Part shown: positions 1-64,000 of the stretch, piece after piece
Numbering within the stretch: position 1 is the stretch's first letter
How the letters are laid out: each line of letters opens with the position of its first letter
NCBI RefSeq assembly: GCF_020552705.1
Contig: NZ_JAJBZG010000001.1
Span: 248,001 to 312,000 of the forward strand
Source of the DNA: Christiangramia sediminis
Lineage (GTDB): Bacteria > Bacteroidota > Bacteroidia > Flavobacteriales > Flavobacteriaceae
Length of the DNA: 64,000 nt
Direction of reading: 5' to 3'
The notes under the pieces: generated by a model
The model's input: the letters and a program-made list of their open reading frames with translations, nothing else
Told to the model about the DNA's origin: nothing
Databases searched by the model: none
Program-made: the position numbers and the translations under genes

Positions 1-54
1 TATGAGCTTTGGGCGTAACCAGTATTTAAGACTAAGAGAAATTTGAATTTCAAG

Positions 55-1053
55 TTAAGAAGGTACTTCTGCTCGCTGGTCTATCAGACCTTCATTTTTC
101 AGGTCCTGCCAGAATTCTGATGGGATCTTCACCTCAAATGCTTTCGCATTCTCTTTAACCTGTTCTGGTTTACTTGCGCCAGCCAAGACCGTATTTACAA
201 TTTTTGGGGCATAAGAGAATTGTATGGAGGCAGAACTTAGGTCTACACCATGTTTCTTCGCAATTTTCTTGATCCCGTTCAATTTTTTTACTTTTTCTTC
301 AGGCATATCCCCTGAATAGTTATAGCGGTCTTTCCCGGAAAGTAGGCCCGCATTGAAAGGAGCCGCAGCAATCAAGCCCACCTCGTGCTTTTCGATCGCT
401 GGGAATAATTCCTCCAGAGATTTTTTATGATTTACCAGGGAATACTGGATAGCCGATAAGAATAGATCGGGATCGGCATCTGTTTCTTCCAGCGTTTTTA
501 TTATTGGTTCAATAGTATTTACTCCAAGTCCCCAGCCTTTGATAAGACCTTCTTCTCTCATTTTGGTAAGTTCTGGCATGGCACCTTTTTTAGCTACTTC
601 AAAATGATCCAACCAGGTTGTCCCATCCTTATATTCGTCATTATGGTCCGGGGAAAGATCATGGATAAAAACATAATCTATACTTTCTACCCCAAGTCTT
701 TGCAAACTGTCTTCAATAGATCTTCTAACCGCTTCTGCTGAATAATCATACTTATAATCGAAAGGAGCAGGATCTTTCCACATAGTCTCGGGAACTTTAT
801 TAGTGGCCGTCAAAATCCGGCCCACTTTAGTGGTAAGAACATAATCATCCCTTTTCTTATTATGAAGAAAATGGCCAAAGCGTCTTTCACTTAATCCAAG
901 CCCGTACCAGGGAGAGGTGTCATAATATCTTATTCCGGCGTCCCATGCTGCTTCCAGGGTTTGTTCCGCTTCTCTATCTGTCATCACTTTAAAGCCGTTT
1001 CCAATAGCTACACCACCCAGTCCCAGCTTTTCTTTTAATACTTCTCTACCCAT
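55..1053 (-). CDS. Aldo/keto reductase
   Basis: NAD(P)H-dependent oxidoreductase of the aldo/keto reductase superfamily, a soluble (beta/alpha)8 barrel of 332 residues, the usual length. The catalytic tetrad can be read: Asp45 and Tyr50 in YYDTSPWYG, Lys76 in TTKVGR and His131 in FIHDL. The segment around residues 115-131 (DSLQRLGVESIDYVFIHD) is the classic family signature. The closest described relatives by look are D-threo-aldose dehydrogenase / L-fucose dehydrogenase types, but the substrate cannot be told from sequence. It is transcribed away from the next gene and appears monocistronic in this window; the region left of it (1-54) holds nothing I can name. Confidence 0.9.
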   Translation of the reverse strand: MGREVLKEKLGLGGVAIGNGFKVMTDREAEQTLEAAWDAGIRYYDTSPWYGLGLSERRFGHFLHNKKRDDYVLTTKVGRILTATNKVPETMWKDPAPFDYKYDYSAEAVRRSIEDSLQRLGVESIDYVFIHDLSPDHNDEYKDGTTWLDHFEVAKKGAMPELTKMREEGLIKGWGLGVNTIEPIIKTLEETDADPDLFLSAIQYSLVNHKKSLEELFPAIEKHEVGLIAAAPFNAGLLSGKDRYNYSGDMPEEKVKKLNGIKKIAKKHGVDLSSASIQFSYAPKIVNTVLAGASKPEQVKENAKAFEVKIPSEFWQDLKNEGLIDQRAEVPS

Positions 1054-1162
1054 AATTAATTTTTTAGAAGCTTAAATTTAAAGAGATTATCTTTGAATTT
1101 AATCCCATTTAACGCATTCTAACAGAAAAGCTTAGCGGCTGTTAATGCTTTTGTAAATAACT

Positions 1163-1206
1163 GTAACAAAAGTTACTTCCTTAACTACACGATATTTATA
1201 TTTTTG
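1163..1206 (+). promoter_or_regulatory. Crp/Fnr-type palindrome plus -7 promoter element
   Basis: A perfect inverted repeat GTAAC-AAAA-GTTAC (1163-1176) is followed by TATTTTTG (1199-1206), an exact match to the Bacteroidota -7 consensus TAnnTTTG. The palindrome centre (1169.5) is 36.5 bp from the last base of the -7 box, so with a start site about 5 bp further it would lie near -41.5, where class II Crp/Fnr activators bind and replace the -33 contact. The same palindrome at the same distance occurs at 8270-8313. The regulator is unknown; function is inferred from the geometry. Confidence 0.6.
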
Positions 1207-1215
1207 TGTCAGAAT

Positions 1216-2121
1216 TTGAAAAGCCTGGAAAAGTATATAGACATAATAAGAGATTCCTTTACCGGATATTTTAATTACCTGGTAACAGAAATAACCCATC
1301 CCACATGGACGAGTTATTTTTACTGGCTTGTTGGTTTGTCTCTTTTAGTCTGGATTTTGGAAATAATTATACCCTGGAGAAAGGAACAAAAGGTATTTCG
1401 AAAAGGATTCTGGCTGGATAGCTTTTATATACTGTTCAATTTTTTCCTCTTTTCACTCATCGTTTATAATGCTTTGAGTAATGTAGGAGTTGAATTGTTC
1501 AATGATTTTCTTGGGCTTTTTGGAATTGAAAATATCGTTGCAATTCAATTAGGTAGTTTACCTGCCTGGACCCAGTTATTGATCATGTTCATTTTAGCAG
1601 ATTTTATTCAATGGAATGTTCATAGACAATTACATAAAAGACCATGGCTCTGGGAATTCCATAAGATACACCATAGTGTGAAAGAGATGGGATTTGCCGC
1701 TCAGTTCAGGTTTCACTTTATGGAAACCATTATTTATAAAACAGTGCAGTATATTCCGCTGGCAATGATTGGGTTTGGGATTAAGGAATTCTTTGTGGTG
1801 CATATGTTTGCAGTTTTTATCGGGCATCTTAATCATGCAAACCTGGGCTGGAATTATGGGGTATTAGGATATATTTTCAATAATCCGAGAATGCATATAT
1901 GGCATCATTCAAAAGATCTGCCTGAAGACAGACCTTACGGAATGAACTACGGCTTAAGCCTGAGTATCTGGGATTATATTTTCGGTACGGCCTATATTCC
2001 GGAAAGTGGTAAAAAAATAGAATTAGGATTCATCGGAGACGAGAATTTCCCGGAAGATTTCGGAAATCAAACCTTGTTTCCATTTATAAAGAAGAATAAA
2101 GTAAAGACAAATAAATTATAA
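1216..2121 (+). CDS. Sterol desaturase / fatty acid hydroxylase family membrane protein
   Basis: Integral membrane di-iron oxygenase of the fatty acid hydroxylase superfamily, about 300 residues. The histidine clusters expected for the di-iron centre are visible: HRQLH, HKIHH, a later HLNHAN and HIWHH. About four to five membrane segments precede and separate them (for example around the VGLSLLVWILEIIIP stretch). Substrate unknown (lipid or sterol-like). There is no ATG at the front: an upstream TTG at 1204 lies inside the -7 promoter box, so it cannot be translated, and I prefer the TTG at 1216, giving MKSLEKYIDII; this would make a nearly leaderless mRNA. The gene ends 12 bp before the persulfide dioxygenase gene and probably forms an operon with it, which hints at a link with sulfur or redox stress that the family itself does not explain. 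Confidence 0.8.
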   Translation: MKSLEKYIDIIRDSFTGYFNYLVTEITHPTWTSYFYWLVGLSLLVWILEIIIPWRKEQKVFRKGFWLDSFYILFNFFLFSLIVYNALSNVGVELFNDFLGLFGIENIVAIQLGSLPAWTQLLIMFILADFIQWNVHRQLHKRPWLWEFHKIHHSVKEMGFAAQFRFHFMETIIYKTVQYIPLAMIGFGIKEFFVVHMFAVFIGHLNHANLGWNYGVLGYIFNNPRMHIWHHSKDLPEDRPYGMNYGLSLSIWDYIFGTAYIPESGKKIELGFIGDENFPEDFGNQTLFPFIKKNKVKTNKL

Positions 2122-2133
2122 AAATCGAATAAA

Positions 2134-3471
2134 ATGACCATAAAACAATTTAAAGACGATCCGCTGGCGCATTATTCGTATGCTATTGTTAGCAACGGAG
2201 AAATGGCTCTTGTAGACCCTTCTCGTAACCCGATGGAATATTACAGATATGCCGAGGAGCAGAATGCTAAAATTGTAGCGGTTTTTGAAACGCATCCTCA
2301 TGCCGATTTTGTGAGCAGCCATATGCAAATACATGAAGAAACCGGGGCAACTATTTACGTTAGTGAGCTTTTAGGCGCAGATTATCCGCATAAAACTTTT
2401 GACGATGGTGATTCATTGACTCTGGGTGAGACCAAATTCAGTGCTATAAATACACCGGGACATTCTCCTGATAGTATTACTGTTGTGGCGAAAGAAGGAG
2501 ACAAAACAGCCTTGTTTACCGGAGATACACTTTTTATAGGAAATGTTGGAAGACCTGATCTACGTGAAAAGGCTGGAAATATGAAGGCTAAAAGAGTAGA
2601 CCTGGCTAAGCAGATGTATGACACGATAAAAAACAAATTTACAGACCTACCCGATGATGCTCTGGTATATCCAGCTCACGGTGCAGGATCGTTATGTGGA
2701 AAGAATATGAGCGACGCTGCTTCCAGTACTTTAGGAAATGAGCGCCAGGGGAACTGGGCTTTCAAAGAGCAGACTGAAGACGAATTCGTAGAAGAAATCC
2801 TGAAAGATCAGCCATTCATTCCGCATTATTTCGGATTTAACGTGGACATCAACAAAACCGGACCTGAAAATGTACAACGTACCAAATGGGCCAATAAATT
2901 GATGTTGAATGTTTCAGAAGTGGAAAAAGGAGTTGCCGTTGTTGATACCAGAGACGGAGATGACTTTAAAGCAGGACATCTGCCAAATAGTATCAATATC
3001 ATGGCCCGTTCAGAAAAGGATAAATATGAAACCTGGCTGGGAGCTATTATAAAGCCGAAGGAGGAATTTTACCTGGTACTGGACAGTGTGAATAATATTG
3101 AAGAATTACTGGAAAGAACAGCCAAGATAGGTTACGAAAAACAAGTAAAGGCTGTCATCACTTTAGGTTCCGGAGTTTCGAAGAAATCTGATGAGTTCGA
3201 TCTAGAAGATTTTAAAAAGAATAAAGGAAATTATACTATTGTTGATATCCGTAATCATAGCGAAGTTGCCGAAGGGAAGATCTTCGAGGATGCTATTGCC
3301 GTCCCGCTTAATGAACTCAGAGAGAATACGACTGAAATTCCATCACATAAACCTGTGGTAGTTCACTGTGCCGGCGGATATAGATCTGCTGCTGGAAGCA
3401 GTATTCTGGACAATAGATTCGAAAATACTAAAGTGTACGATCTTAGTGATGCCATCAATGATTTCAAATAA
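2134..3471 (+). CDS. Persulfide dioxygenase-sulfurtransferase fusion (CstB/ETHE1-like MBL + two rhodanese domains)
   Basis: Three-domain enzyme of 445 residues that handles sulfane sulfur. Residues 1 to about 245 form a metallo-beta-lactamase fold of the ETHE1 persulfide dioxygenase type, with the iron-binding motif HPHADF (His54, His56, Asp58) and His63, and the later GDTLFIGNVGRPDL and YPAHGAGS segments. Residues about 255-350 look like a rhodanese domain (VDTRDGDDFKAGHLPNS) but show no active-site cysteine loop. Residues about 350-445 are an active rhodanese with Cys412 in CAGGYRSAAG. This order matches Staphylococcus CstB, which oxidises low-molecular-weight persulfides to thiosulfate. 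It likely detoxifies sulfide-derived persulfides in the cytoplasm. Probable operon with the upstream hydroxylase gene under the 1163-1206 control region; a terminator follows. Confidence 0.9.
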   Translation: MTIKQFKDDPLAHYSYAIVSNGEMALVDPSRNPMEYYRYAEEQNAKIVAVFETHPHADFVSSHMQIHEETGATIYVSELLGADYPHKTFDDGDSLTLGETKFSAINTPGHSPDSITVVAKEGDKTALFTGDTLFIGNVGRPDLREKAGNMKAKRVDLAKQMYDTIKNKFTDLPDDALVYPAHGAGSLCGKNMSDAASSTLGNERQGNWAFKEQTEDEFVEEILKDQPFIPHYFGFNVDINKTGPENVQRTKWANKLMLNVSEVEKGVAVVDTRDGDDFKAGHLPNSINIMARSEKDKYETWLGAIIKPKEEFYLVLDSVNNIEELLERTAKIGYEKQVKAVITLGSGVSKKSDEFDLEDFKKNKGNYTIVDIRNHSEVAEGKIFEDAIAVPLNELRENTTEIPSHKPVVVHCAGGYRSAAGSSILDNRFENTKVYDLSDAINDFK

Positions 3472-3500
3472 TCTGGACTAAAAATCACTTTTTTAATATT

Positions 3501-3532
3501 AAACCCGGAATCTATGTTTCGGGTTTTTTTGT
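3501..3532 (+). terminator. Rho-independent terminator after persulfide dioxygenase gene
   Basis: Stem AAACCCGGAA / TTTCGGGTTT with a six-base loop, followed by a run of T. It closes the 1216-3471 operon. The rest of the gap to 3730 is AT-rich and ends with a weak -7-like TATATTTA at about 3684 for the carboxylase operon. Confidence 0.85.
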
Positions 3533-3729
3533 GGGTTAAATCAGGTTAGTCTGTATTCTATTTTTAATGCCTCACAAGAAATCCTAATTTCTAATATTGT
3601 CAAATTCTCAGAAATATCGATATTTTTTATTATTTCTCTAGATTTTGAGATTTCTGCAACACTTCAAACACCTTAATTTTTCTATATTTACGCTCCGACG
3701 TCAAAAAAATAACTATACATAAACCTTTT

Positions 3730-4215
3730 ATGGATAAGAACTACAAGGTTAAAGTGAACGACTCCCTGGAATTTGAATTTTCAGAAGAAGAAATTAAGTC
3801 ACTGGATACCCAAAAAACTTCCGATAGACATTATCATCTTTTAAAGGATAACCGATCCTACACAGCAGAAGTCTTTAAACCGGATTTTCTGAACAGAATC
3901 TACGAGATAAAGATCAACTCCAATATTTACTCCGTGAAGATCAATAATGATCTGGACCAGTTGATAGATGAGATGGGACTTTCGCTGGGAAGCTCTCAGC
4001 AGGTGAATGATATCAAGGCTCCTATGCCGGGTCTTATTCTGGAAGTGAACGTTAAGGAAGGTGATGAGGTAAAAGAAGGAGATTACCTTCTCGTACTGGA
4101 AGCGATGAAAATGGAGAATACTTTAACCGCGCCAAGAGACGGAGTGGTGAAATCTGTTACGGTAACTAAAAGTGATACGGTAGAAAAGAACCAGTTATTG
4201 ATAGAAATGGAATAA
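3730..4215 (+). CDS. Biotin carboxyl carrier protein of acyl-CoA carboxylase
   Basis: Biotinylated carrier subunit, 161 residues. The C-terminal 70 residues are a biotinyl domain (APMPGLILEVNVKEGDEV onward) with the biotin-attachment motif AMKM and Lys127 as the modified residue; a conserved proline-rich entry APMPG precedes it. The N-terminal half is the less conserved part seen in carriers of propionyl-CoA type carboxylases and contains no catalytic motif. It is the first of three consecutive genes (carrier, biotin carboxylase, carboxyltransferase) with gaps of 43 and 16 bp, so the three products form one holoenzyme. The ATG at 3730 is preceded by an AT-rich leader. Confidence 0.93.
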   Translation: MDKNYKVKVNDSLEFEFSEEEIKSLDTQKTSDRHYHLLKDNRSYTAEVFKPDFLNRIYEIKINSNIYSVKINNDLDQLIDEMGLSLGSSQQVNDIKAPMPGLILEVNVKEGDEVKEGDYLLVLEAMKMENTLTAPRDGVVKSVTVTKSDTVEKNQLLIEME

Positions 4216-4258
4216 TTCGAAATCTGAATCCAGAAGTACTAAGTTAGAACAAATTACA

Positions 4259-5701
4259 ATGAAAAAAATATTAGTAGCCAACAGGGGAGAAATCGCATTA
4301 AGAGTGATGAAAACCGTAAAACGTATGGGGATAGATACGGTGGCGGTTTATTCTACGGCCGACAGAAATGCACCTCATGTTAAGTTTGCAGACGAAGCTG
4401 TTTGTATCGGAGAAGCCCCTTCCAGCGAATCTTATCTAAAAGGTGATAAAATTATAGAAGTTGCCAGAAAGTTGAATGTTGACGGAATTCACCCGGGATA
4501 TGGTTTCCTGAGTGAGAATGCAAATTTTGCGGAATCTGTTGAAAAGAATGGAATTACCTGGATTGGCCCGGGTTCTAAAGCCATAAAAGTAATGGGAAGT
4601 AAGCTTGCCGCGAAAGATGCGGTAAAAGCTTATGATATCCCTATGGTTCCTGGAATTGATGAAGCGATCACCGATACCGAAAAAGCCAAGAAAATTGCTA
4701 AAGATATAGGATTCCCTATTTTGATAAAAGCTTCTGCCGGTGGCGGAGGTAAGGGAATGCGTATTGTTGAAAAAGAAAAAGAACTTGAAGATCAAATGAA
4801 GCGAGCGATTAGCGAAGCAGAATCTGCTTTTGGAGATGGTTCGGTTTTTATAGAAAAATATGTATCCTCCCCAAGACATATTGAAATACAGGTGCTGGCC
4901 GATACTCATGGCAACTATCTTCATTTGTTCGAAAGAGAATGTAGTATACAACGTAGACACCAGAAGGTAGTGGAAGAGGCTCCATCTGTAGTGCTGGATG
5001 ATGCTTTAAGAAAGGAAATGGGTGAAGCTGCGGTAAAGGTTGCCAAAGCCTGTGATTATGTTGGTGCAGGTACGGTAGAATTCCTTTTTGACGAGAACAG
5101 GAAATTCTATTTCCTGGAAATGAATACCAGACTTCAGGTAGAACATCCGGTAACCGAATATATCACGGGAGTTGATCTTGTAGAACAACAAATATTGGTA
5201 GCCAGGGGAGAACAACTTCAGTTTTCTCAGGAGGATTTAAAAATAAGAGGTCATGCGATGGAACTTCGGGTTTATGCCGAAGATCCTCTCGAAGATTTTA
5301 TGCCGAGTACCGGAACTCTGGAAAGATATGCCATTCCGGTAGGTGAAGGAATAAGGCTGGATAACGGTTTCGAAGAAGGGATGGAAGTTCCTATTTATTA
5401 CGACCCCATGCTTGCCAAGCTTATCACTTACGGTAAGACCAGGGAAGAAGCTATACAGATGATGATCAAGGCTATAGATCATTACATCGTGGAAGGCGTG
5501 AGCACTACTCTGCCTTTCGGAAAATTTGTATTTCAGCATGAAGCCTTCAGAAGTGGAAATTTCGATACTCATTTTGTAAAGAAATATTACTCTCCGGAAG
5601 CTTTGAAAGAGGAGACCGAAGAAGAAGCAAAACTCGCTGCCCTTATGGCTTTGAAGCAGTATATGAAAGATAAGGAGCAACTAAGATTACCACACAACTA
5701 A
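4259..5701 (+). CDS. accC: Acyl-CoA carboxylase, biotin carboxylase subunit
   Basis: ATP-dependent biotin carboxylase, 480 residues, full length for the stand-alone subunit. N-terminal pre-ATP-grasp domain ([14 protein letters not shown]), central ATP-grasp domain with the glycine-rich ATP loop [12 protein letters not shown] near residue 160 and the metal/bicarbonate motif [14 protein letters not shown] near residue 290, then the C-terminal biotin carboxylase domain ([13 protein letters not shown]). It charges the biotin on the carrier encoded just upstream with CO2. The acyl-CoA acceptor is set by the downstream carboxyltransferase; propionyl-CoA is the most usual one for this gene order in Bacteroidota. 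The last 25 residues are charged and helical. Confidence 0.93.
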
Positions 5702-5717
5702 AATTCAGAATTTAGAG

Positions 5718-7259
5718 ATGAGTCAGAACCTCGATAAATTAAAAGAAAAGATCGCAGAAGCCCACAAAGGTGGAGGTGAAAAAAGAATTGCCAAACAGCA
5801 CGAGAAGAAGAAATTGACTGCCCGTGAACGAGTGGAATATCTGTTGGATGAAAATTCATTTGAAGAAATTGGGATTTTAGTAACCCACCGCACCACCGAT
5901 TTTGGAATGGATAAACAAAAATTCTATGGTGATGGGGTAATTACCGGTTATGGAACCATTCATGGTCGCTTAGTCTATGTCTTTGCCCAGGATTTTACCG
6001 TTTTTGGTGGTTCACTTTCTGAAACCCATGCAGAAAAGATCTGTAAAGTGATGGACATGGCGGTAAAAGTAGGTGCTCCCATGATCGGTTTGAATGATTC
6101 AGGTGGTGCACGTATCCAGGAAGGTGTAAAGTCTCTTGGGGGTTATGCGGATATTTTTCATAGAAATGTAAAAGCTTCGGGGGTAATTCCTCAAATTTCA
6201 GCTATTATGGGACCATGCGCCGGTGGTGCAGTTTATTCTCCCGCGATGACAGATTTCACGCTCATGGTAGAGGACACATCTTATATGTTCGTAACCGGTC
6301 CCAATGTGGTGAAAACAGTGACCAATGAAGAAGTAACTTCCGAAGAACTTGGAGGTGCCAGCACACATTCCACTAAATCTGGGGTAACGCATGTTACCTC
6401 GGCCAATGATATTATTTGTCTTGAAAACATCAAGCAATTGATCAGCTACATGCCTCAGAACAATAAAACTGCTCCCGAAAAGCTTGAATTTGAATTGGGA
6501 GATGAACATCGTGAGGTTCTGGAGAATATCGTTCCCGATAGTTCTAACAAGCCTTATGACATGCATGAGGTTATAAAAGGAATTATAGATGATGATTCTT
6601 TCTTTGAGATCCATAAAAATTATGCTGAGAACATAATTGTTGGATTTTCCAGGATTGGAGGCCGCAGTGTAGGAGTGATCGCCAATCAGCCCATGAGCCT
6701 GGCCGGAGTTCTTGATGTGGATTCTTCTAAGAAAGCAGCAAGATTCACGAGATTCTGTGACTGTTTTAATATTCCGCTTTTGGTATTGGTAGATGTACCC
6801 GGATTCTTGCCGGGAACAGACCAGGAATGGAACGGGATCATTTTGCATGGTGCTAAGCTGCTTTATGCTTTAAGTGAGGCAACGGTGCCAAAAGTTACTG
6901 TTATCACGAGAAAAGCTTATGGAGGAGCTTATGATGTAATGAATTCCAAACATATTGGTGCCGACTTGAACTATGCCTGGCCAACTGCCGAGATCGCGGT
7001 AATGGGAGCCAAGGGAGCTTCAGAAATCATTTTCAGAAAAGAAATCGCTGAAGCTGCAGATCCTGAAAAGAAACTTGCAGAGAAAGAAGCGGAGTATGCC
7101 GAAAAATTCGCCACTCCATTTGAAGCCGCGCAAAGAGGTTTCATCGATGAGGTGATCATGCCGAAAGATACCCGAAGAAAGTTGATCAAGGCTTTTAGCG
7201 CGCTAGAAAACAAACATGTACTTCGGCCTAACAGAAAACACGGGAATATTCCGTTATAA
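5718..7259 (+). CDS. Acyl-CoA carboxylase carboxyltransferase (beta) subunit, propionyl-CoA carboxylase-like
   Basis: Carboxyltransferase of 513 residues with both crotonase-fold halves. The N-terminal half carries [11 protein letters not shown] and the oxyanion glycine pair in [12 protein letters not shown] and [11 protein letters not shown]; the C-terminal half carries [13 protein letters not shown] and the second glycine loop in [11 protein letters not shown]. These are hallmarks of PccB/MmdA-type enzymes that move CO2 from carboxybiotin to propionyl-CoA (giving methylmalonyl-CoA) or a similar acyl-CoA. No membrane decarboxylase subunits are nearby, so it is a soluble carboxylase rather than a sodium-pump decarboxylase. 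Last gene of the three-gene operon; a strong terminator follows 7 bp later. Confidence 0.93.
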
Positions 7260-7266
7260 ATTTTAT

Positions 7267-7294
7267 AGGCCGGAATTTATCCCGGCCTTTTTTA
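7267..7294 (+). terminator. Rho-independent terminator after carboxylase operon
   Basis: Stem AGGCCGG / CCGGCCT with an eight-base loop and a T tract. Ends the 3730-7259 transcript. Confidence 0.9.
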
Positions 7295-7305
7295 AGCATT
7301 AATGC

Positions 7306-7331
7306 GTCATGCTGAATTTATTTCAGCATCT
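7306..7331. repeat. Dispersed palindromic repeat (ATGCTGAA...TTCAGCAT type)
   Basis: Perfect inverted repeat ATGCTGAA (7309-7316) / TTCAGCAT (7322-7329) with a five-base spacer, framed by GTC and CTC. From memory, this GTCATGCTGAA...TTCAGCATCTC unit is a frequent intergenic repeat in flavobacterial genomes; the copy number here cannot be judged from one window. It sits between the carboxylase terminator and the next gene and contains an ATG that extends the next reading frame artificially. Confidence 0.6.
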
Positions 7332-7365
7332 CATAAAAATTCTATTAAGAAGATTAACGCTAACC

Positions 7366-8268
7366 ATGAAATTCAATAAAATAGTTTGTGTAGACAACAC
7401 TAAGTTAAACGACAAGGCGATCTCAGAATTGCAAAAGTTAAGCGAAGAAGAGGTTGAGGTTTATACAGATTATCCTGATTCTAAAGATGAGGTTATACAA
7501 CGAATCGGCAATGCAGAAGCAGTTATAGTTTCCTGGCATACCGAATTGGATGAAGACATCATCGAGGCTTGTTCAAATTTGAAATATATAGGAATGGCCT
7601 GTAGTCTATATGATGATGAGTCGGCCAATGTCGCCGTGAAATTTGCCAGGGAAAGAGGAATTACGGTAAAGGGAATCAAAGATTATGGGGACCCCGGAGT
7701 GGCAGAATTTATTATTTCAGAACTTATTCAATTACTGAATGGTTATAAAGGCAAACAATGGAAAGAAATGCCCCGGGAGCTAACAGATCTGAAAATTGGG
7801 ATTATTGGATTAGGAGTTACCGGAAAATTGCTGGCAAATTGCTTATTTCCATTTGGTGTAGATCTTTACTATTACAGTAATACCAGGAAAAACGAGTGGG
7901 AGGAGAAAGGACTTAAATATCTGGACTTAAATAAATTAATGAAAACCTGTGAATTTGTTTCCTTTCATTTACCAAAAAATGCCCAGCCGGTCGGGGAGGA
8001 TGAATTTAATAATTTCGGAAACGGAAAAATCCTTATCAACACCTCTCTGGGACTTCCCTTTGAAGAGAAGGCATTTGCAAATTGGATTAAAAATGATGCT
8101 AATTTTGCAATTTTTGATGGGGATGGAAAAAAGGAACTTTCCTTGGAAAGTCTAAATTCTGAAAATATTATCGCCCTGGAAAAAAGTGCGGGATGGTCTT
8201 CTCAGACGCTTGAAAGGTTATCAGAAAAAGTACTACAAAATATAAAAGCATATAGCGATAAAAGTTAG
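7366..8268 (+). CDS. D-isomer-specific 2-hydroxyacid dehydrogenase family protein
   Basis: NAD-dependent oxidoreductase of the phosphoglycerate/lactate dehydrogenase superfamily, 300 residues. The Rossmann nucleotide loop is IGIIGLGVTGKLLA in the middle of the chain, and the N-terminal part has the flavodoxin-like catalytic lobe. The usual catalytic Arg-Glu-His set is not clear: the C-terminal region reads NIIALEKSAGWSS where family members have a His near the Gly-Trp, so activity on hydroxyacids is uncertain. The frame is open from an ATG at 7309, but that ATG lies inside a palindromic repeat; the ATG at 7366 begins MKFNKIVCVDN, a normal N-terminus for the family. Appears monocistronic. Confidence 0.8.
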   Translation: MKFNKIVCVDNTKLNDKAISELQKLSEEEVEVYTDYPDSKDEVIQRIGNAEAVIVSWHTELDEDIIEACSNLKYIGMACSLYDDESANVAVKFARERGITVKGIKDYGDPGVAEFIISELIQLLNGYKGKQWKEMPRELTDLKIGIIGLGVTGKLLANCLFPFGVDLYYYSNTRKNEWEEKGLKYLDLNKLMKTCEFVSFHLPKNAQPVGEDEFNNFGNGKILINTSLGLPFEEKAFANWIKNDANFAIFDGDGKKELSLESLNSENIIALEKSAGWSSQTLERLSEKVLQNIKAYSDKS

Positions 8269-8269
8269 T

Positions 8270-8313
8270 GTAACCATTGTTACTGATTTCTGACTTCACA
8301 AATCGTTAATTTG
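8270..8313 (+). promoter_or_regulatory. Second Crp/Fnr-type palindrome plus -7-like element
   Basis: Perfect inverted repeat GTAAC-CATT-GTTAC (8270-8283), extended to TGTAACN4GTTACT as at 1163, followed by TTAATTTG (8306-8313), one mismatch from TAnnTTTG. Centre-to-box distance is again 36.5 bp. It starts 2 bp after the stop codon of the hydroxyacid dehydrogenase gene and serves the YeeE/YedE genes. A weak -7 box fits a promoter that needs an activator. Binding protein unknown. Confidence 0.6.
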
Positions 8314-8331
8314 CACCTGAATTAAAATAAT

Positions 8332-8889
8332 ATGGAATTTATATTACAACCATGGCCCTGGTATGTTGCGGGACCACTAATAGCTTTAATAATGTTTCTT
8401 CTCATTTTTATGGGGAAACAATTCGGAATGTCTTCGAATCTTCGAACTATTTGTACCATGTGCGGGGCCGATGAGAAAGCAAGTTTTTTTGACTTTAACT
8501 GGCGTGCGCAAAAATGGAATCTTATTGTGATTGTTGGTGCAGCAATTGGTGGGTTTATTGCGATGAATTTTTTAACCGCAGATCCTGCGGTAGCAATCAA
8601 TCCGGAAACTGTGACTACACTTCAGGGACTTGGATTTGATAGTGCAGGCGAGGCTTACCTACCAGATGAACTTTATAGCCTGGAAGCTCTTACCGACTGG
8701 AAAGCTTTAAGTATTCTTATAATTGGTGGATTGTTAATAGGTTTTGGAGCAAGATGGGCAGGAGGATGTACTTCCGGACATGCGATCTCAGGTTTAAGTA
8801 ATTTACAGTTGCCATCTTTAATTGCGGTAACAGGATTCTTTATTGGCGGCCTGGTGATGGTTCATTTATTATTTCCCCTAATATTTTAG
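8332..8889 (+). CDS. YeeE/YedE family sulfur-compound transporter, larger half
   Basis: Membrane protein of 185 residues with about four to five helices, of the YeeE/YedE (DUF395) family. Long members of this family (TsuA/YeeE) import thiosulfate through conserved cysteines; in many Bacteroidota the protein is split in two genes, as here. The conserved cysteine loop GARWAGGCTSGHAISG is near residue 145, and an additional CTMCG pair occurs near residue 40. The partner gene begins 3 bp downstream. The shared promoter palindrome with the persulfide dioxygenase operon supports a role in uptake or export of sulfane sulfur or thiosulfate, but the transported compound is inference. Confidence 0.85.
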   Translation: MEFILQPWPWYVAGPLIALIMFLLIFMGKQFGMSSNLRTICTMCGADEKASFFDFNWRAQKWNLIVIVGAAIGGFIAMNFLTADPAVAINPETVTTLQGLGFDSAGEAYLPDELYSLEALTDWKALSILIIGGLLIGFGARWAGGCTSGHAISGLSNLQLPSLIAVTGFFIGGLVMVHLLFPLIF

Positions 8890-8892
8890 AAA

Positions 8893-9306
8893 ATGAGAGT
8901 AATAGCATATTTATTTATAGGTATATTTTTCGGAATCGTAATGTTCAAGTCTGAAGCCGCTTCGTGGTTCAGGATCTATGAGATGTTCCAGTTCCAGGCT
9001 TTCCATATGTACGGGATCATAGGTTCAGCTTTAATTCTTGGGGTGATTGGCATCCAGTTGATCAAGAAGAAACAAATGAAAGATCTTAATGGAGAGGAAA
9101 TTCAGTTTATTCCGAAGAAAAAAAGTTTTAGTCGTTATATGTTCGGCGGAATCATTTTCGGACTCGGATGGGCGTTGGCGGGTGCGTGCCCGGGACCAAT
9201 TTACACTCTTATCGGTGCAGGATATGTTTCGGTGATCGTGGTTTTCCTGGCCGCTATTTTGGGAACTTTTCTCTATGGTTTATTAAGGGATAAACTTCCA
9301 CATTAA
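8893..9306 (+). CDS. YeeE/YedE (DUF6691) family transporter, smaller half
   Basis: Membrane protein of 137 residues with four predicted helices, the second half of the split YeeE/YedE-type transporter. The conserved cysteine motif is GWALAGACPGPIYTLIG in the third helix, matching the GG-C-x-G motif of the partner. The start is 3 bp after the stop of the upstream gene, so the two are co-translated and probably form a complex in the inner membrane. A strong bidirectional terminator follows. Confidence 0.85.
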   Translation: MRVIAYLFIGIFFGIVMFKSEAASWFRIYEMFQFQAFHMYGIIGSALILGVIGIQLIKKKQMKDLNGEEIQFIPKKKSFSRYMFGGIIFGLGWALAGACPGPIYTLIGAGYVSVIVVFLAAILGTFLYGLLRDKLPH

Positions 9307-9325
9307 ATCCAATAAGATAAAATTA

Positions 9326-9362
9326 AAAAGGCACTGAAATTTACAGATTTCAGTGCCTTTTA
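9326..9362. terminator. Bidirectional terminator between convergent genes
   Basis: Perfect 15-bp stem AAAAGGCACTGAAAT / ATTTCAGTGCCTTTT with a six-base loop, with A/T tracts on both sides, placed between the convergent genes ending at 9306 and 9409. Confidence 0.9.
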
Positions 9363-9408
9363 ATTGAACCAATTAAGTTCTTTTTTATAATTTGGATCCG
9401 GAATTAAT

Positions 9409-10098
9409 TCAATTCACTTTTTCCGCCTTCAGGTATAATTCCTGGGCCTGAATTTTATCTATTATATCTTTTCCTTTTTCGGCTGCTGCCTTCCATTTTT
9501 CAGAATCATGGATCTTATCGTAGGTCGCCGAATCTGGCCATACACCTTCCATGAAATATTTATATTCAGCATTCTCGTCGTTAATCTTATAAAGGTGATA
9601 GCCAGCTTCAGGATAACCTTCTTCACTTATCGCTTTATTCATTTCTTTTAGAAAATCATTAAGTTGATTTTCACTAATTCCATCCGGAAGCTCGAATAAA
9701 TGCAGGCTCTTTTTACCGGCTACTTTCCCATTGTTTTTTAATTCTATCTGTATAAGTTCAAATGGATTTTCACCTGTATTTTTAGGTTGATGTTTCGCCC
9801 TGTCTACCCATACCACATCACCGCCCTTACCGGCCATTTCCATAGATTTACCATCGGCAGTTTTCATATTTGCCTTATGATCTGTAAGAAAAACGGCTAC
9901 TCCTTCTGGGTGCTCGTGCATTTTTGAGTCTTCGCCGGGATCGTATTTAATTCGCAATACCCTTACTTTATCGTTTTCTAATTCCACCTTGTAATGATCA
10001 GGATCTATTTTGGTTGCATCCTGTGCATTTAGATTTATTAAGGGGAGGAGTAGGAAAAGGGCCAGGGCATGACAAACTATAATTCTTGATTTTTCCAT
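9409..10098 (-). CDS. Secreted cupin-domain protein
   Basis: Protein of 229 residues with a signal peptide (hydrophobic ALALFLLLPLINLNA, cleavage near Ala-Gln). Residues about 35-115 form a cupin barrel: MHEHPEGVAVFL carries the first metal-type histidines and DRAKHQPKN the later one. The C-terminal 110 residues (KKSLHLFELPDGISENQL onward) do not match a domain I recognise. It is the last gene of a four-gene minus-strand operon (12405 to 9409) whose members are mostly exported, so it acts in the periplasm or outside the cell. No enzyme activity can be assigned. The terminator at 9326 lies downstream. Confidence 0.75.
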   Translation of the reverse strand: MEKSRIIVCHALALFLLLPLINLNAQDATKIDPDHYKVELENDKVRVLRIKYDPGEDSKMHEHPEGVAVFLTDHKANMKTADGKSMEMAGKGGDVVWVDRAKHQPKNTGENPFELIQIELKNNGKVAGKKSLHLFELPDGISENQLNDFLKEMNKAISEEGYPEAGYHLYKINDENAEYKYFMEGVWPDSATYDKIHDSEKWKAAAEKGKDIIDKIQAQELYLKAEKVN

Positions 10099-10139
10099 GA
10101 TTATTAATTTTAATAGAGTATTAATTTGGTGAATTTCGA

Positions 10140-11093
10140 TTATGATAAAACTGATTGATCGCTAAAGCGTTGCAAAGCTTCCCTGGCCGGCCTGAATTTC
10201 ATATCCAGATCTTTTTTAGCAAGTTCATTGCTATATACTATTCGTGGAGCTTCTTCGGGAGAATTTCCGTTAAGCATTTTAGAAATGTCTGAAATTTTCC
10301 AGCTTTCACTTGTAAATAGATAATTCTTGGCATGATTTCCTTTACCCATAGCTACCTTATAGACACCCACAGCCACATCTTCTACATCTACAAGGGCAAA
10401 CTCCACATCTTCATCAAAGAGTGTTTTGGTGAAAGCATCTGTTGGTTCACCAGACTTGAATAGATGTTGTAAAACTATGGAGGTAGAATCTTCTCTTTTG
10501 GATAGGGCATTGCCTATTACCATAACTGGAGAAATGCTCACAATTTCAAAATCTAACTCAGGATTATGCTGAATAAATTTTCGCACGGCCTGGTCTGCAT
10601 GATATTTAGCCTGGGCATACGGAATATTAGTGGCATCCAGATATGGTTGGTCCAATTCAGTATATAGATGATCTTTCTCCCGGTCTGCTACAGGATACGG
10701 AAATGAAGTATTGTAAGCAGCAACAGAAGCTACGAAAATAAGTTTTTCAATATTTTTATTCTCTTTTACAATTTTGAGAAGGTTTTCGGTTCCTCGCACT
10801 GTGGGTTCATATAAATCTCTTTGAGGATCTTCAACTCCCAATTTAAAGGGAGTTCCACAATGAATAAGAATATCGCAATCACTCACAAAATCTCTAAGAG
10901 TTTCAATATCCTGCACATCTAAAGCCTGGACAGACAGGTTATCTTCATTTCCAAGTTCAAATAGATGTTCATATTTTTCACTCGTGGAAATGTTGGTAAC
11001 AGATGCTTTAACTTTGTTTTCGGTCTCAAGAAATTTCCTGGTGATATAGCTTCCTATAAAACCTGCTCCTCCGGTTATCCCTATAGTTTTCAT
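10140..11093 (-). CDS. NAD(P)-dependent epimerase/dehydratase (extended SDR, dihydroflavonol reductase-like)
   Basis: Extended short-chain dehydrogenase of 317 residues. Nucleotide loop ITGGAGFIGSYI at the N-terminus, SVAAY near residue 124 giving the catalytic Ser region, and the catalytic YAQAKYHAD with Tyr-x3-Lys near residue 165. The overall pattern fits the dihydroflavonol-4-reductase/aldehyde reductase group, which reduces ketones or aldehydes with NADPH, rather than sugar epimerases. It is the only clearly cytoplasmic protein in the four-gene operon; gaps are 12 bp upstream and 41 bp downstream. The natural substrate is not known. Confidence 0.85.
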   Translation of the reverse strand: MKTIGITGGAGFIGSYITRKFLETENKVKASVTNISTSEKYEHLFELGNEDNLSVQALDVQDIETLRDFVSDCDILIHCGTPFKLGVEDPQRDLYEPTVRGTENLLKIVKENKNIEKLIFVASVAAYNTSFPYPVADREKDHLYTELDQPYLDATNIPYAQAKYHADQAVRKFIQHNPELDFEIVSISPVMVIGNALSKREDSTSIVLQHLFKSGEPTDAFTKTLFDEDVEFALVDVEDVAVGVYKVAMGKGNHAKNYLFTSESWKISDISKMLNGNSPEEAPRIVYSNELAKKDLDMKFRPAREALQRFSDQSVLS

Positions 11094-11105
11094 AATTTTA
11101 TTATT

Positions 11106-11636
11106 CTACTTAAGGGAGTCCTGTGCCTTTGTTCTTGTTTCTTCTAATTTAGTTAGAGCCTGGGTTATTCCCGAATTATCGAAATAAAGATGTTCTTCAA
11201 CAATCTTTCCATCCTCAAATCTGGCGGTGATATGAACCGGAATATAGACTGTTGAATCATTTTCGGCTATAGTACCCTGCCATTCTCCCCAGAAGTTCAC
11301 CCAGGTTTCATCAGCATCGGTAACTACCATTTCAAATTCATCCTTAGCATCTGGAAATTCATAGGAAGAAAGTGCAGCATTATTCTCCTGGTGCATAGCC
11401 ACAACTGCATCTATATTCATTGCTTCCCTACTGTTGTAATACATCTTTACGGTATCAGAAAAATGACTTCTATACTGGTCCCATTCTCCCTTCTCATAAT
11501 TCTGAATAACTGTTTTTAACGTGCTTATCTCATCAGAATCCTGAGTATATCTTACTGTACTGTCTTCCTTATTAGCCTTATTACAGGATATAAAAAGAAA
11601 CATGCTGAAAATTATCAATATTGCTTTTTTCATCAT
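11106..11636 (-). CDS. NTF2/SnoaL-like lipoprotein
   Basis: Lipoprotein of 176 residues: the signal ends in the lipobox FISC (Cys19 region), so the mature protein is acylated and tethered to a membrane. The mature part has the features of a SnoaL/NTF2-like cone fold: helix with SHFSDTVKMYYNSREAMN, then several beta strands including WVNFWGEWQGTI and VHITARFEDGKIVEEHLYFD, the usual C-terminal strand pair. Members bind small molecules or act as isomerases; nothing here fixes the ligand. It begins 1 bp after the preceding gene in the operon and is followed by the SDR gene after 12 bp. Confidence 0.75.
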   Translation of the reverse strand: MMKKAILIIFSMFLFISCNKANKEDSTVRYTQDSDEISTLKTVIQNYEKGEWDQYRSHFSDTVKMYYNSREAMNIDAVVAMHQENNAALSSYEFPDAKDEFEMVVTDADETWVNFWGEWQGTIAENDSTVYIPVHITARFEDGKIVEEHLYFDNSGITQALTKLEETRTKAQDSLK

Positions 11637-11637
11637 C

Positions 11638-12405
11638 TTAGTTTTGAGTTAGATATGATAGCTCAGGTTTAATATGACCTTTTACAAGTTCTCTTTTGGA
11701 CATGGTATTTTCAAGTTCAGCAAAGAGTTTTTTTCCTTCTTCTCCAAGCAGCTCCATATTTTCATTTCGCAATTTTTCCATTGCAGCAGCATCTTTTGCT
11801 GAAGCAGCTACCATATAATAATTATCCATAGTTCCAAAGCCACTTTTATATACCCGGTAATGAACTTTTGAACCTTTTTCTGTATAAAGTTTCTTAAAGG
11901 ATTTAGCCAGTTCTTCAGCTTCTTCATCTTTTCCTGGCGGAATATGGTAAAAAACTAACTCTCTATAGTTTTTATCATCAGTATTCTGAGTCATACCCTC
12001 TGGCATATAAGAAAGCTCATTATCCAGTCTTAGAATATAATCCCCATGTTTGGTGTAGGTTTCTGCAAAAGGTTCAAAAAGCTTTTCAAAAGCCTCATCT
12101 CCCATTTTTTCCTTAAGATCTTCAAATGGATTTTTATCTAGTTCAGCAAAGTTGTTAATAGGGCTGAGGTACATCACGCGATTATCTTCAGCCTGGAAGG
12201 TGAGCCAGTCCATTCCTTTCATTTTATGTTCTTTGGCCGCAGCAAGAATGGCTTTGTCAGCCTCAATGTGTTTATTCATCATGCCGTCTTTAACATGATC
12301 TTCATGAACTACATACATTTGGTACCGGTCACTTTGTGCTGTTACCGTAATTATCATACACAGCGAAAGTGCTATGAAAAAAATAATAGATCTGATTGAT
12401 TTCAT
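11638..12405 (-). CDS. Secreted protein of unknown function, two tandem alpha/beta modules
   Basis: Protein of 255 residues with a clear signal peptide (FFIALSLCMIITVTAQ). I do not recognise a named domain. The mature chain appears to contain two related alpha/beta modules, residues about 28-130 (YVVHEDHVKDGMM...) and about 145-240 (LVFYHIPPGKDEEAEE...), each with an opening strand, a charged helix and a second strand, a pattern reminiscent of dimeric alpha-beta barrel (NIPSNAP or monooxygenase-like) folds. That comparison is inference. It is the first gene of the four-gene operon; its own upstream region (12406-12556) separates it from the LytTR regulator gene, which is on the same strand. 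Confidence 0.65.
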   Translation of the reverse strand: MKSIRSIIFFIALSLCMIITVTAQSDRYQMYVVHEDHVKDGMMNKHIEADKAILAAAKEHKMKGMDWLTFQAEDNRVMYLSPINNFAELDKNPFEDLKEKMGDEAFEKLFEPFAETYTKHGDYILRLDNELSYMPEGMTQNTDDKNYRELVFYHIPPGKDEEAEELAKSFKKLYTEKGSKVHYRVYKSGFGTMDNYYMVAASAKDAAAMEKLRNENMELLGEEGKKLFAELENTMSKRELVKGHIKPELSYLTQN

Positions 12406-12556
12406 TGGTCTGGTTTTTTAGTTAATATGCCTGAATTTATAAAGTAAACCCCAGATAAATAGCCACTTTTGGACGTAGAGGATTAATTTATGTCCCGGGG
12501 CATATAAATAGTTACCAAAGAGATAATTTCGGGAAGAAGAACAAGAATTTGAAAAA

Positions 12557-13249
12557 TCAGATTACCTGTAAATGACGAAAAAGTTCTAACCTCATGTTTT
12601 TACTTAAAGGAAGCGCGTGAGAAGAGATAACCACATGATTACTTCCAATTTCATCTATATGAGCGAGATTTACGATATAAGAGCGGTGAATTCTTAAAAA
12701 ACGTTTATCCTTAAGTTTATCGTTTACTTCTTTTAAAGTACATACCAGAAGGAATTTTTTATCTTTTGAATAAACCTTACAATAATTGCGATCTGCTTCG
12801 ATATAATGAATATCATTAAGCGATATTTTTACCATTTTGTCATGGTGCCGAACAAAAATTCTATCCTTTAAAATAGTTTGGAATTCTTTTTGGTGGGGCT
12901 TTTTTCTGAAATGGTCCAGAGATTCAGAAATTTCCTTTTTTAATTTCTTCTTCTGGTCTTTTAATTTCTCGGATAGATAAGTCTGTAAAGATTCAGTTTT
13001 ATTCCTGTTGAAATATAAAACGGAGTGATCTAACTGTGCCGCTTGAGATTCAATTCCATTTAATTGACCTTTTAATTGGTCTTCCATAAGAATAAGATCT
13101 GGGACTTCCTGTTCCATAAAGTTTAAAGCATCTTTCGCTCTTGAAAAAATACCAGTAATATGATATCCCAGTTTATTTAACCGCAAAGATAACTTTGCAG
13201 CCATGGGAATATTATTTTCGACGATGATGATTTTCGTTTGCCGGGTCAT
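12557..13249 (-). CDS. LytTR-type DNA-binding regulator with degenerate receiver domain
   Basis: Response-regulator-like protein of 230 residues. The N-terminal 60-100 residues have the fold signature of a receiver (KIIIVENNIPMAAKLSLRL, then VPDLILMEDQLKG), but the acidic pair usually near residue 11-12 reads Glu-Asn-Asn and the position of the phosphorylated Asp holds Glu56 (ILMEDQ in place of ILMDIQ). A charged linker (about residues 95-125) leads to a normal LytTR domain (IHYIEADRNYCKVYS, FLRIHRSYIVNLAHIDEI). The protein is therefore probably not switched by ordinary phosphorylation; Glu may mimic the phosphorylated state. No histidine kinase is beside it. It may control the four-gene operon directly downstream on the same strand; that is inference. 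Confidence 0.85.
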   Translation of the reverse strand: MTRQTKIIIVENNIPMAAKLSLRLNKLGYHITGIFSRAKDALNFMEQEVPDLILMEDQLKGQLNGIESQAAQLDHSVLYFNRNKTESLQTYLSEKLKDQKKKLKKEISESLDHFRKKPHQKEFQTILKDRIFVRHHDKMVKISLNDIHYIEADRNYCKVYSKDKKFLLVCTLKEVNDKLKDKRFLRIHRSYIVNLAHIDEIGSNHVVISSHALPLSKNMRLELFRHLQVI

Positions 13250-13308
13250 TCAATACGATTTAGTATAAAGATACTGAAACTATTGAAGATCAGTTAAATA
13301 ACTCCTGA

Positions 13309-13956
13309 TTATCTTAGTTTGGAGCTTTTTGGAGATGCAGGATAGAAAGAAGGTAAACTAATATGATATTTCACAACTACCAGCCTGATACTAATAACCG
13401 TAAGTGAGGTAACCAGGTAAATAACATCTGCATCCACTCCCATATCATACAGAATTACATAAGCTAGTGCACCAATTAAACAAGCGGTGGCGTAGATCTC
13501 TTTTCTAAAGATCACGGGGATCTCATTACAAAGAATGTCCCGTATGACTCCCCCAAATGTTCCCGTCATGGCACCGAGTGCTACTGAAACTATAGGGTCA
13601 AGGCCATTTTGAATTCCGGTTTCAACTCCCGTGATGGTAAATACCCCGAGACCGATAGTATCAAATAGGAAAAGGGATTTTTTCAGATAATTAAGTTTAT
13701 TTCTAAAGATGATCGCCAGAATGGTGACTACACCAATGAGATAGATATACACAATATTTTCCATCCACATCACCGGGGTACTGCCTATTAGAATATCCCG
13801 AACAGTTCCGCCACCAATTGCTGTAACAAAAGCAATAATAAAAATTCCGAAGAGATCCAGTCTTCGGTTCATCGCAGAAAGAGCTCCGGAAATAGCGAAA
13901 GCTATGGTTCCCAGCACATCGAGAATTGTAAATAAACTCATTTCCATACTTGGCAA
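13309..13956 (-). CDS. TRIC/YadS family membrane cation channel protein
   Basis: Membrane protein of 215 residues with seven hydrophobic segments, belonging to the UPF0126/TRIC family. Two internal repeats carry the family's glycine signature: FVTAIGGGTVRDIL in the first half and GAMTGTFGGVIRDILCNEIPV in the second. Prokaryotic TRIC proteins form trimeric potassium/monovalent cation channels in the inner membrane. The first codons offer three close ATGs (13956, 13947, 13941); the -33 element of the divergent thioredoxin reductase promoter overlaps the first of them. Confidence 0.88.
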   Translation of the reverse strand: MPSMEMSLFTILDVLGTIAFAISGALSAMNRRLDLFGIFIIAFVTAIGGGTVRDILIGSTPVMWMENIVYIYLIGVVTILAIIFRNKLNYLKKSLFLFDTIGLGVFTITGVETGIQNGLDPIVSVALGAMTGTFGGVIRDILCNEIPVIFRKEIYATACLIGALAYVILYDMGVDADVIYLVTSLTVISIRLVVVKYHISLPSFYPASPKSSKLR

Positions 13957-13980
13957 AGGTAATTTTATCTTTTAAATTTG
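13950..13980 (+). promoter_or_regulatory. Promoter for thioredoxin reductase
   Basis: TTG (13950-13952), 20 bp, then TAAATTTG (13973-13980), an exact -7 consensus with correct spacing. It would give a leader of about 120 nt before the ATG at 14104. Nothing else in the leader is recognisable. Confidence 0.5.
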
Positions 13981-14103
13981 TGTAAAGCCAAATAGATTTC
14001 TGGCTTTATTTTTTAGGTTTATCAACAAATAGATGATCTTAATAACAATAGCTGTAAGGTTTGCATCAAACAACCTACTTTTATACAGAGAAAAATAAGT
14101 ACA

Positions 14104-15096
14104 ATGAGTGATACTATAGAAAGAGTAAAGTGTTTAATTATAGGTTCTGGTCCTGCTGGTTATACTGCGGCAATTTATGCTGCCCGTGCAGACCTTAAAC
14201 CGGTTATGTATACAGGGATGGAACCTGGCGGACAGTTGACCACAACTACTGAAGTTGATAATTTCCCCGGTTATCCACAAGGAATTGATGGTCCCAAAAT
14301 GATGATGGAACTTCAGGAACAGGCTGAAAGATTTGGAACTGAAGTAAGAATAGGGATGATCACCGAAGTTGATTTCTCAAAAGAGGTTGGAGGAATTCAT
14401 AAAGTCTGTGTAGATAATTCTAAATGGATAGAAGCTGAATCTGTGATCATTTCAACAGGAGCGACCGCTAAATATTTAGGATTGCCTAGCGAACAGAAGT
14501 TAAGAGGTGGAGGAGTTTCTGCCTGCGCTGTTTGCGACGGTTTCTTCTACAAAGGTCAGGACGTTGCCATCGTAGGTGGTGGAGATACTGCTGCGGAAGA
14601 AGCTACCTATCTTTCTAATATTTGTAATAAGGTTACCATGCTGGTTCGTAAGGATTATATGAAAGCTTCCAAAGCAATGCAGCATCGTGTTGAAAATACC
14701 AAGAATATTGATCTTAGATACAATACAGAGGTTGACGAGATCCTGGGAGAACAGGTGGTGGAAGGACTCAGAATGGTAAATAACCAGACAGGGGAGAAGG
14801 AAGAGATAAAGATCACTGGTTTCTTTGTCGCTATTGGGCATAAACCAAATACCGATATTTTCAAAGGCTGGTTAGATATGGACGATACCGGATATGTGAT
14901 CACGCAGAGTAAATCTACACGAACTAATATTCCGGGAGTATTTGCCTCGGGTGATGTTCAGGATAAGATCTATCGTCAGGCGGTGACTGCAGCCGGGACA
15001 GGTTGTATGGCAGCTTTGGATGCTGAGCGCTATCTTGCCGAGATAGAGACTGAAGAAGATATTCAAAGACCACAAACCAGGCCTGAAACGGTATAA
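14104..15096 (+). CDS. trxB: Thioredoxin-disulfide reductase
   Basis: NADPH- and FAD-dependent reductase of thioredoxin, 330 residues. FAD-binding loop IIGSGPAGYTAAIYAAR at residues 12-28, redox-active CAVC at residues 141-144 followed by DG, NADPH-binding loop VAIVGGGDTAAEEA at about residue 152, and the C-terminal FAD motif GVFASGDVQD with RQAVTAAGTGCMAA. All parts are intact, so this should be a functional low-molecular-weight TrxB. It stands alone between a divergent channel gene and a convergent lipoprotein gene, with its own promoter and terminator. OxyR is encoded about 7 kb away but no OxyR-like site was seen here. Confidence 0.97.
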   Translation: MSDTIERVKCLIIGSGPAGYTAAIYAARADLKPVMYTGMEPGGQLTTTTEVDNFPGYPQGIDGPKMMMELQEQAERFGTEVRIGMITEVDFSKEVGGIHKVCVDNSKWIEAESVIISTGATAKYLGLPSEQKLRGGGVSACAVCDGFFYKGQDVAIVGGGDTAAEEATYLSNICNKVTMLVRKDYMKASKAMQHRVENTKNIDLRYNTEVDEILGEQVVEGLRMVNNQTGEKEEIKITGFFVAIGHKPNTDIFKGWLDMDDTGYVITQSKSTRTNIPGVFASGDVQDKIYRQAVTAAGTGCMAALDAERYLAEIETEEDIQRPQTRPETV

Positions 15097-15121
15097 TTTT
15101 CAGGAGAATATATAAATAAAT

Positions 15122-15146
15122 ATCCCGCTCGTGCGGGATTTTTTAT
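15122..15146 (+). terminator. Terminator after trxB
   Basis: Stem ATCCCGC / GCGGGAT with TCGT loop and a following T run on the plus strand. Confidence 0.88.
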
Positions 15147-15162
15147 TTTAAGATTTACAGCT

Positions 15163-15465
15163 TTAGTTATCAGTTTTCACCTTTACTTCGCCATCATCAA
15201 CTTTTACTTTTGATTCACTTCCATCTGCACGGTCAACTTTTTTCTTGTATTCTCCGTCATCTTTTTTGATCTTTATTTCATCACCTTCAGGAGTTTCAAT
15301 TTTTATTTTATCACCTCCGTCCTTTACTTCTACCTTATTATCGGGATCATCCATCATTCTTTCAACTTCGGTCTTTTCTTTATCCTCGTTATCGGTATTT
15401 CTGCATGATACAAAACCAATACTTAGGGCAAGAATTAAAAGGCTGCTTTTAAATAAATTTTTCAT
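15163..15465 (-). CDS. Small charged repeat lipoprotein
   Basis: Lipoprotein of 100 residues: N-terminal hydrophobic LLILALSIGFVSC ends in a lipobox. The mature part is almost wholly Lys, Asp, Glu and Val with a repeating beta-type period, for example KVEVKDGGDKIKIETPEGDE, EIKIKKDDGEYKKKV and SKVKVDDGEVKVK, which suggests a short regular beta structure with charged faces. No named family recognised. It is followed (upstream on the chromosome, 15466-15549) by a short gap with no other feature and probably has its own promoter. Its neighbour is a DUF2807 lipoprotein of similar regular beta character. Confidence 0.7.
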   Translation of the reverse strand: MKNLFKSSLLILALSIGFVSCRNTDNEDKEKTEVERMMDDPDNKVEVKDGGDKIKIETPEGDEIKIKKDDGEYKKKVDRADGSESKVKVDDGEVKVKTDN

Positions 15466-15549
15466 GGTTTTACTATTTAAAATTCCGCAGTAAAATTATG
15501 CATTAGCCATATCATTCAATCTTATTTCTGAAAACTTTGGGAAATAGCC

Positions 15550-16392
15550 CTATTTGAAAAGTCCTTTACTAAACTCTTTCTTAGCGATGACGGCTTCATC
15601 TTTTAATTCTACAAGATCGATTTGAGGATTGTTATAAACATCAACTTCTGAAGTTCCATTTGCCCTTATTTCCAAAGAGTCACTTACATTTACCCGTACT
15701 TCTGAATCACCCTGGGCCAAAACATTCGCTTTGACTGAGGTTAGATTCTCACCATCAAATTTTGAAGATTGATCGGCTCTTATAATAAAATCCTGAATTT
15801 CTCCATCAATCCTGGCGGAAGCTTTTTCGTAGATGTCCACCTTAAAAACAGGAGAATTAACCAGAGATTCTACTTTTGAAGACTGGTTTAACTGGTAAAT
15901 CACTTCAGAAGCGGTAATGTTTAGTTCAGCTTCAGCATCATCATTTTGAATAAGGTTGAAGGTCTTGGAGGTCAGTGTCAGGAAAGCCTTGGATTTCTTT
16001 CGAGTCTCTAACTGAAAATTCTCTAAATATAGATCCTGTAAGGATTCAAGTTCCACCTCGCCGGCAATTAAAATATTACGCAAGGTATCTGAAAAGGTAA
16101 TGGTCAATTCCTGTGATTTGCTACGGCTGAATTCCTTGATGGGTTTGATATAGAGCACCCCATCTATCACTTCGGTCTGGATAAGATCATGCAAATTATC
16201 GTCTGCCTCAATTTCAATCATAGGCCGGCTGCCTTTGAGAATACCAATTTTGAATTCTCCTTTGGCCTGAATGGAGTGAAAAGAATTAAGATTATACTGT
16301 TCGGTTTTTACATTTCTACTGCCTTTTATTTTATCCTGTGCTTTACAGGAAAATAATACGACTAGCAGGAGTAATGGTAATTTCTTTAACAT
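15550..16392 (-). CDS. DUF2807 (head GIN domain) lipoprotein
   Basis: Protein of 280 residues starting with a lipoprotein signal (LLLLVVLFSC). The mature chain from about residue 35 (FHSIQAKGEFKIGILKGSRP) shows the repeated short beta strands of the DUF2807/head GIN domain, which folds as a right-handed beta-helix-like solenoid; acidic and Ser-rich turns recur about every 20 residues. The family is abundant in Bacteroidota envelopes and is often next to PspC genes, as here, but its function is not established. A terminator at 16421 separates it from the PspC operon, so it is probably transcribed on its own. Confidence 0.8.
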   Translation of the reverse strand: MLKKLPLLLLVVLFSCKAQDKIKGSRNVKTEQYNLNSFHSIQAKGEFKIGILKGSRPMIEIEADDNLHDLIQTEVIDGVLYIKPIKEFSRSKSQELTITFSDTLRNILIAGEVELESLQDLYLENFQLETRKKSKAFLTLTSKTFNLIQNDDAEAELNITASEVIYQLNQSSKVESLVNSPVFKVDIYEKASARIDGEIQDFIIRADQSSKFDGENLTSVKANVLAQGDSEVRVNVSDSLEIRANGTSEVDVYNNPQIDLVELKDEAVIAKKEFSKGLFK

Positions 16393-16420
16393 AAAGTAAT
16401 TTTATAATTACATCAAATAT

Positions 16421-16443
16421 AAAAAAAGCCTCCGATTGGAGGC
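16421..16443 (-). terminator. Terminator of the DUF4870-PadR-PspC operon
   Basis: Stem GCCTCC / GGAGGC with GATT loop; on the minus strand it is followed by seven T. It lies 17 bp after the stop of the 51-residue gene at 16460, which supports that gene as the operon's last member. Confidence 0.85.
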
Positions 16444-16459
16444 CTTATTTATTGATTGA

Positions 16460-16615
16460 TCAGCATTCCAGTATTTTTTGCCTGGCTTCCAGATCCTGAA
16501 ATATTTCAGTAGATTGTTTTTTTAAATCATGATGTGCGGTCTTTGGTGCCTCTAACTGGGATCCTAATAAAACCCCCATGATGAAACTTATTATAAGGTT
16601 GATTAGTGTGCTCAT
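16460..16615 (-). CDS. Small membrane protein (51 aa) at the end of the PspC operon
   Basis: A short gene read directly from the sequence: ATG at 16615-16613, TGA at 16462-16460, 51 residues. The N-terminal part is a single membrane helix (LINLIISFIMGVLLGSQ), the rest is polar and helical (DLKKQSTEIFQDLEARQK), ending in a cysteine. It starts only 2 bp after the PspC gene stop and is followed 17 bp later by a terminator, so it is almost surely translated from the PspC mRNA. The layout, a single helix with a charged cytoplasmic or periplasmic tail, would suit a small partner of PspC. No family recognised. Confidence 0.7.
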   Translation of the reverse strand: MSTLINLIISFIMGVLLGSQLEAPKTAHHDLKKQSTEIFQDLEARQKILEC

Positions 16616-16617
16616 AA

Positions 16618-18381
16618 TTAGTTGTTTATTTCAATTCCGGTACTGTCAATCTTTACACGATTCACTTTTTGATCGTTCACCTCTATCCCCTCGTCATTGA
16701 TACGAATATTCATTTCTTCCCCATTCACATTGATTCTACCATTAAAATCATCTGAAGTGTCCCAATCTTCAGTTCCTTCCTCATTCCAGGTATTGTCTTC
16801 ACTGTCCCAGGTATCTGCAGGACAATCTTCACAAATGGTTTCCCCGTCTACAATCTTTAAGAAATGACCTTCCTGTCCGTTTTCCAGTATATCACCGTAA
16901 TAATCCTGATTGCTGTGAAAGGAGTATGTATTTTCATCTGCATAAAGCGTGGTACCTTCAGGAAGAAACAGGGTAACCTGTACTTCCTGATCACGGTAAC
17001 CAAACTTTGAGTCTGAAGTCAAATAAGCGTCAAGTAAAAGTTCGTTACCCACGAAGCTGGTAGAATAATTGATATTTTCAGCTCTTTCTTTGGCATCTCT
17101 AAAGTTTTTACCTTCAGCATATTTCTCGATTTTTATAGATCCCACGGAATCTTTTGTAGACTTTACAATTAGTCTTATATCTCTTCCGTATAAAATACGA
17201 TTATTGTTTTCATCATATTTCACTCTAAAATCTGAAGATCTGTGAATACTACTGGAGTATTCAGGATTACTTCTCATTTTTAAGAAAAGAGTATCCTGCG
17301 GGGTGATATTCAGCTTTTCAGTTGTTGCAGTTTCTCCGTCAAATGCTCTGTTGGTAGCCTGGCTCACACCTATGACGGTTAGACCTATGATGGAGATCAA
17401 CCAAAGTCCTAGCAAAGTTAACAAGGCGATTCTTCCGATAGATTTCAAATTCTTCACCAGGATTTTTAGTCCTAATACAAAAAGGAAGAAGAACGGGATT
17501 CCTATGGCAAAAAATGCAAGTAAAGAAATAACCCATATTGGTGCTCCGCTGTTCACCATGTCTATATAATCTGTCCACGGAGCTTCGATTATCCCAAATG
17601 TTCCCACGGCAAATAGACCTACAAATAATCCTATCAAGGTAGATCCTGCAATTAGCAGTAATAGAATACCAATGAACTTTACAAATAGTTTCAGACAGAA
17701 CCTGATGATATCACCAAGGGTTGTAGCTGCTGAGCTGGCACCGGCACTTGCCTTTTTACCATATTTCCCATAATCTACATTTTTTACGCTCTCTGAAACA
17801 TCATGAAAACCCTCACGTATCTTTTTCTCGATATTGCTGACGGTTACCTCCTCTCCGCGCATAGCCAGTTTATCGGCCGTGGTTTTAGCTTCCGGTACAA
17901 AGATCCAGAAAGCGATGTATATTAGAATAAACGCACCACTGGAGAAGATGGTCAGTAAGATCCATAATAGTCTTACCCAGATAGTTTCAATTCCAAGATA
18001 ATGACCAAGGCCTGAAGATACTCCGCCTACATAACCATTTTCGGTATCACGAAATAATTGTTTACCTACTGTTTTTGTAGACTTAGCTTTGCTAGGTTCA
18101 TCGTCGAAGATCTCCTCATCTACCATATAATCTTCAGGTTGTCCCATGATGGTAATGACTTCTTCAACTTCTTTTATACTTATCACCTGACGGTCATCTT
18201 TTCTCTTCTCACTAAATAATTCAGCAATACGAGCCTCGATATCTGAGATGATCTCATCACGTCCCTGTGTATTGGAAAAGGAATGCTTAATAGCCTCCAG
18301 ATAACGCTGAAGTCTGGCATATGCATCCTCATCTATATGAAAGAAAATGCCGGCAAGATTTATATTTACTGTCTTATTCAT
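16618..18381 (-). CDS. PspC domain membrane protein
   Basis: Protein of 587 residues. Residues 1-100 form a soluble N-terminal part starting NKTVNINLAGIFFHIDEDAY, with helices and ARIAELFSEKRKDDRQ. Residues about 105-170 are the PspC domain (KQLFRDTENGYVGGVSSGLG, then a hydrophobic helix ending in YIAFWIFVPEAK). Two or three further membrane helices lie at about 220-345. The C-terminal 230 residues are outside the membrane and rich in Asp, Asn and aromatic residues, ending with repeated short strands (RINVNGEEMNIRINDEGIEV). In Bacteroidota such proteins are thought to sense envelope stress. It overlaps the PadR gene by 8 bp and precedes the 51-residue gene by 2 bp. Confidence 0.88.
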   Translation of the reverse strand: MNKTVNINLAGIFFHIDEDAYARLQRYLEAIKHSFSNTQGRDEIISDIEARIAELFSEKRKDDRQVISIKEVEEVITIMGQPEDYMVDEEIFDDEPSKAKSTKTVGKQLFRDTENGYVGGVSSGLGHYLGIETIWVRLLWILLTIFSSGAFILIYIAFWIFVPEAKTTADKLAMRGEEVTVSNIEKKIREGFHDVSESVKNVDYGKYGKKASAGASSAATTLGDIIRFCLKLFVKFIGILLLLIAGSTLIGLFVGLFAVGTFGIIEAPWTDYIDMVNSGAPIWVISLLAFFAIGIPFFFLFVLGLKILVKNLKSIGRIALLTLLGLWLISIIGLTVIGVSQATNRAFDGETATTEKLNITPQDTLFLKMRSNPEYSSSIHRSSDFRVKYDENNNRILYGRDIRLIVKSTKDSVGSIKIEKYAEGKNFRDAKERAENINYSTSFVGNELLLDAYLTSDSKFGYRDQEVQVTLFLPEGTTLYADENTYSFHSNQDYYGDILENGQEGHFLKIVDGETICEDCPADTWDSEDNTWNEEGTEDWDTSDDFNGRINVNGEEMNIRINDEGIEVNDQKVNRVKIDSTGIEINN

Positions 18382-18718
18382 GATTCTTCTTTTTTTGAGT
18401 GGTTACGATGTTAACTGCAGATTGCAATTCTTCCCAGGTCCCGGTGAGTTCCCTAAGGAATATTTTTCCTGTTTCAGTGAGACCATAATATTTTCTAGGT
18501 GGCCCACTGGTGGACTCTTCCCAGCGATAATTGAGTAGTCCCGCATTCTTAAGCCTAGTTAGCAAAGGGTAAATAGTGCCCTCAACAACTAACAATTTTG
18601 CGTCTTTTAAAGTATCCAGGATTTCTGCGACGTAGGCGTCTTCATCCCGGAGAACCGAGAGGATGCAGTATTCCAGTACCCCCTTACGCATCTGGGCCTT
18701 TGTATTTTCAATCTTCAT
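18374..18718 (-). CDS. PadR family transcriptional regulator
   Basis: Winged-helix regulator of 114 residues. The N-terminal 75 residues are the PadR domain: MRKGVLEYCILSVLRDEDAY, the recognition-helix region LLVVEGTIYPLLTRLKNAGLL and the wing with GPPRKYYGLTETGK. Short members like this dimerise through the last helix. It overlaps the PspC gene (8 bp) and the DUF4870 gene (4 bp), so it is translationally tied to both and most likely represses its own operon in response to a membrane or envelope signal. I saw no convincing PadR palindrome at the operon promoter. Confidence 0.93.
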   Translation of the reverse strand: MKIENTKAQMRKGVLEYCILSVLRDEDAYVAEILDTLKDAKLLVVEGTIYPLLTRLKNAGLLNYRWEESTSGPPRKYYGLTETGKIFLRELTGTWEELQSAVNIVTTQKKKNHE

Positions 18719-19251
18719 AGTGTTTGTTTTTGGGTGTCATTAAACTGTTCATTTCCTGATTGATTTTGATGATTAATTTGATCCGGTTTTTCCGAATTCA
18801 AAAAATTGATGGTTAGTGGATAATTATACAACTTACCTTCGTTTGCCTTGATACTTGCATTGATGACTGCAAATAATTCAAGAATAAAAAGTCCGAGTAA
18901 AATTATTCCCAATATTCCTGCGATGATGAAAAAGGGCAGGGCATCAGAGACATTTTCTATTACAAATGAATCCTGTTCAAAGAATAGCGGCTCTCCAATG
19001 GTAAACTTCATACCAAAATAGATGAATGTTGCAGCTCCTACTGCTATTAAGAAAACCGTGTAAAGGAACATGCTTATCTGAAAATTCAGTGCATTTCTTC
19101 CGTGATGATCTACAAATGGATCCTCTTTGCGGGAGAGCCATAGCAACATTGGAAATATAAAATTCCCGAGTGGTATAATGTATTTTGTGAATACCGATAG
19201 ATGAAGTACGGTAGTCAGGGTTTTATTTTGATCGACGTTTTCAGTAGTCAT
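18715..19251 (-). CDS. DUF4870 membrane protein
   Basis: Membrane protein of 178 residues with three to four helices, of the DUF4870 family (formerly grouped with Tic20-like proteins). Signature segments are LGNFIFPMLLWLSRKEDPFVDHHGRNALNFQ and the paired helices after it; polar tails extend at both ends, the last 30 residues being Gln/Asn-rich. Function unknown; it often accompanies PspC and PadR genes. It starts the overlapping gene trio with padR (4-bp overlap) and pspC. A still smaller reading frame lies between it and the promoter. Confidence 0.85.
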   Translation of the reverse strand: MTTENVDQNKTLTTVLHLSVFTKYIIPLGNFIFPMLLWLSRKEDPFVDHHGRNALNFQISMFLYTVFLIAVGAATFIYFGMKFTIGEPLFFEQDSFVIENVSDALPFFIIAGILGIILLGLFILELFAVINASIKANEGKLYNYPLTINFLNSEKPDQINHQNQSGNEQFNDTQKQTL

Positions 19252-19279
19252 TTTTTAATTTTTTAGATTTTTATACCTG

Positions 19280-19408
19280 TTACAGGAAAATCGTGGTTAG
19301 AAAATAGATATATATAAAAGCTACTGCTATATATATTTGAGTTCGTGTTATTAATGCATTCTGCTGTGTTGGAATTGCAATTACCTGATGTTTAGATGAA
19401 TTTTTCAT
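19280..19408 (-). CDS. Possible 42-aa single-helix membrane protein, first gene of the PspC operon
   Basis: A short frame read directly: ATG at 19408-19406, TAA at 19282-19280, 42 residues. The first 24 residues are polar (KNSSKHQVIAIPTQQ), the last 20 are hydrophobic (TQIYIAVAFIYIYFLTTIFL), like a tail-anchored protein. A consensus promoter lies 44 bp upstream on the same strand, and the sequence before the ATG (AATCAAAATCATC) is like other leaders in this window. It ends 28 bp before the DUF4870 gene. It may instead be untranslated leader; conservation in related genomes would decide. Confidence 0.45.
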   Translation of the reverse strand: MKNSSKHQVIAIPTQQNALITRTQIYIAVAFIYIYFLTTIFL

Positions 19409-19451
19409 GATGATTTTGATTGATAATTATATAACCTATTATATTCTTATA

Positions 19452-19484
19452 CAAATATATGTCTAAAAGAAGGTATTATGCAAA
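19452..19484 (-). promoter_or_regulatory. Promoter of the DUF4870-PadR-PspC operon
   Basis: On the minus strand TTTG (19484-19481), 21 bp, then TATATTTG (19459-19452), both exact consensus. The transcript would start near 19446, 38 nt before the 42-codon frame and about 195 nt before the DUF4870 start. The rest of the gap up to the plus-strand gene at 19574 holds nothing I recognise. Confidence 0.65.
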
Positions 19485-19573
19485 ACAAAGTACTGAAATT
19501 TAACAATAATTTAAGAATTGGTAACTGGAACTTATTTGCTACTTTTATAAAAAATCATTCTAAAACCTATTAA

Positions 19574-20038
19574 ATGAAGCTCACTCCCTCGAAATTAAAC
19601 TCTTTCTTAATGTTGAAATTACCAAGCGCCTGGTTATGTGGGGTGAGGGTAAAGCATATAGATAAAACCGAATGTGAGGTAGGGGTAAAGCATCGTTGGA
19701 TCAATCAAAATCCTTTTAATTCCATGTATTTTGCGGTTCAGGCAATGGCAGCCGAGTTAAGCACCGGCGCATTGGTTATGAATAAGATCCAGAGTTCGAA
19801 TGCAAAGATCTCTATGTTGGTAGCTCAAAATAAAGCAAGCTTTTCCAAGAAGGCTACAGGTAAGATCAGATTTTCATGTTATGATGGGGAAAAGGTCAAT
19901 GAGGCCTTAACGAAAACTATAGAAACCGGCGACGGACAAACCTTCTGGATGAAATCTGTAGGTCTAAATGAAGATGGAGTGGAAGTTTCAGTATTTGAAT
20001 TTGAATGGACCGTAAAAGTTAAAAGTCCTAAACAATAA
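19574..20038 (+). CDS. DUF4442 / hotdog-fold thioesterase-like protein
   Basis: Protein of 154 residues of the DUF4442 group, which adopts the hotdog fold of PaaI-type thioesterases. The segment HRWINQNPFNSMYFAVQAMAAELSTGALVM corresponds to the central helix of the hotdog and its lead-in; later strands SFSKKATGKIRFSCYDGEK and SVFEFEWTVKVK complete the sheet. The catalytic acid typical of active thioesterases is not obvious (Glu in AAELSTG is a candidate). Substrate unknown. It stands before the AIM24-like gene with a 79-bp gap. Confidence 0.8.
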   Translation: MKLTPSKLNSFLMLKLPSAWLCGVRVKHIDKTECEVGVKHRWINQNPFNSMYFAVQAMAAELSTGALVMNKIQSSNAKISMLVAQNKASFSKKATGKIRFSCYDGEKVNEALTKTIETGDGQTFWMKSVGLNEDGVEVSVFEFEWTVKVKSPKQ

Positions 20039-20117
20039 ACTGAAAGTTATTAGCGTAATTATAGAATAAAATTAACCATGCTTAAAGGTTACCGCTTTGA
20101 GCTTAATGCTTAAAAAG

Positions 20118-20918
20118 ATGAATGCACACGAAATAGATTATCATATTTACGGAGAAGAAATGCAATACGTCGAGCTGGAGCTTGATCCCCGGGAAGCAGT
20201 TATTGCTGAAGCCGGTAATTTCATGATGATGGATGACGGTATTAAAATGGATACCATTTTTGGCGATGGCTCTAAGCAGAATGAAGGATTCCTGGGTAAA
20301 GTTCTTGGAGCCGGAAAACGTTTGCTTACCGGGGAAAGTCTCTTTATGACAATTTTCTCCAATGAGATCCAGGGAAAGAAAAAGATAAGTTTTGCCTCCC
20401 CGTACCCGGGAAAAGTGATTCCTATAGACCTTACGAGGTTCAATGGAAAGTTCATTTGCCAGAAAGATGCATTTCTTTGTGCTGCCAAAGGCGTTTCTAT
20501 TGGTATTGAATTCAGTAAAAAATTAGGACGTGGCTTTTTTGGTGGTGAAGGATTTATCATGCAGAAAGTGGAAGGTGACGGGATGGCTTTTGTTCATTCT
20601 GGAGGAACCATGGCAAAAAAAGAGTTACAAGCTGGCGAAAAACTTAAAGTAGATACGGGCTGTATTATTGGATTTACTCAAACTGTTGATTATGATATTG
20701 AATTTGTTGGAGGAATTCGCAATACTTTATTTGGAGGGGAAGGATTGTTCTTTGCAACCCTAACCGGTCCCGGCACAGTATATATTCAATCCTTACCATT
20801 TAGCAGACTAGCCAGCAGGATTCACCAGGCGGCTCCTCAGGGTGGTGGAAAAGACAAAGGTGAAGGTAGTATTCTAGGCGGGATTGGCGATGTAATAAGT
20901 GGAGATAACAGGTTTTAA
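20118..20918 (+). CDS. AIM24/TIGR00266 family protein
   Basis: Beta-rich protein of about 266 residues of the TIGR00266/AIM24 family. Typical segments are YVELELDPREAVIAEAGNF, MTIFSNE, the glycine-rich GRGFFGGEGFIMQKVEGDG and the second copy RNTLFGGEGLFFATLTGPG, which reflect the internal duplication of this double-barrel fold. The family is widespread in bacteria and yeast mitochondria but has no proved biochemical role. The frame is open from a TTG at 20097, and ATGs occur at 20106 and 20118; I choose 20118 (MNAHEIDYHIYG) because family members commonly begin this way, but 20106 is possible. Confidence 0.85.
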   Translation: MNAHEIDYHIYGEEMQYVELELDPREAVIAEAGNFMMMDDGIKMDTIFGDGSKQNEGFLGKVLGAGKRLLTGESLFMTIFSNEIQGKKKISFASPYPGKVIPIDLTRFNGKFICQKDAFLCAAKGVSIGIEFSKKLGRGFFGGEGFIMQKVEGDGMAFVHSGGTMAKKELQAGEKLKVDTGCIIGFTQTVDYDIEFVGGIRNTLFGGEGLFFATLTGPGTVYIQSLPFSRLASRIHQAAPQGGGKDKGEGSILGGIGDVISGDNRF

Positions 20919-21057
20919 TTCTGTTAAATAGATAAAACAATTGTTAAAACACGATAGAATTTATTATATTTAAACATACCAAATAAATCACAAAGCCTAT
21001 AATATAATTCTACTCATTTTTTTATCAATTTAATCTTAACTTAAATCTTTTCAAATT

Positions 21058-21255
21058 ATGGCGAGAGCGATGTTTGAATACACCAAGACTATACTGGATA
21101 AAGTGAGTTTTGATGCTAACCTTTTCTGTAAGGAAGTTAAAAAAGCGATTCAGCGTTTACTGCCTCATGAAATTGAGGAATTGAGATTATGGATCATTGC
21201 TTTAACCCGACAGAATCCCGAATTAAATCAATGTTTAATGTATTTAAATACTTAA
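21058..21255 (+). CDS. Conserved small protein, 65 aa
   Basis: Small, mostly helical protein of 65 residues without signal or membrane segment. It begins ARAMFEYTKTILDKVSFD and continues with two amphipathic helices (LFCKEVKKAIQRLLPHEIEEL, LRLWIIALTRQNPELN). I have seen this type of short protein in flavobacterial genomes but know no function. The gene stands alone, has a 139-bp AT-rich upstream region and is closed by a strong terminator 3 bp after the stop, which argues that it is real and well expressed. Confidence 0.75.
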   Translation: MARAMFEYTKTILDKVSFDANLFCKEVKKAIQRLLPHEIEELRLWIIALTRQNPELNQCLMYLNT

Positions 21256-21258
21256 TAG

Positions 21259-21283
21259 AAAGCGGCTCAAAAGGCCGCTTTTC
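21259..21283. terminator. Terminator between convergent genes
   Basis: Stem AAAGCGGC / GCCGCTTT with a seven-base loop and T tract; it serves the small protein gene at 21058 and probably also oxyR from the other side. Confidence 0.88.
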
Positions 21284-22245
21284 TAATTATTAACCTGGTA
21301 TTCTTTCTTTTTATTTAAAGGGCTTATGATCTTAACATTTTGAAAGGTAATAGCTCCTTTCACTACCCCTGCGATGGTGGAACGTATGGCCTCAATGATC
21401 TGCATTTTTAGCTCACTGCGGTTATAGATAAGACTTACTTCCCTGGCCGGAACAGGATCTTTGAACATTTTAAGGTGCTTCTTCTCAGATTCTTTGAGGT
21501 CCAGCGTATGCAAGTAGGGAAGAAGTGTCATTCCCATCCCTTCATTGGCTAGTTTTATCAGCGTTTCAAAACTACCGCTTTCTAATTGTAACTGATCTCC
21601 ATCATAATCTCTCGAAGCTTTGCATAGATTGATGATTCCATCCTTAAAGCAATGTCCGTCTTCCAGAAGTAACATTTTATTTATATCCAGGTCTTCCACA
21701 TCAATTTTTTCAGACATAGATGCTCCTTCACTATTCGGAATATAAGGCACAAAAGGTTCGTAATACAAAACATTTTCTTTGATGCCCTCCACTTCCAGGG
21801 GAGTTGCCGCGATAGCAGCATCAAGATGTCCTTCTTTTAGCTTTTCAAGAATAGCTTCGGTATGTAATTCTTCGATCTTCAACTTTACCTTTGGATATTT
21901 CTTCATAAAACTACCAATGAACATTGGCAGCAGCGTAGGCATTATCGTGGGAATTACCCCGAGCCTGAAAATACCACCAATAAATCCTTTTTGCTGATCT
22001 ACGATATCCTGAATACGGTCGCTCTCATTTACAATATTTCTTGCCTGCTGAACGATTTTTTGCCCAACTTCAGTAAGTTGAATCGGCTTTTTGGTCCTAT
22101 CGAAAATAGTGACTTCCAGCTCTTCTTCTAATTTCTGAATTTGCATGCTCAAAGTTGGTTGAGTTACAAATACTTTCTGAGCCGCTTTAGTGAAGTTCTT
22201 ATGTTCGGCAACTGCAAGTACATAATGAAGTTGGGTGATTGTCAT
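21283..22245 (-). CDS. oxyR: Hydrogen-peroxide-sensing LysR regulator OxyR
   Basis: LysR-family regulator of 320 residues. N-terminal winged helix-turn-helix (LHYVLAVAEHKNFTKAAQKV, TQPTLSMQIQKLE), then the LysR substrate domain. The redox pair is at Cys199 and Cys208 (EDGHC...NLC), the same positions and the same eight-residue spacing as in Escherichia coli OxyR, where peroxide makes a disulfide that turns on catalase and peroxiredoxin genes. This makes the OxyR assignment firm. The catalase or Dps targets are not beside it in this window. Its promoter holds a palindrome that fits self-control. Confidence 0.96.
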   Translation of the reverse strand: MTITQLHYVLAVAEHKNFTKAAQKVFVTQPTLSMQIQKLEEELEVTIFDRTKKPIQLTEVGQKIVQQARNIVNESDRIQDIVDQQKGFIGGIFRLGVIPTIMPTLLPMFIGSFMKKYPKVKLKIEELHTEAILEKLKEGHLDAAIAATPLEVEGIKENVLYYEPFVPYIPNSEGASMSEKIDVEDLDINKMLLLEDGHCFKDGIINLCKASRDYDGDQLQLESGSFETLIKLANEGMGMTLLPYLHTLDLKESEKKHLKMFKDPVPAREVSLIYNRSELKMQIIEAIRSTIAGVVKGAITFQNVKIISPLNKKKEYQVNN

Positions 22246-22259
22246 ATAAACAGATTTTG

Positions 22260-22277
22260 CTTATACAAAGGTATAAG
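22260..22277 (-). promoter_or_regulatory. oxyR promoter with overlapping palindrome
   Basis: Perfect inverted repeat CTTATAC-AAAG-GTATAAG (22260-22277). On the minus strand its middle is TACCTTTG (22273-22266), an exact -7 element, with TTG 23 bp further upstream. LysR regulators bind T-N11-A palindromes of this kind and often repress their own gene, so this is a good candidate for the OxyR autoregulatory site. Leader would be only about 15 nt. Confidence 0.55.
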
Positions 22278-22342
22278 TTTTTCTTATTTAGAATAACAAT
22301 TAACTTTGATTTATCTATTACAAAATCGGGCTGAGTTAAAGT

Positions 22343-22358
22343 GGGGGGTAATCCCCCC
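22343..22358. repeat. Pure G/C palindrome GGGGGG-TAAT-CCCCCC
   Basis: Six G, four bases, six C, in the 216-bp gap between the DUF2141 gene end and oxyR. Neither side has a proper T tract, so it is not a standard terminator. Nothing else in this gap beyond the oxyR promoter is recognisable. Confidence 0.5.
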
Positions 22359-22461
22359 AAAAACTGAAGGTTTTCTGATTGATCTGTTCATAATCCATTT
22401 GATAGTCTGGCATTCCATTAGATGAATTTGGTTTTATGGAATCATTGACTTTAAAGAATAT

Positions 22462-22878
22462 TTAAAACCTGATCTCCATTTCTTTATCAGTACCGTCAAA
22501 ATCAAAATTTGAATCTCCCCAATTTGGTGGACCATAGATCATAGAATTTCCACTGGTGCCATAATTCTCTGCTGGCATTCCTCCCGCGTCAAAATCCATT
22601 TTTCCGTTTCCGTTCTCATCGTGCAACACCACTATAGCATAATTTCCTTCAGGTACATTTTCAAAAACTGCGGTGGCTTGTCCGTTTTTAATTTCAGATT
22701 TAACTGAAAACTCAGGTTCCTTCTTCATAAAGCTATCTTCAGAATACATAGCAAAAAGTACTTCTCCATTACTGGAGGTCACATTGGGAACAGTTGCACT
22801 TATACTACCTGTTTTTTCTGCTTGTCCATGAACTAATGATCCTAGAAACATGGCAACTAATACGGCGATTGTTTTCAT
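22462..22878 (-). CDS. DUF2141 secreted protein
   Basis: Protein of 138 residues with a signal peptide (AVLVAMFLGSLVHGQ). The mature part is the DUF2141 domain: VPNVTSSNGEVLFAMYSED, then FENVPEGNYAIVVLHDENGNGKMD, a loop rich in Asp and Asn that resembles calcium-binding loops, and the GYG-like tail (GPPNWGDSNFDF). It is beta-sandwich-like and exported. The family is common in Bacteroidota and may bind a ligand or surface polymer, but no function is known. It is separated by 97 bp from the DUF58 gene upstream and is probably independent. Confidence 0.85.
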   Translation of the reverse strand: MKTIAVLVAMFLGSLVHGQAEKTGSISATVPNVTSSNGEVLFAMYSEDSFMKKEPEFSVKSEIKNGQATAVFENVPEGNYAIVVLHDENGNGKMDFDAGGMPAENYGTSGNSMIYGPPNWGDSNFDFDGTDKEMEIRF

Positions 22879-22975
22879 AATACTTTAATTTGTTGATTAT
22901 GAAACAAACATATAAGCAAATTCAAATTTTCAGAAAATCATCTGACTGAACTGTAGAATATTAGCGCTGAATGGT

Positions 22976-24307
22976 TTAAAGAAGTCCTCTGGCTTTAATC
23001 TCCAGATATTTATTGATAGCATTAATGCTCAGTTCTTTTGGAGGAGTGAGCAAAGTTTGTATTCCATGTCTTTGCAATTCTTTAGACATGAGCAATTTAT
23101 TATGTACAAATTCTTCTGCAATGGTTTGATGAGCACTCTCGCTCACATTTTTCGGAGTGATATGAGTTAATTTGGTCATTTCAGTATTCTCGAAAAAGAT
23201 CACAACGAGTAAATGCTGCTTAGCGATCGCTTTTAAATATGGTAACTGCCGCTGCAATGCCGACATATGTTCAAAATTGGTATAAAGCATTAAAAGGCTT
23301 CGATGGGTTAAATGCTTTTTTACCCGGGAATACAATAAGCTGAAATCACTGTCATAAAATTCTGTATCTACATTATAAAGAGCGTCCATGATCCTATTTA
23401 GCTGACTCAGTTTTGAACTGGCTTTCTGAAGTTTATCGATCTTATTCGAGAAAGAAAGCATTCCTACTTTATCTTTTTTCTTTAAGGCAACATTAGAAAA
23501 GGCAAGAGCGCTATTAATAGCATAGTCTAATAAACTGAGACCTTCAAACGGCATTTTCATCATTCGGCCACAGTCAATAACCGAATAGACCGGTTGAGAC
23601 CTCTCATCCTGGAATTGATTGACCATTAATTGGTTATTTTTTGCCGTGGCCTTCCAGTTGATGGTTCTAACATCATCCCCACGCACATATTCCTTGATCT
23701 GTTCAAATTCCATAGTATGCCCAATTCTACGGATTCGTTTTATACCATGCAAATCGATCTTTTGATCCAGCGCCATAAAATCGAGCTTCTTCATTTGAAT
23801 AAAAGAGGGATAGACCTTAACCATCTGGTCTTTATTAAAAATATACCTTCTTTTGGCAAGTCTTAAGATTGTAGAGATATATATATTAAGGTTTCCAAAA
23901 ATATATTCTCCTCGCTTCAATGGTTTGAGCAGGTATTCAAAACTTGTTTTTTTATAAGCCGGGATTTCTAATGTTTTCAGGAAATCTCTTTTTTGAAATT
24001 GAACAGGAATTTCATCAATGATTTCCGAATAGATCTTAAATCCGTAATTATTTTGAATAGTTACCAGAACGGTATTTTCATCTGAATTTGAGAATTTTTC
24101 CGGTAAAACTCGGTCAACATTTATCGAAACCTTGCTGTAAAGGGCAATAATATCAGTAAATATCAAAACTCCCATGACTGCAGTCAGAGTCCAGGTAATG
24201 CTATATAAAGCTTCAAACCAGAATGAGATAAGAAACAGTATAGATATACCGAATAAGGCATAAAATACCGTCTTTCCAAAATATAATGATCTGATGAATT
24301 TTAGCAC
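22976..24307 (-). CDS. DUF58 domain protein (MoxR-cluster)
   Basis: Protein of 443 residues with two N-terminal membrane helices (residues about 10-55), a beta domain, and a C-terminal von Willebrand-A-like part. The DUF58 signature is visible in RRIGHTMEFEQIKEYVRGDDVRTINWKATAK, and the A-domain begins at PVYSVIDCGRMM with a reduced metal site (DCGR where DxSxS is usual). Such proteins work with MoxR ATPases to mature or assemble envelope complexes. It starts 1 bp overlapping the MoxR stop and is the last gene of a six-gene operon. Confidence 0.9.
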   Translation of the reverse strand: MLKFIRSLYFGKTVFYALFGISILFLISFWFEALYSITWTLTAVMGVLIFTDIIALYSKVSINVDRVLPEKFSNSDENTVLVTIQNNYGFKIYSEIIDEIPVQFQKRDFLKTLEIPAYKKTSFEYLLKPLKRGEYIFGNLNIYISTILRLAKRRYIFNKDQMVKVYPSFIQMKKLDFMALDQKIDLHGIKRIRRIGHTMEFEQIKEYVRGDDVRTINWKATAKNNQLMVNQFQDERSQPVYSVIDCGRMMKMPFEGLSLLDYAINSALAFSNVALKKKDKVGMLSFSNKIDKLQKASSKLSQLNRIMDALYNVDTEFYDSDFSLLYSRVKKHLTHRSLLMLYTNFEHMSALQRQLPYLKAIAKQHLLVVIFFENTEMTKLTHITPKNVSESAHQTIAEEFVHNKLLMSKELQRHGIQTLLTPPKELSINAINKYLEIKARGLL

Positions 24308-25311
24308 TATCGGGGAATTTCTACAGATTGCGTGATCATATCTATAACACTGCCGGCCGTCATTCCTTCCATTTCTCTGTCTGGAGAAAGAATTAGTCGG
24401 TGAGCCAAAACGGGTTTTAAAGAATTCTTGATATCTTCCGGAATCACAAAATCACGTCCATTCACTGCGGCAAAAGCTTTTGAGGCGTTCATCACCGCAA
24501 TAGAAGCTCTCGGGCTCGCACCCAAATAGAGGTGTGGATGATTTCTGGTTTTATGGATGAGTTCAGCAATATAATTTAGAAGTTTTTCCTCCACAATGAT
24601 CTCATGGATCTGGTCTCGTAACTCTGAAATTTTCTTAGGCTCAAGTACCGCTTCAATCTCTGTTTCCGGAAGTTTCCCTTTCCTTTCATGATGAGTTTGA
24701 AGGATCTTTACTTCATCTTCAAGCTCAGGATAACCTACTTCAATTTTGAATAGAAATCTGTCCAGCTGGGCTTCAGGCAGCGCATAAGTGCCTTCCTGCT
24801 CTATTGGATTTTGGGTCGCCAGAACCATAAAAGGGGCCTCCATTTTGTACAATTTACCATCCATGGTTACCTGCCTTTCTTCCATCACCTCAAAGAGAGC
24901 GGCCTGGGTTTTCGCCGGAGCCCGGTTTATTTCATCTATAAGCACGATATTAGAGAAAACAGGACCTTTCTTGAATTCAAATTCAGAGGTCTTCGTGTTG
25001 AAAATTGAAGTTCCAAGAACATCACTAGGCATAAGGTCTGGAGTAAACTGAATCCGGCTAAAATTAGTCTTCAAGGATTTAGCGAATAATTTGGCGGTGA
25101 TCGTTTTGGCCACCCCCGGCACTCCTTCAATTAGTACATGACCATTAGCCAATAAACCTACGATCAAAAGTTCTACAAAATTATCCTGACCTACAATTAC
25201 CCTTGAAAGTTGAGCCTTTAAACTTTCCACAGCATTGCTAAGGCCTTCCAGCGGAATTCTGTTCTCAAACTTTAATTCTTCTTTATTTTGATTCACTTCC
25301 TGGTTTTCCAT
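24307..25311 (-). CDS. MoxR-type AAA+ ATPase
   Basis: AAA+ ATPase of 334 residues of the MoxR family. Walker A is EGVPGVAKT near residue 65, Walker B ILIDEINRAPAK near residue 125, followed by sensor 1 (LATQNPIEQEG), arginine finger region (PEAQLDRFLFK) and the sensor 2 region LGASPRASIAVM. It likely remodels or inserts cofactors in a partner protein, together with the DUF58 protein encoded immediately downstream. It overlaps the upstream DUF4350 gene by 29 bp, which makes coupled translation probable. Confidence 0.95.
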   Translation of the reverse strand: MENQEVNQNKEELKFENRIPLEGLSNAVESLKAQLSRVIVGQDNFVELLIVGLLANGHVLIEGVPGVAKTITAKLFAKSLKTNFSRIQFTPDLMPSDVLGTSIFNTKTSEFEFKKGPVFSNIVLIDEINRAPAKTQAALFEVMEERQVTMDGKLYKMEAPFMVLATQNPIEQEGTYALPEAQLDRFLFKIEVGYPELEDEVKILQTHHERKGKLPETEIEAVLEPKKISELRDQIHEIIVEEKLLNYIAELIHKTRNHPHLYLGASPRASIAVMNASKAFAAVNGRDFVIPEDIKNSLKPVLAHRLILSPDREMEGMTAGSVIDMITQSVEIPR

Positions 25312-26500
25312 CGTGCTTTTTAAATGTGTTTATACTATTGCTTAGTTCGAAGAATTGGTCCTTTTCATTTTCGTAATTCTTCTGAAAATTAAAGATTATT
25401 TCGAAAAGCTTTTTGGTTCTTTCTATACTATTTTCGCTTTTCACAGAGAGATGCCGGTAAAATTCCTCATTGATATTCGAGGGATCCAATCTATATTGAT
25501 TCCTGATATACTCCATAAAGAGTGAAATTTTTTTTAGGCCCAGCTCATGATATTTCTTTTGTTCCAGATATAAACTGGACATGGTGTGGGTAAACTCATA
25601 CGATCGGTTTTTTAATGGCTCTACCACAGGAATTGAACGTTGTTTACGTTTCCCTTCAAATAATATAAAAAGGATGGCCGCAATGATCACAAAATAATAA
25701 GCCCATTTTAGCGGTCGGTTATTTAATAAAATGTACAGGGGAGAGGTGAAGAAGCCTTTTCCAGATTTATAATAAGAATCCCATAGAACCGGTTTGTTTT
25801 TCAGGTATGATAATAGCGCTTCACTATACCTGTAATTGGTATTTTTAAGTAGAAAGTAATTACTGAAGGCCTGCGGTGCAGAATGCAGAAAAATTTCACC
25901 TTCACCAAATTCTGTTTTTATAAAATTGATCTTTATATCACTTCTTTTTTCGCCAAAACTAGAAGTTCCCAGCACTACCTGCTTGGTGGTGTCTATTTCA
26001 TCAAAATAAACTGCTGGCAGATCCTGATCGAATTCAAGAGGTTTTTCAAACTTCAAATTTGAATTCACCAGATTAAGTGCAGGCCTGGATTTAAATCCAT
26101 CGGCATCAATAAATGATGATAATTTGACTTTTAGCGTGTCTTCCAGTTTCTCTCCAAAGTTATAGGCAGAAATAAATAAAGTATTTCCTTCTGAAACCCA
26201 ATTTAGAACGTCCGCCAGTTCATCTTTATCAAAAGCCACATAATTATTCAAGAAGAAATACGTACCCTGAGAAGCCTGGTCATTAAGATATTCATAAGGA
26301 GGTATTTTGATCTCTTTTATATTTTCAGGATTCTCATTTTTCCAGATTTCATAAAATATGAAAGCTCCTAAAGGGATTTTATCTGTTTTGGTATAGCTGG
26401 GAGTCCAGTTAATGGGATCTGGTTCAGAACTTTCCAGCCAGGTAAGAGAAATGACCAGTAACAGGAACAAACCGAAGGCGATCTTATAGGTTCTATTCAT
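25283..26500 (-). CDS. DUF4350 membrane protein of the MoxR cluster
   Basis: Protein of 405 residues with an N-terminal membrane helix (IAFGLFLLLVISLTWL), a large periplasmic part of the glutamine-amidotransferase-like DUF4350 type (PLGAFIFYEIWKNEN, EGNTLFISAYNFGE) and a second helix near residue 275 (WAYYFVIIAAILFILFEG), followed by a cytoplasmic helical tail (THTMSSLYLEQKKYHELGLKK). Its role is unknown; in the cluster it may bridge a periplasmic sensor and the cytoplasmic MoxR ATPase. Overlaps both neighbours (8 bp upstream, 29 bp downstream). Confidence 0.85.
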   Translation of the reverse strand: MNRTYKIAFGLFLLLVISLTWLESSEPDPINWTPSYTKTDKIPLGAFIFYEIWKNENPENIKEIKIPPYEYLNDQASQGTYFFLNNYVAFDKDELADVLNWVSEGNTLFISAYNFGEKLEDTLKVKLSSFIDADGFKSRPALNLVNSNLKFEKPLEFDQDLPAVYFDEIDTTKQVVLGTSSFGEKRSDIKINFIKTEFGEGEIFLHSAPQAFSNYFLLKNTNYRYSEALLSYLKNKPVLWDSYYKSGKGFFTSPLYILLNNRPLKWAYYFVIIAAILFILFEGKRKQRSIPVVEPLKNRSYEFTHTMSSLYLEQKKYHELGLKKISLFMEYIRNQYRLDPSNINEEFYRHLSVKSENSIERTKKLFEIIFNFQKNYENEKDQFFELSNSINTFKKHDGKPGSESK

Positions 26501-27254
26501 GTTTCAGATTTTTTAATGCATCTTCCATCCTGATAAAACCCTTTTCTGCCAGCTTAAAATCAGCTTCTGATACCTGGAAACTTCCATACCAGATAAACTC
26601 ATATAGCTTGGTGATATTGGTGAACTGTTCTCGAATTTTCTTATTGATTATTTCATTGGAATAATCCTTATTTGTTTTCTGATATTCATAGTGAATAAGT
26701 TCCAGCTCATCCAGTTTTCGTAGTTCCTGCAGGTAATAATAGCGCACCGCAAGCCGAAATTGGCCATTTTGAATAGCTTCCTTCATCAGCGCCGAGAGAT
26801 CTTCATTTTTTATAAGTTCTTCTTCTTCATAAAGAAAAACCTCACTGGTCCTGGGATTTTGCAAGATTTTTCCACCTGGATTCAATTTTGAAAATAACCA
26901 GGCTATAAGTCCAAGTAATGCAAGGATAAATAATACCGGAATTACCGCAGCAATAGCAGCCAGAATGCTATTTGCCTTATAATCTCCAAAAAACCAGTTA
27001 ATGAACTGGTTGTATTTTGCATTGATCCATTTTTTGAAACGGGTCCACCAGTTGTCTTTTTCAACATTCGTAATGTAGTCGAAGTCTTCTTCAGATTTAT
27101 ATTTTTCAATCTGACTTTCATTAAGCTCAACCGGTGTTAAATTGGAAGTTCGATCATATCTTATCTCCTTTTTTTGAGTCAGAGAATCGGTTTCCTGAGG
27201 ATAAAGTATTCCGAAGGAAAAGAATAAAAGAATGATTAAAAATCTCTTTTTCAA
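26493..27254 (-). CDS. DUF4129 domain protein of the MoxR cluster
   Basis: Protein of 253 residues with a signal-like N-terminal helix (FLIILLFFSFGILYPQ), a middle membrane helix (AAIAAVIPVLFILALLGLIAWLF) and a C-terminal cytoplasmic helical domain of the DUF4129 type, with the conserved stretch NGQFRLAVRYYYLQELRKLDE. In other bacteria DUF4129 domains are often fused to transglutaminase-like proteins in the same gene neighbourhoods. Gap of 2 bp to the upstream gene and 8-bp overlap with the next. Confidence 0.85.
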   Translation of the reverse strand: MKKRFLIILLFFSFGILYPQETDSLTQKKEIRYDRTSNLTPVELNESQIEKYKSEEDFDYITNVEKDNWWTRFKKWINAKYNQFINWFFGDYKANSILAAIAAVIPVLFILALLGLIAWLFSKLNPGGKILQNPRTSEVFLYEEEELIKNEDLSALMKEAIQNGQFRLAVRYYYLQELRKLDELELIHYEYQKTNKDYSNEIINKKIREQFTNITKLYEFIWYGSFQVSEADFKLAEKGFIRMEDALKNLKHE

Positions 27255-27256
27255 GT

Positions 27257-28120
27257 CTACTTATTATTTCCCAGGTTTTGGATCGTTTCGTAGGTACCGG
27301 TATAGTTCTGCTTTTCGTTCAGGTTAAAATAAACGAAGGCGACTCCAATTGGGGTAATACTGTAAACCAGGTACTGAATGATGGTTGTGATCACATTAAT
27401 AATGATATAGCCGGTCCCAAAAACACCTTCTATACTACCAGTTCCTGAATTTTCGCTGGCTGAGACAAAAGCCTTGAACATAAAATAAAAGATGGCCGGT
27501 AATTGAAATACCAGACCTATTAAATATACAATAATGCCTATGCAGAAAAGTGTGGCAAAGGTATTCCACCAGTTATCCTTGATCAATTGAAAACTTTCAG
27601 AAATACTGTCCATCACGTTATTTCTTCGGAATACCAAAATAGCAGTTGCCAGGCTTACGGGTATCGCTACATATATGCCGGGAATAATGAAAAGAAGGGT
27701 TCCGGCGAAAATAAGGATCCAGGAAATGACCGTTACCAATAAAATTTTTCCAAAATCACTTTTTAACCCTGCAGCAACTTCTGAAGAAATGATCTTTCCG
27801 TTATTGTTTATATATGACAGGATGATATGATATACTGTCCCGGTCATGGAGCTTACATAGAGTATATAGGCCAGCAACATAAGTCCCGCTGATATAATAA
27901 AATCTGAAGTATTAAGTCCAACATTGGAGATAAACGTAGCTCCCATAGTAGACCAGGCATAATAAGTTACCGCAGCGATCAAAAGGATGAACGCGGGACC
28001 CACAAGCTTTAAGAATATTTTTCCGGCAGCCTTGTAATTCTCTCTAAGAAATTTGAAGGTTACACTTAATATTTCTCCCAGCTCTCGCTGTTTCTTAAAT
28101 TCAATATATTCCTGACTCAT
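27257..28120 (-). CDS. Polytopic membrane protein of the MoxR cluster
   Basis: Membrane protein of 287 residues with about six helices, starting with a cytoplasmic segment (YIEFKKQRELGEILSVTFKFL). Clear helices include AFILLIAAVTYYAW, AGLMLLAYILYVSSM, ILLVTVISWILIFAGTLLFIIPGIYVAIP and a C-terminal pair. It resembles the membrane part of glycerophosphodiesterase-like (GDPDase membrane domain) proteins found in this cluster in Bacteroidota, without a catalytic domain. It overlaps the SpoIIM-like gene by 20 bp. Function unknown. Confidence 0.78.
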   Translation of the reverse strand: MSQEYIEFKKQRELGEILSVTFKFLRENYKAAGKIFLKLVGPAFILLIAAVTYYAWSTMGATFISNVGLNTSDFIISAGLMLLAYILYVSSMTGTVYHIILSYINNNGKIISSEVAAGLKSDFGKILLVTVISWILIFAGTLLFIIPGIYVAIPVSLATAILVFRRNNVMDSISESFQLIKDNWWNTFATLFCIGIIVYLIGLVFQLPAIFYFMFKAFVSASENSGTGSIEGVFGTGYIIINVITTIIQYLVYSITPIGVAFVYFNLNEKQNYTGTYETIQNLGNNK

Positions 28121-29096
28121 TATTTGATTTCTTTAATAGGTGTAAGGGGTAGTAAACATAGTAAAACAATATCAATGCTAAAGAAGTAATTATGATCAAT
28201 ATTGCTAACCAATCTGGCATGCTGGTGATCCTGGTCACAAAGCCTTCCAGGAACCCGGCAATAATGAAGAACGGGATCGTACTGATCACGATCTTCAAAC
28301 CATCTTTGATCCCCATGGTAAAAGATTTAAGTCTCGAATAAGTTCCCGGGAATAGGATGCTTTTTCCAACAACCAGCCCCGCACAGCCGGCCACTATGAT
28401 CACAGAAATCTCTATGGTTCCATGTATCCAGATTGTTCTGGCCGACTCCCAGAGTAAGCCCTTTTCATAAAAAAAGAATTGAAAGCTACCCAGCATCACG
28501 GCATTTTGCATTAATAGAAAAACGGTCCCAATCCCGGCCAGGACCCCAAGGGAAAATGCCATTAAGGAGACTTTAATATTGTTAATTGTGATCCCCAGGA
28601 ACATATCGGTTTCTGAAGCTTTCTTATAGACCGCCATGGGGTCTTCGTTGGCGATATTTTCTAAAGTCATGTTCACATAAGCATCACCCATGATCGATCT
28701 AACAAAAGCTGCATCTGTAGCTGAGCTGTAAGCCCCGATAATACAGAAACCGGCAAAGATCAAAAAGCTCAATAAAAGTTGTTTCTGATGTCTATGAAAC
28801 TGAGATGGAAACTCCTTTGTAAAGAAGGAAATAAACCTGTTTCCAGATTCTTTTTTAGACCTGTATATGCTTTGGTGTATTCCAGATGCCAGGCCATTAA
28901 GATATTTGGTGGTGTTGCTACCGGGATAAAATGTTTTAGAGTAACTGAGATCATCACTCAATTCTACATAAATATCTGAAAGCTGTCCTGGAGATAGGTT
29001 CCTATTATTTTGCAAGAGGCTTTCGTACTTAACCCATTTATCTTTATTTTGCCTGACAAAAGCAGCCTCGCGCATCGTTTTCTGTATAAAACCCAA
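28101..29096 (-). CDS. Stage II sporulation protein M (DUF95) family membrane protein
   Basis: Membrane protein of 331 residues of the SpoIIM family, present here in a non-sporulating lineage. An N-terminal soluble helical part (FVRQNKDKWVKYESLLQNN) is followed by five to six helices. The family hallmark is in the middle: NIKVSLMAFSLGVLAGIGTVFLLMQNAVMLG, followed by HGTIEISVIIVAGCAGLVVG. First gene of the operon SpoIIM-membrane-DUF4129-DUF4350-MoxR-DUF58; the RDD gene starts divergently 13 bp away, so the two promoters must overlap. Confidence 0.9.
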   Translation of the reverse strand: MGFIQKTMREAAFVRQNKDKWVKYESLLQNNRNLSPGQLSDIYVELSDDLSYSKTFYPGSNTTKYLNGLASGIHQSIYRSKKESGNRFISFFTKEFPSQFHRHQKQLLLSFLIFAGFCIIGAYSSATDAAFVRSIMGDAYVNMTLENIANEDPMAVYKKASETDMFLGITINNIKVSLMAFSLGVLAGIGTVFLLMQNAVMLGSFQFFFYEKGLLWESARTIWIHGTIEISVIIVAGCAGLVVGKSILFPGTYSRLKSFTMGIKDGLKIVISTIPFFIIAGFLEGFVTRITSMPDWLAILIIITSLALILFYYVYYPLHLLKKSNNESGIY

Positions 29097-29109
29097 AGTA
29101 ACATATTTA

Positions 29110-29823
29110 ATGGATAATTTTCAAATTGAAACCGCTCAAAATATCAGTATAGAACAGAATGCTGCGGGAATAGGGGACAGGATCCTTGCGTTTATTGTAG
29201 ATATGGCCATCATTGTGGTTTATATGATTCTTGCAGGATTGCTGATGGCTGGTATTAGCGGCGATAATGGAAGCGAAATGATGTATTATTTGGTACTGGG
29301 TTTACCACCATTTCTATACTATTTACTTTGGGAAACATTCTGGAATGGTCAGTCGCCCGGAAAAGCTTTATTGCAAATAAGAGTAGTTAAAAAAGATGGC
29401 TCAAGACCCGAGTTTTCTAATTATCTAGTGAGATGGTTGTTATGGATCATCGATGTAAGTCTTACCAGTGGTGGGGTTGCGGTAGTAACTATTCTACTGA
29501 ATGGGAAAGGGCAAAGATTAGGTGATATTGCCGCAGGTACTACGGTTATATCTGAAAAGAAAAAAGTAAGTATTCATAATACCCTTGCCGTAGATCTTCC
29601 TGAAAATTATCAACCAAAATATCCTCAGGTCACCGTATTAAGTGATAATGATATTCAGGAAATTAAAAATCTCTATAATGAAGCGCGTAAAGGAGCGCAG
29701 CATCACATAATTCTTTCCTTAAGCGAAAAGGTCGCGCAATTGATGGATGTTCAGTTTGAAGAAAGACCTATGGAATTTATTCAGCGAGTGATCAATGATT
29801 ATAATTACTATACCAGGCAGTAA
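29110..29823 (+). CDS. RDD family membrane protein
   Basis: Protein of 237 residues. Residues about 18-150 form the RDD domain: AGIGDRILAFIVDMAIIVVY with the Arg-Asp-Asp type charged residues, a WNGQSPGKALLQIRVV motif and GDIAAGTTVI, spanning three to four helices. The C-terminal 75 residues are a soluble helical tail (SDNDIQEIKNLYNEARKGA). It is divergent from the SpoIIM-like gene and belongs to the conserved MoxR neighbourhood; transport or ligand functions have been proposed for RDD proteins but not shown here. Its stop is directly adjacent to the stop of the convergent peptidyl-prolyl isomerase gene. Confidence 0.9.
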   Translation: MDNFQIETAQNISIEQNAAGIGDRILAFIVDMAIIVVYMILAGLLMAGISGDNGSEMMYYLVLGLPPFLYYLLWETFWNGQSPGKALLQIRVVKKDGSRPEFSNYLVRWLLWIIDVSLTSGGVAVVTILLNGKGQRLGDIAAGTTVISEKKKVSIHNTLAVDLPENYQPKYPQVTVLSDNDIQEIKNLYNEARKGAQHHIILSLSEKVAQLMDVQFEERPMEFIQRVINDYNYYTRQ

Positions 29824-30597
29824 TTATTCAAGTATCTCGATATTCATTTCAACATTATCAATGGGCCATTCTGAGTCACCAGTTTTTACTTTGGCAATTT
29901 TTTCAGCAACGTCCATTCCACTAATCACCCTTCCAAATACGGTATGATCATTATTTAAGTGTGGAGTTCCACCTTTATCCATCACTATAAAGAATTCGAA
30001 TGGGGATGATGCCTTGCTTACGTTCTGTTCGGCGTATTTTGCTGCGGAAAAAGCACCGTAATTATGATTGTGACCGGCGTCAAATTCACTTGGGATAAGA
30101 TAACTTCCTACATCTCCACGGCTGCTGGCGGTAATCTGGTTATCTGCATTTCCTCCCTGGATCACAAAATTGGGAGCCACCCGATGAAAAAAAGTATTAT
30201 TAAAATAATCATTTTTAACCAGCATGATAAAATTGGCCCTGTGTAAAGGAGTGTCCATAAATAACTGGACATCAATATTCCCAAATTTCGTCTTGATCCT
30301 TACCTTGTTCTCCCTGTTCTTCTTCCCGTATTCTGTGAGTGTGGGAATTAGTTCTTCCTGAGCTATAGGAAACCTTGGATTTTCTTCAATTTTTGTCCTT
30401 TTGTCTTCCTGTGCGAGTTCTTTTTTTCGCAATTCAAAAATACTGTCTCTCGCTTTTTGAATGGAATCCTTTTCTTGTTGTGCTTTCAAGTTTTCTGAGG
30501 ACTTTGATTGACCTTCTTGTGAGGAAGTTTCCTTATCTTCACAACTTGCGAAAACGAGAAATAAAAGAATTGTTACTAAAGAAAGATTTCTAAACAT
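29824..30597 (-). CDS. Cyclophilin-type peptidyl-prolyl cis-trans isomerase lipoprotein
   Basis: Lipoprotein isomerase of 257 residues. The frame is open further upstream, but the ATG at 30597 gives a proper lipoprotein signal (LVTILLFLVFASC). A Lys/Glu-rich linker (residues about 25-75) precedes the cyclophilin domain: KFGNIDVQLFMDTPLHRANF, FFHRVAPNFVIQGG with the catalytic Arg and the core Gln, PFEFFIVMDKGGTPHLNNDHTVFGRVI. It should help fold exported proteins on the periplasmic face. Its start codon overlaps the start of the divergent Nudix gene in the palindrome CATG. Confidence 0.92.
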   Translation of the reverse strand: MFRNLSLVTILLFLVFASCEDKETSSQEGQSKSSENLKAQQEKDSIQKARDSIFELRKKELAQEDKRTKIEENPRFPIAQEELIPTLTEYGKKNRENKVRIKTKFGNIDVQLFMDTPLHRANFIMLVKNDYFNNTFFHRVAPNFVIQGGNADNQITASSRGDVGSYLIPSEFDAGHNHNYGAFSAAKYAEQNVSKASSPFEFFIVMDKGGTPHLNNDHTVFGRVISGMDVAEKIAKVKTGDSEWPIDNVEMNIEILE

Positions 30598-31234
30598 GGA
30601 ATTCGAAATTTTTAAAAACAGGATTTCAAAGTTAAAAAAAATGTCGCTTCCCGGAGAAGACGCGCATAGAAAACTGGCTCCTCTCATTAGAATAAATGAA
30701 CTGAGTAAGATTGATATGTCAAAAATGAATCCACAGGAAGCAGGGGTAATGGCCGTTTTTTATCCGGGAGTTGAAGCTGAAACCAGGCTTGTTCTTATTT
30801 TACGAAAGACCTACAAGGGAGTACATTCTAATCAGGTTGGTTTCCCAGGAGGCAGAGTAGAGGAAAGTGATTTTGATCTGCAGGAAACTGCCTTACGTGA
30901 AACCGAAGAAGAAGTCGGAATTCCCCGAAATGAAATTGAAGTATTAAAAAAATTGACCCGGCTTTACATACCGCCATCTAATTTTTGGGTTCAGCCATAT
31001 TTGGGAATTCTTGAGAAGACCCCGAAAATGATCGCCCAGGAAACAGAGGTAGAAGCAATATTAGAGGTGAAACTCAGCGAATTTTTAGATGATCGGAATG
31101 TGATCAAGAAAAACCTGAGCACAACTTATGCTACTAATATAGAGGTACCGGCATATAAGCTTAATGGGCATGTAGTATGGGGAGCAACTGGAATGATGTT
31201 GAGTGAAATAAGGGAATTACTTTTAAAAATATAA
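30596..31234 (+). CDS. Nudix hydrolase, CoA pyrophosphatase-like
   Basis: Nudix enzyme of 212 residues of the CoA pyrophosphatase group (NudL/YeaB-like), which splits CoA or acyl-CoA to 4-phosphopantetheine and 3',5'-ADP. The family-specific segment VGFPGGRVEESDFD precedes the Nudix box, whose catalytic part reads ETALRETEEEVGI with the metal-binding REtEEE. The following PPSNFWVQPYLG is also typical. The ATG overlaps the start codon of the divergent lipoprotein gene, so its promoter must lie within that gene's 5' end. Confidence 0.9.
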   Translation: MEFEIFKNRISKLKKMSLPGEDAHRKLAPLIRINELSKIDMSKMNPQEAGVMAVFYPGVEAETRLVLILRKTYKGVHSNQVGFPGGRVEESDFDLQETALRETEEEVGIPRNEIEVLKKLTRLYIPPSNFWVQPYLGILEKTPKMIAQETEVEAILEVKLSEFLDDRNVIKKNLSTTYATNIEVPAYKLNGHVVWGATGMMLSEIRELLLKI

Positions 31235-31249
31235 TCTGCCAGTAATTAT

Positions 31250-31257
31250 TATATTTG
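31250..31257 (+). promoter_or_regulatory. -7 element for acyltransferase gene
   Basis: TATATTTG, exact TAnnTTTG, 55 bp before the ATG at 31313. No clear -33 TTG at the usual distance, so moderate confidence only. Confidence 0.4.
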
Positions 31258-31312
31258 ACGCCGGTTCATTAATAGCTGAAGTAAGGACCAAATAATAAAA
31301 CGAAGATCAGCA

Positions 31313-32116
31313 ATGGGATTATTCAAAAAGAATCCGTTTGGACATTATCTTATAGTGAAAAAGTGGTTGATCCGCATTTTCGGTGTTTTGTCGCATAGAA
31401 GATACAGGGGTTTTAATGAGCTTCAAATTGAAGGTTCAGAGATCATTAAAAATCTGCCAGATACCAATGTACTTTTTGTATCTAATCATCAAACTTACTT
31501 TGCCGATGTTACGGCGATGTTCCATGTTTTTAACGCCAGTCTTAGCGGTAGAGTAGATAATATAAAGAATGTAGGTTATCTATGGCAGCCGAAATTGAAT
31601 ATCTATTATGTAGCCGCCAAAGAGACTATGAAAGCAGGATTCCTTACAAGGATCATGGCTTATGCTGGGGCGGTAACCGTGGAACGAACCTGGAGAGCAA
31701 AAGGAGAAGAGATTAAAAGAGAGGTGAATCCTAATGACACGGAGAATATAGGTATTGCCTTGGAAGATGGTTGGGTGATCACATTTCCACAAGGAACTAC
31801 AAAGCCTTTCAAACCTATTAGAAAAGGCACCGCTCATATTATTAAAAATCACAAGCCGATAGTTATTCCTATTGTCATTGATGGTTTTAGAAGATCTTTC
31901 GATAAAAAGGGATTAAGGATCAAAAAGCGCGGAATTCTCCAGAGTTTTCAGATCAAGGAGCCGTTGGAGTTTGATTATGAAAATGAGAGTATTGAAGATA
32001 TAGTTCAGAAACTTGAGTATGCCATTGAGCAACACTCATCATTTTTGAAGGTAATTCCTAAAGAGGAGATCGATGCTATGGAAGATCTCAATGAACAGCG
32101 TCGCTGGAAATATTAA
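31313..32116 (+). CDS. 1-acyl-sn-glycerol-3-phosphate acyltransferase (PlsC-like)
   Basis: Lysophospholipid acyltransferase of 267 residues. Motif I reads SNHQTYFADV, in which His and Asp are separated by five residues instead of the usual four (HX4D). Motif III is FPQGTT in place of FPEGTR, followed by the basic KGTAHI and motif IV VIPIVIDGF. It should transfer an acyl group to lysophosphatidate or a related lipid at the inner membrane; the altered motifs suggest a Bacteroidota-specific subgroup, possibly with another acceptor. Appears monocistronic. Confidence 0.85.
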   Translation: MGLFKKNPFGHYLIVKKWLIRIFGVLSHRRYRGFNELQIEGSEIIKNLPDTNVLFVSNHQTYFADVTAMFHVFNASLSGRVDNIKNVGYLWQPKLNIYYVAAKETMKAGFLTRIMAYAGAVTVERTWRAKGEEIKREVNPNDTENIGIALEDGWVITFPQGTTKPFKPIRKGTAHIIKNHKPIVIPIVIDGFRRSFDKKGLRIKKRGILQSFQIKEPLEFDYENESIEDIVQKLEYAIEQHSSFLKVIPKEEIDAMEDLNEQRRWKY

Positions 32117-32284
32117 TTAAGCAGTTGCACCAAAAATTAATATGCTCTTGATGAAAGTTTTTTGAAACTTTATCACATTATTTCTTTCTCTAACTTACCT
32201 GATTCCGAAGATTATTTAATCATTTTGAAGTAAAGCCTTTTGTATTATTCAGGAACTATTAATTTTGAGAAAATTTTGAAGATT

Positions 32285-33457
32285 ATGAATTATATTCTTT
32301 TTGACGGTCCTTCCAGAAATGACCTTTTGCCTTTTACCTTCACTCGTCCAGTTGCAGATATTAGAATAGGGATTTTAACCATTCGTGAAAAATGGGAAAA
32401 GATGTTAGAGGTTACAACATCTACAAAGACTGAAGATTATCTGAGTGGTAAATGGCCATTAGAGCTTGAAGAAGAGAATATATTTATAAATGCCTCATAC
32501 TTACCAACCAAAGATCTAATTGAAAATATTAAATCGTTAAGTGCGAACCAAAAGCTCGTTCTTAATGAAGATATAGTAGCCTATTTTCAGAATGGAGAGA
32601 ATGAGGTTGATCTTTCTGCATTAGAATCCATAACCATAGAAAATGAAATTTTAAAGGTGGCTCATACCTGGGATATATTTTCTAAGAATGGCAAAGCAAT
32701 AGAAATGGATTTTGCTCTTTTGACCAAGGGCAGGAAATCTCAAAGAATTGATGAATCAAATTATATTAAAAATGCTGAAAGTATTTTTATAGAAGAAGGT
32801 GCTGTTGTAGAAAACTGTAGTCTTAATGCGTCTTCAGGACCTATTTATGTTGGTAAGAATGCGACGATCATGGAAGGGTCTTTAATTAGAGGGCCATTAG
32901 CGCTATGTGAAGATGCTACCATAAAACTCGGTGCGAAGATCTATGGTCCAACTACAATTGGACCTTCCTGTAAAGCAGGTGGTGAAATTAATAATTCAGT
33001 ACTTTTCCAAAATAGCAATAAGGGGCATGATGGATTTTTGGGAAATTCGGTATTGGGAGAGTGGTGCAATATAGGTGCAGACTCCAATAATTCCAATCTC
33101 AAAAATAATTATGCCGAGGTTAGAATATGGAATTACAATACAGAGAACTTTGCAAAAACTGGTTTGCAGTTCTGTGGTCTTATCATGGGAGATCATAGTA
33201 AATGTGGTATCAATACAATGTTTAATACCGGTACGGTGGTAGGAGTTAGTGCAAATATCTTTGGAAGCGGGTTCCCCCGAAATTTTATTCCAGGCTTTAG
33301 CTGGGGTGGAAGTGGAGGAACTTCCACTTATAAACTGGACAAGGTTTTTGAAACGGCAGAATTAGTAATGCAGCGAAGGGGAATTGATTTAACAGCAGAA
33401 GATAAGAATATTCTTCAACATGTTTTTGATTATTCTTCAAAATGGAGAAGGGGCTAG
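32285..33457 (+). CDS. GlmU-like putative sugar nucleotidyltransferase/acetyltransferase
   Basis: Protein of 390 residues. The N-terminal half (NYILFDGPSRNDLLPFTFTRPVADIRIGI) matches the shortened nucleotidyltransferase-like domain typical of Bacteroidota GlmU-related proteins; it lacks the full pyrophosphorylase loop GxGTRM. The C-terminal half is a left-handed beta helix with hexapeptide repeats (IYVGKNATIMEGSLIRGPLA, AKIYGPTTIGPSCKAGG). It is therefore probably a sugar-phosphate acetyltransferase or binding protein rather than a complete GlmU. The open frame continues upstream to 32240, but ATG 32285 gives the family-type start. It shares its stop tetranucleotide with the convergent gene. 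Confidence 0.82.
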   Translation: MNYILFDGPSRNDLLPFTFTRPVADIRIGILTIREKWEKMLEVTTSTKTEDYLSGKWPLELEEENIFINASYLPTKDLIENIKSLSANQKLVLNEDIVAYFQNGENEVDLSALESITIENEILKVAHTWDIFSKNGKAIEMDFALLTKGRKSQRIDESNYIKNAESIFIEEGAVVENCSLNASSGPIYVGKNATIMEGSLIRGPLALCEDATIKLGAKIYGPTTIGPSCKAGGEINNSVLFQNSNKGHDGFLGNSVLGEWCNIGADSNNSNLKNNYAEVRIWNYNTENFAKTGLQFCGLIMGDHSKCGINTMFNTGTVVGVSANIFGSGFPRNFIPGFSWGGSGGTSTYKLDKVFETAELVMQRRGIDLTAEDKNILQHVFDYSSKWRRG

Positions 33458-33708
33458 AGAGCAAGGTAGTAAAGGAGCATTCCTAAAAAAATAAAAAGTA
33501 TTGCAGAAATTATAAGTACCCTGTAATGCTTTTTTTTATGCGCTTTAAGTATACTTAGTTGAAAATGTCGAAGATCTTCATCAGTCAATCTGCCTTTTTG
33601 GAGGATACGCTGAAAGCTTGAACCAGCACTTATGGATTCACTGGTTGGACTATTGTGGTTGCTGGCTTTTTGGTCAAGCCCGGTGCGATTTGCACTCCCA
33701 AAATTCAT
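33454..33708 (-). CDS. Small C-terminally anchored membrane protein, 84 aa
   Basis: Protein of 84 residues with a polar, Ser/Asn-rich N-terminal half, a helical segment (SFQRILQKGRLTDEDLRHFQL) and one C-terminal membrane helix (VLIISAILFIFLGMLLYYLAL), so it is tail-anchored with the N-terminus in the cytoplasm. No family recognised. It ends in the tetranucleotide CTAG that also forms the stop of the convergent GlmU-like gene. Its own upstream region lies before mtaB and carries no clear promoter. Confidence 0.65.
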   Translation of the reverse strand: MNFGSANRTGLDQKASNHNSPTSESISAGSSFQRILQKGRLTDEDLRHFQLSILKAHKKKHYRVLIISAILFIFLGMLLYYLAL

Positions 33709-33827
33709 AGCTTTATTATTGAAATAACTTTCTAAAGATAGTGAAAATTGTCTTATTTTAAATTACTATAATCAGCATCCTTTCTATTACTGTTGGAGTA
33801 TCATTTTACAGAAACATTTTTAGTTGG

Positions 33828-33835
33828 TATCTTTG
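33828..33835 (+). promoter_or_regulatory. -7 element for mtaB
   Basis: TATCTTTG, exact TAnnTTTG, 38 bp before the mtaB ATG. No TTG at the expected -33 distance. Confidence 0.4.
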
Positions 33836-33872
33836 CAGCCCCATTTGCGTGTTGGGTATTAAAAGATAGTAT

Positions 33873-35204
33873 ATGGAAGCTAAGAAAGTCGCATTTTATA
33901 CATTGGGTTGTAAGCTGAATTTTTCAGAAACCTCCACCATTGCAAGATCCTTTGAGAATGAAGGATTCAAGCGTGTAGACTTTTCAGAAAAAGCTGATAT
34001 TTATGTGATTAATACCTGTTCAGTAACCGAAAATGCAGACAAAAGATTTAAGACTATAGTTAAGCACGCCCAAAAAGCAAACGAGAATGCTTTTTTAATC
34101 GCTGTGGGGTGTTATGCTCAGTTAAAACCGGAAGAACTTGCCGCGGTAGATGGGGTAGACCTGGTTTTGGGAGCGACCGAGAAATTTAAGATCACAGATT
34201 ATTTAAATGATCTTAGCAAAAATGATTTTGGGGAAGTTCATTCCTGTGAAATCAATGAAGCCGATTTTTACGTGGGATCTTACTCTATCGGGGATAGAAC
34301 CAGGGCTTTTTTAAAGGTTCAGGATGGCTGCGATTATAAGTGTACCTATTGTACTATTCCATTGGCCAGGGGGATTTCAAGAAGTGATAAGCTGGAGAAT
34401 GTTCTAACTAATGCTTCGGAAATTTCTGAACAGGGAATAAAAGAGATCGTTCTAACCGGGGTTAATATCGGTGATTATGGAAAAGGAGAATTCGGAAACA
34501 AGAAACATGAACATACTTTTCTTGACCTGGTAAAGGCATTGGATGAAGTTGATGGAATTGAGAGACTTAGAATTTCATCCATTGAACCCAATCTGCTTAA
34601 AAATGAAACAATAGATTTTGTTTCTGAAAGCCGAAGCTTTGTTCCCCATTTTCACATTCCATTACAGAGCGGGAGTGATAGAATTCTTAAACTGATGCGC
34701 CGCCGGTATATGAGTGACCTGTATGTGGATAGAGTGAAAAGAATAAGAAAGGTAATGCCTCATGCCTGTATAGGAGTGGATGTTATTGTAGGTTTCCCTG
34801 GTGAAACTGAAGATCATTTCCTTGAAACTTATAATTTTCTGAATGAATTGGATATTTCTTACCTGCATGTTTTCACCTATTCAGAGCGGGATAATACTCC
34901 TGCAGCAGAAATGAAAGATGTTGTTCCTTTAAAAGTGAGAAAGAAAAGAAGTAAAATGTTGAGAGGTCTTTCAGCAAAGAAAAGACGCGCATTTTATGAA
35001 AGTCAGTTAGGAAATACCGGGACGGTTCTTTTTGAAGGGGAAAATAAGGAAGGTTATATTCACGGGTTTACGGAGAATTACGTAAAAGTAAAAGCTCCCT
35101 GGAATCCAACTAAAGTAAATACCCTTCAGAAAATTAAATTAACTGAAATTGATGAAGATGGCCTGGTACGATTTGAGGAAATACCAGAAGCCGTGGCTGT
35201 TTAA
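33873..35204 (+). CDS. mtaB: tRNA t6A37 methylthiotransferase MtaB
   Basis: Radical SAM methylthiotransferase of 443 residues that converts t6A37 of ANN-decoding tRNAs to ms2t6A. The N-terminal UPF0004 domain holds the cysteines of the auxiliary iron-sulfur cluster (Cys13 in LGCKLN, Cys49 in NTCSV, Cys80 in VGCYA). The radical SAM cluster is CDYKCTYC (Cys153, Cys157, Cys160). A TRAM-like C-terminal domain (GNTGTVLFEGENKEGYIHG) follows. Bacteria with separate MiaB have this paralogue; the LNFSETS start fits MtaB rather than MiaB or RimO. Shares TTAA stop overlap with the next gene. Confidence 0.95.
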   Translation: MEAKKVAFYTLGCKLNFSETSTIARSFENEGFKRVDFSEKADIYVINTCSVTENADKRFKTIVKHAQKANENAFLIAVGCYAQLKPEELAAVDGVDLVLGATEKFKITDYLNDLSKNDFGEVHSCEINEADFYVGSYSIGDRTRAFLKVQDGCDYKCTYCTIPLARGISRSDKLENVLTNASEISEQGIKEIVLTGVNIGDYGKGEFGNKKHEHTFLDLVKALDEVDGIERLRISSIEPNLLKNETIDFVSESRSFVPHFHIPLQSGSDRILKLMRRRYMSDLYVDRVKRIRKVMPHACIGVDVIVGFPGETEDHFLETYNFLNELDISYLHVFTYSERDNTPAAEMKDVVPLKVRKKRSKMLRGLSAKKRRAFYESQLGNTGTVLFEGENKEGYIHGFTENYVKVKAPWNPTKVNTLQKIKLTEIDEDGLVRFEEIPEAVAV

Positions 35205-35500
35205 ATATTAATTCCTACAGGTAAAAGGTCCTTGTATTTTCTTCGGTTTTTTCTAATAAAACCTGCGATTTCAGGACTTGTAGGGACTACACGTGTATTT
35301 CTTTCTTTTATTTCAGCAAGAACAGCTATGATGAAATCTTCCTGCCGGTCCTCAGAATTTTCAGGCATTCTTAATTTGGTTAGAAAAATTTTTCTTTCCT
35401 GTTGTGAATACTCTATAGTTGCAAGTTCATTGTTGATCTGCGTTTCAAACTGCCTAAGAAACTCATTGTCTGTAATTACTAAACCTTCTTCCTCGTTCAT
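35201..35500 (-). CDS. Hypothetical protein, 99 aa
   Basis: Soluble, charged, mostly helical protein of 99 residues (DNEFLRQFETQINNELATIEYSQQERKIF, then a helix with DRQEDFIIAVLAEIKERN). No signal peptide or membrane segment, no domain recognised. It ends in TTAA shared with the stop of mtaB and starts 10 bp after the pirin gene, so it is probably cotranscribed with pirin. Confidence 0.6.
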   Translation of the reverse strand: MNEEEGLVITDNEFLRQFETQINNELATIEYSQQERKIFLTKLRMPENSEDRQEDFIIAVLAEIKERNTRVVPTSPEIAGFIRKNRRKYKDLLPVGINI

Positions 35501-35510
35501 ACTGGTAAAT

Positions 35511-36224
35511 TTAATTCATAGGCACTTCTATTAGAAGAACCTTAGATGGGTTTTTAAACTCCAGGGATAGACTGGAAGTATTCCAGATCCCTACAGCGTC
35601 TCGTTTTTTAAGTATAGTTCCTTCAACTTCTGCATCACCTTCAATTAAAAAAACATAGACTCCATTACTTTCACTCTTCAGGTTATAATCAATTTTCCTG
35701 CCAGCCTGAAAATCACCAAGATGCAAATAAGCTTGCTGGTTTATATAAAGCGAATCTTTAGACTGATCAGATTTTGGAGAAACCACGTTAATGAGTTGAT
35801 TTGGTTGCATTAATTCTGAAAAATCTTTCTGATCGTATCTGGGCTCAAGCCCATCTTTCTCCGGAAAGATCCATATTTGAAGCATATTCAGTTCATCTTG
35901 AGAAGAATTGAATTCACTATGTTCAACACCCGTTCCTGCACTCATTACCTGTACTTCCCCCGCCTCAATAACGGCAGTATGATCCATAGAATCTTTATGC
36001 CTGATTTCTCCTTTTAAGGGGATAGAAATGATCTCCATATTTTTATGCGGGTGAGTTCCAAAACCCATCCCTGCTTTTACATAATCATCATTAAGCACTC
36101 TTAAGAGCCCGAACTGTACTTTGCTGGGATCAAAAAAATTAGCAAAACTGAAAGAGTGATTAGCTTTAAGCCAGCCGTGATTTGCAGTACCCCGTGAATT
36201 TGCGGGATGTATTACTTTCTCCAT
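35511..36224 (-). CDS. Pirin family protein
   Basis: Bicupin protein of about 237 residues. The pirin signature is complete: HGWLKANHSFSFANFF, then LRVLNDDYVKAGMGFGTHPHKNMEII, with the metal ligands in THPHKNME, and the later GTGVEHSEFNSS. Some pirins act as quercetinase or as redox regulators; the natural substrate is unknown. The open frame runs further upstream to 36302, but the ATG at 36224 gives MEKVIHPANSRG, the usual start. Starts 100 bp from the divergent hydrolase gene. Confidence 0.92.
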   Translation of the reverse strand: MEKVIHPANSRGTANHGWLKANHSFSFANFFDPSKVQFGLLRVLNDDYVKAGMGFGTHPHKNMEIISIPLKGEIRHKDSMDHTAVIEAGEVQVMSAGTGVEHSEFNSSQDELNMLQIWIFPEKDGLEPRYDQKDFSELMQPNQLINVVSPKSDQSKDSLYINQQAYLHLGDFQAGRKIDYNLKSESNGVYVFLIEGDAEVEGTILKKRDAVGIWNTSSLSLEFKNPSKVLLIEVPMN

Positions 36225-36324
36225 TATTTGTGGTTCGTAAATTTGAAAGTCAAGTATTAAGCAGTAATTTTGATAGTTAAATTTACAACTTAATGGGAGC
36301 ATTCTTTGTTATATACATGTTAAA

Positions 36325-37032
36325 ATGAAACAGGAGCATAAGATTACTCATGTATATTTGATGCCAGGCATGGCAGCCGATTCAGCTATTTTTGAACATG
36401 TGCTTTTGCCAGAAGATAGATTTGAAGTTCATCTCTTAGAGTGGGAAATGCCTGAACCTGAAGAAAGTCTTAAGGAATATGCAAAAAGGATGATAAAATA
36501 TATTCATCATGAGGATATAGCTCTTATTGGTGTTTCTTTTGGCGGGGTAATTGTACAGGAAATGGCGAAGTTCCTTGATCTAAACAGGCTTATTATCATT
36601 TCAAGTGTAAAATGTTCTGATGAATTGCCACCAAGGATGAAATTTGCTTCTAAAACAGGTCTTTTTAAGATGATTCCTACAGGCCTGGCAACCTATGTAG
36701 ATCATTTTGAAAAATTTGCCTTTGGTGATTTTTTGAAGAAAAGAGCTAAGTTGTATAAGCAATATATTTCTATTACAGATAAGAAGTATCTGGATTGGGC
36801 CATTAAGAACATGGTAAACTGGAGATGCGATAAACCTGACGAAAAAGTAATTCATATTCATGGAGACAGGGATGAAGTATTTCCTATCAAGAATATTAAG
36901 AATGCTATTGTGGTTAAGGGAGGAACTCATATCATGATCATTAACAGGTTTAGATGGTTCAATGAGAATTTACCAGAATTGATCCTTTCAGGAAAATTGA
37001 AAAATAAAAAGAAGAACGAAAAAGTTAATTAA
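36325..37032 (+). CDS. Alpha/beta hydrolase
   Basis: Hydrolase of 235 residues. The nucleophile elbow is IGVSFGGVIVQE with Ser as nucleophile near residue 74; GDRDEVFPI carries the likely acid and GGTHIMII the catalytic His near the end. N-terminal segment YLMPGMAADSAIFEHV holds the oxyanion region. No lid domain is visible, so it is a small esterase-like enzyme with unknown substrate. The lytic transglycosylase gene begins 6 bp downstream, which suggests an operon. Confidence 0.88.
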   Translation: MKQEHKITHVYLMPGMAADSAIFEHVLLPEDRFEVHLLEWEMPEPEESLKEYAKRMIKYIHHEDIALIGVSFGGVIVQEMAKFLDLNRLIIISSVKCSDELPPRMKFASKTGLFKMIPTGLATYVDHFEKFAFGDFLKKRAKLYKQYISITDKKYLDWAIKNMVNWRCDKPDEKVIHIHGDRDEVFPIKNIKNAIVVKGGTHIMIINRFRWFNENLPELILSGKLKNKKKNEKVN

Positions 37033-37038
37033 AGAGCT

Positions 37039-37995
37039 ATGAAGATATTAAAGAACGCGTTGCTGATTGTGGGATTGTTTACTGTATGTGCGGTGAGTAT
37101 CAATGCTGTTCAACAGGAAGAAAGCAATTCTGTAGAAAATGAGAAAATTGAAAATAAAACTTCAAATAAGAGTGTGGCAGATTCTTATAGAATAGAATCT
37201 TTACCTATGCCCGAAAATTTAGAGTTTGCCGGGGAAGGAGTGCCTTTAGAAGATCCGGACGTCTTTGAAAGAATGGATCGTGAACTTTTGGTTAATACCT
37301 ATTGGCAATCTAATGCCTTGCTGCTCATTAAAAGAGCTAATAAATATTTTCCGGTTATAGAGCCTATTCTAAAAGAAGAAGGAATTCCAGATGATTTTAA
37401 ATATCTGGCGGTTATAGAAAGTGGATTAACCCAGGCGGTTTCACCTGCCAGTGCAGTTGGTTTCTGGCAAATTCTGGAAGGAACAGGGAAAGAATATGGA
37501 TTAGAGATCAATGATAATGTGGATGAGCGTTATCATATTGAAAAATCAACCCGGGTTGCAGCAGATTATCTTAAAAAAGCAAAAGAGCGATTTGGATCCT
37601 GGACGCTAGCAGCAGCTTCTTATAATGCTGGTCAATACGGCGTGGATAAACAATTGGAGAGACAAAAGGTGGGTGATTATTATGATCTTTTACTAGGTGA
37701 GGAAACCGGTAGATATGTATTTAGAATTCTTGCGCTAAAAGAGATCATGACCAATCCTAAGAAGTATGGTTTCAGTTTTAATGAAAGTGATCTATACAAG
37801 CATATTCCCGTAGAAAAAGTAAAAGTGGATACGGTGGTGAAAGATTTTCCCGATTTTGCGGAAAATTTTGGCATCAATTACAAGATATTAAAAGTTCATA
37901 ATCCATGGTTAAGAGATGATCATCTTAAAAATGCCTCACGAAAAACATATTATATAGATATTCCCGAGGAAGGAAATTATCCTGAAGTGAAATAG
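37039..37995 (+). CDS. Lytic murein transglycosylase (SLT domain, MltD-like)
   Basis: Exported peptidoglycan-cleaving enzyme of 318 residues. N-terminal signal (LIVGLFTVCAVSINAV), a polar region, then the SLT domain: catalytic Glu in AVIESGLTQAVSPASAVGFWQI, and AAASYNAGQYGVDK near residue 195. The domain order fits MltD-type enzymes, but no LysM repeats follow; the C-terminal 60 residues end with a segment that looks like a degraded LysM-adjacent linker. It remodels the cell wall in the periplasm. Six bp separate its end from the convergent thioredoxin-like gene. Confidence 0.92.
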   Translation: MKILKNALLIVGLFTVCAVSINAVQQEESNSVENEKIENKTSNKSVADSYRIESLPMPENLEFAGEGVPLEDPDVFERMDRELLVNTYWQSNALLLIKRANKYFPVIEPILKEEGIPDDFKYLAVIESGLTQAVSPASAVGFWQILEGTGKEYGLEINDNVDERYHIEKSTRVAADYLKKAKERFGSWTLAAASYNAGQYGVDKQLERQKVGDYYDLLLGEETGRYVFRILALKEIMTNPKKYGFSFNESDLYKHIPVEKVKVDTVVKDFPDFAENFGINYKILKVHNPWLRDDHLKNASRKTYYIDIPEEGNYPEVK

Positions 37996-38001
37996 CAGAA
38001 A

Positions 38002-38706
38002 TTATTCCACCTGGATATTATCGGCATAAACTTCCTCGTATTCATTTACGAGGTTTTGTGAAATTGAAGTTTCCAATGCGATGTAGTTTTCGCGGTAAGC
38101 TGTTTCTTCATCGGTTTGCATTGGAGGAAATACGCTTCTTCTAATATCTGTGATTCTTTTATCCTTATCCAAAAGGAAACAGGTGGGAAGACCTAGAGAG
38201 TGCTTGAGTTGTTTTACTACATAAGCTCCCTTATTCTTGGACTCGTCAACATAAACGATAGAAATATTTGAAGAAAACTTTTCAGCAAGCTTTTTCACTT
38301 TATCTTTTTTATCCCAGAATAAAACCACAAAATCTATTTTATCCTTATACTCAGATGCCAGTTCATTAATTGCAGGAACCTCACCTTTGCTAGGTATACA
38401 CCAGGATGCGTAAGTGATTAGAAAGACCGGTTTTTTATAATCGTAAAGATTGACCTCTTTCTTTTTAAGACTCTGGAATTTAAAATCATCCATATAGGAA
38501 CCTTCTAAATGATCACTGGTAAAGTTCTCAAATAGTTCCTTAGCCTTATCATAATCCTTAAAACGGTATGCGAGGTCTGCTTTTCGGTTGTAATCTGAAA
38601 GATGCATGTAGAGCTCCTGTGAGAAAAAGCTTTTCTCCTGCAAGTCTTCTTGCTGGGAAAATACTGTAGGACCAATAAATAGAAAAACCAGTAATAGTTT
38701 TTTCAT
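38002..38706 (-). CDS. TlpA-like thioredoxin-fold exported protein with CxxS motif
   Basis: Protein of 234 residues with a signal peptide (LLLVFLFIGPTVFSQ) followed by a helical segment and a thioredoxin fold in the second half. The active-site loop reads YASWCIPSKGEVPAINEL: the second cysteine of the usual CxxC is a serine, so a normal dithiol exchange is not possible. LGLPTCFLLDKDKR has the cis-Pro loop with an additional Cys. It may bind or trap substrate thiols, or act as a monothiol enzyme. ATG 38706 is chosen because it starts the signal; the frame is open to 38733. Confidence 0.82.
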   Translation of the reverse strand: MKKLLLVFLFIGPTVFSQQEDLQEKSFFSQELYMHLSDYNRKADLAYRFKDYDKAKELFENFTSDHLEGSYMDDFKFQSLKKKEVNLYDYKKPVFLITYASWCIPSKGEVPAINELASEYKDKIDFVVLFWDKKDKVKKLAEKFSSNISIVYVDESKNKGAYVVKQLKHSLGLPTCFLLDKDKRITDIRRSVFPPMQTDEETAYRENYIALETSISQNLVNEYEEVYADNIQVE

Positions 38707-38831
38707 GCAACTTGTGGGGCTTGTTTGCCGCAAAAGTATGTCAGGAAAGACTTACATGGAAAATTTATCGTTGAAGTACCTGTAAATTAGTTAAAAGAAA
38801 AATTGTTCTTAAAATGTTAATAACTACAAGA

Positions 38832-39347
38832 TTAGATTTTCTTCATCTGCTCTTTCATCATTCTAATCTGATCGTTCATCATTCCATGCTTATCAAGCTT
38901 TTTAGCTTCATTAAGCAGCATTGTTGCTTCTCTCTTTCTTCTTTTGGTCATAGCGATCCCGGCCAGGTTTAATTTGGCCATCGCAAGATCATGATCCATG
39001 GAAAGACCTAATTTAAGGGCGCGTTTGAAGAACTTTTCAGCCTGGGTCATATTGGTCTGGGAAACCATGAGTCCGTGAAGGTACCAGTAATAACCTTGTT
39101 GCTTTTTAACCAGCGCTTTTTCAGGGTCTTTAATCCTGTCCAGCCATTTCTTTGCTCCGGGAAAGTCCTGCTTTCTAAGTCTAAGAAAAGCTAAAAGGAT
39201 CATTTCATTTTTAAAATAAAGGAATATAAAAATTCCGGAAAGTAGAAGTAAAAATATTCCATTCCCTATATTACCCTCTATAAACTGCCATATCGCTGCT
39301 GCAATGATTAAACCGGCTATAACTAATTTGATATTTTTATTGAACAT
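38832..39347 (-). CDS. Membrane-anchored TPR-like protein
   Basis: Protein of 171 residues: two N-terminal membrane helices (LVIAGLIIAAAIWQFIEG, GIFLLLLSGIFIFLYF) and a cytoplasmic or periplasmic helical domain with tetratricopeptide-like pairs (FPGAKKWLDRIKDPEKALVK, AEKFFKRALKLGLSMDHDLA, ATMLLNEAKKLDKHG). This suggests protein-protein scaffolding. No specific family name. It stands on its own next to the divergent rpmH gene. Confidence 0.78.
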   Translation of the reverse strand: MFNKNIKLVIAGLIIAAAIWQFIEGNIGNGIFLLLLSGIFIFLYFKNEMILLAFLRLRKQDFPGAKKWLDRIKDPEKALVKKQQGYYWYLHGLMVSQTNMTQAEKFFKRALKLGLSMDHDLAMAKLNLAGIAMTKRRKREATMLLNEAKKLDKHGMMNDQIRMMKEQMKKI

Positions 39348-39413
39348 CTTGTATCTTCATTTTTCCAGGCGGCAAAGGTAATAAAAACAATTAGAAATTA
39401 TTTTAAATTAGTA

Positions 39414-39444
39414 TTTGCAGTACTTAAAAAGCTTTGTATATTTG
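39414..39444 (+). promoter_or_regulatory. Strong promoter of rpmH
   Basis: TTTG (39414-39417), 19 bp, TATATTTG (39437-39444): an ideal Bacteroidota promoter with both elements and spacing correct, as expected for a ribosomal protein gene. Leader about 50 nt. Confidence 0.8.
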
Positions 39445-39499
39445 CACGCAGTTTTAAAGACAGACAAAACGAATTTACAGAAGATAAAAGATATTCACA

Positions 39500-39658
39500 A
39501 TGAAAAGAACGTTTCAACCATCTAAGAGGAAAAGAAAAAATAAGCACGGCTTTAGGGAGCGTATGGCAAGTGCAAACGGAAGAAAAGTCCTTGCACGAAG
39601 AAGAGCAAAGGGCAGAAAGAAATTATCTGTATCTTCTGAAAACAGACACAAACATTAA
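39500..39658 (+). CDS. rpmH: 50S ribosomal protein L34
   Basis: Short gene read directly: ATG at 39500, TAA ending at 39658, 52 residues. The translation begins [20 protein letters not shown] and contains the L34 signature ([37 protein letters not shown]) with the usual extra basic tail. It is a structural protein of the large ribosomal subunit. In most bacteria rpmH is next to rnpA and dnaA; here its neighbours are a TPR-like gene and carB, so the usual gene order is lost. Confidence 0.97.
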
Positions 39659-39681
39659 TGATTTCCATTAATTGAAATAAT

Positions 39682-39716
39682 AAAGGTGTTACTTTTTGAG
39701 TAACGCCTTTTTTTAT
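39682..39716 (+). terminator. Terminator after rpmH
   Basis: Stem AAAGGTGTTAC / GTAACGCCTTT (one G-T pair) with a T run. The longer open frame upstream of carB runs through this hairpin, which argues against that start. Confidence 0.85.
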
Positions 39717-39776
39717 ACCCAAACGCTTCTTAATTTTACCGCGAACACAACTTTAAAGCGAATACAACACATTATC

Positions 39777-42629
39777 ATGCCTAAAAACAAAGACATCAAG
39801 TGCGTTCTAATTATAGGTTCAGGTCCAATTATCATTGGCCAGGCCTGTGAATTCGATTATTCCGGAACTCAGTCCCTACGTTCATTAAGGGAAGACGGGA
39901 TAAAAACAATCCTTATCAATTCAAATCCTGCAACCATCATGACAGATCCGTCGATGGCTGATCACGTGTATTTGAAACCTTTGACCACAAAATCTATTGT
40001 AGAAATTTTAAAAGAGCATCCGGAAGTTGATGCTGTTTTACCTACGATGGGAGGTCAAACGGCCTTAAACCTCTGTATCGAGGCTGATGAAAAAGGTATC
40101 TGGAATGACTTCAATATAAAACTTATTGGGGTAGATATAGATGCCATAAATATCTGTGAGGATAGGGAGAAGTTTAAACAATTGATGGGACGAATTGATA
40201 TACCTGTAGCTCCTGCTAAAACTGTGACTTCTTACCTTCAGGGGAAAGAAGTAGCGCAGGAATTTGGTTTTCCATTAGTAATTCGTGCATCCTTTACATT
40301 AGGAGGGGGTGGTGCCGGTTTCGTACACCGTGCAGAAGAATTTGATGAAATGCTAACGCGTGGTTTGGAGGCTTCTCCAATTCATGAAGTGCTTATAGAT
40401 AAAGCCTTATTGGGCTGGAAAGAGTATGAGCTGGAATTACTACGTGATCGTAATGATAATGTAGTGATCATTTGTACCATAGAAAATATGGATCCTATGG
40501 GTATCCATACCGGTGATTCTATTACCGTGGCTCCGGCAATGACTCTTAGCGATACCGCATTCCAGAGAATGAGGGATATGGCTATAAAAATGATGAGAAG
40601 TATTGGGGATTTTGCCGGGGGATGTAATGTTCAGTTTGCGGTGAGTCCAGATGAAAAGGAAGATATCATCGCGATTGAGATCAATCCTCGTGTGTCCAGG
40701 TCCTCTGCATTGGCATCAAAAGCAACAGGATATCCTATTGCTAAAATTGCTACCAAATTAGCGTTAGGTTATAATCTGGATGAACTTGATAATCAAATTA
40801 CTAAATCCACTTCCGCTTTATTTGAGCCGTCGCTGGATTATGTGATCGTAAAGATACCTCGATGGAATTTTGACAAATTTGAAGGATCAGACAGGACTCT
40901 GGGTCTTCAGATGAAATCTGTTGGGGAAGTGATGGGAATTGGTAGGTCTTTCCAGGAGGCGCTTCATAAAGCTACTCAGTCTTTAGAGATTAAACGTAAT
41001 GGTCTTGGTGCCGACGGAAAAGGGTATAAAGATTACGATCAGATTATAGATAAATTAACCCATCCTAGCTGGGATAGGGTATTTGTGATCTACGATGCTA
41101 TACAGATGGGGATTCCATTGAGCAGGATACATGAGATCACGAAAATTGACATGTGGTTCCTCAAACAATATGAAGAGCTTCATGCCCTGGATGTTGAAAT
41201 ATCCAGGTTTGATATAGATACACTTCCCAAAGATCTTCTTCTGGAAGCTAAACAAAAAGGTTTCGCAGACAGGCAGATAGCTCATATGCTGGATTGTCTG
41301 GAAAGTGAGGTTTATAAGAAAAGAGATGAGCTCGGCGTAAACCGGGTTTATAAACTGGTTGACACCTGTGCTGCAGAATTTAAAGCCGAAACACCTTATT
41401 ATTACTCTACTTTTGAAGAAGGAATTCTTTCTAAAGATGGTGAGTTTTATACTTCAAATGAAAGTCAAGTTTCAGATCGTAAAAAGATCATCGTTCTTGG
41501 CTCAGGACCTAACAGAATAGGGCAGGGGATCGAGTTTGATTATAGTTGTGTTCATGGAGTTCTTGCCGCTTCGGAATGTGGTTATGAAACGATCATGATA
41601 AACTGTAATCCTGAAACGGTTTCGACAGATTTTGACATCGCCGATAAATTATATTTTGAACCGGTATTCTGGGAGCACTTATATGATATTATAAGACATG
41701 AAAAGCCTGAAGGTGTCATTGTTCAGCTTGGAGGTCAAACTGCTCTTAAACTTGCTGAAAAACTTGATAGATACGGCATCAAGATAATGGGAACCAGCTT
41801 TGAAGCACTAGATCTTGCTGAAGATCGTGGAAGTTTCTCAAAACTGCTTCAGGTAAATGATATTCCTTATCCCGATTTTGGTACTGCTGAAAATGCCGAT
41901 GAAGCATTAGCGCTGGCTGATGAACTTGATTTTCCTATACTTGTAAGACCCTCTTATGTACTGGGAGGTCAGGGAATGAAGATCGTGATCAATAAAGATG
42001 AGCTGGAAGAACACGTGGTAGATCTTTTGAGAAAGATCCCTAATAATAAACTACTTCTGGATCATTACCTCGATGGAGCTATTGAAGCCGAAGCAGATGC
42101 AATTTGTGATGGGGAAGATGTTTATATCATTGGGATCATGGAACATATTGAGCCTTGTGGAATACATTCAGGAGACTCACATGCATTGCTGCCTCCTTTT
42201 AATCTTGGTGACCTGGTGATGCAGCAGATAAAAGATCATACTAAAAAGATTGCTTTAGCGCTGAATACCGTTGGTTTGATTAACATACAGTTCGCGATTA
42301 AAGATGATAAGGTATTTATAATTGAAGCAAATCCACGGGCATCTAGAACAGTACCATTCATTGCAAAGGCTTACAAAGAGCCTTACGTAAATTATGCGAC
42401 CAAAGTGATGCTCGGCGAGAAAAAAGTAAAAGATTTTAAGTTTAATCCAAAGCTGGATGGGTATGCGATCAAGCAGCCGGTGTTCTCTTTCAATAAATTC
42501 TATAATGTTAATAAGCAATTAGGACCTGAAATGAAGAGTACTGGAGAAAGTATCCTCTTTATTGACAGCTTGAAAGATGATGAATTTTATGATCTTTACT
42601 CCAGAAGGAAAATGTATTTGAGCAAATAG
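39777..42629 (+). CDS. carB: Carbamoyl-phosphate synthase large subunit, without MGS domain
   Basis: Large subunit of carbamoyl-phosphate synthase, 950 residues, making carbamoyl phosphate for pyrimidines and arginine. Both ATP-grasp halves are present: first half with VLIIGSGPIIIGQACEFDYSG and RASFTLGGGGAGF, second half with IVLGSGPNRIGQGIEFDYSC and RPSYVLGGQGMKI. The Escherichia coli enzyme has about 1073 residues; here the chain ends soon after the second ATP-grasp and oligomer region (SIDSLKDDEFYDLYSRR-like tail), so the C-terminal methylglyoxal-synthase-like allosteric domain, which binds UMP and ornithine, is missing. Regulation must differ. The frame is open to 39696, but ATG 39777 is the family start. 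Confidence 0.95.
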   Translation: MPKNKDIKCVLIIGSGPIIIGQACEFDYSGTQSLRSLREDGIKTILINSNPATIMTDPSMADHVYLKPLTTKSIVEILKEHPEVDAVLPTMGGQTALNLCIEADEKGIWNDFNIKLIGVDIDAINICEDREKFKQLMGRIDIPVAPAKTVTSYLQGKEVAQEFGFPLVIRASFTLGGGGAGFVHRAEEFDEMLTRGLEASPIHEVLIDKALLGWKEYELELLRDRNDNVVIICTIENMDPMGIHTGDSITVAPAMTLSDTAFQRMRDMAIKMMRSIGDFAGGCNVQFAVSPDEKEDIIAIEINPRVSRSSALASKATGYPIAKIATKLALGYNLDELDNQITKSTSALFEPSLDYVIVKIPRWNFDKFEGSDRTLGLQMKSVGEVMGIGRSFQEALHKATQSLEIKRNGLGADGKGYKDYDQIIDKLTHPSWDRVFVIYDAIQMGIPLSRIHEITKIDMWFLKQYEELHALDVEISRFDIDTLPKDLLLEAKQKGFADRQIAHMLDCLESEVYKKRDELGVNRVYKLVDTCAAEFKAETPYYYSTFEEGILSKDGEFYTSNESQVSDRKKIIVLGSGPNRIGQGIEFDYSCVHGVLAASECGYETIMINCNPETVSTDFDIADKLYFEPVFWEHLYDIIRHEKPEGVIVQLGGQTALKLAEKLDRYGIKIMGTSFEALDLAEDRGSFSKLLQVNDIPYPDFGTAENADEALALADELDFPILVRPSYVLGGQGMKIVINKDELEEHVVDLLRKIPNNKLLLDHYLDGAIEAEADAICDGEDVYIIGIMEHIEPCGIHSGDSHALLPPFNLGDLVMQQIKDHTKKIALALNTVGLINIQFAIKDDKVFIIEANPRASRTVPFIAKAYKEPYVNYATKVMLGEKKVKDFKFNPKLDGYAIKQPVFSFNKFYNVNKQLGPEMKSTGESILFIDSLKDDEFYDLYSRRKMYLSK

Positions 42630-42649
42630 ATCAAATTGAATATTATTCA

Positions 42650-42720
42650 AAGTCATTTCGACTGAAAGGAGAAATCTGTGAATTATAAGGCATCTCTCTT
42701 CAATTGAAATGACTTTTTTA
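42650..42720 (+). repeat. Dispersed palindromic repeat (GTCATTTCGACTGAAAGGAGAAATCT type), acting as carB terminator
   Basis: Outer arms AAGTCATTTC (42650-42659) and GAAATGACTT (42706-42715) are perfectly complementary; inner parts pair imperfectly (ACTGAA with TTCA/AT, GGAGA with TCTC). A T run follows. From memory the sequence GTCATTTCGACTGAAAGGAGAAATCT is a frequent intergenic repeat in flavobacteria. Here it sits directly after carB and probably ends its transcript. Confidence 0.65.
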
Positions 42721-42731
42721 TGCTTTAAAAA

Positions 42732-43130
42732 ATGAAAGAACTTGTTTTAATTTTTGGAGGAGTATATGGTACACTCTCCGTAATTCTGGGAGCATTCGGT
42801 GCGCATGCTTTGAAAAAGAAATTTTCTGAAGATCAGCTGAAAAGTTTTGAGACCGGTGTAAAATATCAAATGTATCATGCAATAGTGTTGATCATTTGCG
42901 GAATCACTTTTCCTTTTCTTTCCGGACTCCAAACACTAATGGCCTGGTGTTTTATAATCGGAATTTTTTTATTTTCCTTCAGTATTTATGGACTTACCTG
43001 GAGTTCAGCTAGGGGAAAAAAGATTAAGATTCTCGGTCCAATTACGCCGCTGGGTGGATTACTGCTTATGGCGGGCTGGATTTTATTAACGATAAATCTT
43101 GCTGAAATAGCTCTTTACTTAAAACCTTAA
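42732..43130 (+). CDS. DUF423 membrane protein
   Basis: Membrane protein of 132 residues with four helices, of the DUF423 family. The N-terminal motif is complete: GGVYGTLSVILGAFGAHALKKKF, followed by FETGVKYQMYHAIVL. Function unknown; the family is very widely conserved in bacteria. Its stop shares TTAA with the stop of the convergent lipoprotein gene. Confidence 0.9.
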   Translation: MKELVLIFGGVYGTLSVILGAFGAHALKKKFSEDQLKSFETGVKYQMYHAIVLIICGITFPFLSGLQTLMAWCFIIGIFLFSFSIYGLTWSSARGKKIKILGPITPLGGLLLMAGWILLTINLAEIALYLKP

Positions 43131-43591
43131 TCACAATCTACATGTTCCAGGCGTATGTTTTCATTAAGAATAAGAGTGCTATGTTCCTGAAAAACGATTT
43201 TATTCAAGGTATCTTTAACTGGCCCGTAGCCTTCAACCAGACCGGAATCAGTCTTAAAGAAAAATATTTCTCTTGTGGAAATTGCACCTTCCGATTCAAA
43301 TTCATAATCGGCAAATAAACTATCTCCAATCCATTTTCCGCTAAAACGACCCTGGTTTTTGTCTTTCTCGTACAGCTTATAAGTTAAATTTCCTTCTACG
43401 ATAGAGTCTTCAAGAATTGTAATGCTTAAGTAAATAGTATCCTGATTCATAGTATAGCTGTAACATCCTATGCTTTTTGATGCTTCATTAGATTCGGAGA
43501 TTTCCGGGCTTATTTCTTTTTGTGCATCTCTATCTTTACATGAAATACAAAGAAATAGCAAGACGCCAAGTTTAAGAAAGTTGATCCTCAT
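43127..43591 (-). CDS. Hypothetical lipoprotein, 154 aa
   Basis: Lipoprotein of 154 residues with signal LKLGVLLFLCISC ending in a lipobox. The mature part starts with a polar linker and then has beta strands (SYTMNQDTIYLSITILEDSIVEGNLTY; GRFSGKWIGDSLFADYEF), looking like a small beta barrel or sandwich. No domain name. It follows the bile acid symporter-like gene by 27 bp on the same strand and may be last in that run. Confidence 0.7.
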   Translation of the reverse strand: MRINFLKLGVLLFLCISCKDRDAQKEISPEISESNEASKSIGCYSYTMNQDTIYLSITILEDSIVEGNLTYKLYEKDKNQGRFSGKWIGDSLFADYEFESEGAISTREIFFFKTDSGLVEGYGPVKDTLNKIVFQEHSTLILNENIRLEHVDCD

Positions 43592-43618
43592 GTTTTAATT
43601 TAAAAATAGATAAAAATG

Positions 43619-44572
43619 TTATTCGCCCATCTCTCTTTTGCGATATTTTTCAGCAAACCAGGCTACCAGGATCAATTGAGCAGAGTGATAAAGCATTATT
43701 GGCAACAGTAATAATCCAGAATTAGCAGAATTTCCAAATATAACCCTAACCATCACAGAACCATGAACCAGTGATTTTTTAGTTCCGCAGAATTGGGTAG
43801 CTATTTTGTCTTCGGTATTAAAACCCAAGAATTTTGAGAAATAGGCAAGTCCGAAGAAGACAGTGAAGAACAGAATCAGTACGATTCCAGCCATTTTCAG
43901 TAATTCGCCTATTTCTATAGATTTAATAAGGTCTGAAGTAAAGGAATTACTAAAACTGGAATAAATGATAAGAATGATAGTAGTTTTATCAAAAAGACTT
44001 AGCTGTCTGCCATATTTCCTGGCCAGGTGGCCAAAGTATCTCTGTAAAAATAAACCTATTATTAACGGAACTATGATCTGTAAACACAATTTCTGAAGCA
44101 CGATAAGAAAATCAAAATCTGTAGTTTTTTCAAGTATAAAACCAATCCATAATGGCGTGGCGAAGATTCCAATAAGTCCTGATAGGCTGGCGTTAAATAT
44201 CGCCACAGGTAAATTCCCCTTTGCCAGGGCTACCATTACTACAGAAGAGGAAACCGTGGAAGGGAGCGTTCCCAGGAAGAAAAGAGCGATCCAGAGTTCA
44301 GATCTCAATCCTTCTTCGAATAAAGGGAGACAAAGCAGACATAAAACTGGAAATATTATGAACGTGGTAAGTTGAATTACGATGTGTACTTTGTAGTTGA
44401 ATAGACCGGCTTTAAATTCGGTGGGAGATAATTTCAATCCATAGAAAAAGAAAATAAGACCAATTCCAATATCGGTAATTGTCTTAAGTGGAAGCAGCTC
44501 TATCCCCTGAGGAAACAGGTAAGCGACTCCTATAGCAATAAAAATGGCAAATATAAATCCGAAAGATTTCAA
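43619..44572 (-). CDS. Bile acid:sodium symporter family transporter
   Basis: Membrane transporter of 317 residues with about ten helices, of the SBF-like (solute carrier 10, type 7) group. Recognisable segments are LIFFFYGLKLSPTEFKAGL, the crossover-region GTLPSTVSSSVVMVALAKGN with its conserved Ser/Thr and the C-terminal repeat-like FCGTKKSLVHGSVMV. Substrates in this bacterial subgroup are not known. Its start overlaps the thioesterase gene stop by 4 bp. Confidence 0.9.
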   Translation of the reverse strand: MKSFGFIFAIFIAIGVAYLFPQGIELLPLKTITDIGIGLIFFFYGLKLSPTEFKAGLFNYKVHIVIQLTTFIIFPVLCLLCLPLFEEGLRSELWIALFFLGTLPSTVSSSVVMVALAKGNLPVAIFNASLSGLIGIFATPLWIGFILEKTTDFDFLIVLQKLCLQIIVPLIIGLFLQRYFGHLARKYGRQLSLFDKTTIILIIYSSFSNSFTSDLIKSIEIGELLKMAGIVLILFFTVFFGLAYFSKFLGFNTEDKIATQFCGTKKSLVHGSVMVRVIFGNSANSGLLLLPIMLYHSAQLILVAWFAEKYRKREMGE

Positions 44573-45120
44573 GAATTAAGCTCAATTTTAGCTTTATGGT
44601 CTTCTAGTATATGAAGGTATTTTTCAGAAGAAAAATCAGTTTCATGAAATTCCTGTACCCTCTTTTTCTTCATGTTTTTCCTTTTGATACTTTTGGCAAA
44701 ACGTCTGATTTGATCGTCAGATTTTAGAATAAGTCCCGGAACGGCAACTGAATTTCCTTTGTCATCCTTGGCAACCATGGTGAAATAGGAAGAGTTGCAA
44801 TGTTTTTTAGCTCCGCTTTGTATATTCTCAGCTTCCACACGAATCCCGATCACCATAGAGCTGTGACCTACGTAATTAACGGAAGCTTTCATGGTAACCA
44901 GTTCACCTATTTCAATTGGTTTTAGAAAATCTACAGTATCAACGCTTGCAGTCACACAATAGGCACGAGAATGCTTGGAGGCGCAGGCAAAGGCAATCTG
45001 GTCTAACAGAGATAGAATATAACCTCCGTGGATCTTTCCGTTGAAATTGGAATGGGAGGGAAGCATCAATTCTGAAATTACAACCTGGCTTTCTTCTATA
45101 TTTTTAAATTCTTTCTGCAT
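44569..45120 (-). CDS. Acyl-CoA thioesterase (hotdog fold)
   Basis: Enzyme of 183 residues of the acyl-CoA thioesterase/YciA type, splitting acyl-CoA to free acid and CoA. The hotdog signature is NFNGKIHGGYILSLLDQIAFACASKHSR, with the central helix and the active Asp in LLDQIAF, followed by DTVDFLKPIEIGELV. The last 45 residues form a charged helical tail (SIKRKNMKKKRVQEFHETD). The gene overlaps the transporter gene downstream and follows a small membrane protein gene by 2 bp. Confidence 0.9.
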   Translation of the reverse strand: MQKEFKNIEESQVVISELMLPSHSNFNGKIHGGYILSLLDQIAFACASKHSRAYCVTASVDTVDFLKPIEIGELVTMKASVNYVGHSSMVIGIRVEAENIQSGAKKHCNSSYFTMVAKDDKGNSVAVPGLILKSDDQIRRFAKSIKRKNMKKKRVQEFHETDFSSEKYLHILEDHKAKIELNS

Positions 45121-45122
45121 AC

Positions 45123-45488
45123 TTATCTTCTAAAATGTGGACTTTCCGATTTTTCAACTTCGGTAATAAAATATTTGCTGTCTCCCCAGAAAAAGAAAGT
45201 TGAGAAACGTTCTATATAGGTGAGTTTAACGTAGTTTCCTTCATATTCCTGCAGTTGCTTGATAACTTCGTCATTTCTATCAAGGACAGAGAACTGGAAT
45301 ATCTGTGCTCCGCTAATTCCCTGGCTAATTTCTCCTTCCCAGGTTTTTGAAACAACCCCTTTACGGCTGAACTTGATCAATTCTCCGCTTCGGGTTCCTT
45401 CACTGTAGGGTACAAAATAGATAAAGGCATAGTAGATCAACCATAAGATAAAGATGCCGCCTAGTATGTATAAAAGAGTTTTTTTCAT
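45123..45488 (-). CDS. Small membrane-anchored hypothetical protein, 121 aa
   Basis: Protein of 121 residues with one N-terminal membrane helix (LLYILGGIFILWLIYYAFIYF), then an exported domain (YSEGTRSGELIKFSRKGVVSKTWEGEI, QFSVLDRNDEVIKQLQEYEGNYVKLTYIER) with the look of a small beta barrel. I have seen this family in flavobacteria, sometimes misnamed as a dehydrogenase; it has no nucleotide-binding loop. Gap of 1 bp to the serine hydrolase gene upstream. Confidence 0.75.
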   Translation of the reverse strand: MKKTLLYILGGIFILWLIYYAFIYFVPYSEGTRSGELIKFSRKGVVSKTWEGEISQGISGAQIFQFSVLDRNDEVIKQLQEYEGNYVKLTYIERFSTFFFWGDSKYFITEVEKSESPHFRR

Positions 45489-45489
45489 T

Positions 45490-46632
45490 TTAATTTTTAT
45501 TGTAAACGAGGTTCAGGAACTTTTCTAATTTGGAAGGTTCCAGCCATCTGGTTACGATTACCATAGTGTTCTTTTGATCTACTATAATAAAATTGCCGCC
45601 AAATCCTGCAGCATAAAAAATATCTGAATCGATATTTTCCATATTTCGGCTTCCTTCAGAATTAAGCCACCACATATACCCATAATTAGAATTAGTAGTG
45701 GAAGCCTGCACAGCATTAGTAATAAGATCTTCCGAAATTAATTTTTCACCCTCCCATTTACCATTATTCATAAAAAGAAGTCCAAACCTGGCCATATCTT
45801 CGGTGTTAATAAAAATTCCGCCACCCGAGTGGCCACCACCGCTTACAGATTGCATTTTAAGACCGTCTATGGTTGTCCAGGAGTTTTCGTAACCAAACCA
45901 TCTCCAGCTTTGAGAAGCATTAATAGGATCCATGATCTCATCTTTAAGAACTTTTGGTAGCGGTTTTCTAAAAACATTTAAAAGTGAATATGCCAGAACA
46001 TTTACCCGAACATCGTTGTATTTAAAATGGGTGCCAGGTTCATGAAGTTCTCTGGATCTCCATTCATCGATGGTCTGGTCACCGGGAGGCCTGTCTGCCC
46101 AGTCAAAACCACCCCATAATTGCCCGCTCCAGTCTGAATTCTGATGCAACAGATTTTCCCAGGTGATCCTGGAATTATGTTCACCTTCAAAGGTATCATC
46201 CCATACATAATTGATAACGGGTTCATCAAAACCGGTAATGAGGTTTTTGTCTCTCGCAATAAGTGCCGTTGTAGAAAGAAAACTTTTAGTAACGCTAAAA
46301 GTCATGTCCACCCTTCTGGTATCTCCCCATTTTGCTACGATATACCCATCTTTTAAAATTAATCCAGCCGGGCCGCCTCTTCTTTTTGTAGGCCCCAGTA
46401 ATTGATGATAAGGTTCTCTTTGAAAGCCTTTTAGGATTGCCTGTCTGAGATCCCGGGATTCTGAATACTCATTGGATTTCGCAAATTCAACAGCTTCAGA
46501 GAAGTTGTAATTATATTCTGAAGCTGATTTTTCTTGCCAATTTCCCGCCGGTGGAAAATAGATAGCCTGAGCAGTTAACTGGCTTAGAAAAAAGATTAAT
46601 GATATTGTGAATAATGTTGTAGTTTTTTTCAT
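45490..46632 (-). CDS. Serine hydrolase (beta-lactamase family, class C type)
   Basis: Exported enzyme of 380 residues with a signal peptide (TLFTISLIFFLSQLTAQA). The catalytic SxxK is in FSVTKSFLSTTAL near residue 116 and the YxN motif appears as FKYNDVRVN; the third motif is likely SGGGHSGGGIFI or the C-terminal GFGGNFIIV. It belongs to the beta-lactamase/transpeptidase-like group of D-Ala-D-Ala carboxypeptidases and esterases; real beta-lactamase activity is not implied. The start overlaps the stop of rmuC by 4 bp. Confidence 0.88.
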   Translation of the reverse strand: MKKTTTLFTISLIFFLSQLTAQAIYFPPAGNWQEKSASEYNYNFSEAVEFAKSNEYSESRDLRQAILKGFQREPYHQLLGPTKRRGGPAGLILKDGYIVAKWGDTRRVDMTFSVTKSFLSTTALIARDKNLITGFDEPVINYVWDDTFEGEHNSRITWENLLHQNSDWSGQLWGGFDWADRPPGDQTIDEWRSRELHEPGTHFKYNDVRVNVLAYSLLNVFRKPLPKVLKDEIMDPINASQSWRWFGYENSWTTIDGLKMQSVSGGGHSGGGIFINTEDMARFGLLFMNNGKWEGEKLISEDLITNAVQASTTNSNYGYMWWLNSEGSRNMENIDSDIFYAAGFGGNFIIVDQKNTMVIVTRWLEPSKLEKFLNLVYNKN

Positions 46633-48059
46633 CTAAGATTTAAAGTTTCGTTTTCAGATTCTTCCAATTCATCGTCATCTTCATTTTCTGCACGGTTTAT
46701 CAATTTTTGATCCAGCTGTTTACTGGCTTTTGCACCTAGCTTTTTAAGTTTTTCGACTCTTCGTATTAGGTTTCCTTTACCGGTTAGCTTTTTCATGGCG
46801 CCTTCATAAGAATTCTGAACCGTTCCTATTTGTCTACCAATTTTGAGTAACTCATCGGTTAGATTCGTAAAAGAATCATACAAAGCACCCGCCTGAGTAG
46901 CGATCTGGATCGCATTTTGTTTTTGTTTCTCGTTTTGCCACATACTGTCAATGGTTTTTAAAACCGCCAGCAGAGTGGTAGGAGTTACAATAATTATATT
47001 CTTTTCAAAAGCATCACTGTAAAGGCCTGGATATTCATTGGAAGCAATGGCAAAAGCTGCTTCAATTGGAATGAAAAGCAACACAAAATCCGGGCTTTCC
47101 ATTTGATAGAGTGAGTGATAATTCTTATTCCCAAGTTCGTTTACCCGGTTTCTAACCGAGACTAAATGATTTTTGAGATGCGTTTTCTTTTCAGCTTCTT
47201 CCGTCTCATTAATGTAACGTTCATAAGCATTAAGAGATACCTTTGAATCTACCACCATTTTCTTGTCTCCCGGTAGATGGATAATCACATCGGGCATTAC
47301 CCTTTTACCTTCTTCTGTATTAAAGCTTTGCTGAACAAAATATTCACTGTCTTTTTGAAGTCCGCTTCTTTCCAGGACTCTTTCCAGAACCATCTCCCCC
47401 CAATTCCCCTGCATTTTCGTGTCCCCTTTCAAGGCTTTGGTAAGATTGGTGGCATCCTCGCTGATTTTTAGACTCTGCTCGTTTAGGAATTTTAATTTTT
47501 CACCCAGCTCCGCATGTCTTTTTACAGATTCGGAATCACTTCTAGTTACTTTTTCCTCGAAGTCCTTGATCTTCTTTTGAAGCGGATCAAGAATATTTTC
47601 AATATTTTGTTTATTAAGTGAGGTAAATTTTTCCGATTTCTGATCAAGGATCTTATTGGCAAGATTCTCAAATTCCTTGGTAAATTTTTCCTGGAGCTTT
47701 TCAACTTCTGCTTTTTGCTCTTCATTTCGCTCCTGCAGATTGTTGAATTCGGAAATCTTTCGGGTTAGTTGAAGACTGATATTTTCCTTTTCTCTTCTTA
47801 TCTCTTCGCGCTCTTTTTCAATTTTCTCTATATCGGTATGAGCTTCATTTTTCAACAGCTGAATATCTTCTTTATGTTTTTCTAAATTACTGTTTAGTTG
47901 ATTTTTAAGTTCGTCTATCTGAAGTAATAATTGAGTATTTTTTTCTTCAAGAATTCCAGTTTCAGATTTGGATTTTAAACCGGATATGAGTTTTCCAATA
48001 TAAATTCCGATTCCTAAACCAACTAAGAAAATAAGAGAGATGAGAAGATATTCGTTCAT
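46629..48059 (-). CDS. rmuC: DNA recombination protein RmuC
   Basis: Protein of 476 residues: one N-terminal membrane helix (LLISLIFLVGLGIGIYIG), a long coiled coil (residues about 30-200), and the conserved RmuC core with a nuclease-like fold (MQGNWGEMVLERVLERSGLQ, MPDVIIHLPGDKKMVVDSKVSL). RmuC limits inversion at short repeats and processes damaged DNA at the membrane. The C-terminal 50 residues are basic, then acidic. It heads a run of overlapping minus-strand genes (rmuC, hydrolase, small membrane protein, thioesterase, transporter). Confidence 0.95.
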   Translation of the reverse strand: MNEYLLISLIFLVGLGIGIYIGKLISGLKSKSETGILEEKNTQLLLQIDELKNQLNSNLEKHKEDIQLLKNEAHTDIEKIEKEREEIRREKENISLQLTRKISEFNNLQERNEEQKAEVEKLQEKFTKEFENLANKILDQKSEKFTSLNKQNIENILDPLQKKIKDFEEKVTRSDSESVKRHAELGEKLKFLNEQSLKISEDATNLTKALKGDTKMQGNWGEMVLERVLERSGLQKDSEYFVQQSFNTEEGKRVMPDVIIHLPGDKKMVVDSKVSLNAYERYINETEEAEKKTHLKNHLVSVRNRVNELGNKNYHSLYQMESPDFVLLFIPIEAAFAIASNEYPGLYSDAFEKNIIIVTPTTLLAVLKTIDSMWQNEKQKQNAIQIATQAGALYDSFTNLTDELLKIGRQIGTVQNSYEGAMKKLTGKGNLIRRVEKLKKLGAKASKQLDQKLINRAENEDDDELEESENETLNLR

Positions 48060-48135
48060 AAAGTTCGCGATTTTCTCAAAGATACTTATTTAAGAATTTT
48101 AGAGAAGGGAGTGAGTAAAAAATTGAGATCGTTTT

Positions 48136-48927
48136 CTATTTTATTTTAAAGCTGGAAGACTCTTTGTCGAAATGTATAAGCTGTTTAGGGAAGAGATTGC
48201 TTAAGACGTCAGTCTTTATAAGTTCAGCCGGTGTTCCGAAGAGTGTTTTGTTGTCTTTTAAGATCAAAAGTTTATCGCAAAGCTGTAGCGCAAGATTGAT
48301 CTCGTGAGAAGCGAAAAGTATAGCTTTATTGGTTTCTTTGCTAAGCTTCTGAAGTAGTTTTAAAACATAGGCCTTATGATAAAGGTCCAGGTGGGTGGTA
48401 GGTTCATCCAGAATGATAAGGGAAGTGTCCTGTGCCAGAGCTCGTGCTATCAATACTTTCTGAAACTGGCCGTCACTAAGTTCGTGACATTTCTTGTTTT
48501 TTATGTCTTCAATATTTACCAATTGAATGGCATGCATAATTTTTTTAAGATCATTCTTGGTAAGTCTCCCAATCCAATTAGTGTATGGTTGGCGACCTAA
48601 AGCCACCAATTCTATTACACTTAAATTTTTTGAAAGCATTTGCTCGGTAAGCACGAGACTTACGTCTTTTGACAGTTTGTCAGGCTCAATATTAGATAGT
48701 TTATTTTTATCTATAAATACCTCACCATCAATGCTTTTAATTATTCCACTTAAAGTTTTTAATAAGGTTGATTTTCCAGAACCGTTCACCCCAATTACGG
48801 CTACCAATTCCCCGGGATATACCTCAATATTTATCCCGGACGCAACAATTTGCTGCTCATTTTTCTTGCGGTAACCTATACTCAGGTTTTCCGTTTTAAG
48901 GACTATATTTGAAATTTCTGTGCTCAC
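48136..48927 (-). CDS. btuD: Vitamin B12 ABC transporter ATPase
   Basis: ATPase of 263 residues of the FecE/BtuD group. Walker A GVNGSGKST, signature LSDGQFQKVLIARALA (LSDGQ), Walker B LIILDEPTTHLD and the switch His in FASHEINLAL are all intact. Together with the permease and binding protein encoded immediately upstream on the same strand it forms an inner-membrane importer. Siderophore transport would be possible by family alone, but the divergent cobalamin riboswitch, btuB and btuG genes make cobalamin the likely substrate. Confidence 0.88.
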   Translation of the reverse strand: MSTEISNIVLKTENLSIGYRKKNEQQIVASGINIEVYPGELVAVIGVNGSGKSTLLKTLSGIIKSIDGEVFIDKNKLSNIEPDKLSKDVSLVLTEQMLSKNLSVIELVALGRQPYTNWIGRLTKNDLKKIMHAIQLVNIEDIKNKKCHELSDGQFQKVLIARALAQDTSLIILDEPTTHLDLYHKAYVLKLLQKLSKETNKAILFASHEINLALQLCDKLLILKDNKTLFGTPAELIKTDVLSNLFPKQLIHFDKESSSFKIK

Positions 48928-49959
48928 CTAAAAATTGAATTTTCTTTTTCTTACCAGAAGCCAGATGACCACCGGAGCTCCAATTAGTGAAGTTATAGCA
49001 TTAATGGGTAAACTGTATTCGCTCCCTGGTAATTGAGCGATAATATCACAAATAAGCATAAGTATCGCTCCGCCAAAAATAACCGCAGGCACTAAGGTAA
49101 TATGATTTGAGGAAGGGATGATCTGTCTTATTAAATGCGGAACAGCTAATCCTACAAAAGCAATTGGGCCTGCAAAGGCCGTAATACTCCCGGCTAGTAG
49201 GCTGGTTGCTATAATGATCATAAACCGATTCCTTTTAATGTTGGTACCCAGGCTTCTGGCGTACTGTTCTCCGAGTAATAGAGAATTCAGATTCTTTATG
49301 CTCCCAATAGCGATCAATATCCCCACGAGCCAGAATAGACCAAGGATTAGAACTTCGTCCCAGCTAAGATCCCCCAGACTTCCATAAGACCAGAAAACAA
49401 ATTGCTGAAGTTGCGAAGCGGGGCTAAAATAAGCCAGAACGCTGACAATAGCCGCGGTAAGGCTGGCAAACATTAAACCTATGATAAGTATGGCCATGGT
49501 GTCTCTTAAACGAATCGAAGCTAGTATAACTGCAAAAAGCACAATTAAACTTCCAAGACTGGATGCGATAACAAGACTCCATTCAGATAAAAGAATCGCT
49601 GCGAATGAAGCACCAAAAACGGAAGCTCCCATAAAAACAAGAGCTACCCCAAGACTGGCACCACTGCTAAGTCCTAAAACATAAGGTCCGGCAAGGGGAT
49701 TTCGAAATAATGTTTGCATTAAAAGTCCGCTAACAGCCAGGCCTGAACCAGTGATAATTGCGGTAATTGCCTTTGGTAAGCGATAATTTAGAATAATATA
49801 ACGCCAGGTATCTTTTTCTACTTGCAGACCAAGTAATGAAGCGGTCACTTCCTGTATCGGAATATTTACAGAGCCCAGACTAATATTGAATAGAGCTGTT
49901 ATGATCACTGCCAGGAACAGTAAAATAATAGCAAGCGTATATTTCTTCTGGTTTAGCAT
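48928..49959 (-). CDS. btuC: Vitamin B12 ABC transporter permease
   Basis: FecCD-type permease of 343 residues with about ten helices. Typical segments are YRLPKAITAIITGSGLAVSGLLMQTLFRNPLAGPYVLG and FVGLAVPHLIRQIIPSSNH, the latter being the coupling region for the ATPase. Overlaps the binding protein gene by 1 bp and abuts btuD with no gap, so all three are translated as one unit. Substrate assigned from context. Confidence 0.88.
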   Translation of the reverse strand: MLNQKKYTLAIILLFLAVIITALFNISLGSVNIPIQEVTASLLGLQVEKDTWRYIILNYRLPKAITAIITGSGLAVSGLLMQTLFRNPLAGPYVLGLSSGASLGVALVFMGASVFGASFAAILLSEWSLVIASSLGSLIVLFAVILASIRLRDTMAILIIGLMFASLTAAIVSVLAYFSPASQLQQFVFWSYGSLGDLSWDEVLILGLFWLVGILIAIGSIKNLNSLLLGEQYARSLGTNIKRNRFMIIIATSLLAGSITAFAGPIAFVGLAVPHLIRQIIPSSNHITLVPAVIFGGAILMLICDIIAQLPGSEYSLPINAITSLIGAPVVIWLLVRKRKFNF

Positions 49960-51092
49960 TAATTCAGCGGTTTATAAAATACCTGCTCATGATCTTTTAA
50001 AAGTTCCGGGTGGAAGATTGATATTAGGTCTTTTAGAATAAGGTCAGGTCGTTGTGGACCTAGTTCATAAAAGGTGATTCCGCCGGTTGCGCCTTGTGAA
50101 AGGCTAACACTGTAAACCTTTTTTTCTTTTACCGCTTTGAATCTTTTGTAATGCTCAGATGCATTAAATAGTTGTTCGTATGAGGTAAACTGACCAGAAC
50201 TTATCCAATACTCGGCATCTTCAGCTTTTTCTATAACACTTTCAAATGCGAGAGAAAGGCTACCGTCCCCTTCAGTATCGGCATAGAGATAATTTGCATT
50301 GGCGTCTTCAATAAACTGGGCCTGCCAGGAATTACCGTAGGGCATATACCAGGTATCATTATACATGGATCCGCTAATTACATTTGGCCTGGTCCTGGCT
50401 GATCTTGCAAGTTCCTTGGCCTTTAGGTATTCAGATTTGATATTTTGAAAAATTTTAGTGGCTTCTTGTTCTTTTCCATAAAGAGCTCCAAAGAACTTGA
50501 TCCATTCAGCTTTCCCTAAAGGAGTTAACTCGGTCCAATCGCCATTGTAGATCACTGGAATTCCAGTTTTTTGTATAGTTTCGAAACTTTTATTGGAAGC
50601 GTTTATGGCAAAGCCGATAACGACATCGGGAGAAAGGTCTATAAGCACTTCGGTGTTTATGTTTTCATTCTGACCTAATTCTGAAACAGAAGCATTTTCA
50701 ATTAATTTCCTGATTCTTTCAGAAGAGATATAATTTAAACCAGGAAATCCCACTAATGTATTTTCTTCGTTTAAGGCTTCTAATGCCGGAAGGTGGGTGG
50801 TAGAAGTAACCACGATCTTTTCAACGGGTACTTCTAGGATCTGGTCATATTCAATATTTTCAGGAATCTCTGCTTTTTTTTCTTTCAGCAGATATATAAA
50901 AGGATCTTGAGCCTCCGGCCAGGGAGTATTTACTTCCAAAATACTATACCCATCAAATTTGGTAATACTAAAGCCCTGAGCATTTTCAATATCCACTTTT
51001 TTCCCTTGTTTAATAGCAGAAGTTTTATTTTCTGAATTATTCTTACAGGAGCAAATGCTGAATACTATAATTATAAAAAGTATTTTGTTCAA
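49959..51092 (-). CDS. btuF: Vitamin B12 ABC transporter substrate-binding lipoprotein
   Basis: Lipoprotein of 377 residues (signal IIVFSICSC with lipobox) of the periplasmic binding protein family used by FecB/BtuF. Segments IVVTSTTHLPALEALNEENTLVGFP and SPDVVIGFAINASNKSF fit the two-lobe fold with an alpha-helical backbone; the family is unusually long at the N-terminus here. It would deliver cobalamin to BtuC. The 88 bp directly upstream of its start carry a TACTTTTG -7-like element on the minus strand but no B12 box; the riboswitch is on the other strand. Confidence 0.82.
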   Translation of the reverse strand: MNKILFIIIVFSICSCKNNSENKTSAIKQGKKVDIENAQGFSITKFDGYSILEVNTPWPEAQDPFIYLLKEKKAEIPENIEYDQILEVPVEKIVVTSTTHLPALEALNEENTLVGFPGLNYISSERIRKLIENASVSELGQNENINTEVLIDLSPDVVIGFAINASNKSFETIQKTGIPVIYNGDWTELTPLGKAEWIKFFGALYGKEQEATKIFQNIKSEYLKAKELARSARTRPNVISGSMYNDTWYMPYGNSWQAQFIEDANANYLYADTEGDGSLSLAFESVIEKAEDAEYWISSGQFTSYEQLFNASEHYKRFKAVKEKKVYSVSLSQGATGGITFYELGPQRPDLILKDLISIFHPELLKDHEQVFYKPLN

Positions 51093-51194
51093 GACGGGTC
51101 AATTTGAGTTCAAAAGTAATATTATTTAAATTTTTGAGCCTGTTACCAAACTTATTTGTTTAATTTCGCCTTGAAATTTTGGTTCAGCACCGAT

Positions 51195-51470
51195 TTATTT
51201 CTGTGCGGATTAAAAGGGAATCAGGGGAAGTATGATTTACGAATTTAGAACTAACAATTTTAAATAAGTAAAATCTCTGATAAGAAGACTAGGACTTCTT
51301 ATTTCTTACTTCGAAAACCTGAGCTGTTCCCGCAACTGTAAGCTTAGCCCGAGAGGGTGGCTGCAATAATTCTTCAAACCACTGTTCATTAAGAATGGGA
51401 AGGTGAATTGCAGTACGTGAGCCAGGAGACCTGCCTGAATTTCAACTAGTATCGAGTGACTTTCGGGATA
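51195..51470 (+). ncRNA. Cobalamin riboswitch (AdoCbl type)
   Basis: The full core is recognisable: the leading GTGCGGATTAAAAGGGAA region, the conserved GCTGTTCCCGCAACTGTAAG (around 51320-51342), and the B12 box GCCAGGAGACCTGCCT (51421-51436). Adenosylcobalamin binding would lower expression of the plus-strand btuB-btuG transcript. Just before the ATG, GGTCGGCAG (51473-51481) can pair with GACC or CTGCC of the B12 box, so control by blocking the start region is likely; this pairing is my inference. The remaining part of this 392-bp gap (51093-51194) contains only AT-rich promoter DNA. Confidence 0.93.
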
Positions 51471-51484
51471 AAGGTCGGCAGATT

Positions 51485-53314
51485 ATGAACAGAAACTTAT
51501 ACCTTATATTCACCTTATTTATCTGTGGTTGCATTCATGTAACAGCACAGAACGATTCTATTAACTGGCTGGATGAAGTCAGACTTAGTGATATCAAACT
51601 CAAAAATAATTCGGAAGGACAATTTGTAAAGAAACTGGAGGATTCTTTAATTGAACAATCAGAACCTTTATTAACATCCTTACTTAAATTTAATTCGCCC
51701 TTCTTTTTCCGTGAAAATGGATACGGAATGGTTTCTTCAGCTTCTGTAAGAGGAACTGGCGCTTCACAAACTGCGGTGATCTGGAATGGGATTAACATCA
51801 ATTCACAATTTACCGGTCAAACCGATTTTAATACCATAAACACAAAGGTGTTTGATAATATTAGCTTACGTCCCGGCGGAGGAAGTGTGGTTTATGGAAG
51901 CGGCGCCATTGGCGGAACCATTCACCTGAATAATAAATTTAATTTTGATGGGGGATCTGAAAATGATTTAAGTATTGGCTACGGGAGCTTTGATACCTAT
52001 CAGGCTTCCTACAATGGAGATTTTTCTAATGAGAAAACAAGCCTGAAAATTGGAGTTTCGGGGATAAGTTCTGAAAATGACTATAAATACCTGGGTACCG
52101 ATGAGCTTAATGAAAATGGGGATTTTTATAATGCTTCTCTAAGCGCTTCAATAGCTCACTGGCTAGAAGATTCAAATATATTGAAGTTTTATTCTAATTA
52201 TTATCAGGGAGACCGGGGGTTTTCAGGTACACTAAATATTCCTTCCAATAGCAAATATGAAGACAGGAATTCACGAAATCTACTTGAATGGAAATCCTTT
52301 TTAGGCAATTTCACAAGTAGCCTGAAAATTGCCTGGATCAGGGAAGAATTCAAATATTATGAAAACAGGGATTCAGAAGAATTTAGTTTCGGGAATGCTG
52401 AAACAACTATTATCAAATATGATCTGGCTTATGATTTTTCTGCAGATAAGAAACTTAATCTTATCGCAGACTATAACGAAGTTAATGGAGAGGGTTCCGG
52501 GATAGCTAATGCAGAAAGAAGGATTGGTGGTTTATCGCTACTCTGGAGTCATGAAATAAACCAGTTAAATTACCAGCTTAGTGTGAGACAGGAAATTACC
52601 AATAATTATAATTCTCCTTTGTTATTCTCGGCAGGTGCATCATACCAGTTTTCTGATTGGTATTTAATTCGATTAAATTCTTCCAGAAATTTCAGGATCC
52701 CAACGTTCAATGATCTTTTTTGGTTGCAGGGCGGGAATACCATTTTAGATCCAGAAACCTCCATTCAGGCAGAGCTTGGGAATGAGTTTGTTTTCAATGA
52801 TCTAAGTATTAATCTTACAGGTTATTTTATAGATATAGATAATTTAATTCGTTGGACCCCTGATGAATACGGACTTTGGAGGCCGGAGAATACTGCGAAT
52901 GTTCATAATTACGGCGTAGAAGTATTTGCCAACTGGAAGGGAGAAATTGGTGGCAACCCATTGAACTTTAGCAGTAATTATGCTTTTACAAGATCTATAG
53001 ATCAGCAAACCGGGAGTCAGTTAATCTATACGCCGAAACATAAAGTGACCTTCTCAGCGGGTTATAAAATAGATAACTTCAATTTTCTTTTTCAGTCGCT
53101 TTATAATGGTAGTATCTATACTTCCTCAGATAATAACTACGAGCTGGATGCTTATCAACTTTCTAATTTCAGTTTAGGCTATTCCTTTTCTGCCAAGCCA
53201 AAAATTGGTCTGGAATTTAATATCAATAATATTTTCAACAAAGAATATCAAAGTTTACCCTCCCGTATCATGCCGGGGAGGTCCTATAATTCTACACTAA
53301 CTTTTAAATTTTAA
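51485..53314 (+). CDS. btuB: TonB-dependent cobalamin receptor
   Basis: Outer-membrane receptor of 609 residues, short as is usual for BtuB. Signal peptide (LIFTLFICGCIHVTAQ), plug domain (residues about 30-150; MVSSASVRGTGASQTAVIWNG, GGGSVVYGSGAIGG), then a 22-strand barrel ending in the aromatic C-terminus TLTFKF. No carboxypeptidase-like N-terminal extension as in SusC proteins. The cobalamin riboswitch directly in front and the downstream btuG-like gene identify the substrate class as corrinoids. Start codon ATG at 51485 lies in the switching region of the riboswitch. Confidence 0.93.
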   Translation: MNRNLYLIFTLFICGCIHVTAQNDSINWLDEVRLSDIKLKNNSEGQFVKKLEDSLIEQSEPLLTSLLKFNSPFFFRENGYGMVSSASVRGTGASQTAVIWNGININSQFTGQTDFNTINTKVFDNISLRPGGGSVVYGSGAIGGTIHLNNKFNFDGGSENDLSIGYGSFDTYQASYNGDFSNEKTSLKIGVSGISSENDYKYLGTDELNENGDFYNASLSASIAHWLEDSNILKFYSNYYQGDRGFSGTLNIPSNSKYEDRNSRNLLEWKSFLGNFTSSLKIAWIREEFKYYENRDSEEFSFGNAETTIIKYDLAYDFSADKKLNLIADYNEVNGEGSGIANAERRIGGLSLLWSHEINQLNYQLSVRQEITNNYNSPLLFSAGASYQFSDWYLIRLNSSRNFRIPTFNDLFWLQGGNTILDPETSIQAELGNEFVFNDLSINLTGYFIDIDNLIRWTPDEYGLWRPENTANVHNYGVEVFANWKGEIGGNPLNFSSNYAFTRSIDQQTGSQLIYTPKHKVTFSAGYKIDNFNFLFQSLYNGSIYTSSDNNYELDAYQLSNFSLGYSFSAKPKIGLEFNINNIFNKEYQSLPSRIMPGRSYNSTLTFKF

Positions 53315-53316
53315 TC

Positions 53317-54387
53317 ATGAACTACAAACATTTTCTATTCTTACTATCAATTTTATTATTCCTTAATTCCTGTGAAGATGATACCGATTGCTGCCCGATG
53401 CCTGAGCCCACTGCAGATTTTGCAAGCGGAACCTTTGTTTTGAATGAAGGTAATTTTGGTTCTGGAAATACCTCGGTTAGTTATATCAATGAAAATACAG
53501 GAGAGGTTCAGAATCAAGTATTTAATAATATCAATGGTTTTGAGCTTGGAGATACCGCTCAAAGTATTGAAATGCATGAGGACCTTGCGATTATTGTAGT
53601 AAATGTCTCCAATAAAATAGAAATAGTGAACAGGTACACCTTTGAAACGCTGGGAACTATAAATGCCAATCTCCAAAATCCTCGTTTTGCCGAAGTAGTT
53701 GGCGGCAATATATATGTTAGTAACTGGGGGGACGGGAGTAATCCTGATGATGATTTCGTGGCAGTTTTTAATCTTACCGACTTTTCATTTATTAAATCCA
53801 TTTCGGTAGCCGAAGGGCCTGAGAAAATGACTTCAGTAGAAAATTCACTTTATGTGGCTCACAAAGGAGGTTTTTCTTTCAATAATATAATTTCAGTGAT
53901 AGACGCCCGGGCAGATGTTGTCACTGCTGAAATTGAAGTAGGAGATCTGCCAAACTCCATGGTCATATCAGGCTCAGATCTTTGGGTATTATCTTCCGGG
54001 AAACCTTCTTATGCTGAAGTTGAAACCGCTGGGGAATTGTCAAAAATTAATATAAATACTAATGAAGTTGTAGAAAGTTTTGAGTTTCCAGAGAGCAACC
54101 TTCATCCTGAAAATCTAAATTTGGTGGGCACCGATGCATATTTCACTATCGGAAAATCTCTATATAATTATTCTCCAGGAGGCACATTACCATCTTCCGC
54201 AGAATTTAGTTTCGATGAAGCAGCAGTACTATATGGGTTTGAGATCCACAATGAAAAGATCTATATCGCTTCTCCCAATGCCGATTTTACAGGAGACGGG
54301 AATCTATATATCTATGATCTAAATGACGGAAGTCTTCTGGAGCAGTACAAGACTGGAATAAATCCTAATGGAATTTATTTTAACTAG
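53317..54387 (+). CDS. btuG: BtuG-like surface lipoprotein (beta-propeller)
   Basis: Lipoprotein of 356 residues (signal LFLLSILLFLNSC). The mature part is a YncE/DUF5074-type seven-bladed beta-propeller: blade-like repeats are NTSVSYINENTGEV, AIIVVNVSNKIEIVNRYTF, YVSNWGDGSNPDDDFVAVFNL and so on, each about 40-45 residues. In Bacteroides, BtuG proteins of this fold sit on the cell surface, bind cobalamin very tightly and hand it to BtuB. Its position 2 bp after btuB under the riboswitch supports the same role here. A bidirectional terminator follows. Confidence 0.88.
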   Translation: MNYKHFLFLLSILLFLNSCEDDTDCCPMPEPTADFASGTFVLNEGNFGSGNTSVSYINENTGEVQNQVFNNINGFELGDTAQSIEMHEDLAIIVVNVSNKIEIVNRYTFETLGTINANLQNPRFAEVVGGNIYVSNWGDGSNPDDDFVAVFNLTDFSFIKSISVAEGPEKMTSVENSLYVAHKGGFSFNNIISVIDARADVVTAEIEVGDLPNSMVISGSDLWVLSSGKPSYAEVETAGELSKININTNEVVESFEFPESNLHPENLNLVGTDAYFTIGKSLYNYSPGGTLPSSAEFSFDEAAVLYGFEIHNEKIYIASPNADFTGDGNLYIYDLNDGSLLEQYKTGINPNGIYFN

Positions 54388-54411
54388 GAACTGAAAATTT
54401 AAGCATATAAA

Positions 54412-54437
54412 AACCCGCTCAAGAGCGGGTTTTTTAC
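54412..54437. terminator. Bidirectional terminator after btuG
   Basis: Stem AACCCGCTC / GAGCGGGTT with two-base loop extension and T tracts on both strands, between the convergent btuG and S41 protease genes. Confidence 0.9.
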
Positions 54438-54459
54438 TTTTATGAATATTCGGCTGAAA

Positions 54460-55971
54460 TTATTCTACAGAATTAGAGTTGGTTTTAATATTCTCACTCT
54501 CGATATACATTCTCTGATAATCATGCTGAAAAGCTTTTCTTTCACTAATCATTTCTGTAGGGATTATTCCTTCTTTAATAGTTCTATTCGCTGATCTAGT
54601 TGGGTCTATCTGATCCAAAGCAAGAGACAATAAAGGCTCATTAGGATCTCCAAGAACTCCGTAAGTACTAATGAATTCCTGTTGTTCAAAATCTGGAACC
54701 AATCCTCCTGGGTAGGCTTCATTATTTTTATTAACTAATGAAAGAATCAAGGGTTGGATCGCATACTTATGATTTGGATTTATAGCAGCAGTTTTATCGA
54801 AGTTAGGAGCAGTTGAATCGTAATAAGTATCTGAACCCTGCACTTTTCCAACTGTTTTAGTACCTATATGGATAACATCTATAAAAGGCTCTAAGCCGTT
54901 CATCACTAATTCACTGGCAGAGGCAGATGAACCTGTTGCAATTATATATACCTTATTTAAGTTTAGACTATTTGTAGGGGCAGAACTGTTTTGCCAGTTT
55001 ACGGTATCATCCATACTAATAGTTAGATCACTACCCTGGTTTTGGTAAACACTTTGTATATAGTCATTGTATTGAAACTTTACAAAAGGTTGATCGTCAA
55101 ATTGACCCGTGATCATACTGGCTAGATCTATAGATGTGTCAATTCTTCCTCCACCATTGTATCTTAAATCAAGAATTAATTCAGTAACATTTTCAGATTT
55201 AAATTGACCAAATGCATCATTCAATGCTCCCGAATAATTAAAGGTGAATGAATTGTACATAATGTAACCAACTTTAGTTCCACTAAGATCAATAGTCTTA
55301 GCAACAAGAACCGGGTTTTCATCAACTGTAGTCTTAGAAACATCAATGGTGTTTTCAGTTGTTGAGATGCCATCATTTTCAATTTTACCTAAAGTCAACG
55401 TATAAGAGTCTGACGCTAAAAGATCAGTATAATTATTTACGTTAAGCTCAGTTCCGTTTATTTCGGTAAATACCATTCCTCTTTTAATCCCTGCGTCTTC
55501 TGCAGGTGTATTTGGTATAACATACCTTACATAAAGAATAAGTTCGTTACATTCTGCACAAACTCGAGTAATACCATAATCCATACCGGTGCTGGTAGTA
55601 GTTCCTGCGAACATGTTTTCTAACTCTTCATAATCATCAACTATCCAGCTGAAACGATCAGTAACCGGGTAATTCAATAAAAGGCCGTCATAAAATAAGT
55701 CCTCTGGAGAATCCCAATCCATTAACCAGTCATTTAACTCTGATTGATCGGCAAAAAAGTCATCCTCATATATCGCCATGTCATCATTATAATAATACCA
55801 GACGTCCATCGCTTTATATTCAAAATCCCGAATCTCTAATTGGAGATCATCTTTTGGTTCTTCACCAGGCAACTCAGACTGTCCGGGAACATCATCCATA
55901 TCGTCGTTGGCACAGGAAGTCAATAGTCCACCCGTAAAGATAAAAAGCATTAAATATTTATAAATTTTCAT
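54460..55971 (-). CDS. S41 family C-terminal-processing peptidase (lipoprotein)
   Basis: Exported protease of 503 residues with lipobox LLTSC. N-terminal helical cap (EIRDFEYKAMDVWYYYNDDMA), a PDZ domain (VIPNTPAEDAGIKRGMVFTEINGTEL) and the S41 catalytic domain: LILDLRYNGGGRID, the nucleophile Ser in IATGSSASASELVMNGL and the general base Lys in GTKTVGKVQGSD. It resembles tail-specific proteases acting in the periplasm or on the surface. Transcribed towards btuG; its upstream region of 140 bp lies back to back with the ECF sigma gene. Confidence 0.93.
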   Translation of the reverse strand: MKIYKYLMLFIFTGGLLTSCANDDMDDVPGQSELPGEEPKDDLQLEIRDFEYKAMDVWYYYNDDMAIYEDDFFADQSELNDWLMDWDSPEDLFYDGLLLNYPVTDRFSWIVDDYEELENMFAGTTTSTGMDYGITRVCAECNELILYVRYVIPNTPAEDAGIKRGMVFTEINGTELNVNNYTDLLASDSYTLTLGKIENDGISTTENTIDVSKTTVDENPVLVAKTIDLSGTKVGYIMYNSFTFNYSGALNDAFGQFKSENVTELILDLRYNGGGRIDTSIDLASMITGQFDDQPFVKFQYNDYIQSVYQNQGSDLTISMDDTVNWQNSSAPTNSLNLNKVYIIATGSSASASELVMNGLEPFIDVIHIGTKTVGKVQGSDTYYDSTAPNFDKTAAINPNHKYAIQPLILSLVNKNNEAYPGGLVPDFEQQEFISTYGVLGDPNEPLLSLALDQIDPTRSANRTIKEGIIPTEMISERKAFQHDYQRMYIESENIKTNSNSVE

Positions 55972-56111
55972 AATAATGATTAGGGTTAATAATTTCGATG
56001 CAATTTTTGCTAAAAATAGTCACATAATTAGAATTAAAAAATTTATTGTAACAAATCTCTTTTACATTCGTCGTAAGCTTGAGAAGGCATTGTATAACTA
56101 ACCATCATTAA

Positions 56112-56621
56112 ATGAAAGAAAGCACCTTCCTGAATATTATAGATCCTGTTAAGGATAAAATGTATCGTATGGCTTTACGACTGTTAACTTCTAAAGAAGC
56201 AGCCGAAGATGCCACCCAGGAAGTGATTCTGAAATTATGGAAACGCAAAGATAAAATCAAGCATTATGCCAATATTGAAGCATTTGCCATGACTGTTACA
56301 AAAAACTACTGTTTGGATCAATTAAAACTTAAACAGAATAATAATTTGCGAATCGTTCATCAAAACTATGAAAGTCACCATGCTTCTCTACAAACTGAAA
56401 TAGAGGTAAATGATGAAATGCAGTGGTTAGGCAGGATTGTTGCCAGGTTACCGGAACAACAGAAGATGATATTTCAGTTACGGGATATTGAACAGTATGA
56501 TTACGACGAGATCGCTAAGATCATGGATATGAACCAAACAGCAATTAGAGTGGCCTTGTCCAGAGCCAGAAAAGCGATCAGAGAAAATTTAATAAAAAAA
56601 CATAACTATGGAATTAGATAA
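56112..56621 (+). CDS. ECF RNA polymerase sigma factor
   Basis: Extracytoplasmic-function sigma factor of 169 residues. Region 2 (MYRMALRLLTSKEAAEDATQEVILKLWKRKDKI) and region 4 (LPEQQKMIFQLRDIEQYDYDEIAKIMDMNQTAIRVALSRARKAIRE) are complete and joined by a short linker, typical of ECF factors. The next gene overlaps it by 14 bp and likely encodes its antagonist. Which promoters it reads is not visible; the upstream region has no obvious GAACTT/TCTGA-type ECF site. Confidence 0.93.
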   Translation: MKESTFLNIIDPVKDKMYRMALRLLTSKEAAEDATQEVILKLWKRKDKIKHYANIEAFAMTVTKNYCLDQLKLKQNNNLRIVHQNYESHHASLQTEIEVNDEMQWLGRIVARLPEQQKMIFQLRDIEQYDYDEIAKIMDMNQTAIRVALSRARKAIRENLIKKHNYGIR

Positions 56622-57057
56622 AATTGAAAGACTTCTAGAGCGCTATGATGAAGGGGAAACTTCGCTGGCTGAAGAGAAGTTGCTTCGGGAGTATTTCCTG
56701 AATGAAGAGGTTCCTGAACATTTGATGAGTTATAAATTAATGTTCATGTTTTCGGCTAAACAGGTTGAAGAAACCTTTGAAAAGAAGACTAAGGTAAATT
56801 CAACTAATAACTGGTATACCTGGTCGTCTATAGCGGCAATACTAATTATAGCCCTGGGAATCTTTTTCTTTAATGATTCTTCTCGAACACTTAATGAAAG
56901 CGACCTGGGAACTATAAGCGATGAGGAACTAGCACTTCAAAAAACAAAGGAGACCCTGAATATGGTATCTCAGTTTATGAATGAAGGAAAATCTGACCTC
57001 GTTTACCTGAAAGAGTTTAATAAAACAACAAATAGAATAATAGAAATAGATCAATAA
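56608..57057 (+). CDS. Putative anti-sigma membrane protein
   Basis: Protein of 149 residues: a cytoplasmic helical N-terminal domain (ELDKIERLLERYDEGETSLAEEKLLREYFL; ten to ninety) of the kind seen in Bacteroidota anti-sigma-like proteins, one membrane helix (WSSIAAILIIALGIFFF, about residues 69-86), and a periplasmic tail with helices (GTISDEELALQKTKETLNMVSQF). The 14-bp overlap with the sigma gene is the usual layout for a sigma/anti-sigma pair. No zinc (HxxxCxxC) motif. Assignment by position and topology. Confidence 0.75.
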   Translation: MELDKIERLLERYDEGETSLAEEKLLREYFLNEEVPEHLMSYKLMFMFSAKQVEETFEKKTKVNSTNNWYTWSSIAAILIIALGIFFFNDSSRTLNESDLGTISDEELALQKTKETLNMVSQFMNEGKSDLVYLKEFNKTTNRIIEIDQ

Positions 57058-57069
57058 AAACCAGAAACT

Positions 57070-57597
57070 ATGAATAGATTAATAATTACCCTCCTGTTAG
57101 CCCTGGCTCCTATGTTTTCCCAATCTCAGAGTTTTGAGAAATATGAAGACATGAAAGATGTGGATGCTATGGTGATGACCAGTAAAATGTTTAAAATGCT
57201 GGCGAAAGTAGATTTAAGTGAGAACGATCCTGAAGCAAGAGAATACATGAAACTTATAGAAAATCTGGACCGTATTCAGATTTATAAGTCTTCCAATGCA
57301 AATGTGATGTCTCAAATGGCCACCGACGTAAAATCATATCTTCAAAAAGGTTCTTTAGAAGAGCTTATGAGAGTGAATGATGACGGCAAGAATATTAAAT
57401 TTTACTCTTTACCGGGTAAGAATGATAATTATGTGCGAGAGCTGTTTATGTTCCTGGAAGGTTCAGAAGGGGATAAGCCAATGACGGTGATCTTGAGCAT
57501 TACGGGAGAAATTGATTTATCTCAATTATCCAAATTAACATCAGACCTTAAAGTACCTGGAGCTGAAGAATTAAAGAAAGCCAACAAAAAATCATAG
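57070..57597 (+). CDS. DUF4252 secreted protein
   Basis: Exported protein of 175 residues (signal LIITLLLALAPMFSQSQ). The DUF4252 domain is seen in MVMTSKMFKMLAKVDLSEND, LIENLDRIQIYKSSN and the C-terminal MTVILSITGEIDLSQLSKL. Found almost only in Bacteroidota, usually next to an ECF sigma factor, as here. Function unknown; probably an effector or sensor of the same envelope circuit. Followed after 3 bp by a second member of the family. Confidence 0.88.
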   Translation: MNRLIITLLLALAPMFSQSQSFEKYEDMKDVDAMVMTSKMFKMLAKVDLSENDPEAREYMKLIENLDRIQIYKSSNANVMSQMATDVKSYLQKGSLEELMRVNDDGKNIKFYSLPGKNDNYVRELFMFLEGSEGDKPMTVILSITGEIDLSQLSKLTSDLKVPGAEELKKANKKS

Positions 57598-57600
57598 ATC

Positions 57601-58230
57601 ATGAAATCAATTAAATTTTTATTCGCAATATTATTTACGTCTGTTTTAGTATCCTGTAATAATGAACAGTCGCTTCAGAAATATTATGTAGAAAATCAGG
57701 AGGATACAGATTTTCTTGCCCTGGACGTTCCAACGAGTATGTTCACTAATAGTGCTTCGCTGGAATTAGAAGAGAAAGAGACCCTGGAGAGTATTAAGAA
57801 AATTAATGTTCTGGCGCTTAAGAAAGAGGAAAATCCGGAGAAGTTTGAAGAAGAAAAATTAAAGCTCGCCGAGATCTTTAAAGATGAAAAATATCAGTTA
57901 CTTATGAAGTATGGTGGTGGAAATAGAAAAGCCGAACTATACTTTACCGGGGAAGAAGATGCTATAGACGAATTGATCGTGTATGGATATGACGATGAGA
58001 AAGGACTAGGTATAGCAAGAGTTTTAGGGGAGAATATGAATCCACAAAAAATCATGCAACTTATGAAATCTCTTGATGGAGATAATATAGATGTAGAAGG
58101 ATTAAAAGGACTGGGACAAATTTTTGAAGATTCCTCTGCAAAGAATGATTCTATAAAGATCGAGACTAAGATTGAAATAGGAGATAGTCCTAAAGATACT
58201 TTGAAAGAAAAAAAGGCTACTGAAATGTAG
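57601..58230 (+). CDS. DUF4252 lipoprotein
   Basis: Lipoprotein of 209 residues (signal LFAILFTSVLVSC). Second DUF4252-type protein of the cluster, with DFLALDVPTSMFTNSASLELEE and a core around ELIVYGYDDEKGLGIARVLGE. The C-terminal 30 residues are Lys/Asp-rich and may reach into solvent. Being tethered while its paralogue is free, the two may interact at the outer membrane. Closes the sigma operon; terminator 22 bp downstream. Confidence 0.85.
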   Translation: MKSIKFLFAILFTSVLVSCNNEQSLQKYYVENQEDTDFLALDVPTSMFTNSASLELEEKETLESIKKINVLALKKEENPEKFEEEKLKLAEIFKDEKYQLLMKYGGGNRKAELYFTGEEDAIDELIVYGYDDEKGLGIARVLGENMNPQKIMQLMKSLDGDNIDVEGLKGLGQIFEDSSAKNDSIKIETKIEIGDSPKDTLKEKKATEM

Positions 58231-58251
58231 TATTTAATTAGTTGAAAAGAA

Positions 58252-58280
58252 AAAGCCCCGAAGTCGGGGCTTTTTTTATT
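58252..58280. terminator. Bidirectional terminator between DUF4252 operon and purB
   Basis: Stem AAAGCCCCG / CGGGGCTTT with AAGT loop and T tracts on both strands; genes on both sides converge on it. Confidence 0.9.
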
Positions 58281-59617
58281 TATATCCCGGTATAATTTTG
58301 AGGAGTGATCTTATGAAGCTCTTTTTTTATTTCATCTGAAATTTCCAGCTGATCAATAAATTCGGACATACTTTTTTCATTGATCCTTTCATTGGTCCTG
58401 GTAAGGCCTTTTAATGCCTCATACGGATTCTTGAAGCCTTCCCTTCTTAAGATCGTTTGAATAGCTTCTGCCACTACAGCCCAGTTGTTTTCAAGATCTT
58501 CATTCAGTTTTTCTTTATTCAGTAAAAGCTTGTTCAATCCCTTCAAGGTAGATTTAAAGGCAATAATGGTGTGCCCTACAGGAACCCCGATATTTCTAAG
58601 AACCGTACTATCAGTCAAATCTCTTTGTAATCTACTTACCGGGAGTTTAGCAGAAAGGTGCTCAAAGATCGCATTGGCGATTCCCAGGTTTCCTTCGCTA
58701 TTCTCAAAATCGATAGGGTTTACCTTATGTGGCATAGCAGAAGAGCCAATTTCTCCTTTTTTGATCTTCTGTTTGAAATAATCCATAGAAACATAGGTCC
58801 AGATATCCCTGTCCAGATCCAACAAAATATTATTGATCCTTTTAAGAGCATCAAATAAAGCTGCAGAATGGTCGTAATGTTCTATTTGAGTAGTAGGAAA
58901 GGAATGGTGTAGACCTAATTTATTTTCTACAAAATTATTTCCGAATTTTTTCCAATCCGTATCTGGATATGCAACTTTGTGAGCGTTGTAATTTCCTGTG
59001 GCGCCTCCAAATTTAGCTGCGTGAGGCACTTGATTTAAAAGCTTTATCTGTTCTTTTAACCTTATTATATATACTTCTATCTCTTTTCCCAAACGTGTAG
59101 GAGAAGCAGGCTGGCCGTGAGTTCTGGCAAGTAAAGGAATATCTTTCCATTCTTTAGCAAGAGACTCAAGTTTTTCTAAGATCTCATTTAAAGAGGGCAT
59201 ATAAACCTCTTCAATAGCGTCTTTGAGGCTTAATGGAATTGCGGTATTATTAATATCCTGAGAAGTAAGGCCGAAATGGATGAATTCTTTAGATGTTTCC
59301 ATTCCCAGCTTTTCAAATTCTTCTTTTAAAAAATATTCTACCGCCTTCACATCATGATTGGTAATCTTCTCAATTTTTTTTACAGCCTGTGCATCGAGAG
59401 ATGTGAAATTTTTATAGAGATCTCTTAATTTTTTGAAGTTTACGGTGTCGACGTCCTGTAACTGAGGTAATTTTTCTTCATAGAGAGCTATGAAATATTC
59501 GACTTCGACAAGAATTCGGTATTTAATAAGTGCTTCTTCACTAAAGTAGGCAGATAGTTGCTTAGTTTTAGACCTGTAGCGTCCATCTATAGGTGAAATT
59601 GCAGAAAGGGATGTCAT
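58280..59617 (-). CDS. purB: Adenylosuccinate lyase
   Basis: Purine-pathway lyase of 445 residues that makes AICAR from SAICAR and AMP from adenylosuccinate. The fumarase/aspartase superfamily signature is GSSAMPHKVNPIDFENSEG near residue 292, with the catalytic His in ARTHGQPASPTRLGKE near residue 165. All expected domains are present and the length is normal. It appears monocistronic; the 151-bp gap to the sirtuin gene holds no feature I can name. Confidence 0.96.
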   Translation of the reverse strand: MTSLSAISPIDGRYRSKTKQLSAYFSEEALIKYRILVEVEYFIALYEEKLPQLQDVDTVNFKKLRDLYKNFTSLDAQAVKKIEKITNHDVKAVEYFLKEEFEKLGMETSKEFIHFGLTSQDINNTAIPLSLKDAIEEVYMPSLNEILEKLESLAKEWKDIPLLARTHGQPASPTRLGKEIEVYIIRLKEQIKLLNQVPHAAKFGGATGNYNAHKVAYPDTDWKKFGNNFVENKLGLHHSFPTTQIEHYDHSAALFDALKRINNILLDLDRDIWTYVSMDYFKQKIKKGEIGSSAMPHKVNPIDFENSEGNLGIANAIFEHLSAKLPVSRLQRDLTDSTVLRNIGVPVGHTIIAFKSTLKGLNKLLLNKEKLNEDLENNWAVVAEAIQTILRREGFKNPYEALKGLTRTNERINEKSMSEFIDQLEISDEIKKELHKITPQNYTGI

Positions 59618-59768
59618 CTTTTACTTTTAAAATTAAAGATGTAAAGATACCGCTTCAAATTATACTAAAAAACATATCTGTACTTTCTTCAATGAGTTTA
59701 GAAACTTTCAGAATGCTTTCTAAATCATTCTTTTCAGTTAGGAATCATATTCAGAAAGTATTTTAGAT

Positions 59769-60452
59769 TTATAATTCTGCTAACAACTTCTTCACCAGTT
59801 CAGGCACACCCTTCACAGCAGTCTTTTTGATGATCTCAATATTTTTACTTTCCGAAATATTAGGTTTGGGATCAATAAAATAGATTGGCGCGTGACTTGG
59901 TATAAAATCAATAAGTCCCGCTGCAGGGTACACCTGCATGGAGGTGCCAATTACGATTACTTTATCTGCTGTTTCAGCAATTTCGGCTGCTTTATGAAAC
60001 ATAGGAACGGCTTCTCCAAACCAAACCACGTGAGGTCGTAGCTGAAAGTTATGCTCACAAAAATCTCCGGGATTTATATCTTTTTTCCAGTCCATTACCA
60101 AGTCTTCATCAAAGGTGCTTCGGGCCTTAAGCAACTCACCATGAAGATGCGTAACATTCATGCTTCCTGCTCTTTCGTGCAGATCGTCAATATTCTGCGT
60201 AACGATTTGAACCTCATAAGCTTCCTGTAGTTTTGCCAGCGCAATATGGGCAGCATTTGGATTAACCTGTAATAATTGTCTTCTTCTTTGATTGTAAAAA
60301 TCAAGCACTAATTCCTGATCATTTTCCCAGCCAAAGGGTGAAGCAACTTCCATCACATCATGACCTTCCCATAATCCATCTGCATCTCTGAAAGTTTTTA
60401 TACCACTCTCTGCACTAATTCCTGCTCCGGTTAAAACTAATATCTTTTTCAT
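59769..60452 (-). CDS. cobB: Sir2-type NAD-dependent protein deacylase (class III), zinc site lost
   Basis: Sirtuin of 227 residues. The NAD loop GAGISAESGIKTFRDADGLW is typical, NIDDLHERAG and HLHGEL carry the Asn-Asp and catalytic His. The class III Tyr/Arg pair that binds succinyl or malonyl groups is in DFYNQRRRQ, so it may remove acidic acyl groups. In contrast to CobB and SIRT5, the four zinc-binding cysteines are not present: between HGE and VVWFGE only one Cys (GDFCEHN) is found. The fold must be held in another way. Gene stands alone. Confidence 0.9.
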   Translation of the reverse strand: MKKILVLTGAGISAESGIKTFRDADGLWEGHDVMEVASPFGWENDQELVLDFYNQRRRQLLQVNPNAAHIALAKLQEAYEVQIVTQNIDDLHERAGSMNVTHLHGELLKARSTFDEDLVMDWKKDINPGDFCEHNFQLRPHVVWFGEAVPMFHKAAEIAETADKVIVIGTSMQVYPAAGLIDFIPSHAPIYFIDPKPNISESKNIEIIKKTAVKGVPELVKKLLAEL

Positions 60453-60573
60453 CTAAAAGCGTGATTCATTTTTGAAAAAGTTAAGACATTTTATCTTTTC
60501 TGATGTAAAAATTAAAAATTGTTTGCATTTAAAGGAAGGCTAATTAGTCCGTTTTTTTAATTTTACCACAGAA

Positions 60574-61227
60574 ATGAAAGAAAAAAAGATCTTAGATCAT
60601 CTGCAGGAATATCTTACTCCAAGAAGAAAAGCTTTATTTGAAAAAGTTTTAGCACAACGCACAGACCATTTAACGGTGGTGGCCCAGGATGTTTATCAAT
60701 TACATAATACCAGTGCAGTGGTAAGAAGTTGCGATGTATTTGGTATACAGAATATTCATGTGATCGAAGAAAAAATTCCGCGGAGAATAGATAAGGAAAT
60801 AGCGATGGGAGCACAGAAGTGGGTGGATATTAACCGATACAATTCTGCCAAAGATTGTCTGAAAAATTTACGCGAAAAGGGATATCAAATTGTGGCGACA
60901 AGTCCGCATGATGATTCACATTTACTGGAAGATTTTGATATTTCCAAAGCTTCAGCTCTTTTCTTCGGAACTGAAAGGGATGGATTGTCTGAAGAGATCA
61001 TGAATGAAGCCGATGCTACTATCAAAATACCTATGGTAGGATTTACTGAAAGTCTTAATATTTCGGTTTCAGCAGCTATAATTTTACAGAGTTTGAGCAC
61101 TAAGTTGAGAAATTCGCCTGTAAAATGGGAGTTTTCTGAGGAGAGAAAAGATGAAATTAGAATGAATTGGACAAAGAAAACAGTAAAAAATTCAGAAGAG
61201 ATTATTAAGCGCTTTTTGAATCAGTAA
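60574..61227 (+). CDS. trmH: tRNA (guanosine-2'-O-)-methyltransferase TrmH
   Basis: SpoU-type methyltransferase of 217 residues that methylates the 2'-OH of G18 in tRNA. The three SPOUT motifs are visible: NTSAVVRSCDVFGIQNIHVIE (motif 1), FFGTERDGLSEE (motif 2) and IPMVGFTESLNISVSAA (motif 3), and N- and C-terminal helical extensions typical of TrmH are present. Cofactor S-adenosylmethionine is bound in the knot. The SRPBCC gene follows after 36 bp. Confidence 0.93.
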   Translation: MKEKKILDHLQEYLTPRRKALFEKVLAQRTDHLTVVAQDVYQLHNTSAVVRSCDVFGIQNIHVIEEKIPRRIDKEIAMGAQKWVDINRYNSAKDCLKNLREKGYQIVATSPHDDSHLLEDFDISKASALFFGTERDGLSEEIMNEADATIKIPMVGFTESLNISVSAAIILQSLSTKLRNSPVKWEFSEERKDEIRMNWTKKTVKNSEEIIKRFLNQ

Positions 61228-61263
61228 TTATTTGTAACTTTTAATCGCCTTTAAAGCTATTTC

Positions 61264-61794
61264 ATGACCCTTTTTTTCTACTTAATAATTGCCCTTATTA
61301 CTTTTTTCGCTTTCCTGCACGCCTGGGTAAAGAAAGATTATGATGTAAGCAGGACTGTGGTGATCAATAAACCCAGGGAAGAGGTTTTTACATTTGTGCG
61401 ACAGCTTAAAAACCAGCCATTATGGAATCCATGGTTTCAAAGAGATCCTGAAGCCGTTATGAAGTACAAAGGTGAGGATGGTAAGGTTGGTGCTAGTTTC
61501 TACTGGAAAGGCAATGCTAAGGTAGGAGAGGGGATTCAGCGAATTACCAAGGCGAAGCAGGGGAGAGTTTATGAAACTAAGATCCTTTTTATAAAACCTG
61601 TAAAAGTGAATGCATTAACTTATATAGGCGTTAAAGAAATCGAGGCTGAAAAGACAAAAATGGTATGGGGAACCAGAGGACACCTGCCATTTCCACTTAC
61701 CATAATCAGCATTTTTCACTCTCCGGAGAAGGCTCTGGGTGAAAATTTTGATAAGGGATTGAAAGATTTAAAGAAATTATTGGAAGCCCGTTAA
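61264..61794 (+). CDS. SRPBCC (START/polyketide cyclase-like) protein
   Basis: Protein of 176 residues with an N-terminal membrane helix (FFYLIIALITFFAFLHAW) and a SRPBCC ligand-binding fold (SRTVVINKPREEVFTFVRQLKNQPLWNPWFQ, then GASFYWKGNAKVGEG and the long C-terminal helix GENFDKGLKDLKKLLEA). The family binds hydrophobic ligands; no substrate known. Its stop shares TTAA with the convergent gene. Confidence 0.85.
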   Translation: MTLFFYLIIALITFFAFLHAWVKKDYDVSRTVVINKPREEVFTFVRQLKNQPLWNPWFQRDPEAVMKYKGEDGKVGASFYWKGNAKVGEGIQRITKAKQGRVYETKILFIKPVKVNALTYIGVKEIEAEKTKMVWGTRGHLPFPLTIISIFHSPEKALGENFDKGLKDLKKLLEAR

Positions 61795-62543
61795 TTCTTT
61801 TGAAGCACTTTATATTCCTCGTAGCAGCTATTGATGGCATCTAGAATCTGAAGATCATTGGCCGTCTTCATAAAATCTTCTGAGTAATTACAATTATTAA
61901 GGATCTCATCGATCTCAGCTCTGTTAACCTGCAAGAGCGCCATCAATGTTTCGCGGTCAAATTTATTTCTAAGTAGTTCGCGAATATTATCATCTTTCTT
62001 CATCTGCCTGAGCTTACGCATTTGCTTAGGCCTGGTTCCAAAAATATTATAGACCAGATCTGCAGGATTAGATAAAGATCTCAGTGCTTTTGTAACAGCA
62101 TTAGGAGAGCCATCCCCACCTTCATATCCACTATTTAATCCGGAAATGCTATATCTATAATTGTCATAAATTGGAATATTTTTAGCGTCAATTTCCAGAT
62201 ATCCGGTAAGTTTTACAGAGTTAACCGTAACTTCCTCAAGCGCAAAGCCTAACTCGGTCATTTTTACTTTTACATTCCCATATTTTAACCAGTCATTGGT
62301 GACTCTAACGCGTATAGACCTAAAACCCAGATAAGAAAAATAAAGTGTATCGTTAACAGTAGCCTGCAACTCGAACTCACCATTTTCCCCTGTGGTTGCC
62401 CCTTTTACCTGATTAAGGTTTACAATATGTACATTTTCTATGGGTTTATCATTAGCGGCATTCATCACCGTTCCTGACACCATATCCTGTGCAGAAATAT
62501 ATCCCGTACTAAGCAGGAAAAATATTAAAAAGAAGTTTTTCAT
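61791..62543 (-). CDS. Carboxypeptidase-like regulatory domain protein
   Basis: Exported protein of 250 residues (signal FFLIFFLLSTGYISAQ). Residues about 22-105 are a CarboxypepD_reg-like beta-sandwich (SGTVMNAANDKPIENVHIVNL, TGENGEFELQATVNDTLYFSYLGF), as found at the front of SusC receptors but here without a receptor. The C-terminal half is helical (KQMRKLRQMKKDDNIRELL). Function unknown; it may interact with the outer membrane. Terminates against the SRPBCC gene in TTAA. Confidence 0.82.
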   Translation of the reverse strand: MKNFFLIFFLLSTGYISAQDMVSGTVMNAANDKPIENVHIVNLNQVKGATTGENGEFELQATVNDTLYFSYLGFRSIRVRVTNDWLKYGNVKVKMTELGFALEEVTVNSVKLTGYLEIDAKNIPIYDNYRYSISGLNSGYEGGDGSPNAVTKALRSLSNPADLVYNIFGTRPKQMRKLRQMKKDDNIRELLRNKFDRETLMALLQVNRAEIDEILNNCNYSEDFMKTANDLQILDAINSCYEEYKVLQKN

Positions 62544-62582
62544 AGCAATCGGGGCTAAAAATATAAAATCCTTATAAAAAAC

Positions 62583-62614
62583 AATGCCAAACTTGTAGAT
62601 TTAAGTTTGGCATT
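62583..62614 (-). terminator. Terminator of the DEAD-box helicase gene
   Basis: Perfect 12-bp stem AATGCCAAACTT / AAGTTTGGCATT with eight-base loop; on the minus strand a run of T (GTTTTTT) follows, 12 bp after the helicase stop. Confidence 0.88.
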
Positions 62615-62625
62615 TTGTGTTTTAG

Positions 62626-64000
62626 TTAGGCTTTAGACCTTCTTCTTTTTACAGAATTCTCAATATTCTTATTTCGGCTTCCTTTTCTAGGACCTTTTTT
62701 ATCATTTCTGTCTGATCTTCTTTTCCCGCTGAATTTTCCACCTTTATTATCGTCGAAGCCTTTGGAGTTTCTTCTTCCTCCGCCGCCACCGCCGCGTTCT
62801 CTTTTACGACCACCTCTATCAGATTTCTGATCCTTGGTAACTTCAACATTTATAAATCTTCCATTATGGTTAAATTCACTAAATGTTTTCAGAATAAGGT
62901 CTGTATGCTGCTCATCTGTATTAAAGAACGAGAAGCTGGCTTTTACATCAACTTTGAAGACATCATCTCTTCCCAGGTTCAATTGTTCCTTAAGGAAATC
63001 TTTCAGACTCATCCAGTCAAATCCATCTTTAGATCCAATATTGATGAAATATCTTATGTTTCCCTCTGAAACTTCCGGTCTTCCGCCCGCAGATTCAGCA
63101 CTTAGATCTGGTGCTTTTTCATAATAATTGAAAAAACGGGTGAATTCTACAGAAAAGAATTTTTTGATCAATTCTTCTTTTGTAAAATCTTCCAGAGCTT
63201 CATTTATAGAAGGTAGATAAGGATCAATATCATGATTGATCTCGGTCTTCTTGATGTCATTCGCTAAATGGAAAAGCTGCGTTTTACAGATCTCTTTGCC
63301 ATCTGGAATAGACTTTTCTTCAAATTTCTGCTGAATGATCTTTTCAACAGTTCTGATCTTACGAACTTCACTTTTTGAAATGATCACCATAGAAACTCCG
63401 TTTTTACCGGCTCTACCTGTTCTACCACTACGGTGAGTATAAGTTTCTATTTCATCAGGAAGTTGATAGTTTATAACGTGGGTAATATCATCTACGTCAA
63501 TACCACGAGCAGCAACATCTGTTGCCACAAGCATCTGGATTTGACGGCTTCTGAAGCTCTTCATTACCAGGTCACGCTGATTCTGACTTAGATCTCCGTG
63601 AAGTGCTGCAGCATTATATCCATCTTCAATAAGCTTTTCAGCAACTTTTTGAGTATCTCTTTTAGTTCTACAGAATATTACAGAGAATATTTCTGGATTA
63701 GCATCTGCAAGCCTTTTTAAAGCGTCATACCTATTACGGTGATTCACGAGGTAATATTCGTGAGAAACGTTAGAAGTTCCCATGTTCTTTGATCCTACAG
63801 TTATTTCTACAGGATTTGTCATGAACTTCTTAGCGATCTTTGCAACCTCCTTAGGCATTGTTGCAGAGAATAACCATGTTTTCTTTTCCTTTGGAGTATG
63901 AGAAAGGATATCCTTAATATCCTCATAGAATCCCATATTCAGCATCTCATCAGCTTCATCTAGCACACAATATCCAATAGAGGAGATGTTTGCCAGTTTT
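62626..64000 (-). CDS. DEAD-box RNA helicase (5' part beyond the window)
   Basis: ATP-dependent RNA helicase, cut by the window end: the reading frame is open to position 64000, so the N-terminal Q motif and Walker A are outside. Present are motif II DEADEML, motif III SATMP, then the C-terminal RecA domain (SVIFCRTKRDTQKVAEKLIE, ATDVAARGIDVDDITHVIN with YTHRSGRTGRAGK). After that comes a DbpA-type RNA-binding domain (about 75 residues: NIRYFINIGSKDGFDWMSL) and a Gly/Arg/Lys-rich tail of low complexity (RGGRKRERGGGGGGRR). It probably works in ribosome assembly or cold adaptation. The first clean ATG is not within view. Confidence 0.93.
   Translation of the reverse strand, partial: KLANISSIGYCVLDEADEMLNMGFYEDIKDILSHTPKEKKTWLFSATMPKEVAKIAKKFMTNPVEITVGSKNMGTSNVSHEYYLVNHRNRYDALKRLADANPEIFSVIFCRTKRDTQKVAEKLIEDGYNAAALHGDLSQNQRDLVMKSFRSRQIQMLVATDVAARGIDVDDITHVINYQLPDEIETYTHRSGRTGRAGKNGVSMVIISKSEVRKIRTVEKIIQQKFEEKSIPDGKEICKTQLFHLANDIKKTEINHDIDPYLPSINEALEDFTKEELIKKFFSVEFTRFFNYYEKAPDLSAESAGGRPEVSEGNIRYFINIGSKDGFDWMSLKDFLKEQLNLGRDDVFKVDVKASFSFFNTDEQHTDLILKTFSEFNHNGRFINVEVTKDQKSDRGGRKRERGGGGGGRRNSKGFDDNKGGKFSGKRRSDRNDKKGPRKGSRNKNIENSVKRRRSKA

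Follow-up and report, generated by a model that had tools for sequence, protein, structure and literature searches.

Twin promoters ahead of sulfur operons

Two promoters of matching architecture stand ahead of sulfur operons in the 64,000-nucleotide stretch of the Christiangramia sediminis genome analyzed here (the window), and it is quite likely, judging from sequence, that one class II activator of the Crp/Fnr family for sulfide or persulfide stress acts at their palindromes. A 210-aa Crp-type protein encoded outside the window very probably turns on such promoters, both here and in many related bacteria. A sequence-only reading of this DNA had described twin palindromes at equal distance from their -7 elements, and the equality proves to be exact: the palindrome centers are at 1169.5 and 8276.5 and the -7 elements end at 1206 and 8313, so that both distances are 36.5 bp. 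Each core, GTAACAAAAGTTAC and GTAACCATTGTTAC, has a T on both sides. Together with TATTTTTG, palindrome 1 is an exact match to GTAACN4GTTACN22TAnnTTTG (the full pattern), and TTAATTTG serves as the corresponding element behind palindrome 2 (Table 1).

Table 1. Promoter elements and genes in the window, and the candidate regulator
Feature	Position	Strand	Remarks
Palindrome 1, GTAACAAAAGTTAC	1163..1176	+	Predicted Crp/Fnr site, center about -41.5
-7 element, TATTTTTG	1199..1206	+	22 bp past palindrome 1
Fatty acid hydroxylase-type protein, operon gene 1	1204..2121	+	PF04116, 102.4 bits
Metallo-beta-lactamase + rhodanese protein	2134..3471	+	PF00753, PF00581 over cut-off
Third GTAACN4GTTAC	6384..6397	+	Within carboxyltransferase gene
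Palindrome 2, GTAACCATTGTTAC	8270..8283	+	Predicted Crp/Fnr site
-7 element, TTAATTTG	8306..8313	+	22 bp past palindrome 2; 1 base off TAnnTTTG
YeeE/YedE half-transporter, first half	8332..8889	+	PF04143, 58.9 bits
YeeE/YedE half-transporter, second half	8893..9306	+	No upstream palindrome in relatives (0/17 usable)
Crp/Fnr protein, 210 aa	G000:C2:238556-239188		About 9 kb left of window; adjoins TauE gene

Positions and domain matches also agree with the earlier assignment of GTAACAAAAGTTAC to a hydroxylase-persulfide dioxygenase (PDO)/rhodanese operon and of GTAACCATTGTTAC to a split YeeE/YedE transporter. The metallo-beta-lactamase protein has two rhodanese stretches and, by its domains, appears to be PDO-like; every NCBIfam model that matches it does so below cut-off. 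Because TATTTTTG, the -7 element, runs over the TTG at 1204, the true start of the hydroxylase-type gene is probably further in, for example at TTG 1216.

The number of palindromes in the window is mildly unusual and no more: a scan allowing one mismatch gave three matches, all perfect, against 0.74 expected, and at least three matches appeared in 6 of 100 shuffles of the window. The third copy, inside the carboxyltransferase gene, was judged to be background. The strong evidence is the fixed spacing together with the comparative data, not the count. Across the C. sediminis genome, GTAACN4GTTAC occurs 11 times (3.7 expected from the window base composition; 5 for a reversed-letter control). 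Six copies, including that at 6384, are inside ORFs and were treated as background, while four of the five intergenic copies have the 22-bp gap to TAnnTTTG (two exact, two with one mismatch) and precede the PDO/rhodanese, YeeE/YedE, TauE and SoxB-like operons. In this genome-wide search, which had been suggested as a check on the shared regulon, four of five intergenic copies head sulfur operons at a shared spacing. The pattern was limited to at most one mismatch because the control exceeds the real count at three (68 places versus 29). The predicted regulon in this genome would comprise a TauE/SafE exporter, the hydroxylase-PDO/rhodanese operon, the split YeeE/YedE transporter and a DoxX/DsrE/SoxB-like operon. 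The cydAB genes (bd oxidase) stand after the TauE gene.

Conservation of the promoter pattern

A comparison in relatives, likewise suggested earlier, finds the site before the same types of gene, at the same spacing, in many genera. The ortholog loci, taken from the best 80 of 136 relatives, contain 176 copies of the palindrome and at most 6 of one built from any other 5-mer of the same letters, a comparison made with same-letter 5-mers because A/T-only 5-mer palindromes (AAAAA 91, TTTTT 83, others) are commoner than other GC-containing ones. All 176 sites have a spacer of 4; spacers of 0-3 and 5-10 yield 0-5 sites each, and a control palindrome with each half reversed yields 3 in the same best 80 of 136 loci. 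The great majority (166/176) are intergenic, and TAnnTTTG follows at the fixed distance in 93 of these 166, the next commonest distance occurring twice; it is found at the same distance in 7 of the 10 sites falling inside called ORFs. In 11 of the 80 loci, the palindrome is absent from the locus DNA covered.

Within the ortholog loci, the palindrome lies upstream of first genes (TauE 34/38, PDO 40/51 and YeeE-a 15/19 usable) and of 12 of 26 usable FAH-type matches, some of which are distant homologs. It is found upstream of none of the second genes (YeeE-b 0/17 usable, CydB 0/12) and of 53 of 1023 other ORFs. Because only 2 of 16 CydA matches have an upstream palindrome, the bd oxidase was rejected as a core target. 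Targets were counted for the 92 of 100 sites that have an ATG ORF of 80 aa or more no further than 250 bp away, some of these ORFs being incomplete at the 5' end; they are mostly PDO/rhodanese and TauE.

When 296 genomes of the phylum were scanned, the full pattern was found at 54 sites in 26 genomes and the reversed pattern at none. These counts bear on whether the palindromes arose by chance, as the modest genomic excess (11 versus 3.7) and the six copies within ORFs might suggest. We regard this origin as having a negligible probability and reject it on the ortholog-locus counts (176 versus at most 6 in the best 80 of 136) and the phylum scan (54 versus 0), to which the exact common spacing and the contrast between first and second genes can be added.

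The spacing also bears on the choice between activation and repression. One palindrome in C. sediminis, before a gene for a 136-aa protein, is without the -7 spacing and lies 35-36 bp ahead of the ATG, a placement shared by all five Christiangramia loci with that gene, and it is this arrangement that would suit a protein acting from the palindromes as a repressor. Repressor sites, however, usually vary in position, whereas the palindrome otherwise keeps a constant 36.5 bp from the -7 element, without overlapping it. Moreover, the TTTG of a -33 element is all but missing from the spacer, with 7 occurrences at six offsets among 97 distinct sites, although a weak TG persists beside the palindrome in these sites. 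Repression is therefore improbable, and activation is the preferred reading.

The candidate regulator and its recognition helix

The regulator had been placed outside the window, and the 210-aa protein fits this expectation; it is likely to be the regulator of both window promoters. A cNMP-binding domain (PF00027, 39.3 bits) and a Crp-type HTH (PF13545, 40.4 bits), each scoring over cut-off, assign it to the Crp/Fnr superfamily, and Crp/Fnr structures are matched by an AlphaFold2 model of L026, the ortholog from Christiangramia gaetbulicola. Its scores against the NCBIfam CRP equivalog (55.8 bits, cut-off 266) and NtcA (49.1 bits, cut-off 244.95) are well below threshold.

Homologs were compared in the 73 of the 296 genomes that belong to the same class as the window. 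The full pattern is present in 21 of the 24 that encode a close ortholog versus 5 of the 49 that do not, at an ortholog cut (E 4.5e-57) that was chosen after both lists were seen; with the borderline G162 removed from the ortholog group, the fractions become 20/23 and 6/50. Of the 24, three lack it. Its presence in 5 of the 49 means that the GTAAC motif is open to another Crp/Fnr protein; two of these five, G230 and G238, have no Crp match at 1e-10, the site in G238 standing before the gene for a hybrid cluster protein. On its own, the 14-base palindrome is a poor discriminator between genomes: it averages 6.5 in the 24 and 4.9 in the 49 (rank test p 0.01), and its reversed control outnumbers it in most genomes. 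The pattern with the -7 element does separate them.

A correspondence is also seen beside the homolog genes themselves: Val183 occurs with GTAAC in 67 cases and with GTGAY in none, and Glu183 with GTGAY in 16 and with GTAAC in none, in a rule that was suggested by the same loci before counting and in which GTGAY is the more permissive pattern. This reading, and that of the cysteines in distant homologs, covered 68 of 80 homolog matches; of the 12 left out, 8 belong to genus g2 and one is the genome's own distant paralog. The rule is clean only beside the gene and not genome-wide, because full GTAAC sites also occur in G162, G154 and G099 (2, 1 and 1), whose homologs read have Glu183, and full GTGAY sites in G007, G041, G053, G107, G182 and G226, whose homologs read have Val183. 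A tree of 88 rows (the 68 homologs and every fourth of 80 close orthologs) has four Val/Glu changes with two testable independent pairs, too few for a sign test, which was dropped.

Binding of the sites by another Crp/Fnr protein encoded in this genome is very improbable. The genome does encode six cNMP-domain proteins, and the motif also occurs in some genomes that lack a close ortholog, but the translations read for the other five in C. sediminis lack the SRV recognition helix, the 210-aa candidate adjoins a site, and the gene-adjacent palindrome type tracks residue 183 of its homologs. The proposal that a Crp/Fnr-type class II activator governs a shared regulon is thus well supported, with sites often beside the orthologous Crp/Fnr gene and a palindrome type that follows the recognition-helix residue.

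Relationship to characterized Crp/Fnr proteins

The candidate has the same domains as E. coli CRP, and its predicted site, TGTAA-N6-TTACA, is identical in length and spacing to the CRP site, TGTGA-N6-TCACA. Ebright and co-workers reportedly found that Glu181 to Val or Leu mutants of CAP alter exactly half-site position 4. Arg182, Val183 and Arg187 align with CRP Arg180, Glu181 and Arg185, so that relative to CRP, Glu181 is replaced by Val, G4 of the half-site by A and Glu72 by Met. In CRP, Glu181 and Arg185 read the G4:C4 pair, as described in PMC11253593.

Cyanobacterial NtcA, the second-best solved-structure match by sequence profile, has a Val at the same helix position as Val183. Its site, GTA-N8-TAC, which lies about 22 bp from the -10 box, is contained in GTAACN4GTTAC. 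NtcA senses 2-oxoglutarate and nitrogen status, and unlike the 210-aa protein has no cysteines at the three aligned cysteine places. The best solved match by both sequence and Foldseek E-value (TM-score 0.53) is 3dv8, a putative Crp/Fnr regulator from Eubacterium rectale, which shares cysteines at the Cys77 and Cys83 places but has an Arg-Glu recognition helix (HREVITR) in contrast to Val183.

Proposed mechanism and signal

In the mechanism that we propose, the palindromes (consensus TGTAAC-N4-GTTACTG) would be bound by a homodimer of the candidate, centered at about -41.5 and covering the position of the -33 element, and RNA polymerase would be recruited to a bare -7 element (TAnnTTTG) by class II activation. 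From the sequence data we strongly infer binding and activation by the regulator, and we infer the start site. Among the signals named in the sequence-only reading (sulfide, persulfide, nitrosative or oxygen), gene content favors sulfide/persulfide, and a sulfide-derived persulfide or polysulfide would be the likeliest.

Cys77 and Cys83, together with Cys84, may be the residues that sense such a signal, in a former cyclic-nucleotide pocket. Cys77 and Cys83, which sit within the cNMP pocket, are present in 81 of 81 proteins and Cys84 in 78; the latter is not a strict marker of the motif, as L067 (Thr) and L075 (Ser) still have sites. Met79, conserved in 81/81, aligns with the ribose-binding Glu72 of CRP and departs from a cAMP pocket. 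Among distant homologs, Cys77 is found in 68 of 68 read, and Cys83 and Cys84 are lost in many. AlphaFold2 is least confident over the loop that carries the cysteines, where block means are 70 and 66. A persulfide thiol switch through these cysteines is a plausible hypothesis that falls somewhat short of being probable.

The same regulator and sites could instead answer to nitric oxide or heme (as in HcpR or DNR), oxygen or a small ligand, with the sulfur genes downstream. This is rather unlikely. In its favor, the regulator belongs to the Crp/Fnr family, DNR is among the matched solved structures (distantly), and the phylum-scan targets include a hybrid cluster protein gene (1/29 reading frames) and a Tll0287-type gene (1/29, and 3/92 at ortholog-locus sites). 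The 29 frames represent 30 of the 54 sites, with two duplicate L131 frames dropped and L106, which has no ORF of 80 aa, left out. HcpR is a Crp/Fnr protein that regulates hcp in Bacteroidota, and one hcp promoter (in G238) shares the full pattern. However, that genome has no Crp match at 1e-10, the ortholog-locus targets are mostly PDO/rhodanese and TauE, and an FNR-type cluster needs four cysteines, more than the three (77, 83 and 84) in the 210-aa protein, which does not fit the FNR [4Fe-4S] type. HcpR from Bacteroides/Porphyromonas is described as heme-binding and linked to nitrosative stress in PMC13370916.

As described in PMC9774590 and PMC11211675, cysteine chemistry in SqrR/BigR (ArsR), CstR (CsoR) and FisR (sigma54) controls genes of sulfide and persulfide oxidation, and SqrR and CstR are termed repressors. 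These protein families differ from that of the Crp/Fnr candidate. No named regulator for the present sulfide genes was found in searches of an open-access library, and the novelty of the regulator is likely, not proven.

Implications

Seawater and sediment commonly harbor Flavobacteriaceae, and many of the members read here have genes for sulfide handling that are headed by this promoter. In its broadest form, for which we put the odds a little below even, our tentative proposal is a Crp/Fnr-type persulfide sensor whose cyclic-nucleotide pocket may have become a cysteine switch (Cys77 with Cys83/84) and which, in many Flavobacteriaceae, may act as master activator of the genes for sulfide, persulfide and thiosulfate, within a wider family that would have swapped Val and Glu in the recognition helix several times, its palindromes shifting between GTAAC and GTGAY along with them. 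If true, one protein and one 44-bp promoter grammar would allow the sulfide response to be predicted from genome sequence across many genera, the Crp/Fnr family would join the known persulfide sensors, and position 181 of the CRP recognition code could be tested on natural variants.

Sites of the probable regulon in the genome

The two matching palindromes that the sequence-only reading placed ahead of two sulfur operons are real: both palindromes and both -7 elements lie where described (the second element, TTAATTTG, is one base off TAnnTTTG), and the distance from palindrome centre to the last base of the element is identical to the half base, at 36.5 bp. Across the five contigs (3.25 Mb) of the Christiangramia sediminis genome, GTAACN4GTTAC occurs 11 times, versus 3.7 expected from base composition and 5 for a reversed control. 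Five of these copies are intergenic and six lie in ORFs. In 4/11 copies a TAnnTTTG element (two exact, two with one mismatch) is separated from the palindrome by precisely 22 bp, and a simple model that allows one mismatch puts the chance of at least four such spaced copies at ~3e-5.

Palindrome sites and associated genes in C. sediminis (C2 and C3, contigs of the genome; the window is G000:C2:248001-312000; L018, a locus of the same genome)
Feature	Location	Context	-7 element
Site (a)	C2:239198	Flanked by Crp/Fnr gene and TauE/SafE exporter gene	At 22 bp, ≤1 mismatch
Site (b)	window 1163	Then fatty-acid-hydroxylase-type protein and metallo-beta-lactamase/rhodanese protein	At 22 bp, ≤1 mismatch
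Site (c)	window 8270	Then split YeeE/YedE pair	At 22 bp, ≤1 mismatch
Site (d)	C3:56598	Then 119-aa protein, DoxX, weak DsrE-like protein, SoxB-resembling metallophosphatase	At 22 bp, ≤1 mismatch
Fifth intergenic site	C2:247600 = L018:17601-17614	Ahead of 136-aa gene	Without this spacing
Third copy in window	window 6384	Within coding sequence	
Crp/Fnr gene	C2:238556-239188	Adjoins site (a), ~9 kb left of window	
Fatty-acid-hydroxylase-type gene	window 1204-2121	First cistron of persulfide operon	
136-aa gene	L018:17637-18047	After fifth site	
cydA, cydB (cytochrome bd oxidase)	L018:10574-12918	Downstream of TauE gene	

The candidate regulator is one of six cNMP-domain proteins encoded in this genome, a 210-aa protein with cNMP and Crp-type HTH domains; its recognition helix was seen in none of the translations read for the other five. 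The metallophosphatase after site (d) scores 260.5 bits against SoxB, under the SoxB cut-off of 550. The 136-aa protein has no Pfam match, and its palindrome lies 35-36 bp from the ATG both here and in the 5 Christiangramia loci having the gene; lacking the -7 spacing, this palindrome may serve repression or another promoter. The bd oxidases, which are often sulfide-tolerant, are represented downstream of the TauE gene.

Conservation of motif and spacing

Among ortholog loci of the Crp/Fnr gene (the best 80 of 136 relatives from a scan of genome contigs, nearly all named Flavobacteriaceae or its genera), the same motif and 36.5-bp spacing recur. GTAACN4GTTAC is present in 69/80 loci, with 176 copies in 1.50 Mb that are not independent given the common ancestry of the loci, versus at most 6 copies for any other 5-mer of the same letters in the same palindrome form, 3 when each half is reversed, and 0-5 with spacers of 0-3 or 5-10 bp. 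Although ORFs of at least 80 aa cover 87% of this DNA, 166 of the 176 palindromes fall outside ORFs. TAnnTTTG ends 36.5 bp from the centre at 93 of these 166 sites and at 7 of the 10 ORF-internal ones, while the next commonest distance is found at only 2 sites. The consensus reads TGTAAC, an A/T-rich N4, GTTAC-T-G, and then TA-N2-TTTG, where the weak TG 3' of the palindrome may be a remnant of a -33 element. Because the N4 takes 43 forms and base composition in the 22-bp spacer is little constrained past the first bases, it is the motif and spacing that are kept, rather than the surrounding DNA.

Genes following the palindrome

Within the ortholog loci, a palindrome lies at most 250 bp upstream of TauE (34/38), YeeE first-half (15/19), hydroxylase-type (12/26) and 136-aa (5/5) genes, and of 40/51 PDO-type (persulfide dioxygenase-like) genes, many of which match at 33-44% identity. 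The aldo/keto reductase gene also counts (3/3); it is oriented divergently to the hydroxylase gene, and the two have one upstream region in common. The share is lower for CydA (2/16), the Crp gene itself (6/84) and other ORFs (53/1023), and none is found for the second genes YeeE-b (0/17) and CydB (0/12), for nitroreductase (0/5), or for SoxB-like, DoxX and DsrE-like genes together (0/4). After 92 of the 100 sites with exact architecture, Pfam matches are Lactamase_B 33, Rhodanese 33, TauE 28, FA_hydroxylase 8, DUF983 7, Sulfate_transp 4, OEP 4, Tll0287 3, and Pyr_redox_2, Crp and cytochrome c 1 each.

Independently of gene neighbourhood, the full 44-bp pattern (GTAACN4GTTACN22TAnnTTTG) was sought in 296 genomes sampled evenly across the phylum, giving 54 sites in 26 genomes, against 0 sites when the pattern is reversed. 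Every one of these genomes is from the window's class, which has 73 genomes in the sample, and 16/30 genomes of the window's family carry the pattern. The 29 downstream reading frames include Rhodanese 8 and Lactamase_B 6, which we take to lie in the same proteins, OEP (TolC type) 8, TauE 3, DUF983 2, and Sulfate_transp, YeeE type, Pyr_redox_2, redoxin, Tll0287 and Prismane 1 each; two have no match. Outer membrane (TolC-type) efflux genes (L112, L115, L116, L118, L120, L121, L123 and L129) thus equal rhodanese in frequency (8/29 each), which suggests an export branch of the regulon. In G238, which has no close ortholog, the 44-bp pattern (L105) stands ahead of a hybrid cluster protein gene, so an HcpR-like protein may use the same motif.

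The pattern occurs in 21/24 class genomes with a homolog at E ≤ 4.5e-57, a cut chosen after both lists were seen, versus 5/49 others (Fisher 9e-11); with the borderline G162 moved to the other group, the counts are 20/23 versus 6/50 (7e-10), and both p-values are too optimistic because the genomes are related.

Recognition residue and palindrome type

Residue 183 in the recognition helix takes the alignment position of Glu181 in CRP and of a Val in NtcA, and is Val in 81/81 close orthologs. Across 68 homologs read from the 73 class genomes, our protein included, it is Val in 33, Glu in 34 and Ala in 1. At 148 loci, with a palindrome counted up to 400 bp from the Crp gene, GTAACN4GTTAC accompanies 67 of 113 Val183 proteins and none of 34 Glu183 proteins, whereas GTGAYN4RTCAC accompanies 0 and 16, respectively; the rule was suggested by the loci later counted, and of the two patterns GTGAY/RTCAC is the looser. 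The 68 homologs alone give 9 GTAAC and 0 GTGAY for Val, versus 0 and 16 for Glu. The sister pair L185 (Val, GTAAC) and L189 (Glu, GTGAC) fits the rule, and residue 183 changes at least four times on the tree, with agreement in two independent well-supported pairs, too few for a test. Genome-wide the rule is unclean, with full GTAAC sites in three Glu genomes (G162, G154, G099) and full GTGAY sites in six Val genomes (G007, G041, G053, G107, G182, G226); some genomes have several such regulators, and the residue given is that of the homologs read. In the excerpt of PMC11253593, the G4:C4 pair is read in CRP by Glu181 and Arg185; unlike the CRP half-site with its G4, ours has A4. At the same spacing, GTGAY gives 26 sites in 18/73 class genomes (control 1), followed by genes that include rhodanese 5, Lactamase_B 4, AhpC 3, TauE 1 and sulfate permease 1.

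Cysteines and possible sensing

The 210-aa protein has three cysteines, Cys77 (81/81 close orthologs), Cys83 (81/81) and Cys84 (78/81), aligned with CRP Ile70, Phe76 and Glu77 in the phosphate-binding cassette. In the 68 homologs read from the class, Cys77 is invariant (68/68) and the other two are kept only in part. In contrast to CRP, the Glu72 place is Met79 (81/81) and the Arg82 place Lys89 (75/81); with these pocket residues changed, the protein is unlikely to bind cyclic AMP the way CRP does. An AlphaFold2 model of the Christiangramia gaetbulicola ortholog has a mean pLDDT of 88.3 and pTM of 0.65, and its confidence is poorest in the cysteine loop, where block means fall to 70 and 66. 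In the solved Crp/Fnr protein of Eubacterium rectale listed without function (PDB 3dv8, chain A), the positions of Cys77 and Cys83 are both cysteine in the alignment.

In the excerpts of PMC9774590 and PMC11211675, the sulfane-sulfur regulators named are FisR, SqrR, BigR, CstR, OxyR, CsoR and MarR-type proteins, and Crp/Fnr proteins are absent from those named. An open-access library, with most subscription papers outside it, gave no paper combining Crp or YeeE/YedE with sulfur terms, Bacteroidota and Flavobacteria included; this does not prove the regulon new, as regulon collections or subscription papers may already describe it.

The proposal that both operons share a Crp/Fnr-type regulator encoded outside the window is supported, and the analysis extends it with a probable regulator gene and regulon, a rule for the spacing and a residue that would set specificity. 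We hypothesize that Cys77, Cys83 and Cys84 react with persulfide; that a Crp/Fnr protein would sense persulfide in this way is the bold part of our reading.
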